DNA of 40,689 bases from Comamonadaceae bacterium. Its GTDB lineage: Bacteria; Pseudomonadota; Gammaproteobacteria; Burkholderiales; Burkholderiaceae_C. Position 1 is the stretch's first letter. The number at the start of each line of letters is the position of its first letter. A program made the translations under genes and the position numbers. The notes beneath the pieces are model-generated. The model saw nothing but the letters and a program-made list of their open reading frames with translations, made no database searches and was not told the DNA's origin. Shown piece after piece: positions 1 to 40,689 of this stretch. Where the stretch lies: assembly GCA_008080595.1 (NCBI GenBank), contig VIKI01000065.1, positions 1-40,689 of the forward strand, written 5' to 3'.

Positions 1-592
1 GCTCAAGAATTTCGTCCACACAGGCATTCAGTGCGTCGGGGTCGACAGCTTGCGGGGTTTCAGGCACCACATCGGCGCACGGCATGGCGACCATGTCGCG
101 CGGGATTTCGATGTAGACCGGCTCCGAGTGGCGCAGGCAACTGGCCAGCACGCGAGCGATATCGGTCGGGGCGCGTTCGGCATCGTCCAGGCGAACCTGG
201 TCGCAGGTGATTTCCTTGAAAATTTGAAACTGACTGTCAAGCGTTTTGGCCTGATGGTGCAGCAGCAAACCAGAGTGTGATTCATTCTTGCCAGGCCCGC
301 CCGAGAGAACCACCAGCGGTGATTTTTCAGCAAACGCGGCGGCCACCGAGTTGATCATGTTCAACGCACCAGCCCCGTAAGTGACTGCGGCGACACCCAG
401 GCTGCCGTTGATCCGGGCCGATGCGTCAGCTGCAAAACCCACGCCGGGCTCGTGTGACAGGGTGTAGAGCGGCAATATCTTGGACTCTTCGATGATGCGG
501 AAGTAGGGCAGGGCAAAGTCGCCGGGGATGCCAAAAATCTGCCGTGCACCGTGCTTTTTGAGCGCGTGCAGCAGTTGTTCGGTGAGATTCAT
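1..592 (-). CDS. ipdC: Phenylpyruvate/indolepyruvate decarboxylase, TPP-dependent (3' end beyond window)
   Basis: Reading the minus strand from ATG at 592 gives 197 codons that stay open to the window edge, so only the N-terminal TPP-binding (PYR) domain is present. Visible motifs are FGIPGDFALP near residues 20-29, the HEPGVGFAAD stretch whose glutamate (about residue 48) should activate the thiamine cofactor, and a GAGALN stretch. From memory this closely resembles Azospirillum IpdC, which decarboxylates phenylpyruvate or indole-3-pyruvate to the aldehyde. Other TPP enzymes such as acetolactate synthase share the fold, but the HEP/LLLHHQ pattern favours IpdC. The first domain alone cannot fix the substrate. 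The gene is divergent from the hydroxyacyl-CoA dehydrogenase downstream. Confidence 0.78.
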   Translation of the reverse strand, partial: MNLTEQLLHALKKHGARQIFGIPGDFALPYFRIIEESKILPLYTLSHEPGVGFAADASARINGSLGVAAVTYGAGALNMINSVAAAFAEKSPLVVLSGGPGKNESHSGLLLHHQAKTLDSQFQIFKEITCDQVRLDDAERAPTDIARVLASCLRHSEPVYIEIPRDMVAMPCADVVPETPQAVDPDALNACVDEILE

Positions 593-723
593 GTGGAATG
601 TCTCCAGGGTAGGGTGGCGAATTATCCCAGTCCGGCTGTGCCAAGCTGTGCTTGTGGGTCTCGGTGTTGGGATTTTTGAAACCGCTAACATGATGAGCTA
701 ATTTTCTTATTGGAGTTTTCAAA

Positions 724-1572
724 ATGAGTATCTCGACAGTGGGTATTGTGGGCGCGGGCACCATGGGCAACGGCATTGCGCAGGCGTGTGCGGTCTCCGG
801 CCTGAATGTGGTGATGGTGGACATTTCTGAGGCAGCGGTGGCCAAGGGTATGGCGGCCGTCTCAGGTAGCCTGGACCGTTTGCTGAAAAAAGAAAAAATC
901 ACGGCTGCTGACAAAGCGGCTGCGCTGGCGCGCATCAAAGGCAGCACCCACTACGGCGATCTTTGCAATGCCCAGCTGGTGATTGAGGCGGCAACTGAGA
1001 ACTATGAGCTCAAGGTCAAAATCGTCAAGCAGCTCGATGAGATGCTGGCCCCAGAGGTGATTGTGGCGACCAACACCTCGTCGATTTCCATCACCAAGCT
1101 GGCCGCCGTCACCAGCCGCGCGGATCGTTTTATTGGCATGCATTTCTTTAACCCCGTGCCGATGATGGCGCTGGTGGAGATCATTCGTGGCCTGCAAACC
1201 AGCGATGCCACCCATGCTGCAGTGCACGCCATGGCCACGGCTTTGGGCAAGACACCGATCACAGTCAAAAATGCGCCCGGATTTGTGGTCAACCGTATCC
1301 TGGTGCCGATGATCAATGAAGCGTTTTTTGTGCTGGCCGAGGGCTTGGCCACGCCTGAGGACATTGATGCTGGCATGAAACTGGGCTGCAACCAGCCGAT
1401 TGGCCCGCTGGCACTGGCGGACATGATTGGTCTGGATGTCTGCCTGGCCGTGATGGAGGTGTATTTGGCCGAGTTTGGCGACAGCAAATACCGCGCTTGT
1501 CCCTTGTTGAAAGAAATGGTCGCCGCTGGCCGCTTGGGTCGGAAAACCGGGCAGGGCGTTTATTGCTATTGA
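724..1572 (+). CDS. hbd: 3-hydroxybutyryl-CoA dehydrogenase
   Basis: The 282-residue product has the usual length of a stand-alone NAD-dependent 3-hydroxyacyl-CoA dehydrogenase. A Rossmann GxGxxG motif (GAGTMG, residues 10-15) follows the first strand. NTSS (117-120) and MHFFNPVP with the catalytic-type His140 match the family active site, and KNAPGFVVNR opens the C-terminal dimerisation domain. It oxidises (S)-3-hydroxybutyryl-CoA or short-chain homologues to the 3-oxo form, reversibly, in the cytoplasm, for beta-oxidation, phenylacetate or PHB-related metabolism. ATG 724 has TTGGAG a few bases upstream. It is transcribed alone, and a dispersed repeat begins just after its stop. A paaH-type role in phenylacetate degradation is possible, but no paa gene is adjacent. 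Confidence 0.92.
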   Translation: MSISTVGIVGAGTMGNGIAQACAVSGLNVVMVDISEAAVAKGMAAVSGSLDRLLKKEKITAADKAAALARIKGSTHYGDLCNAQLVIEAATENYELKVKIVKQLDEMLAPEVIVATNTSSISITKLAAVTSRADRFIGMHFFNPVPMMALVEIIRGLQTSDATHAAVHAMATALGKTPITVKNAPGFVVNRILVPMINEAFFVLAEGLATPEDIDAGMKLGCNQPIGPLALADMIGLDVCLAVMEVYLAEFGDSKYRACPLLKEMVAAGRLGRKTGQGVYCY

Positions 1573-1573
1573 A

Positions 1574-1620
1574 AATATAGCTGCTTGCGCATGATATACA
1601 AGCGCTAGAGGTGCTTTTTG
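1574..1620 (+). repeat. Dispersed intergenic repeat, copy A
   Basis: Directly after the hbd stop lies TATAGCTGCTTGCGC, a short variable spacer, then CAAGCGCTAGAGG. The TTGCGC and GCGCT parts are partly self-complementary. The same arrangement recurs, inverted, at 3221-3280 and 27795-27851. I recall similar sequences as abundant intergenic repeats in Comamonadaceae. Its function is unknown; the position at a gene end would suit 3' end protection or termination. Confidence 0.55.
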
Positions 1621-1689
1621 TATATATGTTTGGTCGTTGACGTGAGTCCAGGCTCAGGCTGCGACAATCCACATCCCTTTTTGAACCGA

Positions 1690-1715
1690 GCCGGGTTTGA
1701 GTCCGGCCTTTTTTT
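1690..1715 (+). terminator. Terminator-like hairpin just before the GNAT start codon
   Basis: GCCGG (1690-1694) pairs with CCGGC (1703-1707) across an 8-nt loop, followed by C and seven T residues ending three bases before ATG 1718. It has the form of an intrinsic terminator, yet fills the place of a ribosome binding site. It could end transcripts from hbd or attenuate the acetyltransferase gene. Confidence 0.5.
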
Positions 1716-1717
1716 GC

Positions 1718-2248
1718 ATGTCTGATTTCTCCACGATTGAAGTTCGTCCCGCCAAAGAGCGTGATGCCCAAGCCATTGCCCAAATTCAGGCCAGCGCGGC
1801 CCAAGCCGCGTTCAAGGCGCAGTTTCCCGGCGAAACCATGCCGGAATTTGACAGTCTGAAAAAAAGCCAGGCCTACTGGCGCGAGGCCATCGAGTTTGGT
1901 GACCCGCAAGTGCTGGTGGCCGTGATGGATGGCGAAGTGGTGGGTTTTGTTGGTTTTGACCGTTCACGTGACCCGAAAACACCCGCCACCATGGGCGAAA
2001 TCTGGGCTTTGTATGCCCGCCCCAGCCATTGGGGCCAGGGCGCAGGTTTGGCGCTGTGGGACGGCGCTCGTGAAGGGTTGATCGACGAAGGTTGTACCAA
2101 GGTGACGGCCTGGGTGCCGTTGGGGTATGAGCGTGCCTTGCGCTTTTTCGACATGGCCGGCTTCAAGCGCGAAATGACCAGCATCAAAACCGTGCAACTG
2201 GGTTTGACGCGGATTGAAGAAATTCGCTTCAAGCGCGATTTGAACTGA
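1718..2248 (+). CDS. GNAT family N-acetyltransferase
   Basis: From ATG 1718 this is a 176-residue single-domain protein. The GNAT core is clear: an N-terminal strand IEVRPAKERDAQAI, the strand EIWALYARPSHWGQGAG holding the acetyl-CoA pyrophosphate-binding region (GQGAG replaces the common Q/RxxGxG/A), and the late helix/strand RALRFFDMAGFKR typical of small-molecule or protein-N-terminal acetyltransferases. The substrate is not identifiable. An upstream TTG (1697) would add seven residues that fall inside the hairpin, so ATG 1718 is preferred although it lacks a Shine-Dalgarno sequence. The next gene starts 51 bases downstream on the same strand. Confidence 0.82.
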   Translation: MSDFSTIEVRPAKERDAQAIAQIQASAAQAAFKAQFPGETMPEFDSLKKSQAYWREAIEFGDPQVLVAVMDGEVVGFVGFDRSRDPKTPATMGEIWALYARPSHWGQGAGLALWDGAREGLIDEGCTKVTAWVPLGYERALRFFDMAGFKREMTSIKTVQLGLTRIEEIRFKRDLN

Positions 2249-2299
2249 AGGGATCGTGTTGCCGCTTGAGCGGGCTGTGTTTTAACCAGGAGTGATGTG

Positions 2300-3223
2300 A
2301 TGGCTGGAAGTTTGCTGCTGTTGTTGGACGATATCGCCACGGTGCTGGACGATGTTGCCGTGCTGACCAAAGTGGCCGCCCAAAAAACGGCCGGTGTGCT
2401 GGGGGATGACCTGGCCTTGAATGCCCAGCAAGTTTCAGGTGTCACTGCCGATCGCGAGCTGCCGGTGGTGTGGGCGGTGGCCAAAGGGTCGCTGATCAAC
2501 AAGGCGATTCTGGTGCCCAGTGCGCTGGCGCTCAATGTGCTGGCCCCATGGTCGATCACGCCCTTGCTGATGGCGGGTGGCTTGTTTCTGTGCTTTGAGG
2601 GCTTTGAGAAGCTGGCACACAAGTTCTTGCACAGTGCCAAGGACGAAGCCACTGAACATGCTCAACTGGTCAAAGCCGTCAGCGATGAATCCATCGACCT
2701 GGTGGCTTTTGAGAAGGACAAGATCAAGGGCGCGGTGCGCACCGACTTTATTTTGTCCACCGAGATCATTGTCATCACTTTAGGCACGGTAGCGGCCAGC
2801 TCTTTCCTGACCCAGGTGAGTGTGCTCAGTGGCGTGGCGGTGTTGATGACGGTGGGTGTTTACGGCCTGGTGGCAGGTATTGTCAAGATTGACGATCTGG
2901 GTCTGTACCTGAGCCAGCGCCCAAGCCGTCTGGCGCAAACTTGGCAGCAGGCGGTGGGGCGCAGTTTGCTGCGTGCCGCACCCTTGCTGATGAAGGGCTT
3001 GACCGTGGTCGGCACGCTGGCCATGTTTCTGGTCGGCGGTGGCATTCTGGCGCACGGTTGGCATGCGGTGGGGCAGGGCATTGAGCAGATCAGTGCTGCT
3101 GCCCCAGGCGTTTTGCAGTCGGTGGTCTCGGTGGGTCTGAACCTGGTGGTGGGGCTGGTCGCCGGTGGCATGGCGTTGGCAGCAGTCACCTTGTTTCAGC
3201 GTCTCAAAACCCGGATTTCATAA
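2300..3223 (+). CDS. DUF808 family inner-membrane protein (YedI-like)
   Basis: This 307-residue protein begins MAGSLLLLLDDIATVLDDVA, the hallmark N-terminus of the DUF808 family (E. coli YedI). The next part, KKTAGVLGDDLALNAQQ-like, also fits. Several hydrophobic stretches follow: around residues 70-100, a pair near 155-200, and two more near 240-305 ending in a glycine/alanine-rich helix. An inner-membrane location is therefore likely. The family is widespread and has no established biochemical role. ATG 2300 is preferred over GTG 2297 because CCAGGAG at about 2286-2292 is well spaced and MAGS is the conserved start. Confidence 0.85.
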   Translation: MAGSLLLLLDDIATVLDDVAVLTKVAAQKTAGVLGDDLALNAQQVSGVTADRELPVVWAVAKGSLINKAILVPSALALNVLAPWSITPLLMAGGLFLCFEGFEKLAHKFLHSAKDEATEHAQLVKAVSDESIDLVAFEKDKIKGAVRTDFILSTEIIVITLGTVAASSFLTQVSVLSGVAVLMTVGVYGLVAGIVKIDDLGLYLSQRPSRLAQTWQQAVGRSLLRAAPLLMKGLTVVGTLAMFLVGGGILAHGWHAVGQGIEQISAAAPGVLQSVVSVGLNLVVGLVAGGMALAAVTLFQRLKTRIS

Positions 3224-3280
3224 GTATTTTTGGCCTATAGCGCTTATGGATAAAGCGCAAATAGCTATAAAATAAGTAGC
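3221..3280 (-). repeat. Dispersed intergenic repeat, copy B
   Basis: Read on the minus strand this contains TATAGCTATTTGCGC, a short spacer and TAAGCGCTATAGGCC, matching copy A at 1574-1620 with a few substitutions. It begins at the DUF808 stop codon and fills most of the gap between two convergent genes. No transposase is nearby. Confidence 0.5.
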
Positions 3281-3305
3281 AATGTGTTTCTTGGGGTGGT
3301 CTTGC

Positions 3306-3776
3306 TCAGACCTCGCCACCAAAGTGCTGGGTGAGGTTGTCGATGTATTGTTCCACCATTTTTTCAAACTCGGCTTCCACCACTGGGGCCACCACCATTT
3401 TCATCAAACCGGGTAAGGGCAGGGTCAGCTCACCTTTGGATTTGAAGGTGATGTGGGTTGATTTTTTCTTGTCCACAATCTTCCAGCTGCCCGACACCAG
3501 CGCGTTGCCTTCGCCTTGAACAGGTGTCCAGACCACCGTACCTTTGGCTTTGTCGCTGACATATTTGGACGCGTAAATGGTTTGCAAATTGATTTGGGCC
3601 AGGCCAATTTTCTCCATCTCCCAGCGGTATGCGCCGTCACCCAGATCGACCAGTTGGTCAACCTTGGGGAAAAAACTGGCTGACTTAGGCACGTCGCTCA
3701 GTACCGCAAAGACGCTGGCAAAGTCTGCTTTGACGTTGAATTCGTAGCCCAAATCGATCGTGACGGTGATAGCCAT
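3306..3776 (-). CDS. SRPBCC (START-like) domain protein
   Basis: From ATG 3776, preceded by a TTGGAG ribosome site, this gives 156 residues. An initial strand (MAITVTIDLGYEFNV) is followed by the helix-grip pattern FASVFAVLSDVPKSASFFP, then WEMEKIGLAQINLQ and a long C-terminal helix FEKMVEQYIDNLTQHF. This layout matches coenzyme Q-binding/polyketide-cyclase-like SRPBCC proteins, which enclose a hydrophobic ligand. There is no signal peptide, so it should be cytoplasmic. The ligand is unknown. A longer reading from a TTG at 3818 lacks support. It is convergent with the DUF808 gene and divergent from dusC. Confidence 0.75.
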   Translation of the reverse strand: MAITVTIDLGYEFNVKADFASVFAVLSDVPKSASFFPKVDQLVDLGDGAYRWEMEKIGLAQINLQTIYASKYVSDKAKGTVVWTPVQGEGNALVSGSWKIVDKKKSTHITFKSKGELTLPLPGLMKMVVAPVVEAEFEKMVEQYIDNLTQHFGGEV

Positions 3777-3885
3777 AGGTGTCTCCAAATATGATGAAAA
3801 TTTTTGATGTACGGGCAAGTCAGCAGGCCGTCAAAGTCACAGTCGAGTTTGCCGGGACAATACCGCTCCTTTTCCCTTGAACATT

Positions 3886-4794
3886 ATGACTTTGCTTCTT
3901 GCCCCGATGGAGGGCTTGCTGGACTTTGTGCTGCGCGACATTTTGACCCGGGTCGGCGGGGTGGATCGGTGCGTGTCAGAGTTCATTCGCATCACGGATC
4001 AATTGCTGCCTGATCGCGTGTTTATCCGCGATGTGCCGGAGCTGTTGCAGGGCTGCCAAACGACGGCAGGCGTTCCGGTTCGGCCTCAGTTGCTGGGCTC
4101 TGACGCGCAGTGTCTGGCAGATAACGCGGCAAGCCTGGCGCGTTTGGGGGCCGAGGGGATTGACTTGAATTTTGGCTGCCCGTCACCGGTGGTGAACCGC
4201 CATCGTGGCGGTTCTGCGTTGCTGGAAGAGCCCGAGGTGCTTTACCGCATCGTGTCGGCGGTGCGCCGCGCTGTGCCCCCTCATTTGCCGGTATCGGCCA
4301 AGATGCGTTTGGGGCTGCATGATGATCGCCGGGCCGAAGAATGCGCCTTGGCGATTGAGGCGGCGGGTGCGGGTGAGCTGGTGGTGCACGCCCGGACCAA
4401 GCAAGACGGTTATCGGCCACCGGCGTACTGGGAGCGTATTGCTGATATTGGCGCAGTGGTGCGCCTGCCCTTGGTTGCCAATGGTGAAATCTGGACGGTG
4501 GCCGATGCCCTGCGCTGCCGCGAAGTGTCGGGCTGCCAGAGTTTGATGCTGGGCCGGGGCATGGTGGCCAACCCGGCGCTGGCGCAGGCCATTCGGGCTG
4601 TGGATGCGCGTCGGCAACTGGTGGTGATCCACCTGGATCGGGATCAACAAACCGGGCGACTCAAGCAATGGTTGAACCTGTTGCGGCGGGTTTTTCCGCA
4701 GGCGCAAGAGGCTTTTATGGCGGTGCGAACCTTTCACAACCCTGCCGATGTGGCGAACTGGTTGAGGGTGCAGCGTCTCAATCTTGGGTCTTGA
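3886..4794 (+). CDS. dusC: tRNA-dihydrouridine(16) synthase
   Basis: The 302-residue flavoprotein starts MTLLLAPMEGLLD, as DusC does, and keeps the C-subfamily features EFIRITDQLLP and GCQTTAGVPVRPQLLG. The catalytic cysteine lies in LNFGCPSP (Cys98) followed by the family NRHRGGSALL loop. FMN-phosphate contacts are suggested by VANGEIW and LMLGRG. It reduces U16 of the tRNA D-loop with NADPH through FMN. ATG 3886 is chosen because the family begins at MxxLLAPMEG; an in-frame TTG at 3877 would add three residues. No strong ribosome site is visible. The stop codon lies inside an inverted repeat. Confidence 0.92.
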   Translation: MTLLLAPMEGLLDFVLRDILTRVGGVDRCVSEFIRITDQLLPDRVFIRDVPELLQGCQTTAGVPVRPQLLGSDAQCLADNAASLARLGAEGIDLNFGCPSPVVNRHRGGSALLEEPEVLYRIVSAVRRAVPPHLPVSAKMRLGLHDDRRAEECALAIEAAGAGELVVHARTKQDGYRPPAYWERIADIGAVVRLPLVANGEIWTVADALRCREVSGCQSLMLGRGMVANPALAQAIRAVDARRQLVVIHLDRDQQTGRLKQWLNLLRRVFPQAQEAFMAVRTFHNPADVANWLRVQRLNLGS

Positions 4795-4818
4795 CAGAAT
4801 GTGACCTTGAATTCTGTC
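4793..4818. repeat. Perfect inverted repeat at the dusC stop codon
   Basis: GACAGAAT (4793-4800) and ATTCTGTC (4811-4818) are exact complements separated by ten bases. It overlaps the dusC stop and lies 60 bases before clpS. With no U-tract it is a poor terminator; it could be an operator or a transcript-stabilising hairpin. Confidence 0.4.
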
Positions 4819-4877
4819 GAATCGGTGCCATGTCCTGATGCAGGAGCAGGTGAAGCCGAGCCCGATAGAATGATTTC

Positions 4878-5240
4878 ATGGTCACAAAAACTCCCAAAAT
4901 TAACCCGCCAAAACCACCCAGTGTGGTTGAAGACGACAGCGACGGCACGGTGGTGCTGGAGCGCCGCACCCAGAAAACCGGCCCACCGTCGATGTACCAA
5001 GTGGTCATGCTCAATGACGACTACACACCGATGGAGTTTGTGGTGATGGTGATTCAGGAGTTTTTTGGTAAAGACCTTGAAACGGCGACGCAGATCATGC
5101 TGAAAATTCACCTGGATGGCCGGGGTATTTGTGGTGTGTATTCGCGTGATATTGCCGCTACCAAAGTCGATCAGGTGATGGATGCGGCCAATAAGGCGGG
5201 GCATCCCCTGCAATGTGTCAGTGAACCAGTTCCAACCTGA
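4878..5240 (+). CDS. clpS: ATP-dependent Clp protease adaptor ClpS
   Basis: The 120-residue product has a disordered proline-rich N-terminus (residues 1-35), which engages ClpA, then the ClpS fold. [16 protein letters not shown] (residues 40-55) carries the acidic pocket that holds N-end-rule amino termini. [18 protein letters not shown] and the last strands complete the fold. ClpS delivers substrates with destabilising N-terminal residues to ClpAP and diverts ClpA from other substrates. It lies directly upstream of clpA, as in most proteobacteria. A possible -10 (TAGAAT) sits just before the start. Its partner gene is frameshifted here. Confidence 0.96.
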
Positions 5241-5324
5241 AGTCTACTAATTCCACTTAACCGCACCTGATAGCAAAATCAGATTACAGTCAAGTCTCTC
5301 AACAAAGCTATCAAAAGGATCACC

Positions 5325-5819
5325 ATGATTGCCCAAGAACTGGAAGTCAGCCTTCACATGGCGTTTGTCGAGGCGCGTCAACAGCGCCATGAATTCATCA
5401 CTGTGGAGCATTTATTGCTTGCCCTGCTGGACAACCCCAGCGCTGCCGAGGTACTGCGTGCCTGTTCGGCCAATATCGATGACCTGCGCAAGTCGCTGGT
5501 CACTTTCATCAAAGACAACACACCGCAAGTGGCTGGCAATGAGGATGTGGATACGCAACCCACCTTGGGTTTTCAACGGGTGATTCAGCGCGCCATCATG
5601 CATGTGCAGTCTACCGGCAGTGGCAAAAAAGAAGTCACTGGGGCCAACGTTTTGGTGGCCATTTTTGGTGAAAAAGACTCGCATGCCGTCTACTACCTGC
5701 ACCAGCAGGGTGTGACGCGGTTGGATGTGGTCAATTTCATTGCCCACGGCATCAAAAAGAGCGATCCGCCACCCAAAATCTCAATCAACTGGCCAAAGAC
5801 GGCAAGATTGATCCCTTGA
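5325..5819 (+). CDS. clpA: ClpA, N-terminal fragment (frameshifted gene, part 1)
   Basis: This frame encodes the Clp N-domain: two related helical repeats starting MIAQELEVSLHMAFVEARQ and QRVIQRAIMH, up to VVNFIAHGIKKSDPP. It then runs 17 codons out of frame to a TGA at 5817-5819. In intact ClpA the N-domain connects through a flexible linker of roughly 25 residues to TxNLNQLA. Here NLNQLAKDGKIDPLIGRE follows in another frame almost at once (from about 5771), so the linker is missing as well as the frame. A ribosome site (AAAAGGAT) precedes ATG 5325. Alone this piece would be the ClpS-binding domain without an ATPase. Confidence 0.85.
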   Translation: MIAQELEVSLHMAFVEARQQRHEFITVEHLLLALLDNPSAAEVLRACSANIDDLRKSLVTFIKDNTPQVAGNEDVDTQPTLGFQRVIQRAIMHVQSTGSGKKEVTGANVLVAIFGEKDSHAVYYLHQQGVTRLDVVNFIAHGIKKSDPPPKISINWPKTARLIP

Positions 5820-7564
5820 TCGGGCGTGAGTACGAGGTGGAGCGGGTCATCCAAATCCTGTGCCGTCGCCGTAAAAACAACCCGTTGCTGGTGGGTGAGG
5901 CTGGCGTGGGAAAAACGGCCATTGCCGAAGGCTTGGCCTGGCGCATCACGCAAAAGGCGGTGCCAGAGATTTTGGCTGAATCCATGGTTTACTCACTGGA
6001 CATGGGGGCCTTGCTGGCCGGCACCAAGTACCGGGGCGATTTTGAGCAGCGTCTGAAGGCCGTGCTCAAGGCTTTGAAAGACAAACCCAACACGGTGTTG
6101 TTCATTGACGAGATTCACACCTTGATTGGCGCTGGGGCGGCTTCGGGCGGTACGCTGGATGCTTCCAATTTGCTCAAACCCGCGTTGAGCAACGGTTCGC
6201 TCAAATGCATTGGTGCAACCACCTTCACTGAGTACCGGGGTATTTTTGAGAAAGATGCGGCACTGTCGCGGCGCTTCCAAAAGGTGGATGTGGCAGAACC
6301 GACGGTAGAAGAAACGGTTGAAATTCTCAAAGGGCTGAAATCCCGCTTTGAAGAGCACCACAACGTCAAGTACGCCGTGGCTGCTTTGCAAGCGGCGGCG
6401 GAGTTGAGTGCCAAATACATCAATGACCGACATTTGCCGGACAAAGCCATTGATGTGATTGATGAGGCGGGTGCGGCGCAACGGATTCTGACCCCGAGCA
6501 AACGCAAAAAAATCATTACCAAGGCTGAAGTCGAAGAGATTGTGGCCAAGATTGCCCGCATTCCACCGGCCAATGTGTCGAACGATGACCGGGGCAAACT
6601 CAAAACCCTGGAGCGTGATTTGCGCAATGTGGTGTTTGGGCAAGATCCGGCTTTGGACAAATTGTCCTCGGCCGTCAAGATGGCGCGCTCTGGTTTGGGC
6701 AAGGGCGACAAACCGATTGGTTCATTTTTGTTCAGTGGCCCGACCGGTGTGGGTAAAACAGAAGCGGCCAAGCAATTGGCTTACATCATGGGCATTGAGC
6801 TGATTCGCTTTGACATGAGCGAGTACATGGAACAGCACGCAGTCAGCCGCCTGATCGGTGCGCCTCCGGGTTATGTGGGCTTTGATCAGGGAGGGTTGCT
6901 GACCGAGGCCATTACCAAGAAGCCGCATTGTGTGTTGCTGCTGGATGAAATTGAAAAAGCCCACCCGGCTATTTTCAATGTGTTGTTGCAGGTGATGGAT
7001 CACGGCACACTGACCGACAACAATGGACGGAAATCAGATTTCCGCAATGTCATCATCATCATGACCACCAATGCGGGGGCTCAGACCATCAACAAGGCCA
7101 CCATTGGCTTCACCAATCCGCGTGAAGCGGGTGATGAAATGGCCGACATCAAGCGCATGTTCACGCCAGAGTTCCGTAACCGGCTGGATGCCATTGTCAG
7201 CTTCAAGGCGCTGGATGAAAACGTGATTTTGCGGGTGGTCGACAAGTTCTTGTTGCAGCTTGAAACCCAATTGGCAGACAAAAAGGTAGAGGTAACCTTC
7301 ACCGACAAGCTCCGTAAGCATTTGGCCAAGAAGGGTTTTGATCCCTTGATGGGGGCACGACCCATGCAGCGCCTGATTCAGGACACCATTCGCCGTGCTT
7401 TGGCTGACGAACTGCTTTTTGGTCGCTTGATCGATGGTGGGCGCTTGACGGTGGATCTGGACGACCGGGATGAAAGCAAGACCGAAGTCTTGCTGGATAT
7501 TCAGCCCTTGCCGAAAAAAGAAGGCAAGGCCAAACCGGAATCTCAGGAAGCCAGCACTATTTGA
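5816..7564 (+). CDS. clpA: ClpA, AAA+ C-terminal portion (frameshifted gene, part 2)
   Basis: About 582 codons encode both AAA+ modules of the ClpA unfoldase. Walker A1 is GEAGVGKT, with LFIDEIHTL as Walker B. Walker A2 is GPTGVGKT, with LLDEIEKA after it. An IGF loop (ATIGFTNP) for docking to ClpP and a C-terminal MGARPMQRLIQ sensor-2 region complete it. The open frame extends upstream to about 5768 and continues the N-domain of part 1 after a -1 shift. A TTG (5816-5818) overlaps the upstream TGA as TTGA, so reinitiation of a ClpA lacking the N-domain is possible but unproven. The last bases overlap the convergent iron-binding-protein gene by eight bases. Confidence 0.88.
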   Translation: MIGREYEVERVIQILCRRRKNNPLLVGEAGVGKTAIAEGLAWRITQKAVPEILAESMVYSLDMGALLAGTKYRGDFEQRLKAVLKALKDKPNTVLFIDEIHTLIGAGAASGGTLDASNLLKPALSNGSLKCIGATTFTEYRGIFEKDAALSRRFQKVDVAEPTVEETVEILKGLKSRFEEHHNVKYAVAALQAAAELSAKYINDRHLPDKAIDVIDEAGAAQRILTPSKRKKIITKAEVEEIVAKIARIPPANVSNDDRGKLKTLERDLRNVVFGQDPALDKLSSAVKMARSGLGKGDKPIGSFLFSGPTGVGKTEAAKQLAYIMGIELIRFDMSEYMEQHAVSRLIGAPPGYVGFDQGGLLTEAITKKPHCVLLLDEIEKAHPAIFNVLLQVMDHGTLTDNNGRKSDFRNVIIIMTTNAGAQTINKATIGFTNPREAGDEMADIKRMFTPEFRNRLDAIVSFKALDENVILRVVDKFLLQLETQLADKKVEVTFTDKLRKHLAKKGFDPLMGARPMQRLIQDTIRRALADELLFGRLIDGGRLTVDLDDRDESKTEVLLDIQPLPKKEGKAKPESQEASTI

Positions 7565-8600
7565 ACCCGACACGGTCCAGCATTTGCTGGACTTTGATCT
7601 GGTTCTTGGCCACTTCACTCACATGAATGGTTTCGGCCTTGAACTGACCACCGGTCATGGCCTGTAGCGCAGGGTTGTTGAGCTGCACACCGCGAGCTAC
7701 AGGCCATTCATTGTTGCCGTCCGCAAAGTGGTTTTGTGCTTGCGGGCTGGCCAGATACTCTAGAAACCGGATGGCATTGGCGCTGTGGGGCGCATGTTTG
7801 GCTACCGCTCCCCCAGCAATGTTCACATGCGTGCCCCAGCTCGACTGATTGGGAAACACTACGCCAACTTTCTCGGCCACCGCTTTGTCTTCAGGTTTGC
7901 TTGAACGCATCAGTCGAGCCAGGTAATACGTGTTGGTGACCGCCACACCACATTCTTGGGAGGCCACGCCTTTGATTTGGTCGGTGTCACCGCCTTTGGG
8001 TGAGCGTGCCATGTTGTTCACCATGCCTGTAAGCCACTGCTCGGTCGGTTTTTCTCCTAAATGTTCCATGACTGAACCAAACAAGGACAAGTTGTAAGGA
8101 TGCGAGCCTGAGCGAATGCAGAGTTTGCCTTTGAGTTTGGGGTCTGCGAGTGACTCGTAGCTGCTCACGTCTTGCGGGCTGACGGTGCTTTTATTGAAAA
8201 CAATCACTCTTGCACGGGAGGAAAAACCGAACCACGAGGTTTCACCTTGGGCATTGGCTTGAGCCCTGAATTGCTCTGGAATGGCATCGCTGAGTACCTT
8301 GGATTTGATCGGCTGAAACAAGCCATCTGTGTCGCCGCGCCAAAGGCGCGAAGCATCAACCAGCAAAATGATGTCGGCTGGTGAAGCACTGCCTTCGGCT
8401 TTGAGCCGGGCAATAATTCCAGCATCATCGGCATCAACCCGGTTGATTTTGATGCCGGTGGTTTGTGTGAATTGGTTGTACAGCGCGGTGTCAGTCGGGT
8501 AATGCCGCGCTGAGTAAATGTTGAGTTCGTTGCTTTGGGCAAAGCTGGTGAGTGCGGTGCTTGTGATCACGCAAAGAGTGGTCATTCGGAGTGTCTTCAT
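7557..8600 (-). CDS. Fe(3+) ABC transporter substrate-binding protein
   Basis: The 347-residue product has a signal peptide (MKTLRMTTLCVITSTALTSF, cleavage near AQS-NE). It then has the start typical of ferric-ion binding proteins, LNIYSARHYPTD, where the tyrosine/histidine contribute to iron ligation in FutA/FbpA relatives. Further family stretches are WFGFSSRARVIVFNK, LCIRSGSHPYN, and the paired tyrosines in VTNTYYLARL that bind Fe(III). It should capture ferric iron in the periplasm for an ABC importer. No permease or ATPase gene is adjacent. A Fur-like box lies about 45 bases upstream of the start, which supports iron repression. Confidence 0.85.
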   Translation of the reverse strand: MKTLRMTTLCVITSTALTSFAQSNELNIYSARHYPTDTALYNQFTQTTGIKINRVDADDAGIIARLKAEGSASPADIILLVDASRLWRGDTDGLFQPIKSKVLSDAIPEQFRAQANAQGETSWFGFSSRARVIVFNKSTVSPQDVSSYESLADPKLKGKLCIRSGSHPYNLSLFGSVMEHLGEKPTEQWLTGMVNNMARSPKGGDTDQIKGVASQECGVAVTNTYYLARLMRSSKPEDKAVAEKVGVVFPNQSSWGTHVNIAGGAVAKHAPHSANAIRFLEYLASPQAQNHFADGNNEWPVARGVQLNNPALQAMTGGQFKAETIHVSEVAKNQIKVQQMLDRVGFK

Positions 8601-8644
8601 GGGTAAGTGTCCATTGAGTGATGAGGTGAAGTGACTTTATCACA

Positions 8645-8663
8645 AATGCGAATCATTCTTATT
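8645..8663. promoter_or_regulatory. Fur-box-like operator
   Basis: AATGCGAATCATTCTTATT is an imperfect 9-1-9 palindrome (seven of nine pairs match) and resembles the Fur consensus core. It lies between the divergent iron-binding-protein gene (start 8600) and the patatin-like gene (start about 8677), so it could repress both when iron is plentiful. Confidence 0.6.
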
Positions 8664-8676
8664 AAAAGGAAATAAA

Positions 8677-9594
8677 TTGGTGAATTGGCAACATGTATTT
8701 TTTGGGGCAGTGCTTTTGTTGGTCGGATGTTCGAGTGTTCCGACGGAAAAACGGCCACCTGATCCTGTTGGTGATGTTGTGCTTGTATCGCCGACGGTTT
8801 CAGTTGTCCCTAAAGTCGGCTTGGTGCTAGGGGGCGGGGCTGCGCGAGGTTTTGCTCACATAGGGGTAATTCAGGCATTGGAAGAGGCCGGAATTGCTGT
8901 TGATCTGGTCGTGGGGACTTCGGCAGGAAGTGTGGTGGCGGCGCTTCACGCCAGTGGCAAAAATGGGACTGAGTTGCAGCGTGTAGCACTTTCCATGGAG
9001 GAAGCATCGTTTTCTGACTGGCGTTTGCCTTTGTTCACGCCTGGGATCATCAAGGGTGAAGCACTGGCCAGATTCATGCGAGTACAGGTGGATGCCAAGC
9101 AAATTCAAGATTTGCCAATGCGCCTTGGCATTGTTGCCACCGATTTGCAAAGTGGTCAAGGTATTCTGTTTCAACGTGGTGATGTGGCTACGGCAGTACG
9201 TGCTTCAAGTGCGATACCTGCGGTATTTCAACCGGTGATGATCTCGGGACGCGATTATGTGGATGGTGGTTTGGTTGCACCTGTCCCCGTGAGTTATGCA
9301 AGGCAAATGGGGGCTGATGTGATCATTGCGGTCGACATTTCAGCCGAACCCCAGGCGAGTGCAACACAAGACTCATTTCAAATATTGATGAAAACATTTG
9401 CCATCATGGGCAGTAACATCAATCGGTTCGAGTTGCGTGATGCAGATGTGGTGATCAAACCTTCGTTGCAAGGCTTGTCAAGTGCAAGTTTTACGTCAAG
9501 AAATCAAGCGATTGCAGCTGGCCGCCAGGCCATGCGGGAGATGCTTGGCAAACTGCGTACTGTGCTCCAATCCAAAACCAGACAAAAAGGATAA
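8677..9594 (+). CDS. Patatin-like phospholipase family lipoprotein
   Basis: This product of about 305 residues is a predicted lipoprotein: a hydrophobic leader ends in LLLVGCSS with the lipobox cysteine near residue 18. The patatin domain follows, with the oxyanion loop GGGAARG (52-58), the nucleophile elbow GTSAG with Ser82, and the DGG motif with Asp196 completing the Ser-Asp dyad. It would hydrolyse acyl ester bonds at the cell envelope; the lipid substrate is unknown. RssA-like proteins are the nearest well-known relatives. The start is TTG 8677 or GTG 8680, both downstream of AAAAGGA. The Fur-like box in the promoter region suggests iron-responsive expression. Confidence 0.85.
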   Translation: MVNWQHVFFGAVLLLVGCSSVPTEKRPPDPVGDVVLVSPTVSVVPKVGLVLGGGAARGFAHIGVIQALEEAGIAVDLVVGTSAGSVVAALHASGKNGTELQRVALSMEEASFSDWRLPLFTPGIIKGEALARFMRVQVDAKQIQDLPMRLGIVATDLQSGQGILFQRGDVATAVRASSAIPAVFQPVMISGRDYVDGGLVAPVPVSYARQMGADVIIAVDISAEPQASATQDSFQILMKTFAIMGSNINRFELRDADVVIKPSLQGLSSASFTSRNQAIAAGRQAMREMLGKLRTVLQSKTRQKG

Positions 9595-9622
9595 AAAAAA
9601 GGGCTGGTCTTGCGACCAGCCC
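9593..9622 (-). terminator. Intrinsic terminator for minus-strand transcripts
   Basis: GGGCTGGTC and GACCAGCCC form a perfect 9-bp stem with a TTGC loop (9601-9622). On the minus strand eight T residues follow (9600-9593). The orientation fits termination of the phasin transcript or of a small RNA. On the plus strand the tract comes before the stem, so it is not a good patatin terminator. Confidence 0.85.
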
Positions 9623-9735
9623 TGAAGGGATCCCTGAACCTGAAGGTTTCGAAAGGACCCGAGGAGACAACCAGAAGAAACCAAAGGTTTCAAAAAAGGT
9701 ACGTAAGTATCTCAGGGTTTTCCCTTGTACTTTAG
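9593..9735 (-). ncRNA. Candidate structured 3' UTR or small RNA downstream of phaP
   Basis: Minus-strand sequence between the phasin gene and the terminator contains a perfect GAAACC-TTT-GGTTTC hairpin (9691-9677), an unpaired GTCTCCTCGGG stretch (about 9668-9658), an AACC-TTCA-GGTT hairpin, and the terminator stem. Unpaired CUCCUC is the form of an anti-Shine-Dalgarno seed in some bacterial small RNAs. No convincing promoter was found just upstream, so processing from phaP mRNA is the simpler idea. It matches no family I can name with confidence. Confidence 0.3.
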
Positions 9736-9837
9736 AGTTGAGTCCCTGAAATTTATTAAAAGTTGATTAAATGACCGGTTATTTGAGGAATTAGCGTTTT
9801 TTTGCTGCAGGTTTTGCAGCGCTTGTGACATTGGCTG

Positions 9838-10308
9838 TCACTGTTTTGAAGTTGGCTTCGGCAACATCGGTGGCTTGTTTGACGGCTTTTTGAACAGATT
9901 CAAGCGCATTGTAACCGCTACCGCTGATTCAGAACCCGCCGGTGCGTTTTGGGCAGCAGAGTCAATCAAACCAGCGAATTTTTCCTGGGCTTCGGTGGCT
10001 TGGCTTTCCAGGGCTTTGGTGAATTCACCGCTGGTGCTGGTCGCAATCTCATACAGGTGACGGCTATAAGCAGCAGTCTTTTCGGCCAAAGGCTGCAACA
10101 GGCTTTGTTGTAAAGCCAACAGTTCTTGGGCATCCTTGACGCTCAGCAAGGCTTTGGCATTTTCACTGGTTTCGTTCAAAGCTGCTTTGGAGGCGCTCAG
10201 GTTCAGTTCAACAATTTTTTCCACGCCTTCAAAGGCTTTGGAGGTCAGGCCCAACAGGGTTTCGACATTGGCTTTTTGTGCAGCAAGAATTTGTTCAACG
10301 GTCAGCAT
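9838..10308 (-). CDS. phaP: Phasin family protein (C-terminus frameshifted)
   Basis: The 156-residue reading starts [20 protein letters not shown] with a helical body rich in Ala, Glu and Leu, typical of phasins that coat polyhydroxyalkanoate granules. The last 24 codons after SESAVAV ([14 protein letters not shown] onward) look unlike a phasin. In the +1 frame the DNA reads [20 protein letters not shown], then an Ala/Lys-rich tail ending AAKKR with a stop at 9791-9793, exactly a phasin C-terminus. Roughly ten residues expected between the two parts are absent, so a small deletion plus frameshift near 9918 is inferred. GGAG lies eight bases before ATG 10308. Two PhaR-like sites lie upstream. 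Confidence 0.85.
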
Positions 10309-10370
10309 ATCAAGTACTCCATGAAGTTAAGTTAAGTGGTATCTGCCCCGTAACTGCGTAAAACTCGCTG

Positions 10371-10390
10371 GTTGTTGCAGTGCAGCATGA
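10371..10390 (-). promoter_or_regulatory. PhaR-like operator, promoter-proximal site
   Basis: GTTGCAGTGCAGCA lies 63 or more bases upstream of the phasin start and repeats nearly exactly at 10429-10445. TGC-rich sequences of this type are bound by the phasin repressor PhaR in PHB-storing bacteria. The match is by recollection of the motif type, not a search. Confidence 0.45.
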
Positions 10391-10428
10391 TTTGAATTAT
10401 AGAGTCATCTCCGTGGTATGCAAGTAAT

Positions 10429-10445
10429 TTGTTGCATTGCAGCAA
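10429..10445 (-). promoter_or_regulatory. PhaR-like operator, distal site
   Basis: TTGTTGCATTGCAGCAA contains the near-palindrome TTGC-N-GCAA type core and shares GTTGCA-N-TGCAGCA with the site at 10371-10390. It lies in the 291-base gap between phaP and lutA. Otherwise that gap shows only A/T-rich sequence and a TTGACA (10507-10512) that could be a -35 element for lutA. Confidence 0.45.
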
Positions 10446-10599
10446 AAAAATGTTGGAAATATTGATTTTGTTGTTTTTGCTTGAAAAGAGTCGTTTCATT
10501 GAAAAATTGACAAGTCTCAAGGGTGAATTTCACAAAGAACATCCTTAGCTCTGTTTCACAATGAGCAAGATTTCAAATATTTAAAACAGGAGATGTTTG

Positions 10600-11403
10600 A
10601 TGAATCCCTATGGATTGTCCGAACGCAATTACCCCATCAAGCCCACTGACGTGTATCTTTTTTCGACTTGTTTGATCGATCAATTCACCCCCCAGGCAGG
10701 TTTGGATACCGTGAATTTACTAGAGCGAGAGGGTATTCGGGTTCATTTTCCCGTGCAACAAACTTGCTGTGGTCAACCAGCGCACAGCAGTGGATATCCT
10801 GATGAAGCGCGTTCAGTTGCGTTGGCACAGCTTAATTTGTTTGTTGAGCCGTGGCCAGTGGTTGTGCCCTCTGGTTCGTGTGGTGGCATGATGCGCAGCC
10901 ACTACCCGCATTTGTTTGCCGATAATCCTGAGTTGCATGCCAAAGCGGTGGCGTTGGCGGATCGGGTGTACGAGCTGAGCGAATTTCTGGTGTATGTGCT
11001 GCATTTCAGCCGCCAAGATAAGGGCGAACCCTGCACTATCGCGTTGCACACCTCATGCCATGCGCGTCGACAGATGGGTGTGCATGAGACCAGCGAGGCG
11101 CTGCTGGCGGGGCTGGAAAATGTGTGTGTCAAAGAGCAAGCTCGTATCGATGAGTGTTGCGGCTTTGGCGGGACTTTTTCCTTGCTTTACCCCGATATTT
11201 CTGAAGCCATTGTTACTGAAAAAGTAGCTGCCATCAAAGCCACTGGTGCAGCCTGTGTGGTCAGTGCGGATTGTGGTTGTTTGCTCAATATCACTGGCCG
11301 CTCAGCGAAGCAAGATGAGTTGGCAGCTTGCAAACAGCCCAGCTTGACTGGAGAACATTTGGCTAGCTTCTTGTGGCGGCGTACCGGTGGGAGTGCAGTA
11401 TGA
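10600..11403 (+). CDS. lutA: L-lactate utilisation (Fe)-S oxidoreductase subunit LutA/YkgE
   Basis: The 267-residue protein carries two cysteine-rich CCG domains: QQTCCGQP (residues 54-61) and DECCGFGGTFSLLYP near residue 185. These are the signature of heterodisulfide-reductase-like [4Fe-4S] subunits. In LutABC (YkgEFG) it works with LutB and LutC to oxidise L-lactate to pyruvate. ATG 10600 follows AGGAGA by six bases; a TTG one codon earlier is less likely. Its stop overlaps the lutC start as ATGA. TTGACA at 10507 may be part of the operon promoter. The cofactors and electron acceptor cannot be read from sequence. Confidence 0.92.
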   Translation: MNPYGLSERNYPIKPTDVYLFSTCLIDQFTPQAGLDTVNLLEREGIRVHFPVQQTCCGQPAHSSGYPDEARSVALAQLNLFVEPWPVVVPSGSCGGMMRSHYPHLFADNPELHAKAVALADRVYELSEFLVYVLHFSRQDKGEPCTIALHTSCHARRQMGVHETSEALLAGLENVCVKEQARIDECCGFGGTFSLLYPDISEAIVTEKVAAIKATGAACVVSADCGCLLNITGRSAKQDELAACKQPSLTGEHLASFLWRRTGGSAV

Positions 11404-12074
11404 GTGCGCGTGAACAAATCTTGAACCGTTTGCGCAAGCCCGCTGTCGCTGCCCAGCCGACCTTGCCGGATGTCGCTGCGGTGTTTGAATCGCATGGTCG
11501 AACCGAGGATGTGGCACAACGCACGGCACGCTTGCGCATGGCGCTGGAGGCTGTGCACACCGAAATACATGATGTGACACATGCCAATTGGACTGATGTG
11601 TTGCTGAAAGTGGCTGCCAGCAAAGGTTTGCGACACGTGCTGATTGGAACCAACACACCGCATGGTGCAGAGTTGCAGGCATGTCAGACGGGTGAGGTGC
11701 AACTGTTGCTTTACGACAAGCCTATTGATGGCTGGAAAGACTTGCTGTTTGATGGTGTCGATTCAGCGCTGACTTTGGCGCGTGGTGCGGTGGCTGAAAC
11801 CGGCAGCCTAATCCTGTGGCCTAACCCGAGTGAACCACGGTTGATGTCGCTGGTACCTTCCACACACTTTGTCTTGCTCGATGTGGACACCATTCATGCC
11901 GATTTTTATGCCGCCATGACGGCGCAATCCTGGTCAAAAGGCATGCCAACCAATGCGCTGCTGATCTGTGGGCCATCTAAAACAGCCGACATTCAGCAAA
12001 CCTTGGCTTATGGTGCCCACGGCCCCAAAGAGTTGGTGGTGTTATTGCGTCAATCTTCGGGGAGTAGCTTATGA
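11400..12074 (+). CDS. lutC: Lactate utilisation protein C (LUD domain)
   Basis: The 224-residue single LUD-domain protein starts MSAREQILNRLRKP and contains the family GAVAETGSLILWP strand-loop and the C-terminal GPSKTADIQQTL...GPKELVVLL region. It is the third component of the LutABC lactate oxidation complex, without iron-sulfur ligands of its own. ATG 11400 overlaps the lutA stop and its own stop overlaps lutB, both as ATGA, so all three should be translationally coupled. The gene order here is A-C-B rather than the A-B-C of Bacillus. Confidence 0.9.
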   Translation: MSAREQILNRLRKPAVAAQPTLPDVAAVFESHGRTEDVAQRTARLRMALEAVHTEIHDVTHANWTDVLLKVAASKGLRHVLIGTNTPHGAELQACQTGEVQLLLYDKPIDGWKDLLFDGVDSALTLARGAVAETGSLILWPNPSEPRLMSLVPSTHFVLLDVDTIHADFYAAMTAQSWSKGMPTNALLICGPSKTADIQQTLAYGAHGPKELVVLLRQSSGSSL

Positions 12075-13504
12075 GCAAAGTGGTTCAAATACATCCGGCC
12101 GAAGATTTCAAAGCCCGCAGCAAAGCGGTGTTGGACAACCCCGGTCAGCGCAAGAACTTTCGCGGCGCGATGGATTTTTTGCAAGCCAAACGGCGCTCGC
12201 AATTCACTGATCAGGAGGAACTGCAAGGCCTGCGGGAGCTCGGTGCGTCGATAAGGCGTTATAGCCTGGCGAATTTGCCGCGTTTGCTGGAGCAACTGGA
12301 AACCCGCTTGACCGCCAATGGCGTGCAGGTGCATTGGGCACAAAACGCCGATGAAGCCAACGCAATTGCATTGGCAATCGCGCAACGTGTGCATGCCAAA
12401 CGCATCATCAAAGGCAAATCCATGGTGAGCGAAGAGGTGGGCTTTAACCATGCCATGGAAGCCGCAGGTATTGAGGCTTTTGAGTCAGACATGGGTGAAT
12501 ACATCGTGCAGTTGGCTGGTGAGGCTCCATCTCACATCATCATGCCAGCGATTCACAAAACCAAGCAGGAAATCGCCCAACTGTTTGCCGATGAAGTGCC
12601 GGGTGTGAGCTATACCGAAGACGTGGATGCGCTGATTCAAATTGGTCGGCGGGTCTTGCGACGCAAGTTTGCGGATGCCGATATCGGTTTGTCGGGTGTC
12701 AATTTTGCGGTGGCCGAAACGGGAACACTGTGCTTGATCGAGAACGAGGGCAACGGGCGTATGTGTACAACCGTGCCCAAGGTACACATTGCGATCACGG
12801 GGATTGAAAAGGTGGTCGAAAAGCTTGAGCATGTGCCACCGCTTTTAAGCTTGTTGACGCGATCTGCCACTGGGCAACCCGTGACCACTTACGTCAACAT
12901 GATCTCTGGTCCGCGCAAGGCTGACGAGAAAGATGGTCCGCTAGAAGTTCACCTGATCCTGCTTGACAATGGACGCACCCAGGCCTATGCAGACGATGAG
13001 TTGCGCCCTACCTTGCAGTGCATCCGATGTGGAGCATGCATGAATCATTGCCCCGTGTATGCCCGAATTGGCGGACATGCATATGGCACGACCTACCCCG
13101 GCCCGATTGGTGCCATTATTTCGCCACACATGTTGGGGTTGGATAAAACCTATCCACTGGCATTTGCATCCACACTGTGTGGCGCGTGTAATGAAGTGTG
13201 TCCGGTCAAGATTCCGATTACAGATATTCTTGTGCGCTTGCGTAACGAGGCACAAGCCAAGCCAGAGACGCAAGAGGCCACGTTGCGCGGAAGTGGTGCA
13301 GCACGCACGGTGATGGCATCCTCGGTGTGGAGTGTGTGGTCGCAGGTTTACAGCAAATCGGGACTGTATAAGCTGGCATCCTGGTTCATGAGCCGAGGGC
13401 GGGCTCTATCACCATCTGAGCAAGGGGCTTGGACGCGCAGTCGCACCCCATTGGTTCCTGCACCAAAGCGTTTGCGTGATTTAATGAAGGATCGGCAACT
13501 GTAA
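12071..13504 (+). CDS. lutB: L-lactate utilisation iron-sulfur subunit LutB/YkgF
   Basis: The 477-residue protein pairs an N-terminal LUD domain (FAVAETGTLCLIENEGNGRM near residues 215-235) with a ferredoxin-like segment. The segment has two cysteine clusters, CIRCGACMNHCP from residue 317 and CGACNEVCP from about residue 370, ligating two [4Fe-4S] centres. It should relay electrons from lactate oxidation. Length and order of domains match the family. It starts within the lutC stop (ATGA). About 50 bases separate it from the downstream thioesterase gene, which may share the transcript. Confidence 0.93.
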   Translation: MSKVVQIHPAEDFKARSKAVLDNPGQRKNFRGAMDFLQAKRRSQFTDQEELQGLRELGASIRRYSLANLPRLLEQLETRLTANGVQVHWAQNADEANAIALAIAQRVHAKRIIKGKSMVSEEVGFNHAMEAAGIEAFESDMGEYIVQLAGEAPSHIIMPAIHKTKQEIAQLFADEVPGVSYTEDVDALIQIGRRVLRRKFADADIGLSGVNFAVAETGTLCLIENEGNGRMCTTVPKVHIAITGIEKVVEKLEHVPPLLSLLTRSATGQPVTTYVNMISGPRKADEKDGPLEVHLILLDNGRTQAYADDELRPTLQCIRCGACMNHCPVYARIGGHAYGTTYPGPIGAIISPHMLGLDKTYPLAFASTLCGACNEVCPVKIPITDILVRLRNEAQAKPETQEATLRGSGAARTVMASSVWSVWSQVYSKSGLYKLASWFMSRGRALSPSEQGAWTRSRTPLVPAPKRLRDLMKDRQL

Positions 13505-13554
13505 ATTGTCCTTATGCCCATGCCAGTTGGGGGGAACTGGCAAAATGGGCTTCC

Positions 13555-14016
13555 ATGAGAGACAAAATAATGACAGGCGGTCAGCTTACAAAACCGCAGC
13601 CCGAATCCCGTAGTGCCTATCGAAATTTTCAATCGATCACCACTCGCTGGATGGACAACGATGTGTATGGTCACATCAACAATGTTGTTTATTACAGTTG
13701 GTTTGATACGGCGGTTAACTCCTACCTGATTCAGCAGGGAGTGTTGGACATTGAGCATGGAGATACCATCGGGTTGGTGATCGAAACCCAATGCAACTAC
13801 TTTGCGTCATTGGCTTTTCCACAAAGGGTAGAGGCGGGTATCCGCGTCGCACATATTGGTAATTCCAGTGTGCGTTATGAAGTTGGCTTGTTTGCTCAGG
13901 GGGAGCACCGCTCTGCCGCCAAAGGTCATTTTGTTCATGTCTATGTGGATCGGCAATCACGCCGACCTGTGCCTTTGTCTGAGCCATTCAGACGTATTTT
14001 GGAGAGTCTTTTATGA
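13555..14016 (+). CDS. Acyl-CoA thioesterase, 4HBT hotdog family
   Basis: The 153-residue hotdog-fold protein has the family entrance motif RWMDNDVYGHINNVVYYSWF, where the acidic residue and the HINN turn form the thioesterase active site, and GLVIETQCNYFASLAFPQ in the central strand. It is a YbgC/FcbC-like enzyme that hydrolyses an acyl-CoA; the substrate is not evident. The start may be ATG 13555 or ATG 13570, since neither has a clear ribosome site. Its last bases overlap the nitroreductase start as ATGA, so the two are co-translated. Confidence 0.82.
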   Translation: MRDKIMTGGQLTKPQPESRSAYRNFQSITTRWMDNDVYGHINNVVYYSWFDTAVNSYLIQQGVLDIEHGDTIGLVIETQCNYFASLAFPQRVEAGIRVAHIGNSSVRYEVGLFAQGEHRSAAKGHFVHVYVDRQSRRPVPLSEPFRRILESLL

Positions 14017-14738
14017 AGCAAACTCCCCCCATGGATGCAGCAGTTGTCACTGCGATCGTGGACGAAGCCATCACCTCGCGCAGGTCGATCCGTGAGTTTA
14101 CCTTGCAACAAGTGCCTCGCGAGACGATTCAAGATATCCTGCAAGTTGCAAGTCGGGCTCCATCAGGAACCAATACTCAGCCTTGGAAGGTTTATGTTTT
14201 GCAAGGAGCAAGCAGGCAAAAACTGGTTGACAAAGTTTGCAGTGCGCACGATACCTTGCGGGACAACCCCTCGTTGAGGGGTGAATTCCAGGAGGCTTAC
14301 GACTACTACCCTGAAAAATGGGTAAGCCCGTATATTGATCGGCGTCGTGAAAACGGCTGGAGCCTTTACGGTTTATTGGGCATTAACAAGGGTGACAAGG
14401 ACATGATGCATTTCCAGCATCAACGCAATTTCCGTTTCTTTGATGCACCCGTTGGGTTGATGTTCACCATTGACAGGATCATGGGACGTGGCTCCATGTT
14501 GGATTACGGCATGTTTTTGCAGAATGTCATGACTGCTGCGCGAGCTAGAGGGTTACATACCTGTTCTCAAGCTGCTTGGAATGGGTTTGCCAGTATCATC
14601 CTGCCGCATATTGGTGCTGGAGCTGATGAGATGCTGGTTTGTGGGATGGCTTTAGGTTATGCCGCAGAAGCTGCTAAAGTGAATTCATTGCACACTCCCA
14701 GAGAACCAGTGACAGAATTTACCCGTTGGCTTGAATAA
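14013..14738 (+). CDS. Nitroreductase family FMN oxidoreductase
   Basis: The 241-residue protein has the nitroreductase signature SRRSIREFT near residue 22 and ASRAPSGTNTQPW near residue 48, which contact FMN phosphate and ring. A C-terminal GMALGYAAEAAKVN segment typical of the family is also present. Such enzymes reduce nitroaromatics, quinones or flavins using NAD(P)H. The physiological substrate is unknown. It overlaps the thioesterase stop by four bases. The 104 bases after it hold a CTTGAA-A-TTCAAG palindrome (14793-14805) and A/T-rich sequence that could promote the next operon. Confidence 0.85.
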   Translation: MKQTPPMDAAVVTAIVDEAITSRRSIREFTLQQVPRETIQDILQVASRAPSGTNTQPWKVYVLQGASRQKLVDKVCSAHDTLRDNPSLRGEFQEAYDYYPEKWVSPYIDRRRENGWSLYGLLGINKGDKDMMHFQHQRNFRFFDAPVGLMFTIDRIMGRGSMLDYGMFLQNVMTAARARGLHTCSQAAWNGFASIILPHIGAGADEMLVCGMALGYAAEAAKVNSLHTPREPVTEFTRWLE

Positions 14739-14842
14739 GGCAAAGGAATGCTTGTTTTGTCAGCACCAAAGAGGGTTGCCAATCAACAATAGCTTGAAAT
14801 TCAAGAATATTAATTTATCGGTTTTATGTGAAGGATGTGACC

Positions 14843-15205
14843 ATGCGAACAGATATGTTTCAACAATCGCTGGAAGACCTTAATGGTTCGACAGCGGACA
14901 TTGAAGCCTCCGCTTTGATTTCTACCGATGGCTTGATGATTGCATCAGCACTGCCGCATGGCATGGATGAAGACCGCATTGGTGCAATGTCTGCCGCTTT
15001 GCTGTCGTTGGGTGAACGTACTGCGCGCGAATTGGCAAGGGGGTCGTTGGAACGTGTTTTGATTCAAGGTGAACGTGGTTACGTGATCATGAGTTCGGCT
15101 GGTCCCGAAGCCGTATTGACTGTGCTGGCCAAGTCCAATGCAAAATTAGGCCTCATTTTCCTCGACATCAAGCGTGCCGCTGAAACGCTGTCTAAATTGA
15201 TTTGA
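14843..15205 (+). CDS. Roadblock/LC7 domain protein
   Basis: The 120-residue protein fits the single Roadblock/LC7 domain: a first helix (MFQQSLEDLNGSTADI), then the strands ASALISTDGLMIASAL, a helix RIGAMSAALLSLGERTARELARG, and strands RVLIQGERGYVIMSS and AVLTVLAKSNAKLGLIFLDI, ending in a helix. Bacterial members such as MglB regulate small GTPases, others act as dimeric scaffolds. No GTPase gene is present nearby. AAGGA seven bases before ATG 14843 favours this start over GTG 14828. It is the first gene of a six-gene run, and its stop touches the PAS gene start. Confidence 0.82.
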   Translation: MRTDMFQQSLEDLNGSTADIEASALISTDGLMIASALPHGMDEDRIGAMSAALLSLGERTARELARGSLERVLIQGERGYVIMSSAGPEAVLTVLAKSNAKLGLIFLDIKRAAETLSKLI

Positions 15206-15711
15206 TGGGGTTATTCATGAGGCTTACCGACATGACTCTACCTGCTGAGCCCTCAAAGCAAAGCAGACTAACTTATTCCGACGGTTCTTCCCGCATCGTT
15301 TATGTGACTGATCATGAGGTGCCCTTTCCACAAGGACGTTTAATCGTCTCAAGCACCGATTTAAATGGCATCATTACCCATGCCAATGATGCTTTTGTTG
15401 AGATGAGTGGGTATTCTCGTGAGGAATTGATTGGTGCGCCACACCATATCCTTCGGCATCCGGATATGCCAAAAGTCGCGTTCAAAGGGCTTTGGGATGA
15501 TGTGGCAATGGGCAAAAAATGGCATGGCTACGTCAAAAATTTGCGAAAGGATGGCTCCTATTACTGGGTATATGCCACCGCTGTGCCTAATATTCGCAAC
15601 GGTATCATTGTGGGTTACACATCAGTGCGTCGGAAACCCTCGCGAACCCGCATCAATGAGCTGATACCACTTTATGAGCAGTGGCTTGCTCAAGAAAGGT
15701 CTGCATCATGA
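15205..15711 (+). CDS. Soluble PAS domain protein, Aer-like
   Basis: The 168-residue product has about 40 polar N-terminal residues followed by one PAS domain. LNGIITHANDAFVEMSGY is its start, LRHPDMPKVAFKGLW its middle, and KNLRKDGSYYWVYATAVP its end. This closely resembles the FAD-binding PAS of the aerotaxis receptor Aer, and R-H-x-D in RHPDMP corresponds to residues implicated there in flavin binding. Unlike Aer it has no membrane segment, HAMP or chemotaxis domain. A free redox or energy sensor is a reasonable inference. ATG 15205 overlaps the upstream stop (TGATG style); ATG 15217 is an alternative. The stop overlaps the next gene as ATGA. Confidence 0.82.
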   Translation: MGLFMRLTDMTLPAEPSKQSRLTYSDGSSRIVYVTDHEVPFPQGRLIVSSTDLNGIITHANDAFVEMSGYSREELIGAPHHILRHPDMPKVAFKGLWDDVAMGKKWHGYVKNLRKDGSYYWVYATAVPNIRNGIIVGYTSVRRKPSRTRINELIPLYEQWLAQERSAS

Positions 15712-16457
15712 CCGTCACCTTTTTGATTGCCCCTGATTTTTCTCCAGAGCGTTTTGCTGGCTGGCATATGCTCAACACCGCTTTGCAACGCCGTTCAGGC
15801 TTTCATCTCCATTTGGTGACACCTGCGACAGCCCACGAGCAATCCGAATTCCTGGCTGCTGGTCAAGCAGACTTGGTGTACGCCAATCCTTTTGACGCGG
15901 TCGACATGATTCGTACCCAGGGCTATGTGCCATTTGCTCGTCCTGCACAGCACTATGACGAGATGGTCATTGCGACAGGAATTGAGTCAGGTGTTGGTGT
16001 CGTTGAAGATTTGCGACCGGGTTGCCGCATTGCAATGACCGAAAATCGTGATGTGAAATTGATTGGATTGCGTCTGCTTGAGCCTGCAGACCTGACAGAG
16101 TCTCAAATTGACTGGGTTCCTGTAGATAGTTATCAGGCTGCTGCGCGCAAAGCCATCAAAGGTGAGGTGGAGGCCGCGTTTTTTCTGGCAGATGCCTACT
16201 CTTCTCTGACCAAGTTGACGCGTAGCCATTTACGTGTTCTGGTTGAGAGCGCTATTCATGATATTTCTCATGTGCTTTTGGCACATCCGCGCATGTCGGG
16301 TCAACTTGCCCCCATCGAAAAAGCATTTTTGGGTATCGGCCAAATGCCAGGTGATGTTGAGCTTTTGGATGCGCTTGGTTTGGTCCATGGATTTGAAGCA
16401 ATGTCCCAGGAGCAGGCCGAGTTCATGATTGACTTGATGGATACCCTGATGGATTGA
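15708..16457 (+). CDS. PhnD-like substrate-binding protein without signal peptide
   Basis: The 249-residue protein shows the two-lobed PhnD/phosphonate-binding pattern. FLIAPDFSPERFAGWHMLNTA comes first, then ADLVYANPFDAVDMIRTQGY in the first lobe, GCRIAMTENRDVKLIGLRLL at the hinge, and VEAAFFLADAYSSL in the second lobe. Exported family members start with a signal peptide; here the fold begins at residue 2, so it should stay in the cytoplasm. No ABC permease or ATPase is adjacent. It may bind a small ligand as the input to the neighbouring PAS and Roadblock proteins. ATG 15708 overlaps the PAS stop. Confidence 0.75.
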   Translation: MTVTFLIAPDFSPERFAGWHMLNTALQRRSGFHLHLVTPATAHEQSEFLAAGQADLVYANPFDAVDMIRTQGYVPFARPAQHYDEMVIATGIESGVGVVEDLRPGCRIAMTENRDVKLIGLRLLEPADLTESQIDWVPVDSYQAAARKAIKGEVEAAFFLADAYSSLTKLTRSHLRVLVESAIHDISHVLLAHPRMSGQLAPIEKAFLGIGQMPGDVELLDALGLVHGFEAMSQEQAEFMIDLMDTLMD

Positions 16458-16468
16458 GGTGTAAACAC

Positions 16469-17056
16469 GTGACAACACTTGCATCCAATGACGTTGATCA
16501 GGCACGCAAGGCATTGCGTCGTCATGCACGCAGCATCATGCGTGAGGCCTCCAATGTCAGTGCCCATTTAGGGCGATTGCACGCAGCTTTGACTTTGGCA
16601 GGGTCTGAGCCTGCCCAAGGTGCATTGGCTGACATGTTTGTTGCTTTTGGTGAATCGCAATCTGTTCTAAAGCGAGCCGGACTTGAACTGGCGCGAGATC
16701 GACTGGCCGGTCATGTGCTGCGCTGGTTTGAATCCCAGGTTGAGGCTCCCGCGCTCTATCACATCACACCATTGGCTACGCGATGGAGTGTGCTCGCAAC
16801 ATCCTCTGCGGACATATCTACGCGTGCAAGGCGTTGCAGTGTCGATGATTCTCGGCTGCTGGCTGCCCAAGCCATTGGGGCTATTGAGCGCAAAGACGAA
16901 AAGTCCTTGCAGGAATTCCTTCATCACTGTGTCACATGCCATGATAATTTGGCCTTTATGTTGGCGCGCCGAGCCATGTTACGTACTGGGGTCGAGCTTC
17001 CTCCAGAGTGGGATTTGACCAGTAAGCAGTTGGAGCAATCCATGGAGTTGACATGA
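16469..17056 (+). CDS. Helical protein of unknown function with a CxxCH motif
   Basis: The 195-residue protein is not recognised. Its first half is almost wholly helical (QARKALRRHARSIMREASN, HLGRLHAALTLAGSEPAQ). Near the C-terminus LHHCVTCHDNLAFMLARRAM contains C154-x-x-C157-H158, the form of a haem c attachment site, although no signal peptide precedes it. A zinc or Fe-S ligand set is an alternative. GTG 16469 is preferred, since GAGGTG sits six bases upstream; TTG 16454 is possible. It starts eleven bases after the PhnD-like gene and overlaps the next gene as ATGA, so it belongs to the same operon. Confidence 0.7.
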   Translation: MTTLASNDVDQARKALRRHARSIMREASNVSAHLGRLHAALTLAGSEPAQGALADMFVAFGESQSVLKRAGLELARDRLAGHVLRWFESQVEAPALYHITPLATRWSVLATSSADISTRARRCSVDDSRLLAAQAIGAIERKDEKSLQEFLHHCVTCHDNLAFMLARRAMLRTGVELPPEWDLTSKQLEQSMELT

Positions 17057-17889
17057 AATTGAAAGTGCTGGGCATGTCGGCTAGGGATGCCATTGCTTTT
17101 GACATGTTCATGCAAAAATCCATGACGGGCTGGCATTGGGAGCACCTCCTGGTGGCTTCTACGATGAAATGGGCGGATGCAGATATTTTGGTCGTAGATA
17201 TGGCGGCACACGGTTGGGCTCATGGCAACGATGCCAATTTGGCTCAGTTGAAACAGCTTGTGGGTCAGCAACCTGCTGTGTTGCTCATTTCTGCACAGGA
17301 TCACACTTGGAGTGGGTTAATGTCTGCATGGCATGTTTCCCAGTGGACTTGGTTGGCCAAACCCTATGGTGCTCAGCGCATGCGTGAGGTGCTGACTCAG
17401 ATTAAGAGTACTCAAAATACATCACATCTGAAGGTGTCCTCCATTAGGGAAAAAGTTTTACCTGCCAAGGAAGTTGTCGCTGAAGTTCATGAAGCGATAC
17501 ATTCCAGGATAGCTGGTTCACCGTCTGTATCGACTTTAAGCCCTGATGCCTTGGCTACTCAGCTGTCCCACATGCCACTTGATCGATACACCTTGTTGCG
17601 ACAAATGTTGCATGGCATCCAGACTCAGATTCCTTTCGAGATGCGCTTTACCGTTCAAAATTCATTGATAGTGAACCCCGAAAATGATTGGATTGCAACC
17701 AATACACCCGTACAGGTGATTACACGTGTGTGTGACAGCAATGCCTTGGCCAAGGCTGTGACCGTTCGCGAATTGGATGTAGGTGAGGCGCAAGAGCGAG
17801 CACATCGACTTGGCATGGAGTTTAAAGACCTGGACATTTTTTTACATGAAGTTTTAACGGGTCTAAGCTTGCAGAAGACGGTCGAATAG
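17053..17889 (+). CDS. Degenerate receiver-domain protein with novel C-terminal domain
   Basis: The first ~115 of 278 residues follow the response-regulator receiver pattern: ADADILVVDM with Asp49 at the phosphoacceptor strand, VLLISAQ with Ser80 at the Thr/Ser switch, and WLAKPYGAQRMREVL with the invariant-type Lys103. The acidic pair expected after strand 1 is missing (VLGMSARD), so phosphorylation is doubtful. A linker near residues 120-165 leads to an alpha/beta C-terminal part (LDRYTLLRQMLHGIQ, WIATNTPVQVITRV, LDIFLHEVLTGL) that I do not recognise. The gene overlaps its upstream neighbour by four bases. It may act as a protein-interaction module in the Roadblock/PAS cassette. Confidence 0.68.
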   Translation: MKLKVLGMSARDAIAFDMFMQKSMTGWHWEHLLVASTMKWADADILVVDMAAHGWAHGNDANLAQLKQLVGQQPAVLLISAQDHTWSGLMSAWHVSQWTWLAKPYGAQRMREVLTQIKSTQNTSHLKVSSIREKVLPAKEVVAEVHEAIHSRIAGSPSVSTLSPDALATQLSHMPLDRYTLLRQMLHGIQTQIPFEMRFTVQNSLIVNPENDWIATNTPVQVITRVCDSNALAKAVTVRELDVGEAQERAHRLGMEFKDLDIFLHEVLTGLSLQKTVE

Positions 17890-17935
17890 GTCTTTGGGCT
17901 ATTTTCCACAAGGTAATTTATTCTTTTGATTCATC

Positions 17936-18553
17936 ATGACACACCCTACATCTGACTGGTTCATGTTGACACCTTCAGGTGTCTTACGCGCTTTTAGCTC
18001 GGCTCAACCAGACCCTACGGCACGCTCGATGCAGGTGTTGCTCACCGGTGATTGTGCGCTGGAGCAGGTCAATTGGATGCGTATCGCCGGTCTGGATGCG
18101 CCGCAGATTGCAGAGATGCAAGCACAAGGTTGGGTTCAAGCTCTGTCGCGTCCATTACAAGGACCTGATGCCAAATTAGATGATTTTTTGCAGCATGTCA
18201 TCGCTTCACTGTCAGCTGAGCGTCGAGCGGTGCTGGCCTCACAGGAAGGTTTTTGCCTAGGGCGCAGTGGACTGACTCAAGACGAGGCCGATGTTCTCAG
18301 TGCTGCTGCTGCAGATTTTTCGGAATTTGCTGCGCGTCAATCCAGGCGAGGCTGGCGTGGTGCATCAGGTTATGTGGCTTTCCACTCGGATCCTGAATTT
18401 TTGTTACCAGACCATGCTTTTGTGCCTTTTTGGGTCGACGGTACTGGTTATTGGCTGATTTTGCTTGGTGAACCGCTGCTCAATAGCCCGGCTTTGGTGG
18501 AGTTGCTTTGGGGAATCAAACAAGCCGGAACCAGGTTTTCATCAGGTGGGTAA
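17936..18553 (+). CDS. Divergent Roadblock-like protein
   Basis: The 205-residue protein has an N-terminal part of unknown type (WFMLTPSGVLRAFSSAQ, VNWMRIAGLDAPQIAEM). A C-terminal half follows resembling a Roadblock/LC7 fold: RAVLASQEGFCLGRSGLTQDEADVLSA continues into a helix, then GYVAFHSD, FVPFWVDGTGYWLILLG and a last helix SPALVELLWGIKQAG. The similarity is structural in pattern only and needs a profile search. It is 46 bases downstream of the receiver-like gene and ends in a terminator hairpin, so it is probably the last gene of the cassette that began with a typical Roadblock protein. Confidence 0.65.
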   Translation: MTHPTSDWFMLTPSGVLRAFSSAQPDPTARSMQVLLTGDCALEQVNWMRIAGLDAPQIAEMQAQGWVQALSRPLQGPDAKLDDFLQHVIASLSAERRAVLASQEGFCLGRSGLTQDEADVLSAAAADFSEFAARQSRRGWRGASGYVAFHSDPEFLLPDHAFVPFWVDGTGYWLILLGEPLLNSPALVELLWGIKQAGTRFSSGG

Positions 18554-18571
18554 ACGCTACACCACCTGATG
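18540..18571. terminator. Convergent terminator hairpin
   Basis: CATCAGGTGG (18540-18549) and CCACCTGATG (18562-18571) form a perfect 10-bp stem with a 12-nt loop spanning the stop codon of the last cassette gene. It lies between convergent genes and is followed by TTCATTTACTT on the plus strand. It could stop transcription in both directions. Confidence 0.6.
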
Positions 18572-18576
18572 TTCAT

Positions 18577-19665
18577 TTACTTCAAATCAGTTGCCAGCAC
18601 CTGAATAATACGCTGGGCCTCTGCGGCAGGAGCTGGAGAACCATCCAGATTTTGTACAGAAACAGCAGTGACATTGCCTTGGCTCACCACTGAAATACGG
18701 AATTTTTGTGGAGCGTTGTCTTTTTTGGATGAGCTGAACAAATTGCTGAAAAATCCAGGTTCAGCCTTGTCGGGAACAGACGCTACATAACGCACAAAGT
18801 AAATGCCTTTGCTGCGATCACGGTCTTCCACCGTGAAGTTTGTTCGATCCAACGACAAACCGACTCGACGCCAGGCCCGGTCAAATCCTTCCTCAAGTTG
18901 AACTACTGGTTGACCATTTGATTGGCTAATTTGAGCACCACGCTGAGTGATACCCGCAGCCACAATCACCTTTGATTGCTCTTGACTCACACCGAGTTTG
19001 ACCATCAGGCGACGCAAAAATTCAGCTTCGAGTTCCGGGTCGGCAGCGCGTGGCTGCCAGACAGTCTGATCTTTATTCGCTGAACTGTAGACCTCAATCA
19101 TGCCTCTATGGCTGATGAAGAGGTCGGTTCCGCCATTGGCGTTACGTTCAAGCCGGGTACGAAATTTGTCGCGTTCACCTGTGGAGTACAAAGAGTCAAA
19201 TACTTTGCCTAAGGTGTTTCGAATGAAGTCTTGTGGAATCTTGGCGCGATTTTCAGCCCAGTCGGTTTCCATAATTCCCAGATTGGTTTGATCCATAGCC
19301 AGCAAAAAGCCATTTTCCTGCCAGAAGTCCTTGACCTGATCCCAGAGTTTGTCCGCTGGACGATCTATTACCAACCAACGCTGTGTTCCTGCTCGCTCAA
19401 TTCGAACATCACCAAGGGTCGTCACAGCTGTTGGTGTCGTTTGCACGCTGGTTTGGCCAAGCTGAAAACTCGATGCGGTGACTGGTGCACCAGGAGCTGC
19501 ATAACGCGTTTCGCGCGAAAGTTGTGTCAAATCCGGGGGGATTTCAAGCGAAGGGGCTTTGCCCGCACTTTTGTAGTCCACTTTGTCGCCCTGGAGAACC
19601 GAGCAGGCTCCCAAGGTGAGGCTCAAGCCAAGAAGTGCAAATTTGGAAAATTGGTTCACAGACAT
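18577..19665 (-). CDS. bamC: Outer membrane assembly lipoprotein BamC
   Basis: The 362-residue product begins MSVNQFSKFALLGLSLTLGA with lipobox LGAC (Cys21), followed by the BamC N-terminal unstructured stretch YKSAGKAPSLEIPPDL that binds BamD. Two helix-grip domains follow, beginning near RWLVIDRPADKLWDQVKDF and GFDRAWRRVGLSLDRTN. BamC is an accessory lipoprotein of the beta-barrel assembly machine. It lies directly downstream of dapA, the same order as E. coli dapA-nlpB. ATG 19665 is chosen because the signal peptide fits; a TTG at 19677 would add four residues. Confidence 0.88.
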   Translation of the reverse strand: MSVNQFSKFALLGLSLTLGACSVLQGDKVDYKSAGKAPSLEIPPDLTQLSRETRYAAPGAPVTASSFQLGQTSVQTTPTAVTTLGDVRIERAGTQRWLVIDRPADKLWDQVKDFWQENGFLLAMDQTNLGIMETDWAENRAKIPQDFIRNTLGKVFDSLYSTGERDKFRTRLERNANGGTDLFISHRGMIEVYSSANKDQTVWQPRAADPELEAEFLRRLMVKLGVSQEQSKVIVAAGITQRGAQISQSNGQPVVQLEEGFDRAWRRVGLSLDRTNFTVEDRDRSKGIYFVRYVASVPDKAEPGFFSNLFSSSKKDNAPQKFRISVVSQGNVTAVSVQNLDGSPAPAAEAQRIIQVLATDLK

Positions 19666-19697
19666 CCTTTGGGTCAATAGTCAGAACAGTGTCGGGC

Positions 19698-20547
19698 TCA
19701 AATCAGGCCAACAGCGCGCATGGCAGCTTCAACCACCGGCTCGTTGGCTGGGGTCAATTCGGTTAATGGCAAACGCATGGTGCCACCGCACAGGTTCATG
19801 CGAGCAGCAGCCCACTTGACCGGAATAGGGTTGGCCTCCACAAACAGATTCTTGTGCAGAGGCATCAATTTGAACTGGATGTCCATGGCGCGTTTGACAT
19901 CACCTGCCAAAGCTGCCATGCACAGTTCATGCATCAGGCGCGGAGCCACATTGGCTGTCACGCTGATATTGCCATGACCACCGCACAGCATCAGTGCGAC
20001 AGCCGTGGGGTCATCACCGGAATAAATGGCGAAGTTTTTCGGCGCTTGTTTGATCAGCCACTGGGCGCGGTCAATATTGCCGGTAGCTTCCTTGATACCC
20101 ACAATGCCAGGAACTTCTGCCAGACGCAAGACCGTTTCCACCGCCATATCTGCCACGGAACGCCCTGGCACGTTGTACAAAATCAGGGGCAACTCAACCG
20201 CTTCAGCAATCGCTTTGAAGTGTCGGTACTGCCCCTCTTGGGTTGGCTTGTTGTAGTAAGGTACAACTTGAAGTTGGCTGTCGGCCCCCACTTTTTTGGC
20301 GAACTTGGCCAATTCAATAGCTTCAGCCGTACAGTTGGAACCACAACCGGCCATGATGGGCACGCGCCCGGCAGCTTGCTCAACCGCCACCCGGATGATT
20401 TCACAATGCTCGGCGACGCTGACCGTGGGTGACTCCCCCGTGGTACCGACAACACCCACACAATCCGTACCCTCGGCCACATGCCAGTCGATCAGGGGTC
20501 ACCAAGGCAACAATACTGCCGGTAAGGGGGCGCTGAGGAAGTGTCAT
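19698..20547 (-). pseudogene. dapA: 4-hydroxy-tetrahydrodipicolinate synthase, frameshifted near its 5' end
   Basis: From ATG 20547 the frame reads [18 protein letters not shown], the expected DapA start, then changes frame at about 20495. In another frame [23 protein letters not shown] follows and runs intact to the stop at 19698. About 14-15 residues normally lying between VTP and LIDWH (the MxxDGSVDY-like region) are missing. The rest keeps [14 protein letters not shown] with the catalytic tyrosine, and GIKEATG with the Schiff-base lysine. DapA condenses pyruvate with aspartate semialdehyde for lysine and diaminopimelate. A GTG at 20480 could start a 260-residue protein lacking the first barrel strand. 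Either the gene is broken or the sequence has an error here. Confidence 0.85.
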
Positions 20548-20575
20548 CTTGAGTTTTTGTGAAAAAAGTAACTGA

Positions 20576-21151
20576 TTATTCTAGCGAGAGTAGGTGGCGT
20601 GCAGGCATCTGTGCTGATTCTGGTGTCACGGGTGCGTTGACGGCTGCAATGCGTTGAACAAAACGTGCAGGTTGCGCCAGAAAACCATCTTCAAAAGCAA
20701 TCACCCGAAGGTCTTTGCACCACTGCAGCAACTCCGCTGGCTTGAGCAAAAAATCAGCTCGCGAGGGTTTGCCAACGCTTTCATTGCCATCGGCAAACGT
20801 TTCATACAGCAGCAAACCGCCAGGGGCAAGGCTGGCCAGCAGGGTCGGAAACAATGGCCGCCAGAGATAGTTGGTGACGATGACCGCATCAAATGTTTGT
20901 GGCTGCCCCTCACAGATCAACGGCCATGGCCCGTTTTCAATATCAGCTTGTAGAGCTGTTCCGTACACACGGGCCGAGTCAATCGCCTCAGTCGAGCGGT
21001 CAATGCCCACGCAGTGACAGCCTTGTTCGGTCAAGTATTTCATATGTCGGCCATGGCCACATGCAACGTCGAGAACCTCGGCTCCCGTGGGTAACAAGTG
21101 TGCCCAGCGTTTCACCCAAGCAGAGGGCTCACTCAAAAGATGAGCATCCAT
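20576..21151 (-). CDS. Class I SAM-dependent methyltransferase
   Basis: The 191-residue protein has the Rossmann methyltransferase motif I VLDVACGHGRHMKYL (near residues 25-40), the acidic residue closing strand 2 in CVGIDRS, and FDAVIVTNYLWRPLFPTLLASLAPGG spanning motifs II-III. Its size resembles TehB/UbiE-like small methyltransferases. The substrate is unknown. ATG 21151 shares one base with the stop of a 41-codon upstream gene (TGATG), so translation is coupled; an upstream extension to 21253 in this frame is discarded for that reason. It sits about 28 bases upstream of dapA on the same strand. Confidence 0.8.
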   Translation of the reverse strand: MDAHLLSEPSAWVKRWAHLLPTGAEVLDVACGHGRHMKYLTEQGCHCVGIDRSTEAIDSARVYGTALQADIENGPWPLICEGQPQTFDAVIVTNYLWRPLFPTLLASLAPGGLLLYETFADGNESVGKPSRADFLLKPAELLQWCKDLRVIAFEDGFLAQPARFVQRIAAVNAPVTPESAQMPARHLLSLE

Positions 21152-21276
21152 CAAAAACACCCCCACACCTGATTGGCCAGCGTCAGCATGAAATCGGGCC
21201 GCGTGTACATGGCAAATACCAAAGTCAACATGCCAGCCAAGACCAAGGTCCACACCAACTTATGGGGCAGCTTCAT
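21151..21276 (-). CDS. Small single-pass membrane protein (41 aa)
   Basis: An ATG at 21276 opens a 41-codon gene whose product begins MKLPHKLVWTLVLAGMLTLV and ends QVWGCF. One hydrophobic helix spans roughly residues 7-23, flanked by basic residues at the N-terminus (N-in expected) and a short polar tail with YTRPDF. The stop TGA overlaps the methyltransferase ATG by one base. It is too short for usual gene finding, but its position, codon pattern and coupling support it. It starts three bases downstream of the MFS gene stop codon. Function unknown. Confidence 0.6.
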   Translation of the reverse strand: MKLPHKLVWTLVLAGMLTLVFAMYTRPDFMLTLANQVWGCF

Positions 21277-21279
21277 ACA

Positions 21280-22500
21280 TCAAGCTCCATGCTGAACCGG
21301 CGTGCGCACCAAGGCCGTTTCCTTGATGGGCAAATTCAGCAATGCTGCCAGCACCCCCAAACCAATCGCGATGTACCAAACCAGATCGTAGTTTCCAGTT
21401 CGGTCATACAACACACCACCCAGCCAAACCCCTAAAAATGAACCAATTTGGTGGCTGAAAAACACAAAGCCGCTCAACATGGACAAATGGGCTATACCAA
21501 AAATCTGGGCTACCGCTGCATTGGTGGGGGGCACGGTAGATAACCACAACACGCCAATCACCGCAGAAAACACGTAGACACTCATGGGTGTCAAGGGCAC
21601 GGCTAAAAACACGCTGATCACAATGGCGCGCGCCAGGTAAATGAAAGCCAGGATGTATCTTTTCTCAACTTTCTGACCCAACAAGCCAGAGGCATAGGTG
21701 CCCAACACATTGAACAAACCAATCAGCGCCAGGGAGTAACTGGCCACCTGGGGAGCAAGACCCTGGTCTTTCAAATAACTGGGCATGTGTACGCCGATAA
21801 ATACCACCTGAAAACCACACACAAAATAGCCCGCCATCAGCAATTGGAAACTGCGGTACGGGAAAGCCTCACGAAGCGCCTGCATGATCGACTGGTCACG
21901 GAAATGCCCAGCCCCGTCTCGAAAATGCGGCTCACGTAAGCCCCAGGCCAAAGGAATCATCAGCAAGGCAGCCGCAGCCAAGGCCACCAAAGCCTGTTGC
22001 CAGCCCATGCTGTTGATCAAAAAACCTTCTGTGGGCACCATTAAAAATTGGCCGAACGACCCCGCTGCGGCGGCAATCCCCATGGCCCATGAACGCCTGC
22101 TGGCACTGATGTTGCGGCCAATCACACCGTAGACGATGGCATACGTGGTGCCCGCCTGCGCCATCCCAATCAAGCCACCAGCCGTCAGTGAAAACATGAG
22201 TGCTGATGTGGCATAGGCCATACCTACCAAGCCCATGGCGTATAAAACTGACCCCGCCAAAATGACCCGGAATGCACCGAAACGATCCGCCAGCATGCCT
22301 GCAAAAATACCGGAAACGCCCCACACCAGATTCTGGATGGCAATGGCAAAAGCAAATGTTTCGCGGCTCCAGTTTTGGGCTTGGGTGATGGGCTGAAGCC
22401 ATAAGCCAAAACCGTGTCGAATGCCCATAGACAAAGTCACAATGGCTGCGCCGCAGATCAAAACCTGCTGGATGGAAAGTGCTTTGGGGCGGTGTGTCAT
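21280..22500 (-). CDS. MFS transporter (monocarboxylate/oxalate-formate type)
   Basis: The 406-residue protein has about twelve hydrophobic helices in two halves. The loop after helix 2 reads GMLADRFGAFRVIL, the major-facilitator signature between helices 2 and 3. An early GIRHGFGLWLQPITQAQNWSRETFAFAIA segment resembles the oxalate/formate and monocarboxylate group of the family. It should move a small organic acid across the inner membrane; the substrate is unknown. ATG 22500 is preferred; the 77 extra codons upstream contain no membrane segment and overlap the divergent parE promoter and start. The small membrane protein and methyltransferase follow on the same strand. Confidence 0.82.
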   Translation of the reverse strand: MTHRPKALSIQQVLICGAAIVTLSMGIRHGFGLWLQPITQAQNWSRETFAFAIAIQNLVWGVSGIFAGMLADRFGAFRVILAGSVLYAMGLVGMAYATSALMFSLTAGGLIGMAQAGTTYAIVYGVIGRNISASRRSWAMGIAAAAGSFGQFLMVPTEGFLINSMGWQQALVALAAAALLMIPLAWGLREPHFRDGAGHFRDQSIMQALREAFPYRSFQLLMAGYFVCGFQVVFIGVHMPSYLKDQGLAPQVASYSLALIGLFNVLGTYASGLLGQKVEKRYILAFIYLARAIVISVFLAVPLTPMSVYVFSAVIGVLWLSTVPPTNAAVAQIFGIAHLSMLSGFVFFSHQIGSFLGVWLGGVLYDRTGNYDLVWYIAIGLGVLAALLNLPIKETALVRTPVQHGA

Positions 22501-22575
22501 ACATGGAATATAACGAATTGGCACAGCATCCAGGTCACAGCCACAGCACCTTTGTATAACCACTGTTTTCATATA

Positions 22576-22604
22576 CAGTTGTTTGCCGGTCACCTGATTA
22601 CAAT
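22576..22604 (+). promoter_or_regulatory. Possible parE promoter
   Basis: GATTACAAT holds a good -10 hexamer (TACAAT, 22599-22604) eight bases before the parE start. The -35 at the right distance (CAGTTG, 22576-22581) matches the consensus poorly. With so short a leader the mRNA would be nearly leaderless. Only the -10 is persuasive. Confidence 0.3.
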
Positions 22605-22612
22605 GCAGCGCT

Positions 22613-24583
22613 ATGGCTACCAAACCCAACTCCGAATATTCCGAAGGCTCCATTCGTGTCCTGAAAGGCCTGGAGCCCGTCAAACAACGCCCGGGCATGT
22701 ACACCCGCACCGACAATCCGGCCCACATCATTCAGGAAGTGCTGGACAACGCGGCTGATGAGGCCCTGGCCGGACATGGCAAAAAAATCAAGGTCACTGT
22801 TCACGCCGATGGCTCCATCACCGTCGAGGACGATGGCCGGGGCATTCCCTTTGGCATGCACCCCACCGAAAACGCCCCGGTGATCGAACTGGTGTTCACG
22901 CAACTGCACGCCGGTGGCAAGTTTGACAAAGGCAAAGGCGGTGCCTACAGCTTCTCTGGCGGTTTGCACGGCGTGGGTGTGAGCGTCACCAACGCCCTGG
23001 CCTTGCGCCTGGAAGCCACCACTTACCGGGAAGGGCAGGTGGCACGCCTGGTGTTTGCCGGTGGTGATGTGATTGAGCCGCTGGTGGTTCGCCCGGCTGC
23101 CGAAGGTGACCGCAAATCCGGCACCACGGTGCGGGTCTGGCCGGATGGCCAATACTTTGAGTCACTCACCTGGCCGATGGCACTTTTGGAACACCTGCTG
23201 CGCAGCAAAGCCGTGCTGATGCCCGGCGTGACCGTGACGCTGGTGCAGGAAAAGACCAAAGAAACCCAAACCTGGGTCTACAAAGGTGGCTTGCGCGATT
23301 ACCTGACGCAAACCTTGCCCTCCGACCCGGTGATTCCCCTGTTTGAAGGCGAAAGCTTTGCCGATGCCCAAAACGACAGTTTTGCCGAAGGCGAGGGAGC
23401 CGCCTGGTGTGTGGCCTTCACCGAAGACGGTCAGCCAGTCCGCGAGAGCTACGTCAACCTGATTCCCACCAGCGCCGGGGGAACCCATGAAGCCGGTTTG
23501 CGCGATGGCTTGTTCACCGCTGTGAAAAGTTTCGTAGACCTGCATTCCCTGTTGCCCAAAGGGGTCAAGCTGCTGCCAGATGACGTGTTCGCACGGGCCA
23601 GTTTTGTCTTGTCCACCAAAGTGCTGGACCCGCAATTTCAGGGGCAAATCAAGGAGCGGCTGAACTCGCGTGATGCCGTGCGGCTGGTATCGGGCTTTGT
23701 CCGCCCGGCGCTGGAGCTGTGGTTGAACCAAAACGTGGAATACGGCAAAAAATTGGCCGAAATCGCCATCAAAGCCGCCCAGAGCCGTCAAAAAGCCGGA
23801 CAAAAGGTCGAGAAACGCAAAGGCTCCGGCGTGGCCGTGTTGCCCGGCAAGTTGACCGATTGCGAAAGCCGTGACATATCTGAAAACGAGGTGTTTCTGG
23901 TCGAAGGCGACTCCGCCGGTGGTAGCGCCAAAATGGGCCGCAACAAAGAAAGTCAGGCCATTCTGCCGCTGCGCGGCAAAGTGCTGAACACCTGGGAGGT
24001 GGATCGCGACCGCCTGTTTGCCAACAACGAAATTCACGACATTGCCGTGGCCATCGGGGTTGACCCACACGGCCCCAATGACTCCCCCGACCTGAGTGGC
24101 CTGCGCTACGGCAAGATTTGTATTCTGAGCGACGCGGATGTGGACGGTTCACACATCCAGGTGCTGCTGCTGACCCTGTTTTTCAAACACTTTCCCAAGC
24201 TGATCGATACCGGTCATGTGTTTGTGGCCCGCCCGCCCTTGTTTCGGGTCGATGCCCCGGCCCGCGGCAAAAAACCGGCCTCCAAGTCTTATGCTCTGGA
24301 CGAAGGCGAGTTGACCGCCATTCTGGACAAGCTGCGCAAGGAAGGTGTGCGCGAAGGAGCCTGGACCATCAGCCGCTTCAAAGGCCTGGGCGAAATGAAT
24401 GCCGAGCAATTGTGGGACACCACCCTGAACCCGGATACCCGCCGCTTGTTGCCGGTGCATTTGGGCGGTTTGAGTGCGCTTGAAACCTCGGAATTGATGA
24501 CCAAGCTGATGGGCAAGGGCGAGGCTGGTGCACGCCGTGAACTGATGGAGTTGCATGGCGACTCGGTTGATCTCGATGTTTGA
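22613..24583 (+). CDS. parE: DNA topoisomerase IV subunit B
   Basis: The 656-residue protein has the GHKL ATPase domain: EVLDNAADEAL with the Mg-binding asparagine near residue 46, VEDDGRGIP, and GGLHGVGVSVTNAL. A transducer domain follows, then the TOPRIM domain with EGDSAGG near residue 430, PLRGKVLN, and DADVDGSHI near residue 507. It powers ATP-driven strand passage for chromosome decatenation with ParC, encoded 0.9 kb downstream. Length and motifs favour ParE over GyrB, which is longer and usually near dnaA. The start ATG 22613 matches the usual N-terminus. The transglycosylase gene starts 17 bases after its stop. Confidence 0.94.
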   Translation: MATKPNSEYSEGSIRVLKGLEPVKQRPGMYTRTDNPAHIIQEVLDNAADEALAGHGKKIKVTVHADGSITVEDDGRGIPFGMHPTENAPVIELVFTQLHAGGKFDKGKGGAYSFSGGLHGVGVSVTNALALRLEATTYREGQVARLVFAGGDVIEPLVVRPAAEGDRKSGTTVRVWPDGQYFESLTWPMALLEHLLRSKAVLMPGVTVTLVQEKTKETQTWVYKGGLRDYLTQTLPSDPVIPLFEGESFADAQNDSFAEGEGAAWCVAFTEDGQPVRESYVNLIPTSAGGTHEAGLRDGLFTAVKSFVDLHSLLPKGVKLLPDDVFARASFVLSTKVLDPQFQGQIKERLNSRDAVRLVSGFVRPALELWLNQNVEYGKKLAEIAIKAAQSRQKAGQKVEKRKGSGVAVLPGKLTDCESRDISENEVFLVEGDSAGGSAKMGRNKESQAILPLRGKVLNTWEVDRDRLFANNEIHDIAVAIGVDPHGPNDSPDLSGLRYGKICILSDADVDGSHIQVLLLTLFFKHFPKLIDTGHVFVARPPLFRVDAPARGKKPASKSYALDEGELTAILDKLRKEGVREGAWTISRFKGLGEMNAEQLWDTTLNPDTRRLLPVHLGGLSALETSELMTKLMGKGEAGARRELMELHGDSVDLDV

Positions 24584-24600
24584 CAACGCTTGATGTCATC

Positions 24601-25443
24601 ATGTGCTTCAAAAGTTTAAGCAAAATAGGCATATGGCGCTTGTCCATGCTTGTTTTGTTGCTCTTATTTTTGAATCATGGGGCGGTCGCAGATGTCTGGA
24701 CGTACATTGATGAAGAAGGGGTGGCGCACTTTGCTCGCACCCAGCTTGATGGCCGTTATGAAGTGTTTTACCGCGATGCCACACCCGCTGAGCGGGCCGG
24801 GGAGCTGCCAAGGTCTGAAAACCCGGCACCGGAGCCCGCCGGAACATCTCGCGTGGTGACTTTTTTTGAAATTTCACCGCAAGTCAAAGCCGTCAAACAC
24901 CATTTGCGTGAAGCTGCACAAAACCAGCGGATCGATCTGGAATTGCTCCAGGCCATCATTGCCACCGAATCGGGCTTTGACCCCTTGGCCGTGTCGCCCA
25001 AAGGGGCCATCGGATTGATGCAATTGATGCCAGAGACCGCCACACGCTTTGGTGTGCAGGCCAGTGCCAAGTTCACCATCGAGAAACAGTTGCTTGACCC
25101 CCACACCAATATCCGGGCGGGTAGCCGATATCTGGCGTATTTGCTTGGGCTTTACTCTGGAGACGTTGAGCTGGCCTTGGCCGCCTATAACGCGGGCGAA
25201 GGGGCCGTGTTGCGTGCCGGCCGACGTATTCCCGGTTTCCAGGAAACCCAGCGTTATGTGAAAAACGTCATGCAGCTTTACCAGACCCTCAAACCCCCAG
25301 TCCAACTTGCCAGCCGCAAACCCGGCGTGAACCCTGGCGGTGGACGTGTTCGTGTGACGCTGGGGGGCGCAGTTAACCGAGGCAACCTGCCCTCAGAGTC
25401 CACCCTCGGTCGGCCGCTTGTGGCTGACATCTTCAATTTTTAG
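24601..25443 (+). CDS. Lytic transglycosylase with DUF4124 and SLT domains
   Basis: The 280-residue protein has a signal peptide (hydrophobic helix about residues 12-26, cleavage near AVA-DV). A small DUF4124 segment (DVWTYIDEEGVAHFAR) is followed by an SLT domain from about residue 110. The catalytic glutamate is in IIATESGF (Glu123), followed by GAIGLMQLMPETA and LALAAYNAGEGAV, all goose-lysozyme-like motifs. It should cleave peptidoglycan in the periplasm to 1,6-anhydro products. It lies between parE and parC on the same strand, 15 bases before parC, so all three are likely co-transcribed. ATG 24601 is preferred over TTG 24580, since the signal peptide begins there. Confidence 0.88.
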   Translation: MCFKSLSKIGIWRLSMLVLLLLFLNHGAVADVWTYIDEEGVAHFARTQLDGRYEVFYRDATPAERAGELPRSENPAPEPAGTSRVVTFFEISPQVKAVKHHLREAAQNQRIDLELLQAIIATESGFDPLAVSPKGAIGLMQLMPETATRFGVQASAKFTIEKQLLDPHTNIRAGSRYLAYLLGLYSGDVELALAAYNAGEGAVLRAGRRIPGFQETQRYVKNVMQLYQTLKPPVQLASRKPGVNPGGGRVRVTLGGAVNRGNLPSESTLGRPLVADIFNF

Positions 25444-25458
25444 TTTTCTTGTGTTTTC

Positions 25459-27741
25459 ATGACTGACCAACCGATTCTCGATTTCCCTGCGCCACCCGAG
25501 CGCGAACAGCCAGACGACGAACTCAACCTGGCCAGCTACGCCCAGCGTGCCTACCTGGAATACGCCCTGAGCGTGGTCAAGGGCCGGGCCCTGCCCGACG
25601 TGTGCGACGGCCAGAAACCAGTGCAGCGGCGCATTCTGTACGCCATGAGCCGCATGGGCCTGGGCTTTGGTGGCACCAATGGCAACACCGGGGCCAAGCC
25701 GGTCAAATGCGCCCGCGTGGTCGGCGACGTGCTCGGCCGTTTTCACCCGCACGGCGACTCCTCGGTGTATGACGCAGCGGTGCGCATGGCACAAGACTTC
25801 TCCTTGCGCTACCCGCTGGTGGATGGCCAGGGCAACTTTGGCTCACGCGACGGCGACGGGGCTGCCGCCATGCGCTATACCGAAGCCCGCCTGGCCAAAA
25901 TCACCAGCTTGTTGCTCGATGAAATTGACGAAGGCACGGTCGATTTTTCGCCCAACTACGATGGCAGCACCGAAGAGCCCAACCAGTTGCCGGCACGCCT
26001 GCCGTTTGCCCTGCTCAATGGGGCCAGCGGCATCGCCGTTGGCCTGGCCACCGAAATTCCCAGCCACAACCTGCGCGAAGTGGCCGATGCCTGCATTGCC
26101 CTGATCAAATCCCCTGATCTGACCGATGACGAGTTGTACGCCCTGGTACCTGGGCCAGACTTTCCCGGCGGTGGCCAAATCATCAGCAGCGCCGCCGACA
26201 TTGCGGATGCTTACCGCACCGGCCGAGGCTCACTCAAATGCCGCGCCCGCTGGAAGATTGAGGAACTCGCCCGCGGCCAATGGCAACTGGTGGTGACCGA
26301 ACTGCCCCCTGGCGTGAGCACCCAGCGCGTGCTGGAAGAAATCGAAGAGCTGACCAACCCGAAAATCAAGGCCGGTAAAAAAGCCCTGTCGCTGGAGCAA
26401 AACCAGCTCAAGGCCACCGTGCTCTCTGTGCTGGATGGCGTGCGCGACGAGTCCAGCAAAGATGCCGCCGTGCGCCTGGTGTGTGAGCCCAAAACCAGCA
26501 AAATTGGCCAGCAGGAGCTGATCAACACGCTGCTGGCCCACACCAGCCTGGAAACCTCCAGCCCGATCAACCTGACCATGATCGGGCTCGATGGCCGGCC
26601 CACGCAAAAATCACTGCGCCAGATGTTCACCGAGTGGATTGCCTTCCGGCAAAGCACCATCGAGCGGCGTACCCGGCATCGCCTGGGCAAGGTGCTGGAT
26701 CGCATCCACATTCTGGAAGGCCGGGCGCTGGTGTTGCTCAACATTGACGAGGTGATTGCCATCATCCGCCAGAGCGACGAGCCCAAAGCCGCGCTGATCG
26801 CCCGCTTTCAGCTCTCCGAGCGGCAGGCCGAAGACATTCTTGAAATCCGCCTGCGCCAACTGGCCCGCCTGGAAGCCATCAAGATCGAACAAGAGCTGGC
26901 TGGTTTGCGCGAAGAACAGCACAAGCTCGAAGACATTCTGGCCAACCCGGCCAGCTTGCGCCGCCTGATGGTCAAAGAGATCGAGGGCGATGCCAAAACC
27001 TTCCAGGATGCCCGCCGTACCCTGATCCAGGCTGAGAAAAAAGCCGTGCTCGAAATCAAGGTGGTGGACGAACCCGTGACCGTGGTGGTCAGCCAAAAAG
27101 GCTGGGTGCGGGTGGTCAGCCAAAAAGGCTGGGTGCGCACGCAAAAAGGCTGGGCCAGCCGAGACCGCCAGGGTGCGACTGACGCGCCGCAATACGCCTT
27201 CAAAGCGGGTGATGCCCTCTACGGCAGCTTTGAGTGCCGCACGGTCGACACCTTGCTGGCCTTTGGCTCCAACGGCCGGGTCTACTCGGTGGCGGTCTCG
27301 CTGCTGCCGGGTGGCCGGGGTGATGGCCAGCCCATCACCAGCCTGATCGAGCTGGAGAGCGGCACGCAATTGCTGTTTTACTTTGCCGGGCCGGTGGAGG
27401 CCAGCTTGCTGCTGTCGAGCTCTGCGGGTTACGGCTTTACCGCCACCGTGGCCCACATGATCTCGCGGCAAAAAGCCGGCAAGGCCTTTGTCACCATCAA
27501 CGAGGGCGAAACCCTGTGCCAGCCCTCGCTGGTGGCCAATGCCGCTCTTGGCTTGCCCGCTGCCACCCATGTGGCCTGCGCCTCCACCGGCGGGCGGATT
27601 CTGACCTTCGAGCTCAGTGAACTCAAAAGCGATGAAACCCTGGAAATCCGCAGCCTCAACAACGCCCGTGGTGCACGCGCACGCAAAGGCAAGCTGGCTG
27701 ATCTGGGCTTCAAACCGGTGTCGATCACCCGGGTGGCGTAA
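25459..27741 (+). CDS. parC: DNA topoisomerase IV subunit A
   Basis: The 760-residue protein starts [20 protein letters not shown] like ParC. It has the quinolone-pocket stretch [12 protein letters not shown] (Ser101/Ser102, Asp105) and the catalytic tyrosine in [10 protein letters not shown] (Tyr140), which bonds covalently to the cut DNA. The breakage-reunion core extends to the coiled tower near residues 430-510, and a beta-pinwheel C-terminal domain follows. In that domain VVSQKGWVR is tandemly duplicated, with a partial third unit. With ParE it decatenates daughter chromosomes. Gene order parE-slt-parC supports the assignment over GyrA. A perfect hairpin follows 16 bases after the stop. 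Confidence 0.93.
27085..27154 (+). repeat. In-frame 27-bp tandem duplication inside parC
   Basis: Units at 27085-27111 and 27112-27138 are identical except for the last base. A partial third unit (CAAAAAGGCTGGG) follows at 27142-27154. They encode VVSQKGWVR twice, then TQKGWA, at residues 543-566. Typical ParC has one such strand at the start of the C-terminal pinwheel. Confidence 0.9.
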
Positions 27742-27756
27742 GACGTTGTGAGTTGG

Positions 27757-27778
27757 ACCAGCAGCCATAGCTGCTGGT
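27757..27778 (+). terminator. Hairpin after parC
   Basis: ACCAGCAG and CTGCTGGT form a perfect 8-bp stem with a CCATAG loop, 16 bases after the parC stop. AAAGCACATTTTTA follows, so the T-run is displaced by about eight bases. It is plausible as a terminator or 3' stabiliser. Confidence 0.5.
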
Positions 27779-27794
27779 AAAGCACATTTTTATA

Positions 27795-27851
27795 GGCTTT
27801 TTAGGCCTCTATCCCTTGTGTGTATTGCGCAAGCAGCTACTTATTTTGTAG
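27795..27851 (-). repeat. Dispersed intergenic repeat, copy C
   Basis: On the minus strand this reads GTAGCTGCTTGCGC, a short spacer, then CACAAGGGATAGAGGCC, the same pattern as copies at 1574-1620 and 3221-3280. It lies between convergent parC and the MarR gene. The second arm differs more than in the other copies (AAGGGATAG instead of AAGCGCTAG). Confidence 0.5.
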
Positions 27852-27870
27852 TATTCATATCGTCGCAAGA

Positions 27871-28329
27871 CTACTTTTTGTAGACCTTCTGCAGCAGCTT
27901 CATCAGAGTTTTGCGTTCTTCGGTCGTCAAACGCTGGGTGGCTTCCTGCTCCAGGGTGACGGCTGTTTTTTCTGCCTTGCGCATCATTTTTTCGCCCACT
28001 TCGGTCAAGTGCAAACCCACGGCCCGACCGTCGTTGGGGTGCGGCAAGCGTTTGATCAGCTCGCGCTTTTCCAGCGTGCTGATCATGTTCACCAGGTTGG
28101 GGGCTTGGATGCCCAAGGTGCTGCACAATTGCCGAGAGGTGATGCCCGGGTTGTGGGTGATCAATGACAGCACCGAAAAATCGACCGTGCGCAGCTCATA
28201 CACCGCCATACGCTGCATGAATTCGCTGATGATGACCAAAGCCGCACGACGGGCGTTGTAACCCATCAGGGTTTCAAGGTAGCGGGTGTTGACTTTGTCA
28301 ACAAACGGGGCTGAAGTGTTTTCGTCCAT
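27871..28329 (-). CDS. MarR family transcriptional regulator
   Basis: From ATG 28329 this is a 152-residue protein with the MarR winged helix-turn-helix. A dimerisation helix (ALVIISEFMQRMAVYELRT) leads to VLSLITHNPGITSRQLCSTLGI and the recognition helix QAPNLVNMISTLEKREL. The wing is KRLPHPNDGRAVGLHLTEVG, with the conserved D-R pair, followed by a C-terminal helix. Such proteins usually repress degradative or efflux genes and are released by aromatic acids or CoA esters. It is the last gene of the minus-strand run with acyl-CoA dehydrogenase, porin and liv genes, its likely targets. TTG 28338 would add three residues. Confidence 0.87.
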   Translation of the reverse strand: MDENTSAPFVDKVNTRYLETLMGYNARRAALVIISEFMQRMAVYELRTVDFSVLSLITHNPGITSRQLCSTLGIQAPNLVNMISTLEKRELIKRLPHPNDGRAVGLHLTEVGEKMMRKAEKTAVTLEQEATQRLTTEERKTLMKLLQKVYKK

Positions 28330-28364
28330 AGGGTTCAACTGGCAAAGGGGTCAAGCATAGCGAA

Positions 28365-30065
28365 CTATGCCAGCCTGGCAGAGATGATGTGCACCCGCAT
28401 GGCAAATTCTGGCAGTATCCAGTGCTGCAAGGCCGCTGCAGGCTGCGACCAGCGGGTGTTTGGCGTACCGGGTTCAACGGCTTGGCCGATCTGCACCCAG
28501 GCCCATGCCAGCAGGGTCAAGGCCACAGCACGCAGGTAATCGTCAGCCACCCAGTAGGCCAGTGCCTTGTCGCTGGTGTTGGCCTGCACCAACTGGCGGG
28601 TCAGCTCACACAGGGTAGCCACTTGCGCCTGAACCGCTGTGTGCAGCGTATCCGTGCCATCGAGTTCTTGCTTGAGCTGTTGCAGCAGCGTGATCAAGCC
28701 CATGCCGCCGTCAGCCAGCACCTTGCGCACCAGCAGGTCAATCGCCTGAATCTCGTTGGTGCCTTCGTAGATCATGGCCACCCGTGAATCGCGCACGATT
28801 TGCTCAATGCCCCACTCACGCACATAGCCGTGGCCACCAAACACTTGCAGGCATTCACTGCTGCCCCTGAAAGCCTGCTCTGTCCAGGCGGCTTTCAGCA
28901 CCGGGGTGACCAGGCTGCACCAGCGCTCGGCTTCGGTTTTGTCTTCGCCATCCGGGTGGTGTTTGATGACATCCAGCTTCAGCGCCGTGGTGTAGGCCAA
29001 CACACGACCGCCGTCGATCCAGGCCCGCTGGGTGTCCAGAATGCGGCGCATGGCAGGGTGTTCGATGATCAGGTCCGCCTCGGCGGCGGAGCTGCCACGC
29101 CCGGGTGCACGCATCTGGCGGCGTTCTTGGGCATAGGCATTGGCCTTTTGCCAGGCGGCTTCCAGCAGCCCGATGCCTTGCAAACCCACATGCAAGCGGG
29201 CCGCGTTCATCATGACAAACATGGCGTTCAGACCCCGCCCTGGTGCGCCGACGATCCAGCCGGTGGCTTCATCAAAACGCATCACGCAGGTGGCACTGCC
29301 GTGTAAGCCCATTTTTTCTTCAATGCGCTCACAAAACACCGGGTTGCGGCCGCCATCGGGCATGCATTTGGGAGCCAAAAACAGCGACAAACCCTTGGGG
29401 CCGGGGGGTGCATCGGGCAGGCGGGCCAGCACCAGATGGACGATGTTGTCGCTCAGGTCATGTTCACCACCTGAGATGAAAATCTTGCTGCCGCTTAAAC
29501 GAAAGCTGCCGTCGGCCTGTGGCTGGGCCTTGGTGCGCACCAGCCCCAGGTCACTGCCCGCCTGCGGTTCGGTCAGGCACATGGTGGCCAGCCATTCGCC
29601 GGTGGCAATTTTTTCCAGATAACGCGCTTTCAGTTCGTCGCTGGCATGGTGTTTGATGCACTCGTAAGCGCCGTGCAGCAGGCCGGGGGCCATGGTCCAG
29701 CCGTGGTTGGCCGCGCTCAGCATCTCGTACAGCATCGCTTCCAGCACGCCGGGAAGGCCCTGGCCACCATCTTCTGGCGCACAGGCCAAGGCGGGCCAAC
29801 CGGCCTGCCAGAAAGCCTGGTAAGCCGCCTTGAAGCCGGGCGGCGTGGTGACTTGACCATTGGCAAACTGACAGCCCACTTCGTCACCGGTGCGGCTCAG
29901 GGGCGCGATGACCTCACCGACAAATTTACCGGCTTCATCGAGCACCTGGTGCATCAGGTCGGCATCCACTTCGGCAAAAGTGGGCAGCGCCTGCAACCGG
30001 GCCGGGGCCTGGAGCACCGCGTGCAGAATGAAGTCGATGTCAGACAAAGTGGGCTGATAGTTCAT
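28365..30065 (-). CDS. Acyl-CoA dehydrogenase (long form with C-terminal extension)
   Basis: The 566-residue flavoprotein is of the longer, DmdC-like acyl-CoA dehydrogenase type. The N-terminal helical domain begins MNYQPTLSDIDFILHAVL. CLTEPQAGSDLG holds the FAD/substrate loop, and GSKIFISGGEHDL the middle beta domain. YEGTNEIQAIDLLVRKVL carries the FAD-contact motif that often includes or follows the catalytic acid. An extra C-terminal helical domain completes it. It would introduce a 2,3 double bond into an acyl-CoA, passing electrons to ETF. The substrate is unknown. It begins 16 bases after the porin gene stop and is followed by marR, so it fits a degradation operon. Confidence 0.88.
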   Translation of the reverse strand: MNYQPTLSDIDFILHAVLQAPARLQALPTFAEVDADLMHQVLDEAGKFVGEVIAPLSRTGDEVGCQFANGQVTTPPGFKAAYQAFWQAGWPALACAPEDGGQGLPGVLEAMLYEMLSAANHGWTMAPGLLHGAYECIKHHASDELKARYLEKIATGEWLATMCLTEPQAGSDLGLVRTKAQPQADGSFRLSGSKIFISGGEHDLSDNIVHLVLARLPDAPPGPKGLSLFLAPKCMPDGGRNPVFCERIEEKMGLHGSATCVMRFDEATGWIVGAPGRGLNAMFVMMNAARLHVGLQGIGLLEAAWQKANAYAQERRQMRAPGRGSSAAEADLIIEHPAMRRILDTQRAWIDGGRVLAYTTALKLDVIKHHPDGEDKTEAERWCSLVTPVLKAAWTEQAFRGSSECLQVFGGHGYVREWGIEQIVRDSRVAMIYEGTNEIQAIDLLVRKVLADGGMGLITLLQQLKQELDGTDTLHTAVQAQVATLCELTRQLVQANTSDKALAYWVADDYLRAVALTLLAWAWVQIGQAVEPGTPNTRWSQPAAALQHWILPEFAMRVHIISARLA

Positions 30066-30081
30066 GTCAAATGTCTTGTGC

Positions 30082-31185
30082 TCAGAATGCGTGGTTCATG
30101 CCAAACATCACACCGGTCTGGCTTCCGCCTGCTGCGGGGTTGCTGCCTGGCGCACCGCCACTGACCGACACGGCAGACGCGCTGTCGTTCTGGATCGAGC
30201 CCAGTTGCGCATAGACGGTGGTTCGCTTGGACATTTTGTACAGCGCACGCAACACCACCAAGCTGGCATCCGAGTTACCAATATCTTTGTAGCTCAGCTT
30301 GGCATAAGTGCCGTCCAGCGTCCAGGCCGGCGTCAGGGGGTAGGCCGCGCCCACATACCAAAGATCGCTCTTGGCTTTGTTCACCGCAGCGCCGTCATTG
30401 GTGCGGCGAATCACGCCACCGGCCAGCTTCACGCCAGAGAACTTCGCATAACCATTGAGCAGCAAGCGGGAGTCTGATTTGGCGCTGCTGGTCAGGCCCA
30501 GTGGTGCCCAGGAACCCACGCCGCCAGTGAGCTTGTCGTAGCCCATGGCCGCTCCCCAACTGGCGGTGTCGTACTTCAGCAGGGCAGACCATTCGCGGCA
30601 AGCCGAAGTGTCTGTGCCGCTTTCACCTGCGCAATTGGTGCCGGCTGGAGAGTTGGCATTGACGGTGTCACGCCCCAGGCTGTAAGTGCCGCCTACCGTC
30701 ACGTTACCGAACTTGCCCTTGTAGGCAATCGAGTTGTCAATGCGTGAGTTGGGGATGTAGCTGTCCAGTGAGCCCAGGCCATAGACGGCGGGGCCAACCA
30801 CATCCGAGTCCAGAATCGACCAGAACAACATCGTCCACTGGCGGCCCAGTGTGACCGCACCCCAATCGCCGCTGAAGCCGACGGTGGACTGGCGGCCAAA
30901 CAGGCGACCGCCTTGTCCAGATGCGCCGGTGTCCGGGCCAAAGCCCATTTCCAGCGTGAAGTTAGCGCTCAGACCACCGCCCAGGTCTTCTTTGCCACGA
31001 AAGCCCAGACGCGAGGGAATGATGCCGGTGGTGGACGGCATGCGGGTGATGCTTCCACCCGCAGCGGCAACGTTGCTCACAGTCTCAATGCCAGCGTCCA
31101 CCATGCCGTAGATGCTGACGCTTTGCGCGTGAAGCGCACTGGTAAAAGCCAGTCCGGTCAAGGCGGCCAATTTTGCAATTTTCAT
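30082..31185 (-). CDS. Gram-negative general porin
   Basis: The 367-residue product has a signal peptide ending SALHAQS. Mature SVSIYGMVDAGIETVSN is the standard first strand of betaproteobacterial trimeric porins. GFRGKEDLGGGLSANFTLEMGF and GRQSTVGFSGDWGAVTLGRQ are strands 2-5, and it ends ...GVMFGMNHAF with the C-terminal aromatic required for BAM recognition. It would admit small hydrophilic or anionic solutes across the outer membrane. GGAG precedes ATG 31185. Its place between the liv transporter genes and an acyl-CoA dehydrogenase suggests it serves uptake of the same substrate. Confidence 0.92.
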   Translation of the reverse strand: MKIAKLAALTGLAFTSALHAQSVSIYGMVDAGIETVSNVAAAGGSITRMPSTTGIIPSRLGFRGKEDLGGGLSANFTLEMGFGPDTGASGQGGRLFGRQSTVGFSGDWGAVTLGRQWTMLFWSILDSDVVGPAVYGLGSLDSYIPNSRIDNSIAYKGKFGNVTVGGTYSLGRDTVNANSPAGTNCAGESGTDTSACREWSALLKYDTASWGAAMGYDKLTGGVGSWAPLGLTSSAKSDSRLLLNGYAKFSGVKLAGGVIRRTNDGAAVNKAKSDLWYVGAAYPLTPAWTLDGTYAKLSYKDIGNSDASLVVLRALYKMSKRTTVYAQLGSIQNDSASAVSVSGGAPGSNPAAGGSQTGVMFGMNHAF

Positions 31186-31324
31186 AGTGTCTCCAAGATA
31201 AAGGTCATTGTTTTGACAGCGCACATTCTTTGAAATCTGTTGTTCTGGGCAACTGAATCTTTCAGCGGATTCGGGTCATTCAGAGGCTGTGCCGGTCTTC
31301 TTGCTGCTGAAACGGGTAGAGGCT

Positions 31325-32071
31325 CTAAACAGCCTCCGTTGTCTTTTTGCGCGCCGCGCCCAGATAGGTGTCAATCACCCGTGGGTCAGTCGCCAGGTCT
31401 TTGGCTGGGCCACTCAGGGCGATTTCGCCCATCTCCAGCACGTAGCCGAAGTCCGCCGCCTCCAGCGCGGCGCGGGCGTTTTGCTCCACCAGCAAGGTGG
31501 TCACGCCGGTCTGGCGCAAGGCCTCGATGGTGCGAAAAATTTCCTTCACCACCAGCGGGGCCAGGCCCAGGCTGGGCTCGTCCAGCATCAATAGGGTAGG
31601 GCGTGACATCATGGCCCGGCCCACCGCCAGCATCTGACGCTCGCCGCCCGACAAGGTGCCCGAGGCCTGCTTGTAACGCTCTTGCAGCCGTGGGAACAGC
31701 TGGTAGACCACGTCGAGCTGATCGCGCCACTTGGGGTTGCCCAGGCGCACCTGGCGAAACGCGCCCAGCACCAGGTTGTCTTCCACACTCATGCTGCCAA
31801 ACAGCTCGCGCTTTTCCGGCACCAGTGCAATGCCCAGCATGACACGCTCTTCCAGCGACAAGGTGTTGATCGGCTGGCCCTCAAACTCGATCTGGCCTTG
31901 TGCGGGCAACACCCCCATCAAGGCATTCAGAAAGGTGGATTTTCCCGCGCCATTGGGGCCAATCACGGTGATCACGCTGCCCTTGGGTGCTTGTAAATTG
32001 ATGCCATGCAGCACCTCGGCGCGGCCATAACCAGCGCGCAGGCCTTTGACGGTTAAAACGGGTGAACTCAT
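31325..32071 (-). CDS. livF: Branched-chain-type ABC transporter ATP-binding protein LivF
   Basis: The 248-residue ATPase has Walker A GPNGAGKS (38-45), the Q-loop region VPEKRELFGSMSV peculiar to LivF, the signature LSGGERQM near residue 139, Walker B TLLMLDEP and an H-loop replaced by LLVEQNA, as is normal in LivF. It energises uptake with LivG. The stop of the fused livMG gene is one base from this start, so translation is probably coupled. The liv family imports amino acids, but many Comamonadaceae copies serve aromatic or dicarboxylic acids; the neighbours favour that here. A 139-base gap follows before the porin gene. Confidence 0.93.
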   Translation of the reverse strand: MSSPVLTVKGLRAGYGRAEVLHGINLQAPKGSVITVIGPNGAGKSTFLNALMGVLPAQGQIEFEGQPINTLSLEERVMLGIALVPEKRELFGSMSVEDNLVLGAFRQVRLGNPKWRDQLDVVYQLFPRLQERYKQASGTLSGGERQMLAVGRAMMSRPTLLMLDEPSLGLAPLVVKEIFRTIEALRQTGVTTLLVEQNARAALEAADFGYVLEMGEIALSGPAKDLATDPRVIDTYLGAARKKTTEAV

Positions 32072-32072
32072 A

Positions 32073-33869
32073 TCAATGCTCCACGCCCAGGTAGGCGGCT
32101 CGTACTTTCGGGCTTTGCTGCACTTCTTCTGGCGTGCCCTGCATCAGCAAGGTGCCGAACTCCATCACCACGATGTGGTCGGTCACGTCCATCACCAGGT
32201 CCATGTCGTGCTCCACCAGCAAAATGCTCATGCCTTCACTGCGCAGCTGGCGCAGCACATTGGCAAGAGCTTGTTTTTCCTTGTGGCGCAGGCCGGCGGC
32301 GGGTTCGTCCAGCAGCAGCAGGGCTGGGTCACTGCACAGGGCGCGGGCAATTTCCAGCAGGCGCTGCGGCCCCATCGCCAGGTTGCCCGCCAGCTCGTGC
32401 ATCGCATGGCCCATGCCAATACGCTCCAACTGGCGGGCCGCTTCACGCAGCAGGCTTTGTTCCTCAGCACGATCCAGCCTCAACATGCTCGACAGTGCGC
32501 CCTTGCTGCCGCGCAGTTGCGCACCCAAGGCCACGTTTTCCAGCACCGTCAGCTCGGGGATCATCTTGACGTGCTGAAAGGTGCGGCTCATGCCGCGCTT
32601 GGCAATCTCACGCGAAGGCAGGCCGCTGATGGTCTGGCCGCGAAACTTGACCTCGCCCGAAGTCAGGCCCAGCACGCCGGTGATCAGGTTGAAGGTGGTG
32701 GACTTGCCCGCCCCGTTGGGGCCAATCAGGCCAACGATCTGCCCGGCCTGAATGGAGAAGCCGATGTTGTTCACAGCGGTCAGGCCGCCAAACTGTTTGC
32801 GGATGTCTTTGACCTCCAACACAGTCTCACCCAGCGATGGCTTTGCACGCTCAGACAAAGCCGCTGCGCTATGCCAGTCTTCCACCCGATTCGGCTTGGG
32901 CAGAAAACGCCCGACCAGCGACCAAACACCATCGGGCAGGTACTTCAGCACCAGCACCAGCACTATGCCAAACACAATCACCTCGTAGCTGCCGCTGGTG
33001 CCGATCAGCTTGGGCAGCAACACCTGCAACTCGTCTTCCAGCAGCTTGGTCATCACCGCCCCGCTGATCGCGCCCCAGACATAACCGGCCCCACCAAGTA
33101 CCGCCATGAACAGGTATTCAATGCCCATCTTCAAGCCAAACGGCGAAGGGTTCACCGTGCGCTGAAAGTGGGCAAACAACCAGCCCGACAAGCTGGCAAA
33201 CAGAGCGGCGATCAGGAAGATACCCACCTTGTGACGTAATGTGTCGACCCCCATGGCCTCGGCCATCAGGCCACTGGCACGCATGGCCTTGATGGCGCGG
33301 CCGGTGCGGGAATCCATCAGGTTCAGCAGTGCAAATGCTGCAAACAGCACCATGCCCCAGGCCAGCACAAAGAAGCTGCGGCCCTGGCTGATGTCCCAAC
33401 CGAACAGGGTCAGCGCAGGCACGCCCAGAATGCCGTCGTACTTGCCCAAAGCGTCCAGGTTACCCATCAGGTAATACAGCGACAAGCCCCAGGCGATGGT
33501 GGCCAACGGCAGGTAGTGGCCCGACATGCGCAGCGTGATCCAGCCCACCACCAGCGCACTGATGCCGGTGATGAGCAGACCGGCAAACACCGTGAGCCAG
33601 GGCGACCAGCCCATGTTGACCGTCAAGTAAGCGCTGGTGTAGGCCCCAATGCCGACAAACGCTGCCTGCCCGAAGGAGGTCAACCCGCCAATGCCGGTGA
33701 GCAGCACCAGGCCCAGAATCACCAGGCTGTAGAGCGCAATGTAGTTGAGCTGGGTGATCCAGAACTCGGGCACGGGTGACACCGCGTACAGCAGCATACA
33801 AGCCACGACCACCACGCGCTGGATGTTGGCGTTGTGCGCCCAATGTTGAAGTTGTGTGGTGAAACTCAT
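32073..33869 (-). CDS. Fused LivM permease-LivG ATPase
   Basis: This 598-residue protein joins a LivM-type inner-membrane permease to a LivG-type ATPase. The permease (residues 1 to about 330) has repeated hydrophobic helices and GIGAYTSAYLTVNMGW. The ATPase starts at VLEVKDIRKQFGGLTAV, with Walker A GPNGAGKS near residue 380, AKRGMSRTFQHVKMIPELTVLENV, and LLLLDEPAAGL. It ends VRAAYLGVEH as LivG does. Natural fusions of this type are known. ATG 33869 begins MSFTTQLQHW and lies one base from the livH stop; the 24 extra upstream codons overlap livH and are discounted. Signature and Walker motifs appear intact. Confidence 0.92.
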   Translation of the reverse strand: MSFTTQLQHWAHNANIQRVVVVACMLLYAVSPVPEFWITQLNYIALYSLVILGLVLLTGIGGLTSFGQAAFVGIGAYTSAYLTVNMGWSPWLTVFAGLLITGISALVVGWITLRMSGHYLPLATIAWGLSLYYLMGNLDALGKYDGILGVPALTLFGWDISQGRSFFVLAWGMVLFAAFALLNLMDSRTGRAIKAMRASGLMAEAMGVDTLRHKVGIFLIAALFASLSGWLFAHFQRTVNPSPFGLKMGIEYLFMAVLGGAGYVWGAISGAVMTKLLEDELQVLLPKLIGTSGSYEVIVFGIVLVLVLKYLPDGVWSLVGRFLPKPNRVEDWHSAAALSERAKPSLGETVLEVKDIRKQFGGLTAVNNIGFSIQAGQIVGLIGPNGAGKSTTFNLITGVLGLTSGEVKFRGQTISGLPSREIAKRGMSRTFQHVKMIPELTVLENVALGAQLRGSKGALSSMLRLDRAEEQSLLREAARQLERIGMGHAMHELAGNLAMGPQRLLEIARALCSDPALLLLDEPAAGLRHKEKQALANVLRQLRSEGMSILLVEHDMDLVMDVTDHIVVMEFGTLLMQGTPEEVQQSPKVRAAYLGVEH

Positions 33870-33870
33870 C

Positions 33871-34908
33871 TCAATGTTCCTCAGAATGGCCGCCCGCGAC
33901 CGAGCGCCACAGCAAAATGGGCAGCACCAGGGTGAACACAATCACCTCTTTGAAAGCGCTGGCCCAGAACGAGCCAAACGACTCGACCAAGCCGACAAAC
34001 AGCGCACCCAGCGCTGCCAGCGGGTAGCTTTGCAAACCACCCATCACCGCTGCCACAAAACCTTTGAGGCCAATCAAAAAACCAGAGTCGTAAAACACTG
34101 TGGTGGTCGGGCCAATCAGCAAGCCTGAGAGCGCCCCAATCAGCGCGGCCATGGCAAACGTGGCCTGGCCCGCACCGTGGGTAGAGATACCCATGAGCCG
34201 CGCCCCGAGCCGGTTCACCGCCGTGGCCTGCAAAGCCTTGCCATACAACGTGCGGCTGAAAAACTGGTACAGCAACACGATCAAGGCCAGAGATACCAAC
34301 ATGATGATCACCGCCTGCCCGGTGATGGCCAGCGGCCCCAGGTTCAGGCGCTCATCCCAGAACGAGGGGTTGCGAAAGCCCTCGGCCCCAAAAAACAACA
34401 AGCCCAGGCCAGTCATGGCAAAGTGCACACCGACCGACACGATCAACAGCACCAGCGAGCTGGCATCGGCCAGTGACTGATAAGCCAAGCGGTAGACCAG
34501 CGGGCCAAACGCGGTGACGATGGCCACCGTCAGCAGTGCCTGCACCAGCAGCGGCAACTGGTGCGGCGCGGCCCAGATCGACAAACCAGACACCACCAGC
34601 GGTGCGGCCAGGGTGGTTAAACCGGCTTTGAGGGCGCGGCGGGCATCATGGGTGTGTTGCCAGCTCAAACGCAGATCCAGCAGCGCGGCCAGCACCGCCA
34701 TGATCAGCAGCAGCCAGACTGTGCCGGGCACCTTGCCGGTTTGAAAAATGGCCAGGGTCAGTGCGCCATAGGCGACAAACTCCCCCTGGGGAATAAAAAT
34801 CACCCGTGTCACCGAAAACACGAGCACCGTGGCCAAGCCCAGCAGGGCGTAGACCGCCCCGTTGGTGATGCCATCGAGCAGCAAAATGCTGGCAATTGAA
34901 AAGTCCAT
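33871..34908 (-). CDS. livH: Branched-chain-type ABC transporter permease LivH
   Basis: The 345-residue membrane protein starts [20 protein letters not shown], the usual LivH opening, with [21 protein letters not shown] next and [35 protein letters not shown] as the conserved cytoplasmic-loop/helix region. A segment after [19 protein letters not shown] makes it longer than E. coli LivH. It forms the transmembrane channel with the LivM part of the next gene. Between it and livK lies a REP-like hairpin of 58 bases, which may tune relative expression. The start ATG 34908 has no clear ribosome site except a purine run (AAAAAAGG) in the leader. Confidence 0.92.
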
Positions 34909-34967
34909 GGAAGACCTGTAAAAAAAGGAAATGAGGTTCGCACCCGCAAGCTTGCGCTACCGGACTC

Positions 34968-35025
34968 TGTAGGAGCGGCAGAAGCCGCGATATTTCCGAA
35001 ATTCGCGGCTTCCGCCACTCCTACA
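34968..35025. repeat. REP-like inverted pair (GTAGGAG type)
   Basis: The left arm (34968-34990) starts TGTAGGAGCGGCAGAAGCCG and pairs with the right arm (35003-35025) at 21 of 23 positions around a 12-base A/T-rich spacer. The GTAGGAGCGGC beginning is the form of REP elements of Pseudomonas and related bacteria that are mobilised by RAYT transposases. It sits in the livK-livH gap. No transposase is in the window. Confidence 0.65.
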
Positions 35026-35055
35026 AATCACCATCAGACAGTCAGAACGCGCCGT

Positions 35056-36189
35056 TTACTCAACCTTCCAGTCGCCATTCACCACCTTGAGCATCACACC
35101 GGTCTCATTGGTGTAACCCCAGTGGTCTTCTTTGGTCCAGTTCAGTACGCCATGGGACACCACGGTGCGGCCCATGGTTTCCATGGCATCACGCAAGGCG
35201 GCGCGGAATTCTTTGCTGCCGGGCTTGCCCTTTTTCAAGGCCACGGGAACAATTTTTTCCAGAATCAACACTGCGTCATAGCTGTGACCGGCAAACTGGT
35301 TGCGTGAGCCTGGGCCATAGGTCTTCTCAAACTGCTGCACAAAGTCCATCGAGACCTTCTTGGACGGGTGGCTGTCAGGCAACTGCTCGGCAATCACCGC
35401 TGGGCCGGACACCACATAAGTGCCCTCTACCGCCTTGCCGCCCACGCGCATCAGGTCACGCGAGGCAGCGGCATGGGTCTGGAAAATCTTGCCCTTGAAG
35501 CCACGATCCACCACCGCCATTTCGGGCATGGCTGCACCACTGCCTGAGGCCACGATCAGCATGGCATCGGGGTTGGCCGAGACCAGTTTCAAAGCCTGCG
35601 CTGTCACGCTGGTGTCAGAGCGGGCAAAACGCTCGGTGGCAATCAGCTTGATGCCGTTGGCAGTGGCTTCTGCGGTGAAGTCTTTGAGCCAGCTCTCGCC
35701 ATAGGCATCGGTGTAGCCCAGAAAGCCGACGGTTTTGATGCCTTGCTTTTTCATCAAAGCCACCATGGCGTGGGCCATGACGTTGTTGGACTGCGGCAGG
35801 CGGAAAGTCCAGGCATCTTTGCCTGGGGGCAGCACGGCCGGGGAGAAAGCAATTTGCACGGTTTCAGCCTCAGCGGCCACGGCTGCCATCGGGATGGCCA
35901 CCGGTGTGGCGGCAGAGCCCATGATGATGTCGGCCTTGTCTTCGGTGACAAAGCGTTTGGCATTCTTCACACCGTTGGTGGGGTCGGTGGCATCGTCGAG
36001 CACGATGACCTTGAGTTTTTCACCGGCGATGCTTGTCGGCCAGAGTTTGATCTGGTTGCCCATCGGAATACCCAGGCCAGAGGCCGGGCCACTCAAAGGC
36101 AGGCTGATGCCAATGGTGATGTCGGCCAGTGCCGAGCCAGTAGCCAGGGCCGCAGCGGCGGTGGCGATGAGGGTTTTGAATGCTTTCAT
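35056..36189 (-). CDS. livK: Branched-chain-type ABC transporter substrate-binding protein
   Basis: The 377-residue periplasmic protein has a signal peptide (MKAFKTLIATAAAALATGSA, cleavage near LA-DI). The mature start ITIGISLPLSGPASGLGIPM is that of type I binding proteins (Peripla_BP_6). ADIIMGSAATPVAIPMAAVAAE and GFLGYTDAYGESWLKDF lie in the two lobes. The ligand is probably an aromatic or other organic acid rather than leucine, judging from the neighbouring thioesterase, acyl-CoA dehydrogenase and MarR genes; this is inference. GGAG precedes ATG 36189. An extended frame to 36366 overlaps the thioesterase gene and is discounted. Confidence 0.9.
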   Translation of the reverse strand: MKAFKTLIATAAAALATGSALADITIGISLPLSGPASGLGIPMGNQIKLWPTSIAGEKLKVIVLDDATDPTNGVKNAKRFVTEDKADIIMGSAATPVAIPMAAVAAEAETVQIAFSPAVLPPGKDAWTFRLPQSNNVMAHAMVALMKKQGIKTVGFLGYTDAYGESWLKDFTAEATANGIKLIATERFARSDTSVTAQALKLVSANPDAMLIVASGSGAAMPEMAVVDRGFKGKIFQTHAAASRDLMRVGGKAVEGTYVVSGPAVIAEQLPDSHPSKKVSMDFVQQFEKTYGPGSRNQFAGHSYDAVLILEKIVPVALKKGKPGSKEFRAALRDAMETMGRTVVSHGVLNWTKEDHWGYTNETGVMLKVVNGDWKVE

Positions 36190-36247
36190 GGTGTTGTCTC
36201 CAAGTGGTTTTATTAAAGGGGAAGCGCGGGGAAAAAATTGATCGGAA

Positions 36248-36667
36248 TCAACAGCACAGGGCCTTGATGTCAGCGGGGATCGGGATGGCCTTGATGCGAT
36301 CCGGGTCATCGGGCAAGCGCATGCAAAAAGCGCGTACTTCGCGGCCTTCACACAGCAGCTCGTCACCGCGTTGGATCAGGTGGCGGTGCACAAACACCTT
36401 GTCGCGCCACTCCTCGATGCTGGTGTGAATCTGCAAGGTTTCGCCATAGGTGGCAGGGCGCAGAAATTTGGTGTTGATCTCCAGCAGCGGCGTGCCAATG
36501 ATGCCGGTGGTTTTGACCAGCTCACGCCAGGGCGGCACACCGCTTTGCATGAAGAAGTTCAGCGACGAGGCATCCATCCACTTGGCAAAGTTCGGAAAGA
36601 ACACGATGCCAGCCGGGTCGCAGTCGCCAAACATCACGTTGACGGAGTAAATAATGGTTTTGCTCAT
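36248..36667 (-). CDS. 4-hydroxybenzoyl-CoA thioesterase-like hotdog protein
   Basis: The 139-residue single hotdog domain has VMFGDCDPAGIVFFPNFAKW with Asp17, which matches the catalytic aspartate position of Pseudomonas 4-hydroxybenzoyl-CoA thioesterase, then IGTPLLEINTKFLRPATYG in the central strand. It would release an (aromatic) acid from CoA. It is the first gene of the liv-porin-dehydrogenase run and has a good promoter 25 bases upstream. The exact acyl-CoA is not shown by sequence; benzoyl- and hydroxybenzoyl-CoA are the leading possibilities. Confidence 0.85.
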   Translation of the reverse strand: MSKTIIYSVNVMFGDCDPAGIVFFPNFAKWMDASSLNFFMQSGVPPWRELVKTTGIIGTPLLEINTKFLRPATYGETLQIHTSIEEWRDKVFVHRHLIQRGDELLCEGREVRAFCMRLPDDPDRIKAIPIPADIKALCC

Positions 36668-36691
36668 GAAGTGGTTTTGAATTTCATGTCA

Positions 36692-36720
36692 ATTATGATT
36701 ATAAAAAATAACCTTTTCAA
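36692..36720 (-). promoter_or_regulatory. Sigma-70-like promoter for the thioesterase-liv operon
   Basis: On the minus strand TTGAAA (36720-36715) and CATAAT (36697-36692) are separated by exactly 17 bases in an A/T-rich stretch, with the -10 ending 25 bases before ATG 36667. The spacing and match are good for a housekeeping promoter. It would drive the run from the thioesterase towards marR. Confidence 0.55.
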
Positions 36721-36995
36721 CACTGAATTCAACTCATTTAATCGGTATTTACCCTAGGCCAAGCGAACCAAAATCAAACAAACAATACATGCATGCCGCA
36801 TGCTTGATGAGGTGCAATCATGGCCCCCAGTTGATCAATGGTGATGCAATAAATAGGAATGACGTGCTGTCGTGCTACGCCCGTGTTCTGCTCACTGAGC
36901 GCCCCGCATGGTGCGGGTTATGCGAGGGGATGAGCAGCTTCCTCAACCGCAAAGGCATGCACATGTTGACAACAAGGAATTTGCACAGCTTTTGC

Positions 36996-37023
36996 GAAAG
37001 TGGCCACGTCAGTGGCCACTTTC
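36996..37023. repeat. Perfect 12-bp stem hairpin downstream of the tannase-family gene
   Basis: GAAAGTGGCCAC and GTGGCCACTTTC pair perfectly around a GTCA loop, 84 bases beyond the stop of the minus-strand esterase gene. No T-tract follows on either strand, so it is not a standard terminator. It could be a Rho-independent-like end without U-tract, an operator, or a mobile-element remnant. Confidence 0.55.
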
Positions 37024-37106
37024 AGCCGCTCACATTCCAAATGCCTCCTGGGTTTGAGAGGGGTTGTCACACAGGCAAGACAAGGCTCACCTGGCATGAT
37101 CGGCAT

Positions 37107-38819
37107 TTATTGACAGACAAAGCTGCCAGCACTCTCCAGATCAGTCGCACCGGTTTTGAGTATGGCCTTTTTCGGATAGGCGCAAATTGGCCGGCTACGA
37201 TTGGGAGACCAGGATGCAGGGACATCCGGGTTGCCAGCGGAAACCGTTGCCATGATGCTGTCCGGGGCGGAGTCCTGCTCGACCCACTTCACCAGCGCGG
37301 AAAAAGCATCCACATTGTCCGTGGCTACACCACCGCCACAATGATTCATGCCAGGCACCACAAACAGCCGGGCGTAATTGGCGGCGGTCGAATCAGCAGC
37401 TGCAACATTTTTGTACCAGTTGATCGTGTGGTTGGCTGAGAACACCGGATCCGCCGCACCGTGGTAAACGATCAGCTTGCCTTTGGATTTCAACGTGGTG
37501 AAGTGCACGCGATCAGGCGGCGACATGAAAGACATGGGCGACTCGGTATAGGTGGCATTGCTGCCGTAGATCCATGGGTACGCCCGATTCATGTCGAAAC
37601 CTGTCAGAAAAGTTGCTGCATTCGTTGGTGTGACGGCGGTTGGGGGCGTGGTGAAGATATTGCCAACCGACATGGGGCCAAGCAGCGGGTTAAGGCTGAG
37701 CTTCCAGTATGCCCAGCCAACGAAGGGAATGTTGCCCGTAATGCCTGGATCCCAGGGCCAATCCGCATAAATCAGATTTCCTGCGGTGTCTTTGGCACCA
37801 GAAAAAATGTTGCTCAACGCTGTTTTTTGTGCGGTGCTCAGACAGGTGCCGTTAGACGCAGCACCACCGGGTGCACACAGGGGAACGTCCGTGGTGAGGT
37901 TGAATGCCGCCTGACACGCTGCCGTATCGCTCGCCATGCCATCCGTTGCCCCATCAAGGGCATCGCATTTATTCAAAATAGAGTTGGACAACAACTTGAT
38001 ATCTTGTGAACTCAGAGCACCAGTGATTCCGCCTACCCCGGGAGGTCCAGCCACATTGCTGCTGCCTGGAATGCTGAGAAGCTGCTGCGAATCGTATATT
38101 TGGGCCACCGCTGCCTTCGGCAGGTCAAAGCCCGGAGCGCCCGCAACGATGCCATCAAATTGATCTGCATAACGGGTAGCAGCCATCAGACCTGTTTCAC
38201 CCCCCTTGGAGCAGCCCATGTAGTAAGACCGGGTCGGCGCTGTTCCATAGAACTGGGAAACGATCGTTTTTGCCAATGGGGTCAGGGTGCCCAGAGCGTT
38301 GTAGCCATAGTCGATACGCGCTTGCGGATCGAGTCCGAAGCTGGTATCAAAGCTGGTTGGATCATTGTGACCACCATCGCTGCTTGCAACGGCATAACCA
38401 AGGCTTAGCGCGTTTGTCGTCTGCCCAGAGCCGAGTCCGCCCAGTGGGGCAAAGAAAACACCGTCTGTGCCCGCATCACCCGAATAAAAGAATTTGCCGT
38501 TCCAGCCGGAAATCGGCAATTTGATATCGAATCCGATGGCATAGGGTTTGCCATCGATGCCTGTACGCTCGTTGATTTTCCCCAGAACATCGCAGTGGGT
38601 CGGGTAGCTCTGACTGGTTGCTGTTGTTGTGCTTGCGTTCACGACAGTGGCAGAAGTAACAACCAACCCAGGGATATGCAAAGAGGTCGTCGTGATGTCG
38701 GCACAGCTTTTTTCCTGCGCGACGGTTGTGTTGTTGCTATTACTGCCCCCGCAGCCGGGCAGTATGACAGCCAAGGCCGTCAAGGCGATTGCAGTGGCAA
38801 TCTTTGGTAGGTATTTCAA
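37107..38819 (-). CDS. Tannase/feruloyl esterase (MHETase) family lipoprotein
   Basis: The 570-residue product has a lipoprotein signal (LAVILPGCGG, Cys23). It shows the whole tannase-family CS-D-HC arrangement: Cys203-Ser204 in YYMGCSKGGETG, Asp457 in YHGAADPVFS, and His493-Cys494 in GMNHCGGG, where the two cysteines bond beside the catalytic triad. DALDGATDGM near residue 287 resembles the family calcium site in the lid. It should hydrolyse an aromatic ester (feruloyl, galloyl or phthalate-like) outside the cytoplasm. Aromatic-acid transport genes lie downstream. It is monocistronic, with a small hairpin beyond its end. Confidence 0.88.
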   Translation of the reverse strand: MKYLPKIATAIALTALAVILPGCGGSNSNNTTVAQEKSCADITTTSLHIPGLVVTSATVVNASTTTATSQSYPTHCDVLGKINERTGIDGKPYAIGFDIKLPISGWNGKFFYSGDAGTDGVFFAPLGGLGSGQTTNALSLGYAVASSDGGHNDPTSFDTSFGLDPQARIDYGYNALGTLTPLAKTIVSQFYGTAPTRSYYMGCSKGGETGLMAATRYADQFDGIVAGAPGFDLPKAAVAQIYDSQQLLSIPGSSNVAGPPGVGGITGALSSQDIKLLSNSILNKCDALDGATDGMASDTAACQAAFNLTTDVPLCAPGGAASNGTCLSTAQKTALSNIFSGAKDTAGNLIYADWPWDPGITGNIPFVGWAYWKLSLNPLLGPMSVGNIFTTPPTAVTPTNAATFLTGFDMNRAYPWIYGSNATYTESPMSFMSPPDRVHFTTLKSKGKLIVYHGAADPVFSANHTINWYKNVAAADSTAANYARLFVVPGMNHCGGGVATDNVDAFSALVKWVEQDSAPDSIMATVSAGNPDVPASWSPNRSRPICAYPKKAILKTGATDLESAGSFVCQ

Positions 38820-39022
38820 GTCTAGTCTCCTCTTTATGAAATTTTGGATCGGGAGACTGACTGTAGAAAAAAAGGGGCGTGCAGCGTTATCGCATTCTTG
38901 CGTTGGCTATCAAAAACTTGCCATTATTTGAAGGCATTTGTTTCATGACGTGCTTCATGATTTGGCCTCTTTGCGTTTAGATGCCATTTCTGCTGATCGC
39001 GCCTGTGACCGAAAAGTGTGTC

Positions 39023-39664
39023 TTAAGACTCCTGTCCTTGCTTTGCAAGCGCCATGTGGTTGCTCTCCACCGTGATGACACCAATCACCTTGGCAAGTTG
39101 TTTGCTCACCGTCACAAAGGCATGGCCGATTCGGCTATCAAAATACAGGGAATCACCCCGCTTGAGATGGACTGTGTCCAGATTCTCGAAATGCACCTCA
39201 ATTTCGCCCGTCAGCACATATACAAACTCTACCCCGGCATGACGCGCAAAATCTGCTTGACCTGTCAGGCTGCGCGCGTGCACGGTGCCTAAAACTGGAT
39301 TGATGGGCTTTCCCTTGATGCCTGTTGCCAGAAATTCGTAGGAAAACGCAAGGCCCCGGTAATGGACACCCTCTCCTGCGCGAGTGATTTCCAGGCACTC
39401 CTTGCCTGGCGACGCTTCGATGCCCTTGGAAAAAAGCGTCCCTATTTGCAGGGCTTGGCCAAGGGCTGAGAGGTTCTCATAGCCCAGTGCTAACTGACCA
39501 CGTTCTGCTCTGGAGATGGTGGTCACGGACACATTAGCGCGGTCAGACAGTTGGGTCAGTGTCCAGCCCAGCTGTTTGCGTGCAGTTCGCAAGCGCAGCC
39601 CGAGTGTCAGCGGGTCTAGAAGCGTTGGCTTGACGGGCTTGAGTGGTTCTGTTTTGGCTTTCAT
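39023..39664 (-). CDS. XRE-family regulator with C-terminal cupin
   Basis: The 213-residue protein pairs an N-terminal XRE helix-turn-helix with a cupin. GLRLRTARKQLGWTLTQLSDRANVSVTTISRAERGQ at about residues 22-60 places the recognition helix at VSVTTISRAE. The cupin lies at about residues 135-205 (HAGVEFVYVLTGEIEVHF, LKRGDSLYFDSRIGHAF). Such PuuR-like regulators respond to amino-acid or polyamine metabolites bound by the cupin. It is divergent from a DadA-like oxidoreductase gene, with a perfect 26-bp palindrome between them that is its likely operator. ATG 39664 has AAAGGA upstream; a longer frame to 39724 is not favoured. Confidence 0.88.
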   Translation of the reverse strand: MKAKTEPLKPVKPTLLDPLTLGLRLRTARKQLGWTLTQLSDRANVSVTTISRAERGQLALGYENLSALGQALQIGTLFSKGIEASPGKECLEITRAGEGVHYRGLAFSYEFLATGIKGKPINPVLGTVHARSLTGQADFARHAGVEFVYVLTGEIEVHFENLDTVHLKRGDSLYFDSRIGHAFVTVSKQLAKVIGVITVESNHMALAKQGQES

Positions 39665-39775
39665 GGCATGTCCTTTGCGCAATTTTGCCAGCAGTGGTGT
39701 GTGCAACGATGGGCAGCAGATCAAGCCAACGTTTATTTGTGTGTCTGGTTCTTCAAAGGATCGGTGGATGTAATT

Positions 39776-39801
39776 AAAAATTTGCGTATACGCAAATTTT
39801 T
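39776..39801. promoter_or_regulatory. Perfect 26-bp palindromic operator
   Basis: The core TTTGCGTATACGCAAA is symmetric around 39788/39789, and five A/T pairs on each side extend perfect symmetry to 26 bases. It lies between the divergent XRE-cupin gene (start 39664) and the DadA-like gene (start 39892). GTATAC-centred palindromes suit dimeric XRE regulators. The sequence TTGGTTAACATG just to the right may hold promoter elements. Confidence 0.75.
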
Positions 39802-39891
39802 GGTTAACATGAGCAGGTCTTCAGCATCATCGTCTTCACAATGGCTTGCATGCACCTGCAGGCTCTTTTTTACCTTGGGAGTATTGGAAAA

Positions 39892-40689
39892 ATGCATATT
39901 TTGGTGGTGGGTGCTGGCATAGCCGGTGCTGCGACGGCGCATGCACTGGTGCGTGCAGGTTGCAGCGTTGAAATCCTGGAGAGTGCGGACTCTGTGGCTT
40001 CAGAGGCCAGCCACGCCAACGCGGGTCTGGTTTCGCCCGGGCATTGCTTTAGCTGGGCGGAACCGGGCGTGGTCGGGGTAGCCGTCCAATCCCTGTTGGG
40101 TCGTGGTGATGGGATCGGCATATGCCCTCCGTGGGATGCTTCATTTCTGCAATGGAGCGCCCTGTTCGCACGCGAGGCAAGCCGGGAACGGTGGCTTGCC
40201 AACTCGCGTGCGGCCTTGGTGTTGGCGGCCTATTCGCGTGACTTGCAGATGCGCGAAGCCAGCATTCCATTGGAGGCATATGGTGGCCGCCACAACGGCA
40301 TCCTGTACTTGTACGATGACCGGCATGCGCCAAGCAGCCATGACGCAGACTTGCTTAGCAGTTCCGGGGAGCCTTTTGAGAGCCTGGACGCGGCCCAGTT
40401 GTTGCTCTGCGAGCCACTGTTGCAAGCATCCAATATACGGTTCCAGCAGGCCGTCTTTTGCCCCAACGATGGCACAGGAGATGCAGCGCGGTATGCACGT
40501 GCGGCCCTGGATGCAGCGCTGGTGCAAGGGGCTCAAATCCATTTTTCTGAAACTGCAAGGAAACTGATAACCAAGGGGCAAAGGGTCATAGGCTTGGAGA
40601 CCCATCGGGGCAACTACCAAGCGGATGGCGTGGTCATTGCCGGCGGTTTAGCCTCGCGCCAGCTGGCGGCAAGCGTCGGCTATAGCCTT
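39892..40689 (+). CDS. D-amino acid dehydrogenase-like FAD oxidoreductase (3' end beyond window)
   Basis: The frame from ATG 39892 stays open for 266 codons to the window edge. MHILVVGAGIAGAATAHALV holds the FAD Rossmann GxGxxG (residues 7-12). SEASHANAGLVSPGHCFSWA is the conserved stretch of DadA, and DGTGDAARYARAALDAAL and DGVVIAGGLASRQLA match later DAO-fold segments. It would deaminate D-amino acids to 2-oxo acids, with the electrons entering the respiratory chain. The C-terminal part is absent, so the substrate class is not certain; opine or glycine oxidases share this architecture. Control by the divergent XRE-cupin regulator through the palindrome is likely. Confidence 0.82.
   Translation, partial: MHILVVGAGIAGAATAHALVRAGCSVEILESADSVASEASHANAGLVSPGHCFSWAEPGVVGVAVQSLLGRGDGIGICPPWDASFLQWSALFAREASRERWLANSRAALVLAAYSRDLQMREASIPLEAYGGRHNGILYLYDDRHAPSSHDADLLSSSGEPFESLDAAQLLLCEPLLQASNIRFQQAVFCPNDGTGDAARYARAALDAALVQGAQIHFSETARKLITKGQRVIGLETHRGNYQADGVVIAGGLASRQLAASVGYSL

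Follow-up and report, generated by a model that had tools for sequence, protein, structure and literature searches.

A six-gene Roadblock operon of Comamonadaceae and kin, probably derived from a Group 3 MglA module, has no GTPase gene

Results

We describe an operon of six genes (A to F) in a 40,689-nucleotide stretch of a Comamonadaceae genome (contig VIKI01000065.1, referred to here as the window), whose whole order is kept across several genera while the GTPase is gone and the Roadblock protein is the least variable product. We judge it fairly probable that this unit is a derived Group 3 MglA module which acts by protein-protein switching, without a GTPase. Comparison of the loci shows that the clade of the window (Rhodoferax, Polaromonas, Hydrogenophaga and kin) lacks both the GTPase and the C-terminal end of E, and that the rest remains under selection. 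Judged from sequence, descent from a GTPase-bearing Group 3 MglA module is well supported, and we infer that the change ran from GTPase present to GTPase absent.

The six genes lie on the forward strand with intergenic spacings of +11, -4, +11, -4 and +46 bp, confirming at its positions the run of overlapping or closely spaced genes reported in a preliminary description of this DNA (gene coordinates below include stop codons). The hairpin which that description placed at the end of the unit is also present: a stem-loop at 18540..18571 (no strand assigned; -19.2 kcal/mol, z -5.1), likely a terminator, overlaps the end of F and sits between convergent genes, and is absent from the list of a strict terminator scan. 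Upstream of the unit, Pfam identifies a nitroreductase gene as the immediate neighbour and a thioesterase gene. Downstream lie what we take to be a BamC-like gene, immediately adjacent, and a DapA-like gene; presumed ABC-type genes are found several kb away inside the window. Searches with Pfam and NCBIfam reveal no kinase domain among the six proteins, so the earlier statement that a kinase is missing is borne out; the same holds for a transporter among the immediate neighbours, and for a GTPase in the unit and, as far as our profile reaches, in the genome. A single scan of viral contigs with C of the window gave no match.

The preliminary description had pointed to gene-neighbourhood conservation as a check, and the comparison is positive. 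In the genome contigs scanned with gene D, all six genes occur in the same order in 15 of 18 loci, across genera and in surroundings that vary from locus to locus. Host titles of 17 of the 18 related records are Comamonadaceae, Burkholderiaceae, Burkholderiales, Rhodoferax, Polaromonas or Hydrogenophaga, the only other one (L025) being titled as an actinobacterium MAG; the host range agrees with the beta/gamma-proteobacterial hosts of Group 3 systems. No neighbour gene recurs across the different surroundings of the GTPase-less unit. Flanking genes were rejected as a clue for the clade of the window, since the flanking clusters which do recur track the genome neighbourhood.

Five loci carry two labels (L019/L028, L020/L031, L021/L033, L026/L074 and L027/L077). 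The alignment labelled A1 comprises 16 rows, leaving out L034, L038 and others; those labelled A8 and A9 comprise 21 rows each, and A11 and A12 cover the window and the loci of the related-locus search only. Two spurious matches to the D profile, G682 (a GGDEF protein) and G408 (MarR-like by eye), were dropped before counting. D is present in 5/35 other genomes of the same genus, in 0/24 genomes of other genera and, with its own genome included and one spurious match excluded, in 20/299 genomes of the family. In the order at large the D profile matches 2 of 399 genomes, its own and the spurious G408.

This patchy presence would suit a decaying remnant whose genes persist by chance after loss of the GTPase, as would the shortening of E, which is also the fastest-evolving member (25–67% identity to E of the window), the retention of only D-E-F at L027 and the absence of E at L065. 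We nevertheless regard such decay as highly improbable. Ka/Ks against the closest relative is 0.00–0.22 for the six genes (A 0.00, B 0.04, C 0.05, F 0.05), and A shows zero amino-acid changes in 120 codons against the relative G010, with 43% of synonymous sites differing (Ka 0, Ks 0.65). Given these ratios and a gene order preserved across genera and changing surroundings, the unit is more than a chance assembly.

The junction of E and F (17890..17935, + strand) measures 46 bp and holds no GTPase gene. Of the 9 loci read from sister lineages of the family, 8 (L063, L064 and L066–L071) have a gene of about 540 bp for a small Ras-like (MglA-like) GTPase at this position, next to an E much longer than that of the window; at L072 the GTPase adjoins E and F. 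Most loci of the family have the order A-B-C-D-E-GTPase-F, and in the rest of the class the genes usually run D-E-GTPase-F-A, in many cases with B-C after A. Among 20 loci read in other orders, the GTPase is present in 18 and B with C in 8. The nine aligned GTPases (the eight of the sister loci and that of L072) have a G4 motif without lysine and DAR in G5. The preliminary claim that the gene set has no described counterpart does not stand: the set derives from the Group 3 MglA system, whose GTPase persists in sister loci.

A single change suffices to explain the GTPase-less clade in the tree (bootstrap 82–90), clade support being moderate (87/65, 89/66 and 82/77); partial or near-copy loci (L020, L025, L027, L034, L037 and L040) were left out. 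Loss of the GTPase does not always go with truncation of E: L128 has no GTPase and yet a long E. L138 is another GTPase-less locus.

The role ascribed to MglB-type Roadblock proteins is to regulate a small GTPase. Those of the unit could still regulate an undetected or unrelated GTPase encoded elsewhere, and the unit would then be a conventional GAP/sensor complex that acts in trans, which we consider unlikely. A search with a single GTPase by phmmer found no match at 0.001; a profile built from nine sequences did better, reaching PDB chains of Ras, Rab and Sec4 (best 8e-5). This profile found no GTPase in the genome of the window, which is 89% complete (best E 0.175), nor in the complete relative G010 (best 0.208), and in 10 of the 12 genomes with a window-clade D it found only short fragments, at E 0.07 or worse. 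The other two, G494 and G014, do encode a related GTPase elsewhere, each beside its own Roadblock gene. A, for its part, keeps 63–70% identity to the A proteins of GTPase-bearing modules at five loci of other orders. On the other hand, the same clade lost the C-terminal part of E, and A has nine positions with one residue fixed in GTPase-less and another in GTPase-bearing loci (15 versus 6 loci), differences that may speak against regulation in trans.

Gene A (14843..15205, + strand) encodes an MglB-type Roadblock/LC7 protein of 120 aa, with a Pfam match to Robl_LC7 at E 1.2e-17 and PDB matches to 7f8m (3.9e-28), CvnB5 (6.4e-12) and MglB (about 1e-3). It is the most constrained protein of the unit, with 93–100% identity to its counterparts at 15 other loci. 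In the comparison of 15 and 6 loci, which left out L036, L063, L065, L067, L072, L075 and L076, the variation of A relative to that of C is 0.21 in the GTPase-less clade and 0.33 in GTPase-bearing loci, and is thus no greater without the GTPase.

Gene B (15217..15711, + strand) encodes a soluble single PAS protein of 164 aa (PAS_3, E 2.9e-16). Its family profile finds its nearest solved relatives in the PAS domain of the aerotaxis receptor Aer (31cj, 7.5e-42; 8dik, 6.2e-41), and the PAS is of the Aer sequence type. Pfam matches no further domain beyond the PAS, and the kinase-named NCBIfam matches span the PAS part only.

Gene C (15708..16457, + strand) encodes a PhnD-like binding protein of 249 aa (Phosphonate-bd, E 4.7e-39), conserved at a mean column identity of 85% over 18 aligned rows; its profile gives no PDB match at 1e-5. 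Judged by eye, none of the 18 aligned orthologues has a signal-peptide-like start, and no transporter gene is among the immediate neighbours. We therefore reject C as a transporter component: a phosphonate ABC transporter combines an exported binding protein with an adjacent permease and ATPase, and C shows neither feature.

Gene D (16469..17056, + strand, GTG start) encodes a protein of 195 aa for which Pfam gives nothing significant (best E 0.1). AlphaFold models it with helices only (mean pLDDT 76.7), and Foldseek finds no significant counterpart among known folds (best PilF, E 0.33). TPR_14 (0.017) and TPR_19 (0.037) match below the cut-off in the L072 homologue only, and D is perhaps a worn TPR-like scaffold. 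Its CxxCH motif is present in all 20 rows aligned from the window clade but in only 1 of 9 GTPase-bearing relatives (L064), which leaves a reading of D as a c-type haem protein without support; we reject it.

Gene E (17053..17889, + strand) encodes a receiver-like protein of 278 aa with no Pfam match at E<=5. Its model shows a receiver fold at the N-terminus (mean pLDDT 83.7), and Foldseek relates it to FixJ, KdpE and NtrX at E about 6e-4, with only 5 matches at E<=0.001. The receiver fold and the linker are both present in the window clade. Compared to GTPase-associated homologues, however, the C-terminal 110–125 residues are absent in the aligned rows of this clade. In the long homologues this region has no Pfam or NCBIfam match; that it is a wHTH is taken from the available text of PMC4316618. 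E corresponds to the receiver/linker/C-terminal-domain protein of the Group 3 MglA system in shortened form.

Gene F (17936..18553, + strand) encodes a possible divergent Roadblock protein of 205 aa, with a mean column identity of 78% over 20 rows. Robl_LC7 is matched only below the cut-off (Pfam, E 0.0046), as also in the family of F, where 7 of 21 members match at E<=0.1 (best 0.0022). The best PDB match of the F profile is CvnB5 at 0.03. Since all Robl_LC7 matches are sub-threshold, a Roadblock-like F is plausible but unproven.

These results sustain the earlier identification of A as a Roadblock/LC7 protein, B as an Aer-like soluble PAS protein, C as PhnD-like without a signal-peptide-like start, D as a helical CxxCH protein and E as a degenerate receiver. 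For F, described as divergent Roadblock-like, the weak family matches speak in favour, while hhalign of F against A gives a probability of 0.9%.

Discussion

From the comparison of loci we infer how a GTPase-independent complex may work. The older order was likely D, E (with receiver, linker and C-terminal domain), GTPase, F and A, followed by the optional sensors B and C. In the present unit, A would form a dimeric hub and a docking site for small sensors, with B using a flavin to report the redox or respiratory state and C reporting a small ligand. D and F would hold the complex together, and E, probably a non-phosphorylated receiver, would act as the output adaptor. The complex would switch by protein-protein contacts with no GTP cycle, for which MglC with RomR and MglB offers a precedent in the available portion of PMC7949163. 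A stricter version, which we put forward only tentatively, is a Roadblock-centred complex without any GTPase, in which A is a stand-alone hub integrating the Aer-like PAS and the cytosolic binding protein, and E has lost its GTPase-linked C-terminal region.

The idea of redox or ligand sensing, raised in the preliminary description, gains some indirect support from the genes found beside A in some relatives. Among the 20 loci of other orders, a protoglobin gene stands there in 4 and a FIST gene in 1; they replace PAS and PhnD, and once co-occur with them. This suggests that the modules carry swappable cytosolic sensors (PAS with PhnD-like, protoglobin or FIST) beside one Roadblock gene, which may serve as the family's input port.

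It is possible, if somewhat doubtful, that the unit controls the output of its GTPase-bearing relatives, likeliest surface motility, polarity or type IV pili, through direct binding of the target by E or F; such a retained output is compatible with a GTPase-less module switching by protein contacts, and both can hold. At L072 the module is flanked by bactofilin and FimV-like genes, and at L136 A has a FimV-like neighbour, the FimV-like label in both loci being our assumption (no Pfam match at 0.001). Neither gene, however, turned up close to the GTPase-less unit at the loci examined, and no neighbour recurs across its different surroundings. According to the accessible text of PMC11112851, Snodgrassella shows altered T4P-dependent motility when an orphan Group 3 mglB is changed, which favours a retained output.

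An operon that has lost its GTPase and conserved its Roadblock protein poses the question of what role a Roadblock protein plays without its GTPase, and makes it testable in a cultured relative such as Polaromonas glacialis (L038).

Comparison with known systems

Single members of the unit recall well-known proteins. B shares its PAS with Aer, but is a lone PAS; C shares its Pfam family with PhnD of phosphonate ABC transporters, but differs in its start and in its immediate neighbours, as described above.

The actinobacterial conservon (CvnA-D, 'AGPS') likewise contains an MglB-type Roadblock protein, and CvnB5 is a PDB match of A. The unit differs in that its six genes include neither the histidine kinase domain of CvnA nor the GTPase of CvnD, the latter as judged with the profile that reaches Ras-like chains. 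In the part of PMC13343842 available, the conservon kinase is under the influence of accessory proteins, CvnF among them, which modulate it.

The Myxococcus MglA/MglB/MglC/RomR polarity module also combines Roadblock and receiver proteins, but no MglA is detected here and MglB is a distant match of A. MglC is described in PMC7949163, in the text at hand, as a Roadblock that lost MglA binding. Both MglC (PMC7949163) and the Snodgrassella orphan MglB (PMC11112851) were, in these same texts, studied in organisms that also have MglA. The available text of PMC4316618 reports no characterised orphan MglB as of its date, and the work on these two proteins is later.

HGbRL of Methylacidiphilum offers a parallel to the protoglobin genes beside A, as its sensor domain is thought, in the accessible part of PMC4476040, to act on a Roadblock domain; it differs in being a globin-Roadblock fusion protein outside the six-gene operon.

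The Group 3 MglA system, as the available text of PMC4316618 describes it, has a GTPase with a G4 motif without lysine and with DAR, a partner made up of receiver, linker and wHTH, and either one or two MglB genes, and this text names no PAS, PhnD-like or helical partner. The window clade differs by the shortened E, whose conserved C-terminal region is missing after the receiver and the variable linker, and by the absence of an MglA-family GTPase from the operon. It shares with Group 3 the Roadblock protein A, with F as a weak second homologue, the receiver-like N-terminus of E, the make-up of the operon and the host range (PMC4316618, same text), and the likeness extends through the sister loci, where the GTPase carries the motifs described.

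The six-gene block and its proteins

Six closely spaced genes, A to F, share one strand at 14843-18553 of the window, and a strong stem-loop sits 3' of them between convergent genes. Most names proposed for their products in the preliminary description were borne out: family matches identify A as a Roadblock protein and C as PhnD-like, the latter without a signal-like start as judged by eye in aligned orthologues, and family and profile matches make B an Aer-like PAS protein. The label of degenerate receiver for E agrees with its predicted fold and structure matches, while sub-threshold matches weakly suggest the Roadblock label of F. D is helical in its predicted structure; a fold search with it returned no significant match, and a single distant homologue gave the one hint of TPR. 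Phosphorylation of E is doubtful, since the acidic pair that we take to be usual for receivers is apparently absent, despite Asp49 and Lys103 being kept in all 20 window-clade rows of the alignment.

Elsewhere in the window (5325-7564), a presumably clpA-like gene is split, with what we take to be its N-domain and first ATPase part in different frames around 5770, reflecting a frameshift, a short deletion or an assembly error.

Conservation of the block

With D as query, the gene turned up in 5 of 35 further genomes of the same genus and in none of 24 genomes from other genera, and E occurs in exactly those genomes of this sample where D was found. Scanning genome contigs with D yielded 18 loci; conservation of gene order, a point raised in the preliminary description, holds in 15 of them, where all six genes stand in order. 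The remaining loci are L040, whose contig begins partway through C; L027, with D-E-F alone; and L025 (4.4 kb, titled actinobacterium MAG), which holds D together with incomplete C and E. The block is constant while flanking genes vary from one locus group to another. In the family sample 21 of 299 genomes gave a match to a D profile, and in the order sample 2 of 399, own genome included in each; the matches in G682 (family sample, a GGDEF protein) and G408 (order sample) were spurious.

The metagenome-assembled genome G014 holds two diverged cassette copies (L020 and L021), possibly a strain mixture. In the Hydrogenophaga MAG G481 (L027/L077), D-E-F stand without A-B-C; its congener G589 has A.

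GTPase searches in the window clade

The preliminary description had reported no GTPase, and indeed none lies in the cassette or was detected by profile in the own genome (89% complete; best E 0.175), using a profile that reaches Ras and Rab chains. The same profile gave nothing better than 0.07 in 9 of 11 further genomes with a window-clade D, among them the closest relative, G010 (single contig, 100% complete). G494 and G014 carry a related GTPase elsewhere in the genome, each adjoining its own Roadblock gene. In the own genome, PF03259 matches A alone at E<=0.001.

GTPase-bearing relatives

We read the neighbourhoods of nine more distant family matches (L063-L071) and of a tenth, still more distant (L072). 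L064 and L066-L071 show the order A-B-C-D-E-GTPase-F; L063 shows this order minus B and C (A-D-E-GTPase-F), and L065 reads A-B-C-D-F, with E and the GTPase both missing. The order in L072 is D-E-GTPase-F-A-B-C, with C (3389-5191) broken by an insertion that holds an ORF, presumably transposase-like, at 3765-4721. These GTPases share the P-loop GPVG[AS]GKT, TPGQ, a lysine-free G4 motif and a DAR motif. Where present in L063-L072, E measures about 430-590 aa (the L064 start being uncertain) versus 278 in the window, whose E has a shorter linker and is missing a conserved C-terminal region (110-125 residues) that finishes in a basic-hydrophobic tail.

Across the class, 40 of the 369 genomes sampled, own included, gave a match to an F profile, and neighbourhoods were read for 20 of the other 39. 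The commonest order is D-E-GTPase-F-A; the GTPase is present in 18 of the 20 loci, A in 19, E in 18 and D in 16 (L124 ends at a contig edge), and a B+C pair lies 3' of A in eight. L128 (6244-10194) has no GTPase, keeps a long E and has a protoglobin ORF between F and A. In L138 (7118-8614), F and D were found and A, E and the GTPase were not, which is another type of module reduction. These two loci indicate that GTPase loss probably occurred more than once, and L128 that shortening of E is not always tied to it.

Protoglobin genes lie beside A in the Group 3-type modules of L128 (6701-7762), L132 (6594-7241), L134 (7508-8146) and L119 (7914-8498), and a FIST-domain sensor gene adjoins A in that of L127 (5509-7137). 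At least one sensor (B+C, protoglobin or FIST) stands beside A in at least 12 of 19 A-bearing class loci, a lower bound because A flanks were inspected in 15 of the 19, in some on one side only. No report of a protoglobin paired with a Roadblock appeared among the matches listed from open-licence PMC literature.

Phylogeny and selection

In a tree built on A+B+C+F of 28 loci, with L072 as outgroup, one branch (82/77) sets the 18 loci of the GTPase-less clade apart; L065 falls next to them (89/66), and the eight GTPase-bearing family loci group together (87/65). These support values are moderate, and both L072 and L065 sit on long branches. On this tree a single change would account for the window-clade difference, followed by constraint. 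Ka/Ks against G010 is 0.00 for A, 0.04 for B, 0.05 for C, 0.11 for D, 0.22 for E and 0.05 for F, with 0.02-0.08 in three flanking genes for scale. Scaled to C, the variation of A is no greater among GTPase-less loci (0.21 over 15 loci) than among GTPase-bearing ones (0.33 over 6 loci). Had A served only to regulate the lost GTPase, one would expect its constraint to have relaxed.

Proposed mechanism

A would act as a dimeric hub onto which sensors dock: B, by kinship with Aer, may be a flavin redox sensor, and C may sense a ligand in the cytosol. D could serve as scaffold, E as adaptor and F as a second Roadblock-like partner. Our best guess for the output, by analogy with Group 3 and Group 1 relatives, is motility or polarity. 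Local hints for this are thin: a bactofilin gene upstream of D in L072 (9727-10350), and genes that we take to be FimV-like downstream of C in L072 (2301-3392) and beside A in L136.

Comparison with described systems

As described in PMC4316618, Group 3 MglA systems have beta/gamma-proteobacterial hosts, one or two MglB proteins, an MglA often without the G4 lysine and with DAR, and a partner protein whose N-terminus is receiver-like and whose C-terminus is wHTH-like, a variable linker lying between the two. The sister loci fit in host, receiver/linker protein, GTPase G4/DAR and MglB, the wHTH being that paper's description. Other papers report that an altered orphan Group 3 mglB changes type IV pili-dependent motility in Snodgrassella (PMC11112851), that MglC is a Roadblock that has lost MglA binding and partners with RomR and MglB (PMC7949163), and that an accessory protein of an actinobacterial conservon stimulates its kinase (PMC13343842). 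The window unit fails two defining features of Group 3, the GTPase and a full-length E, and is therefore classed as a derivative rather than a member. The unit is real and conserved, and its descent from the Group 3 MglA system, minus the GTPase, is well supported.
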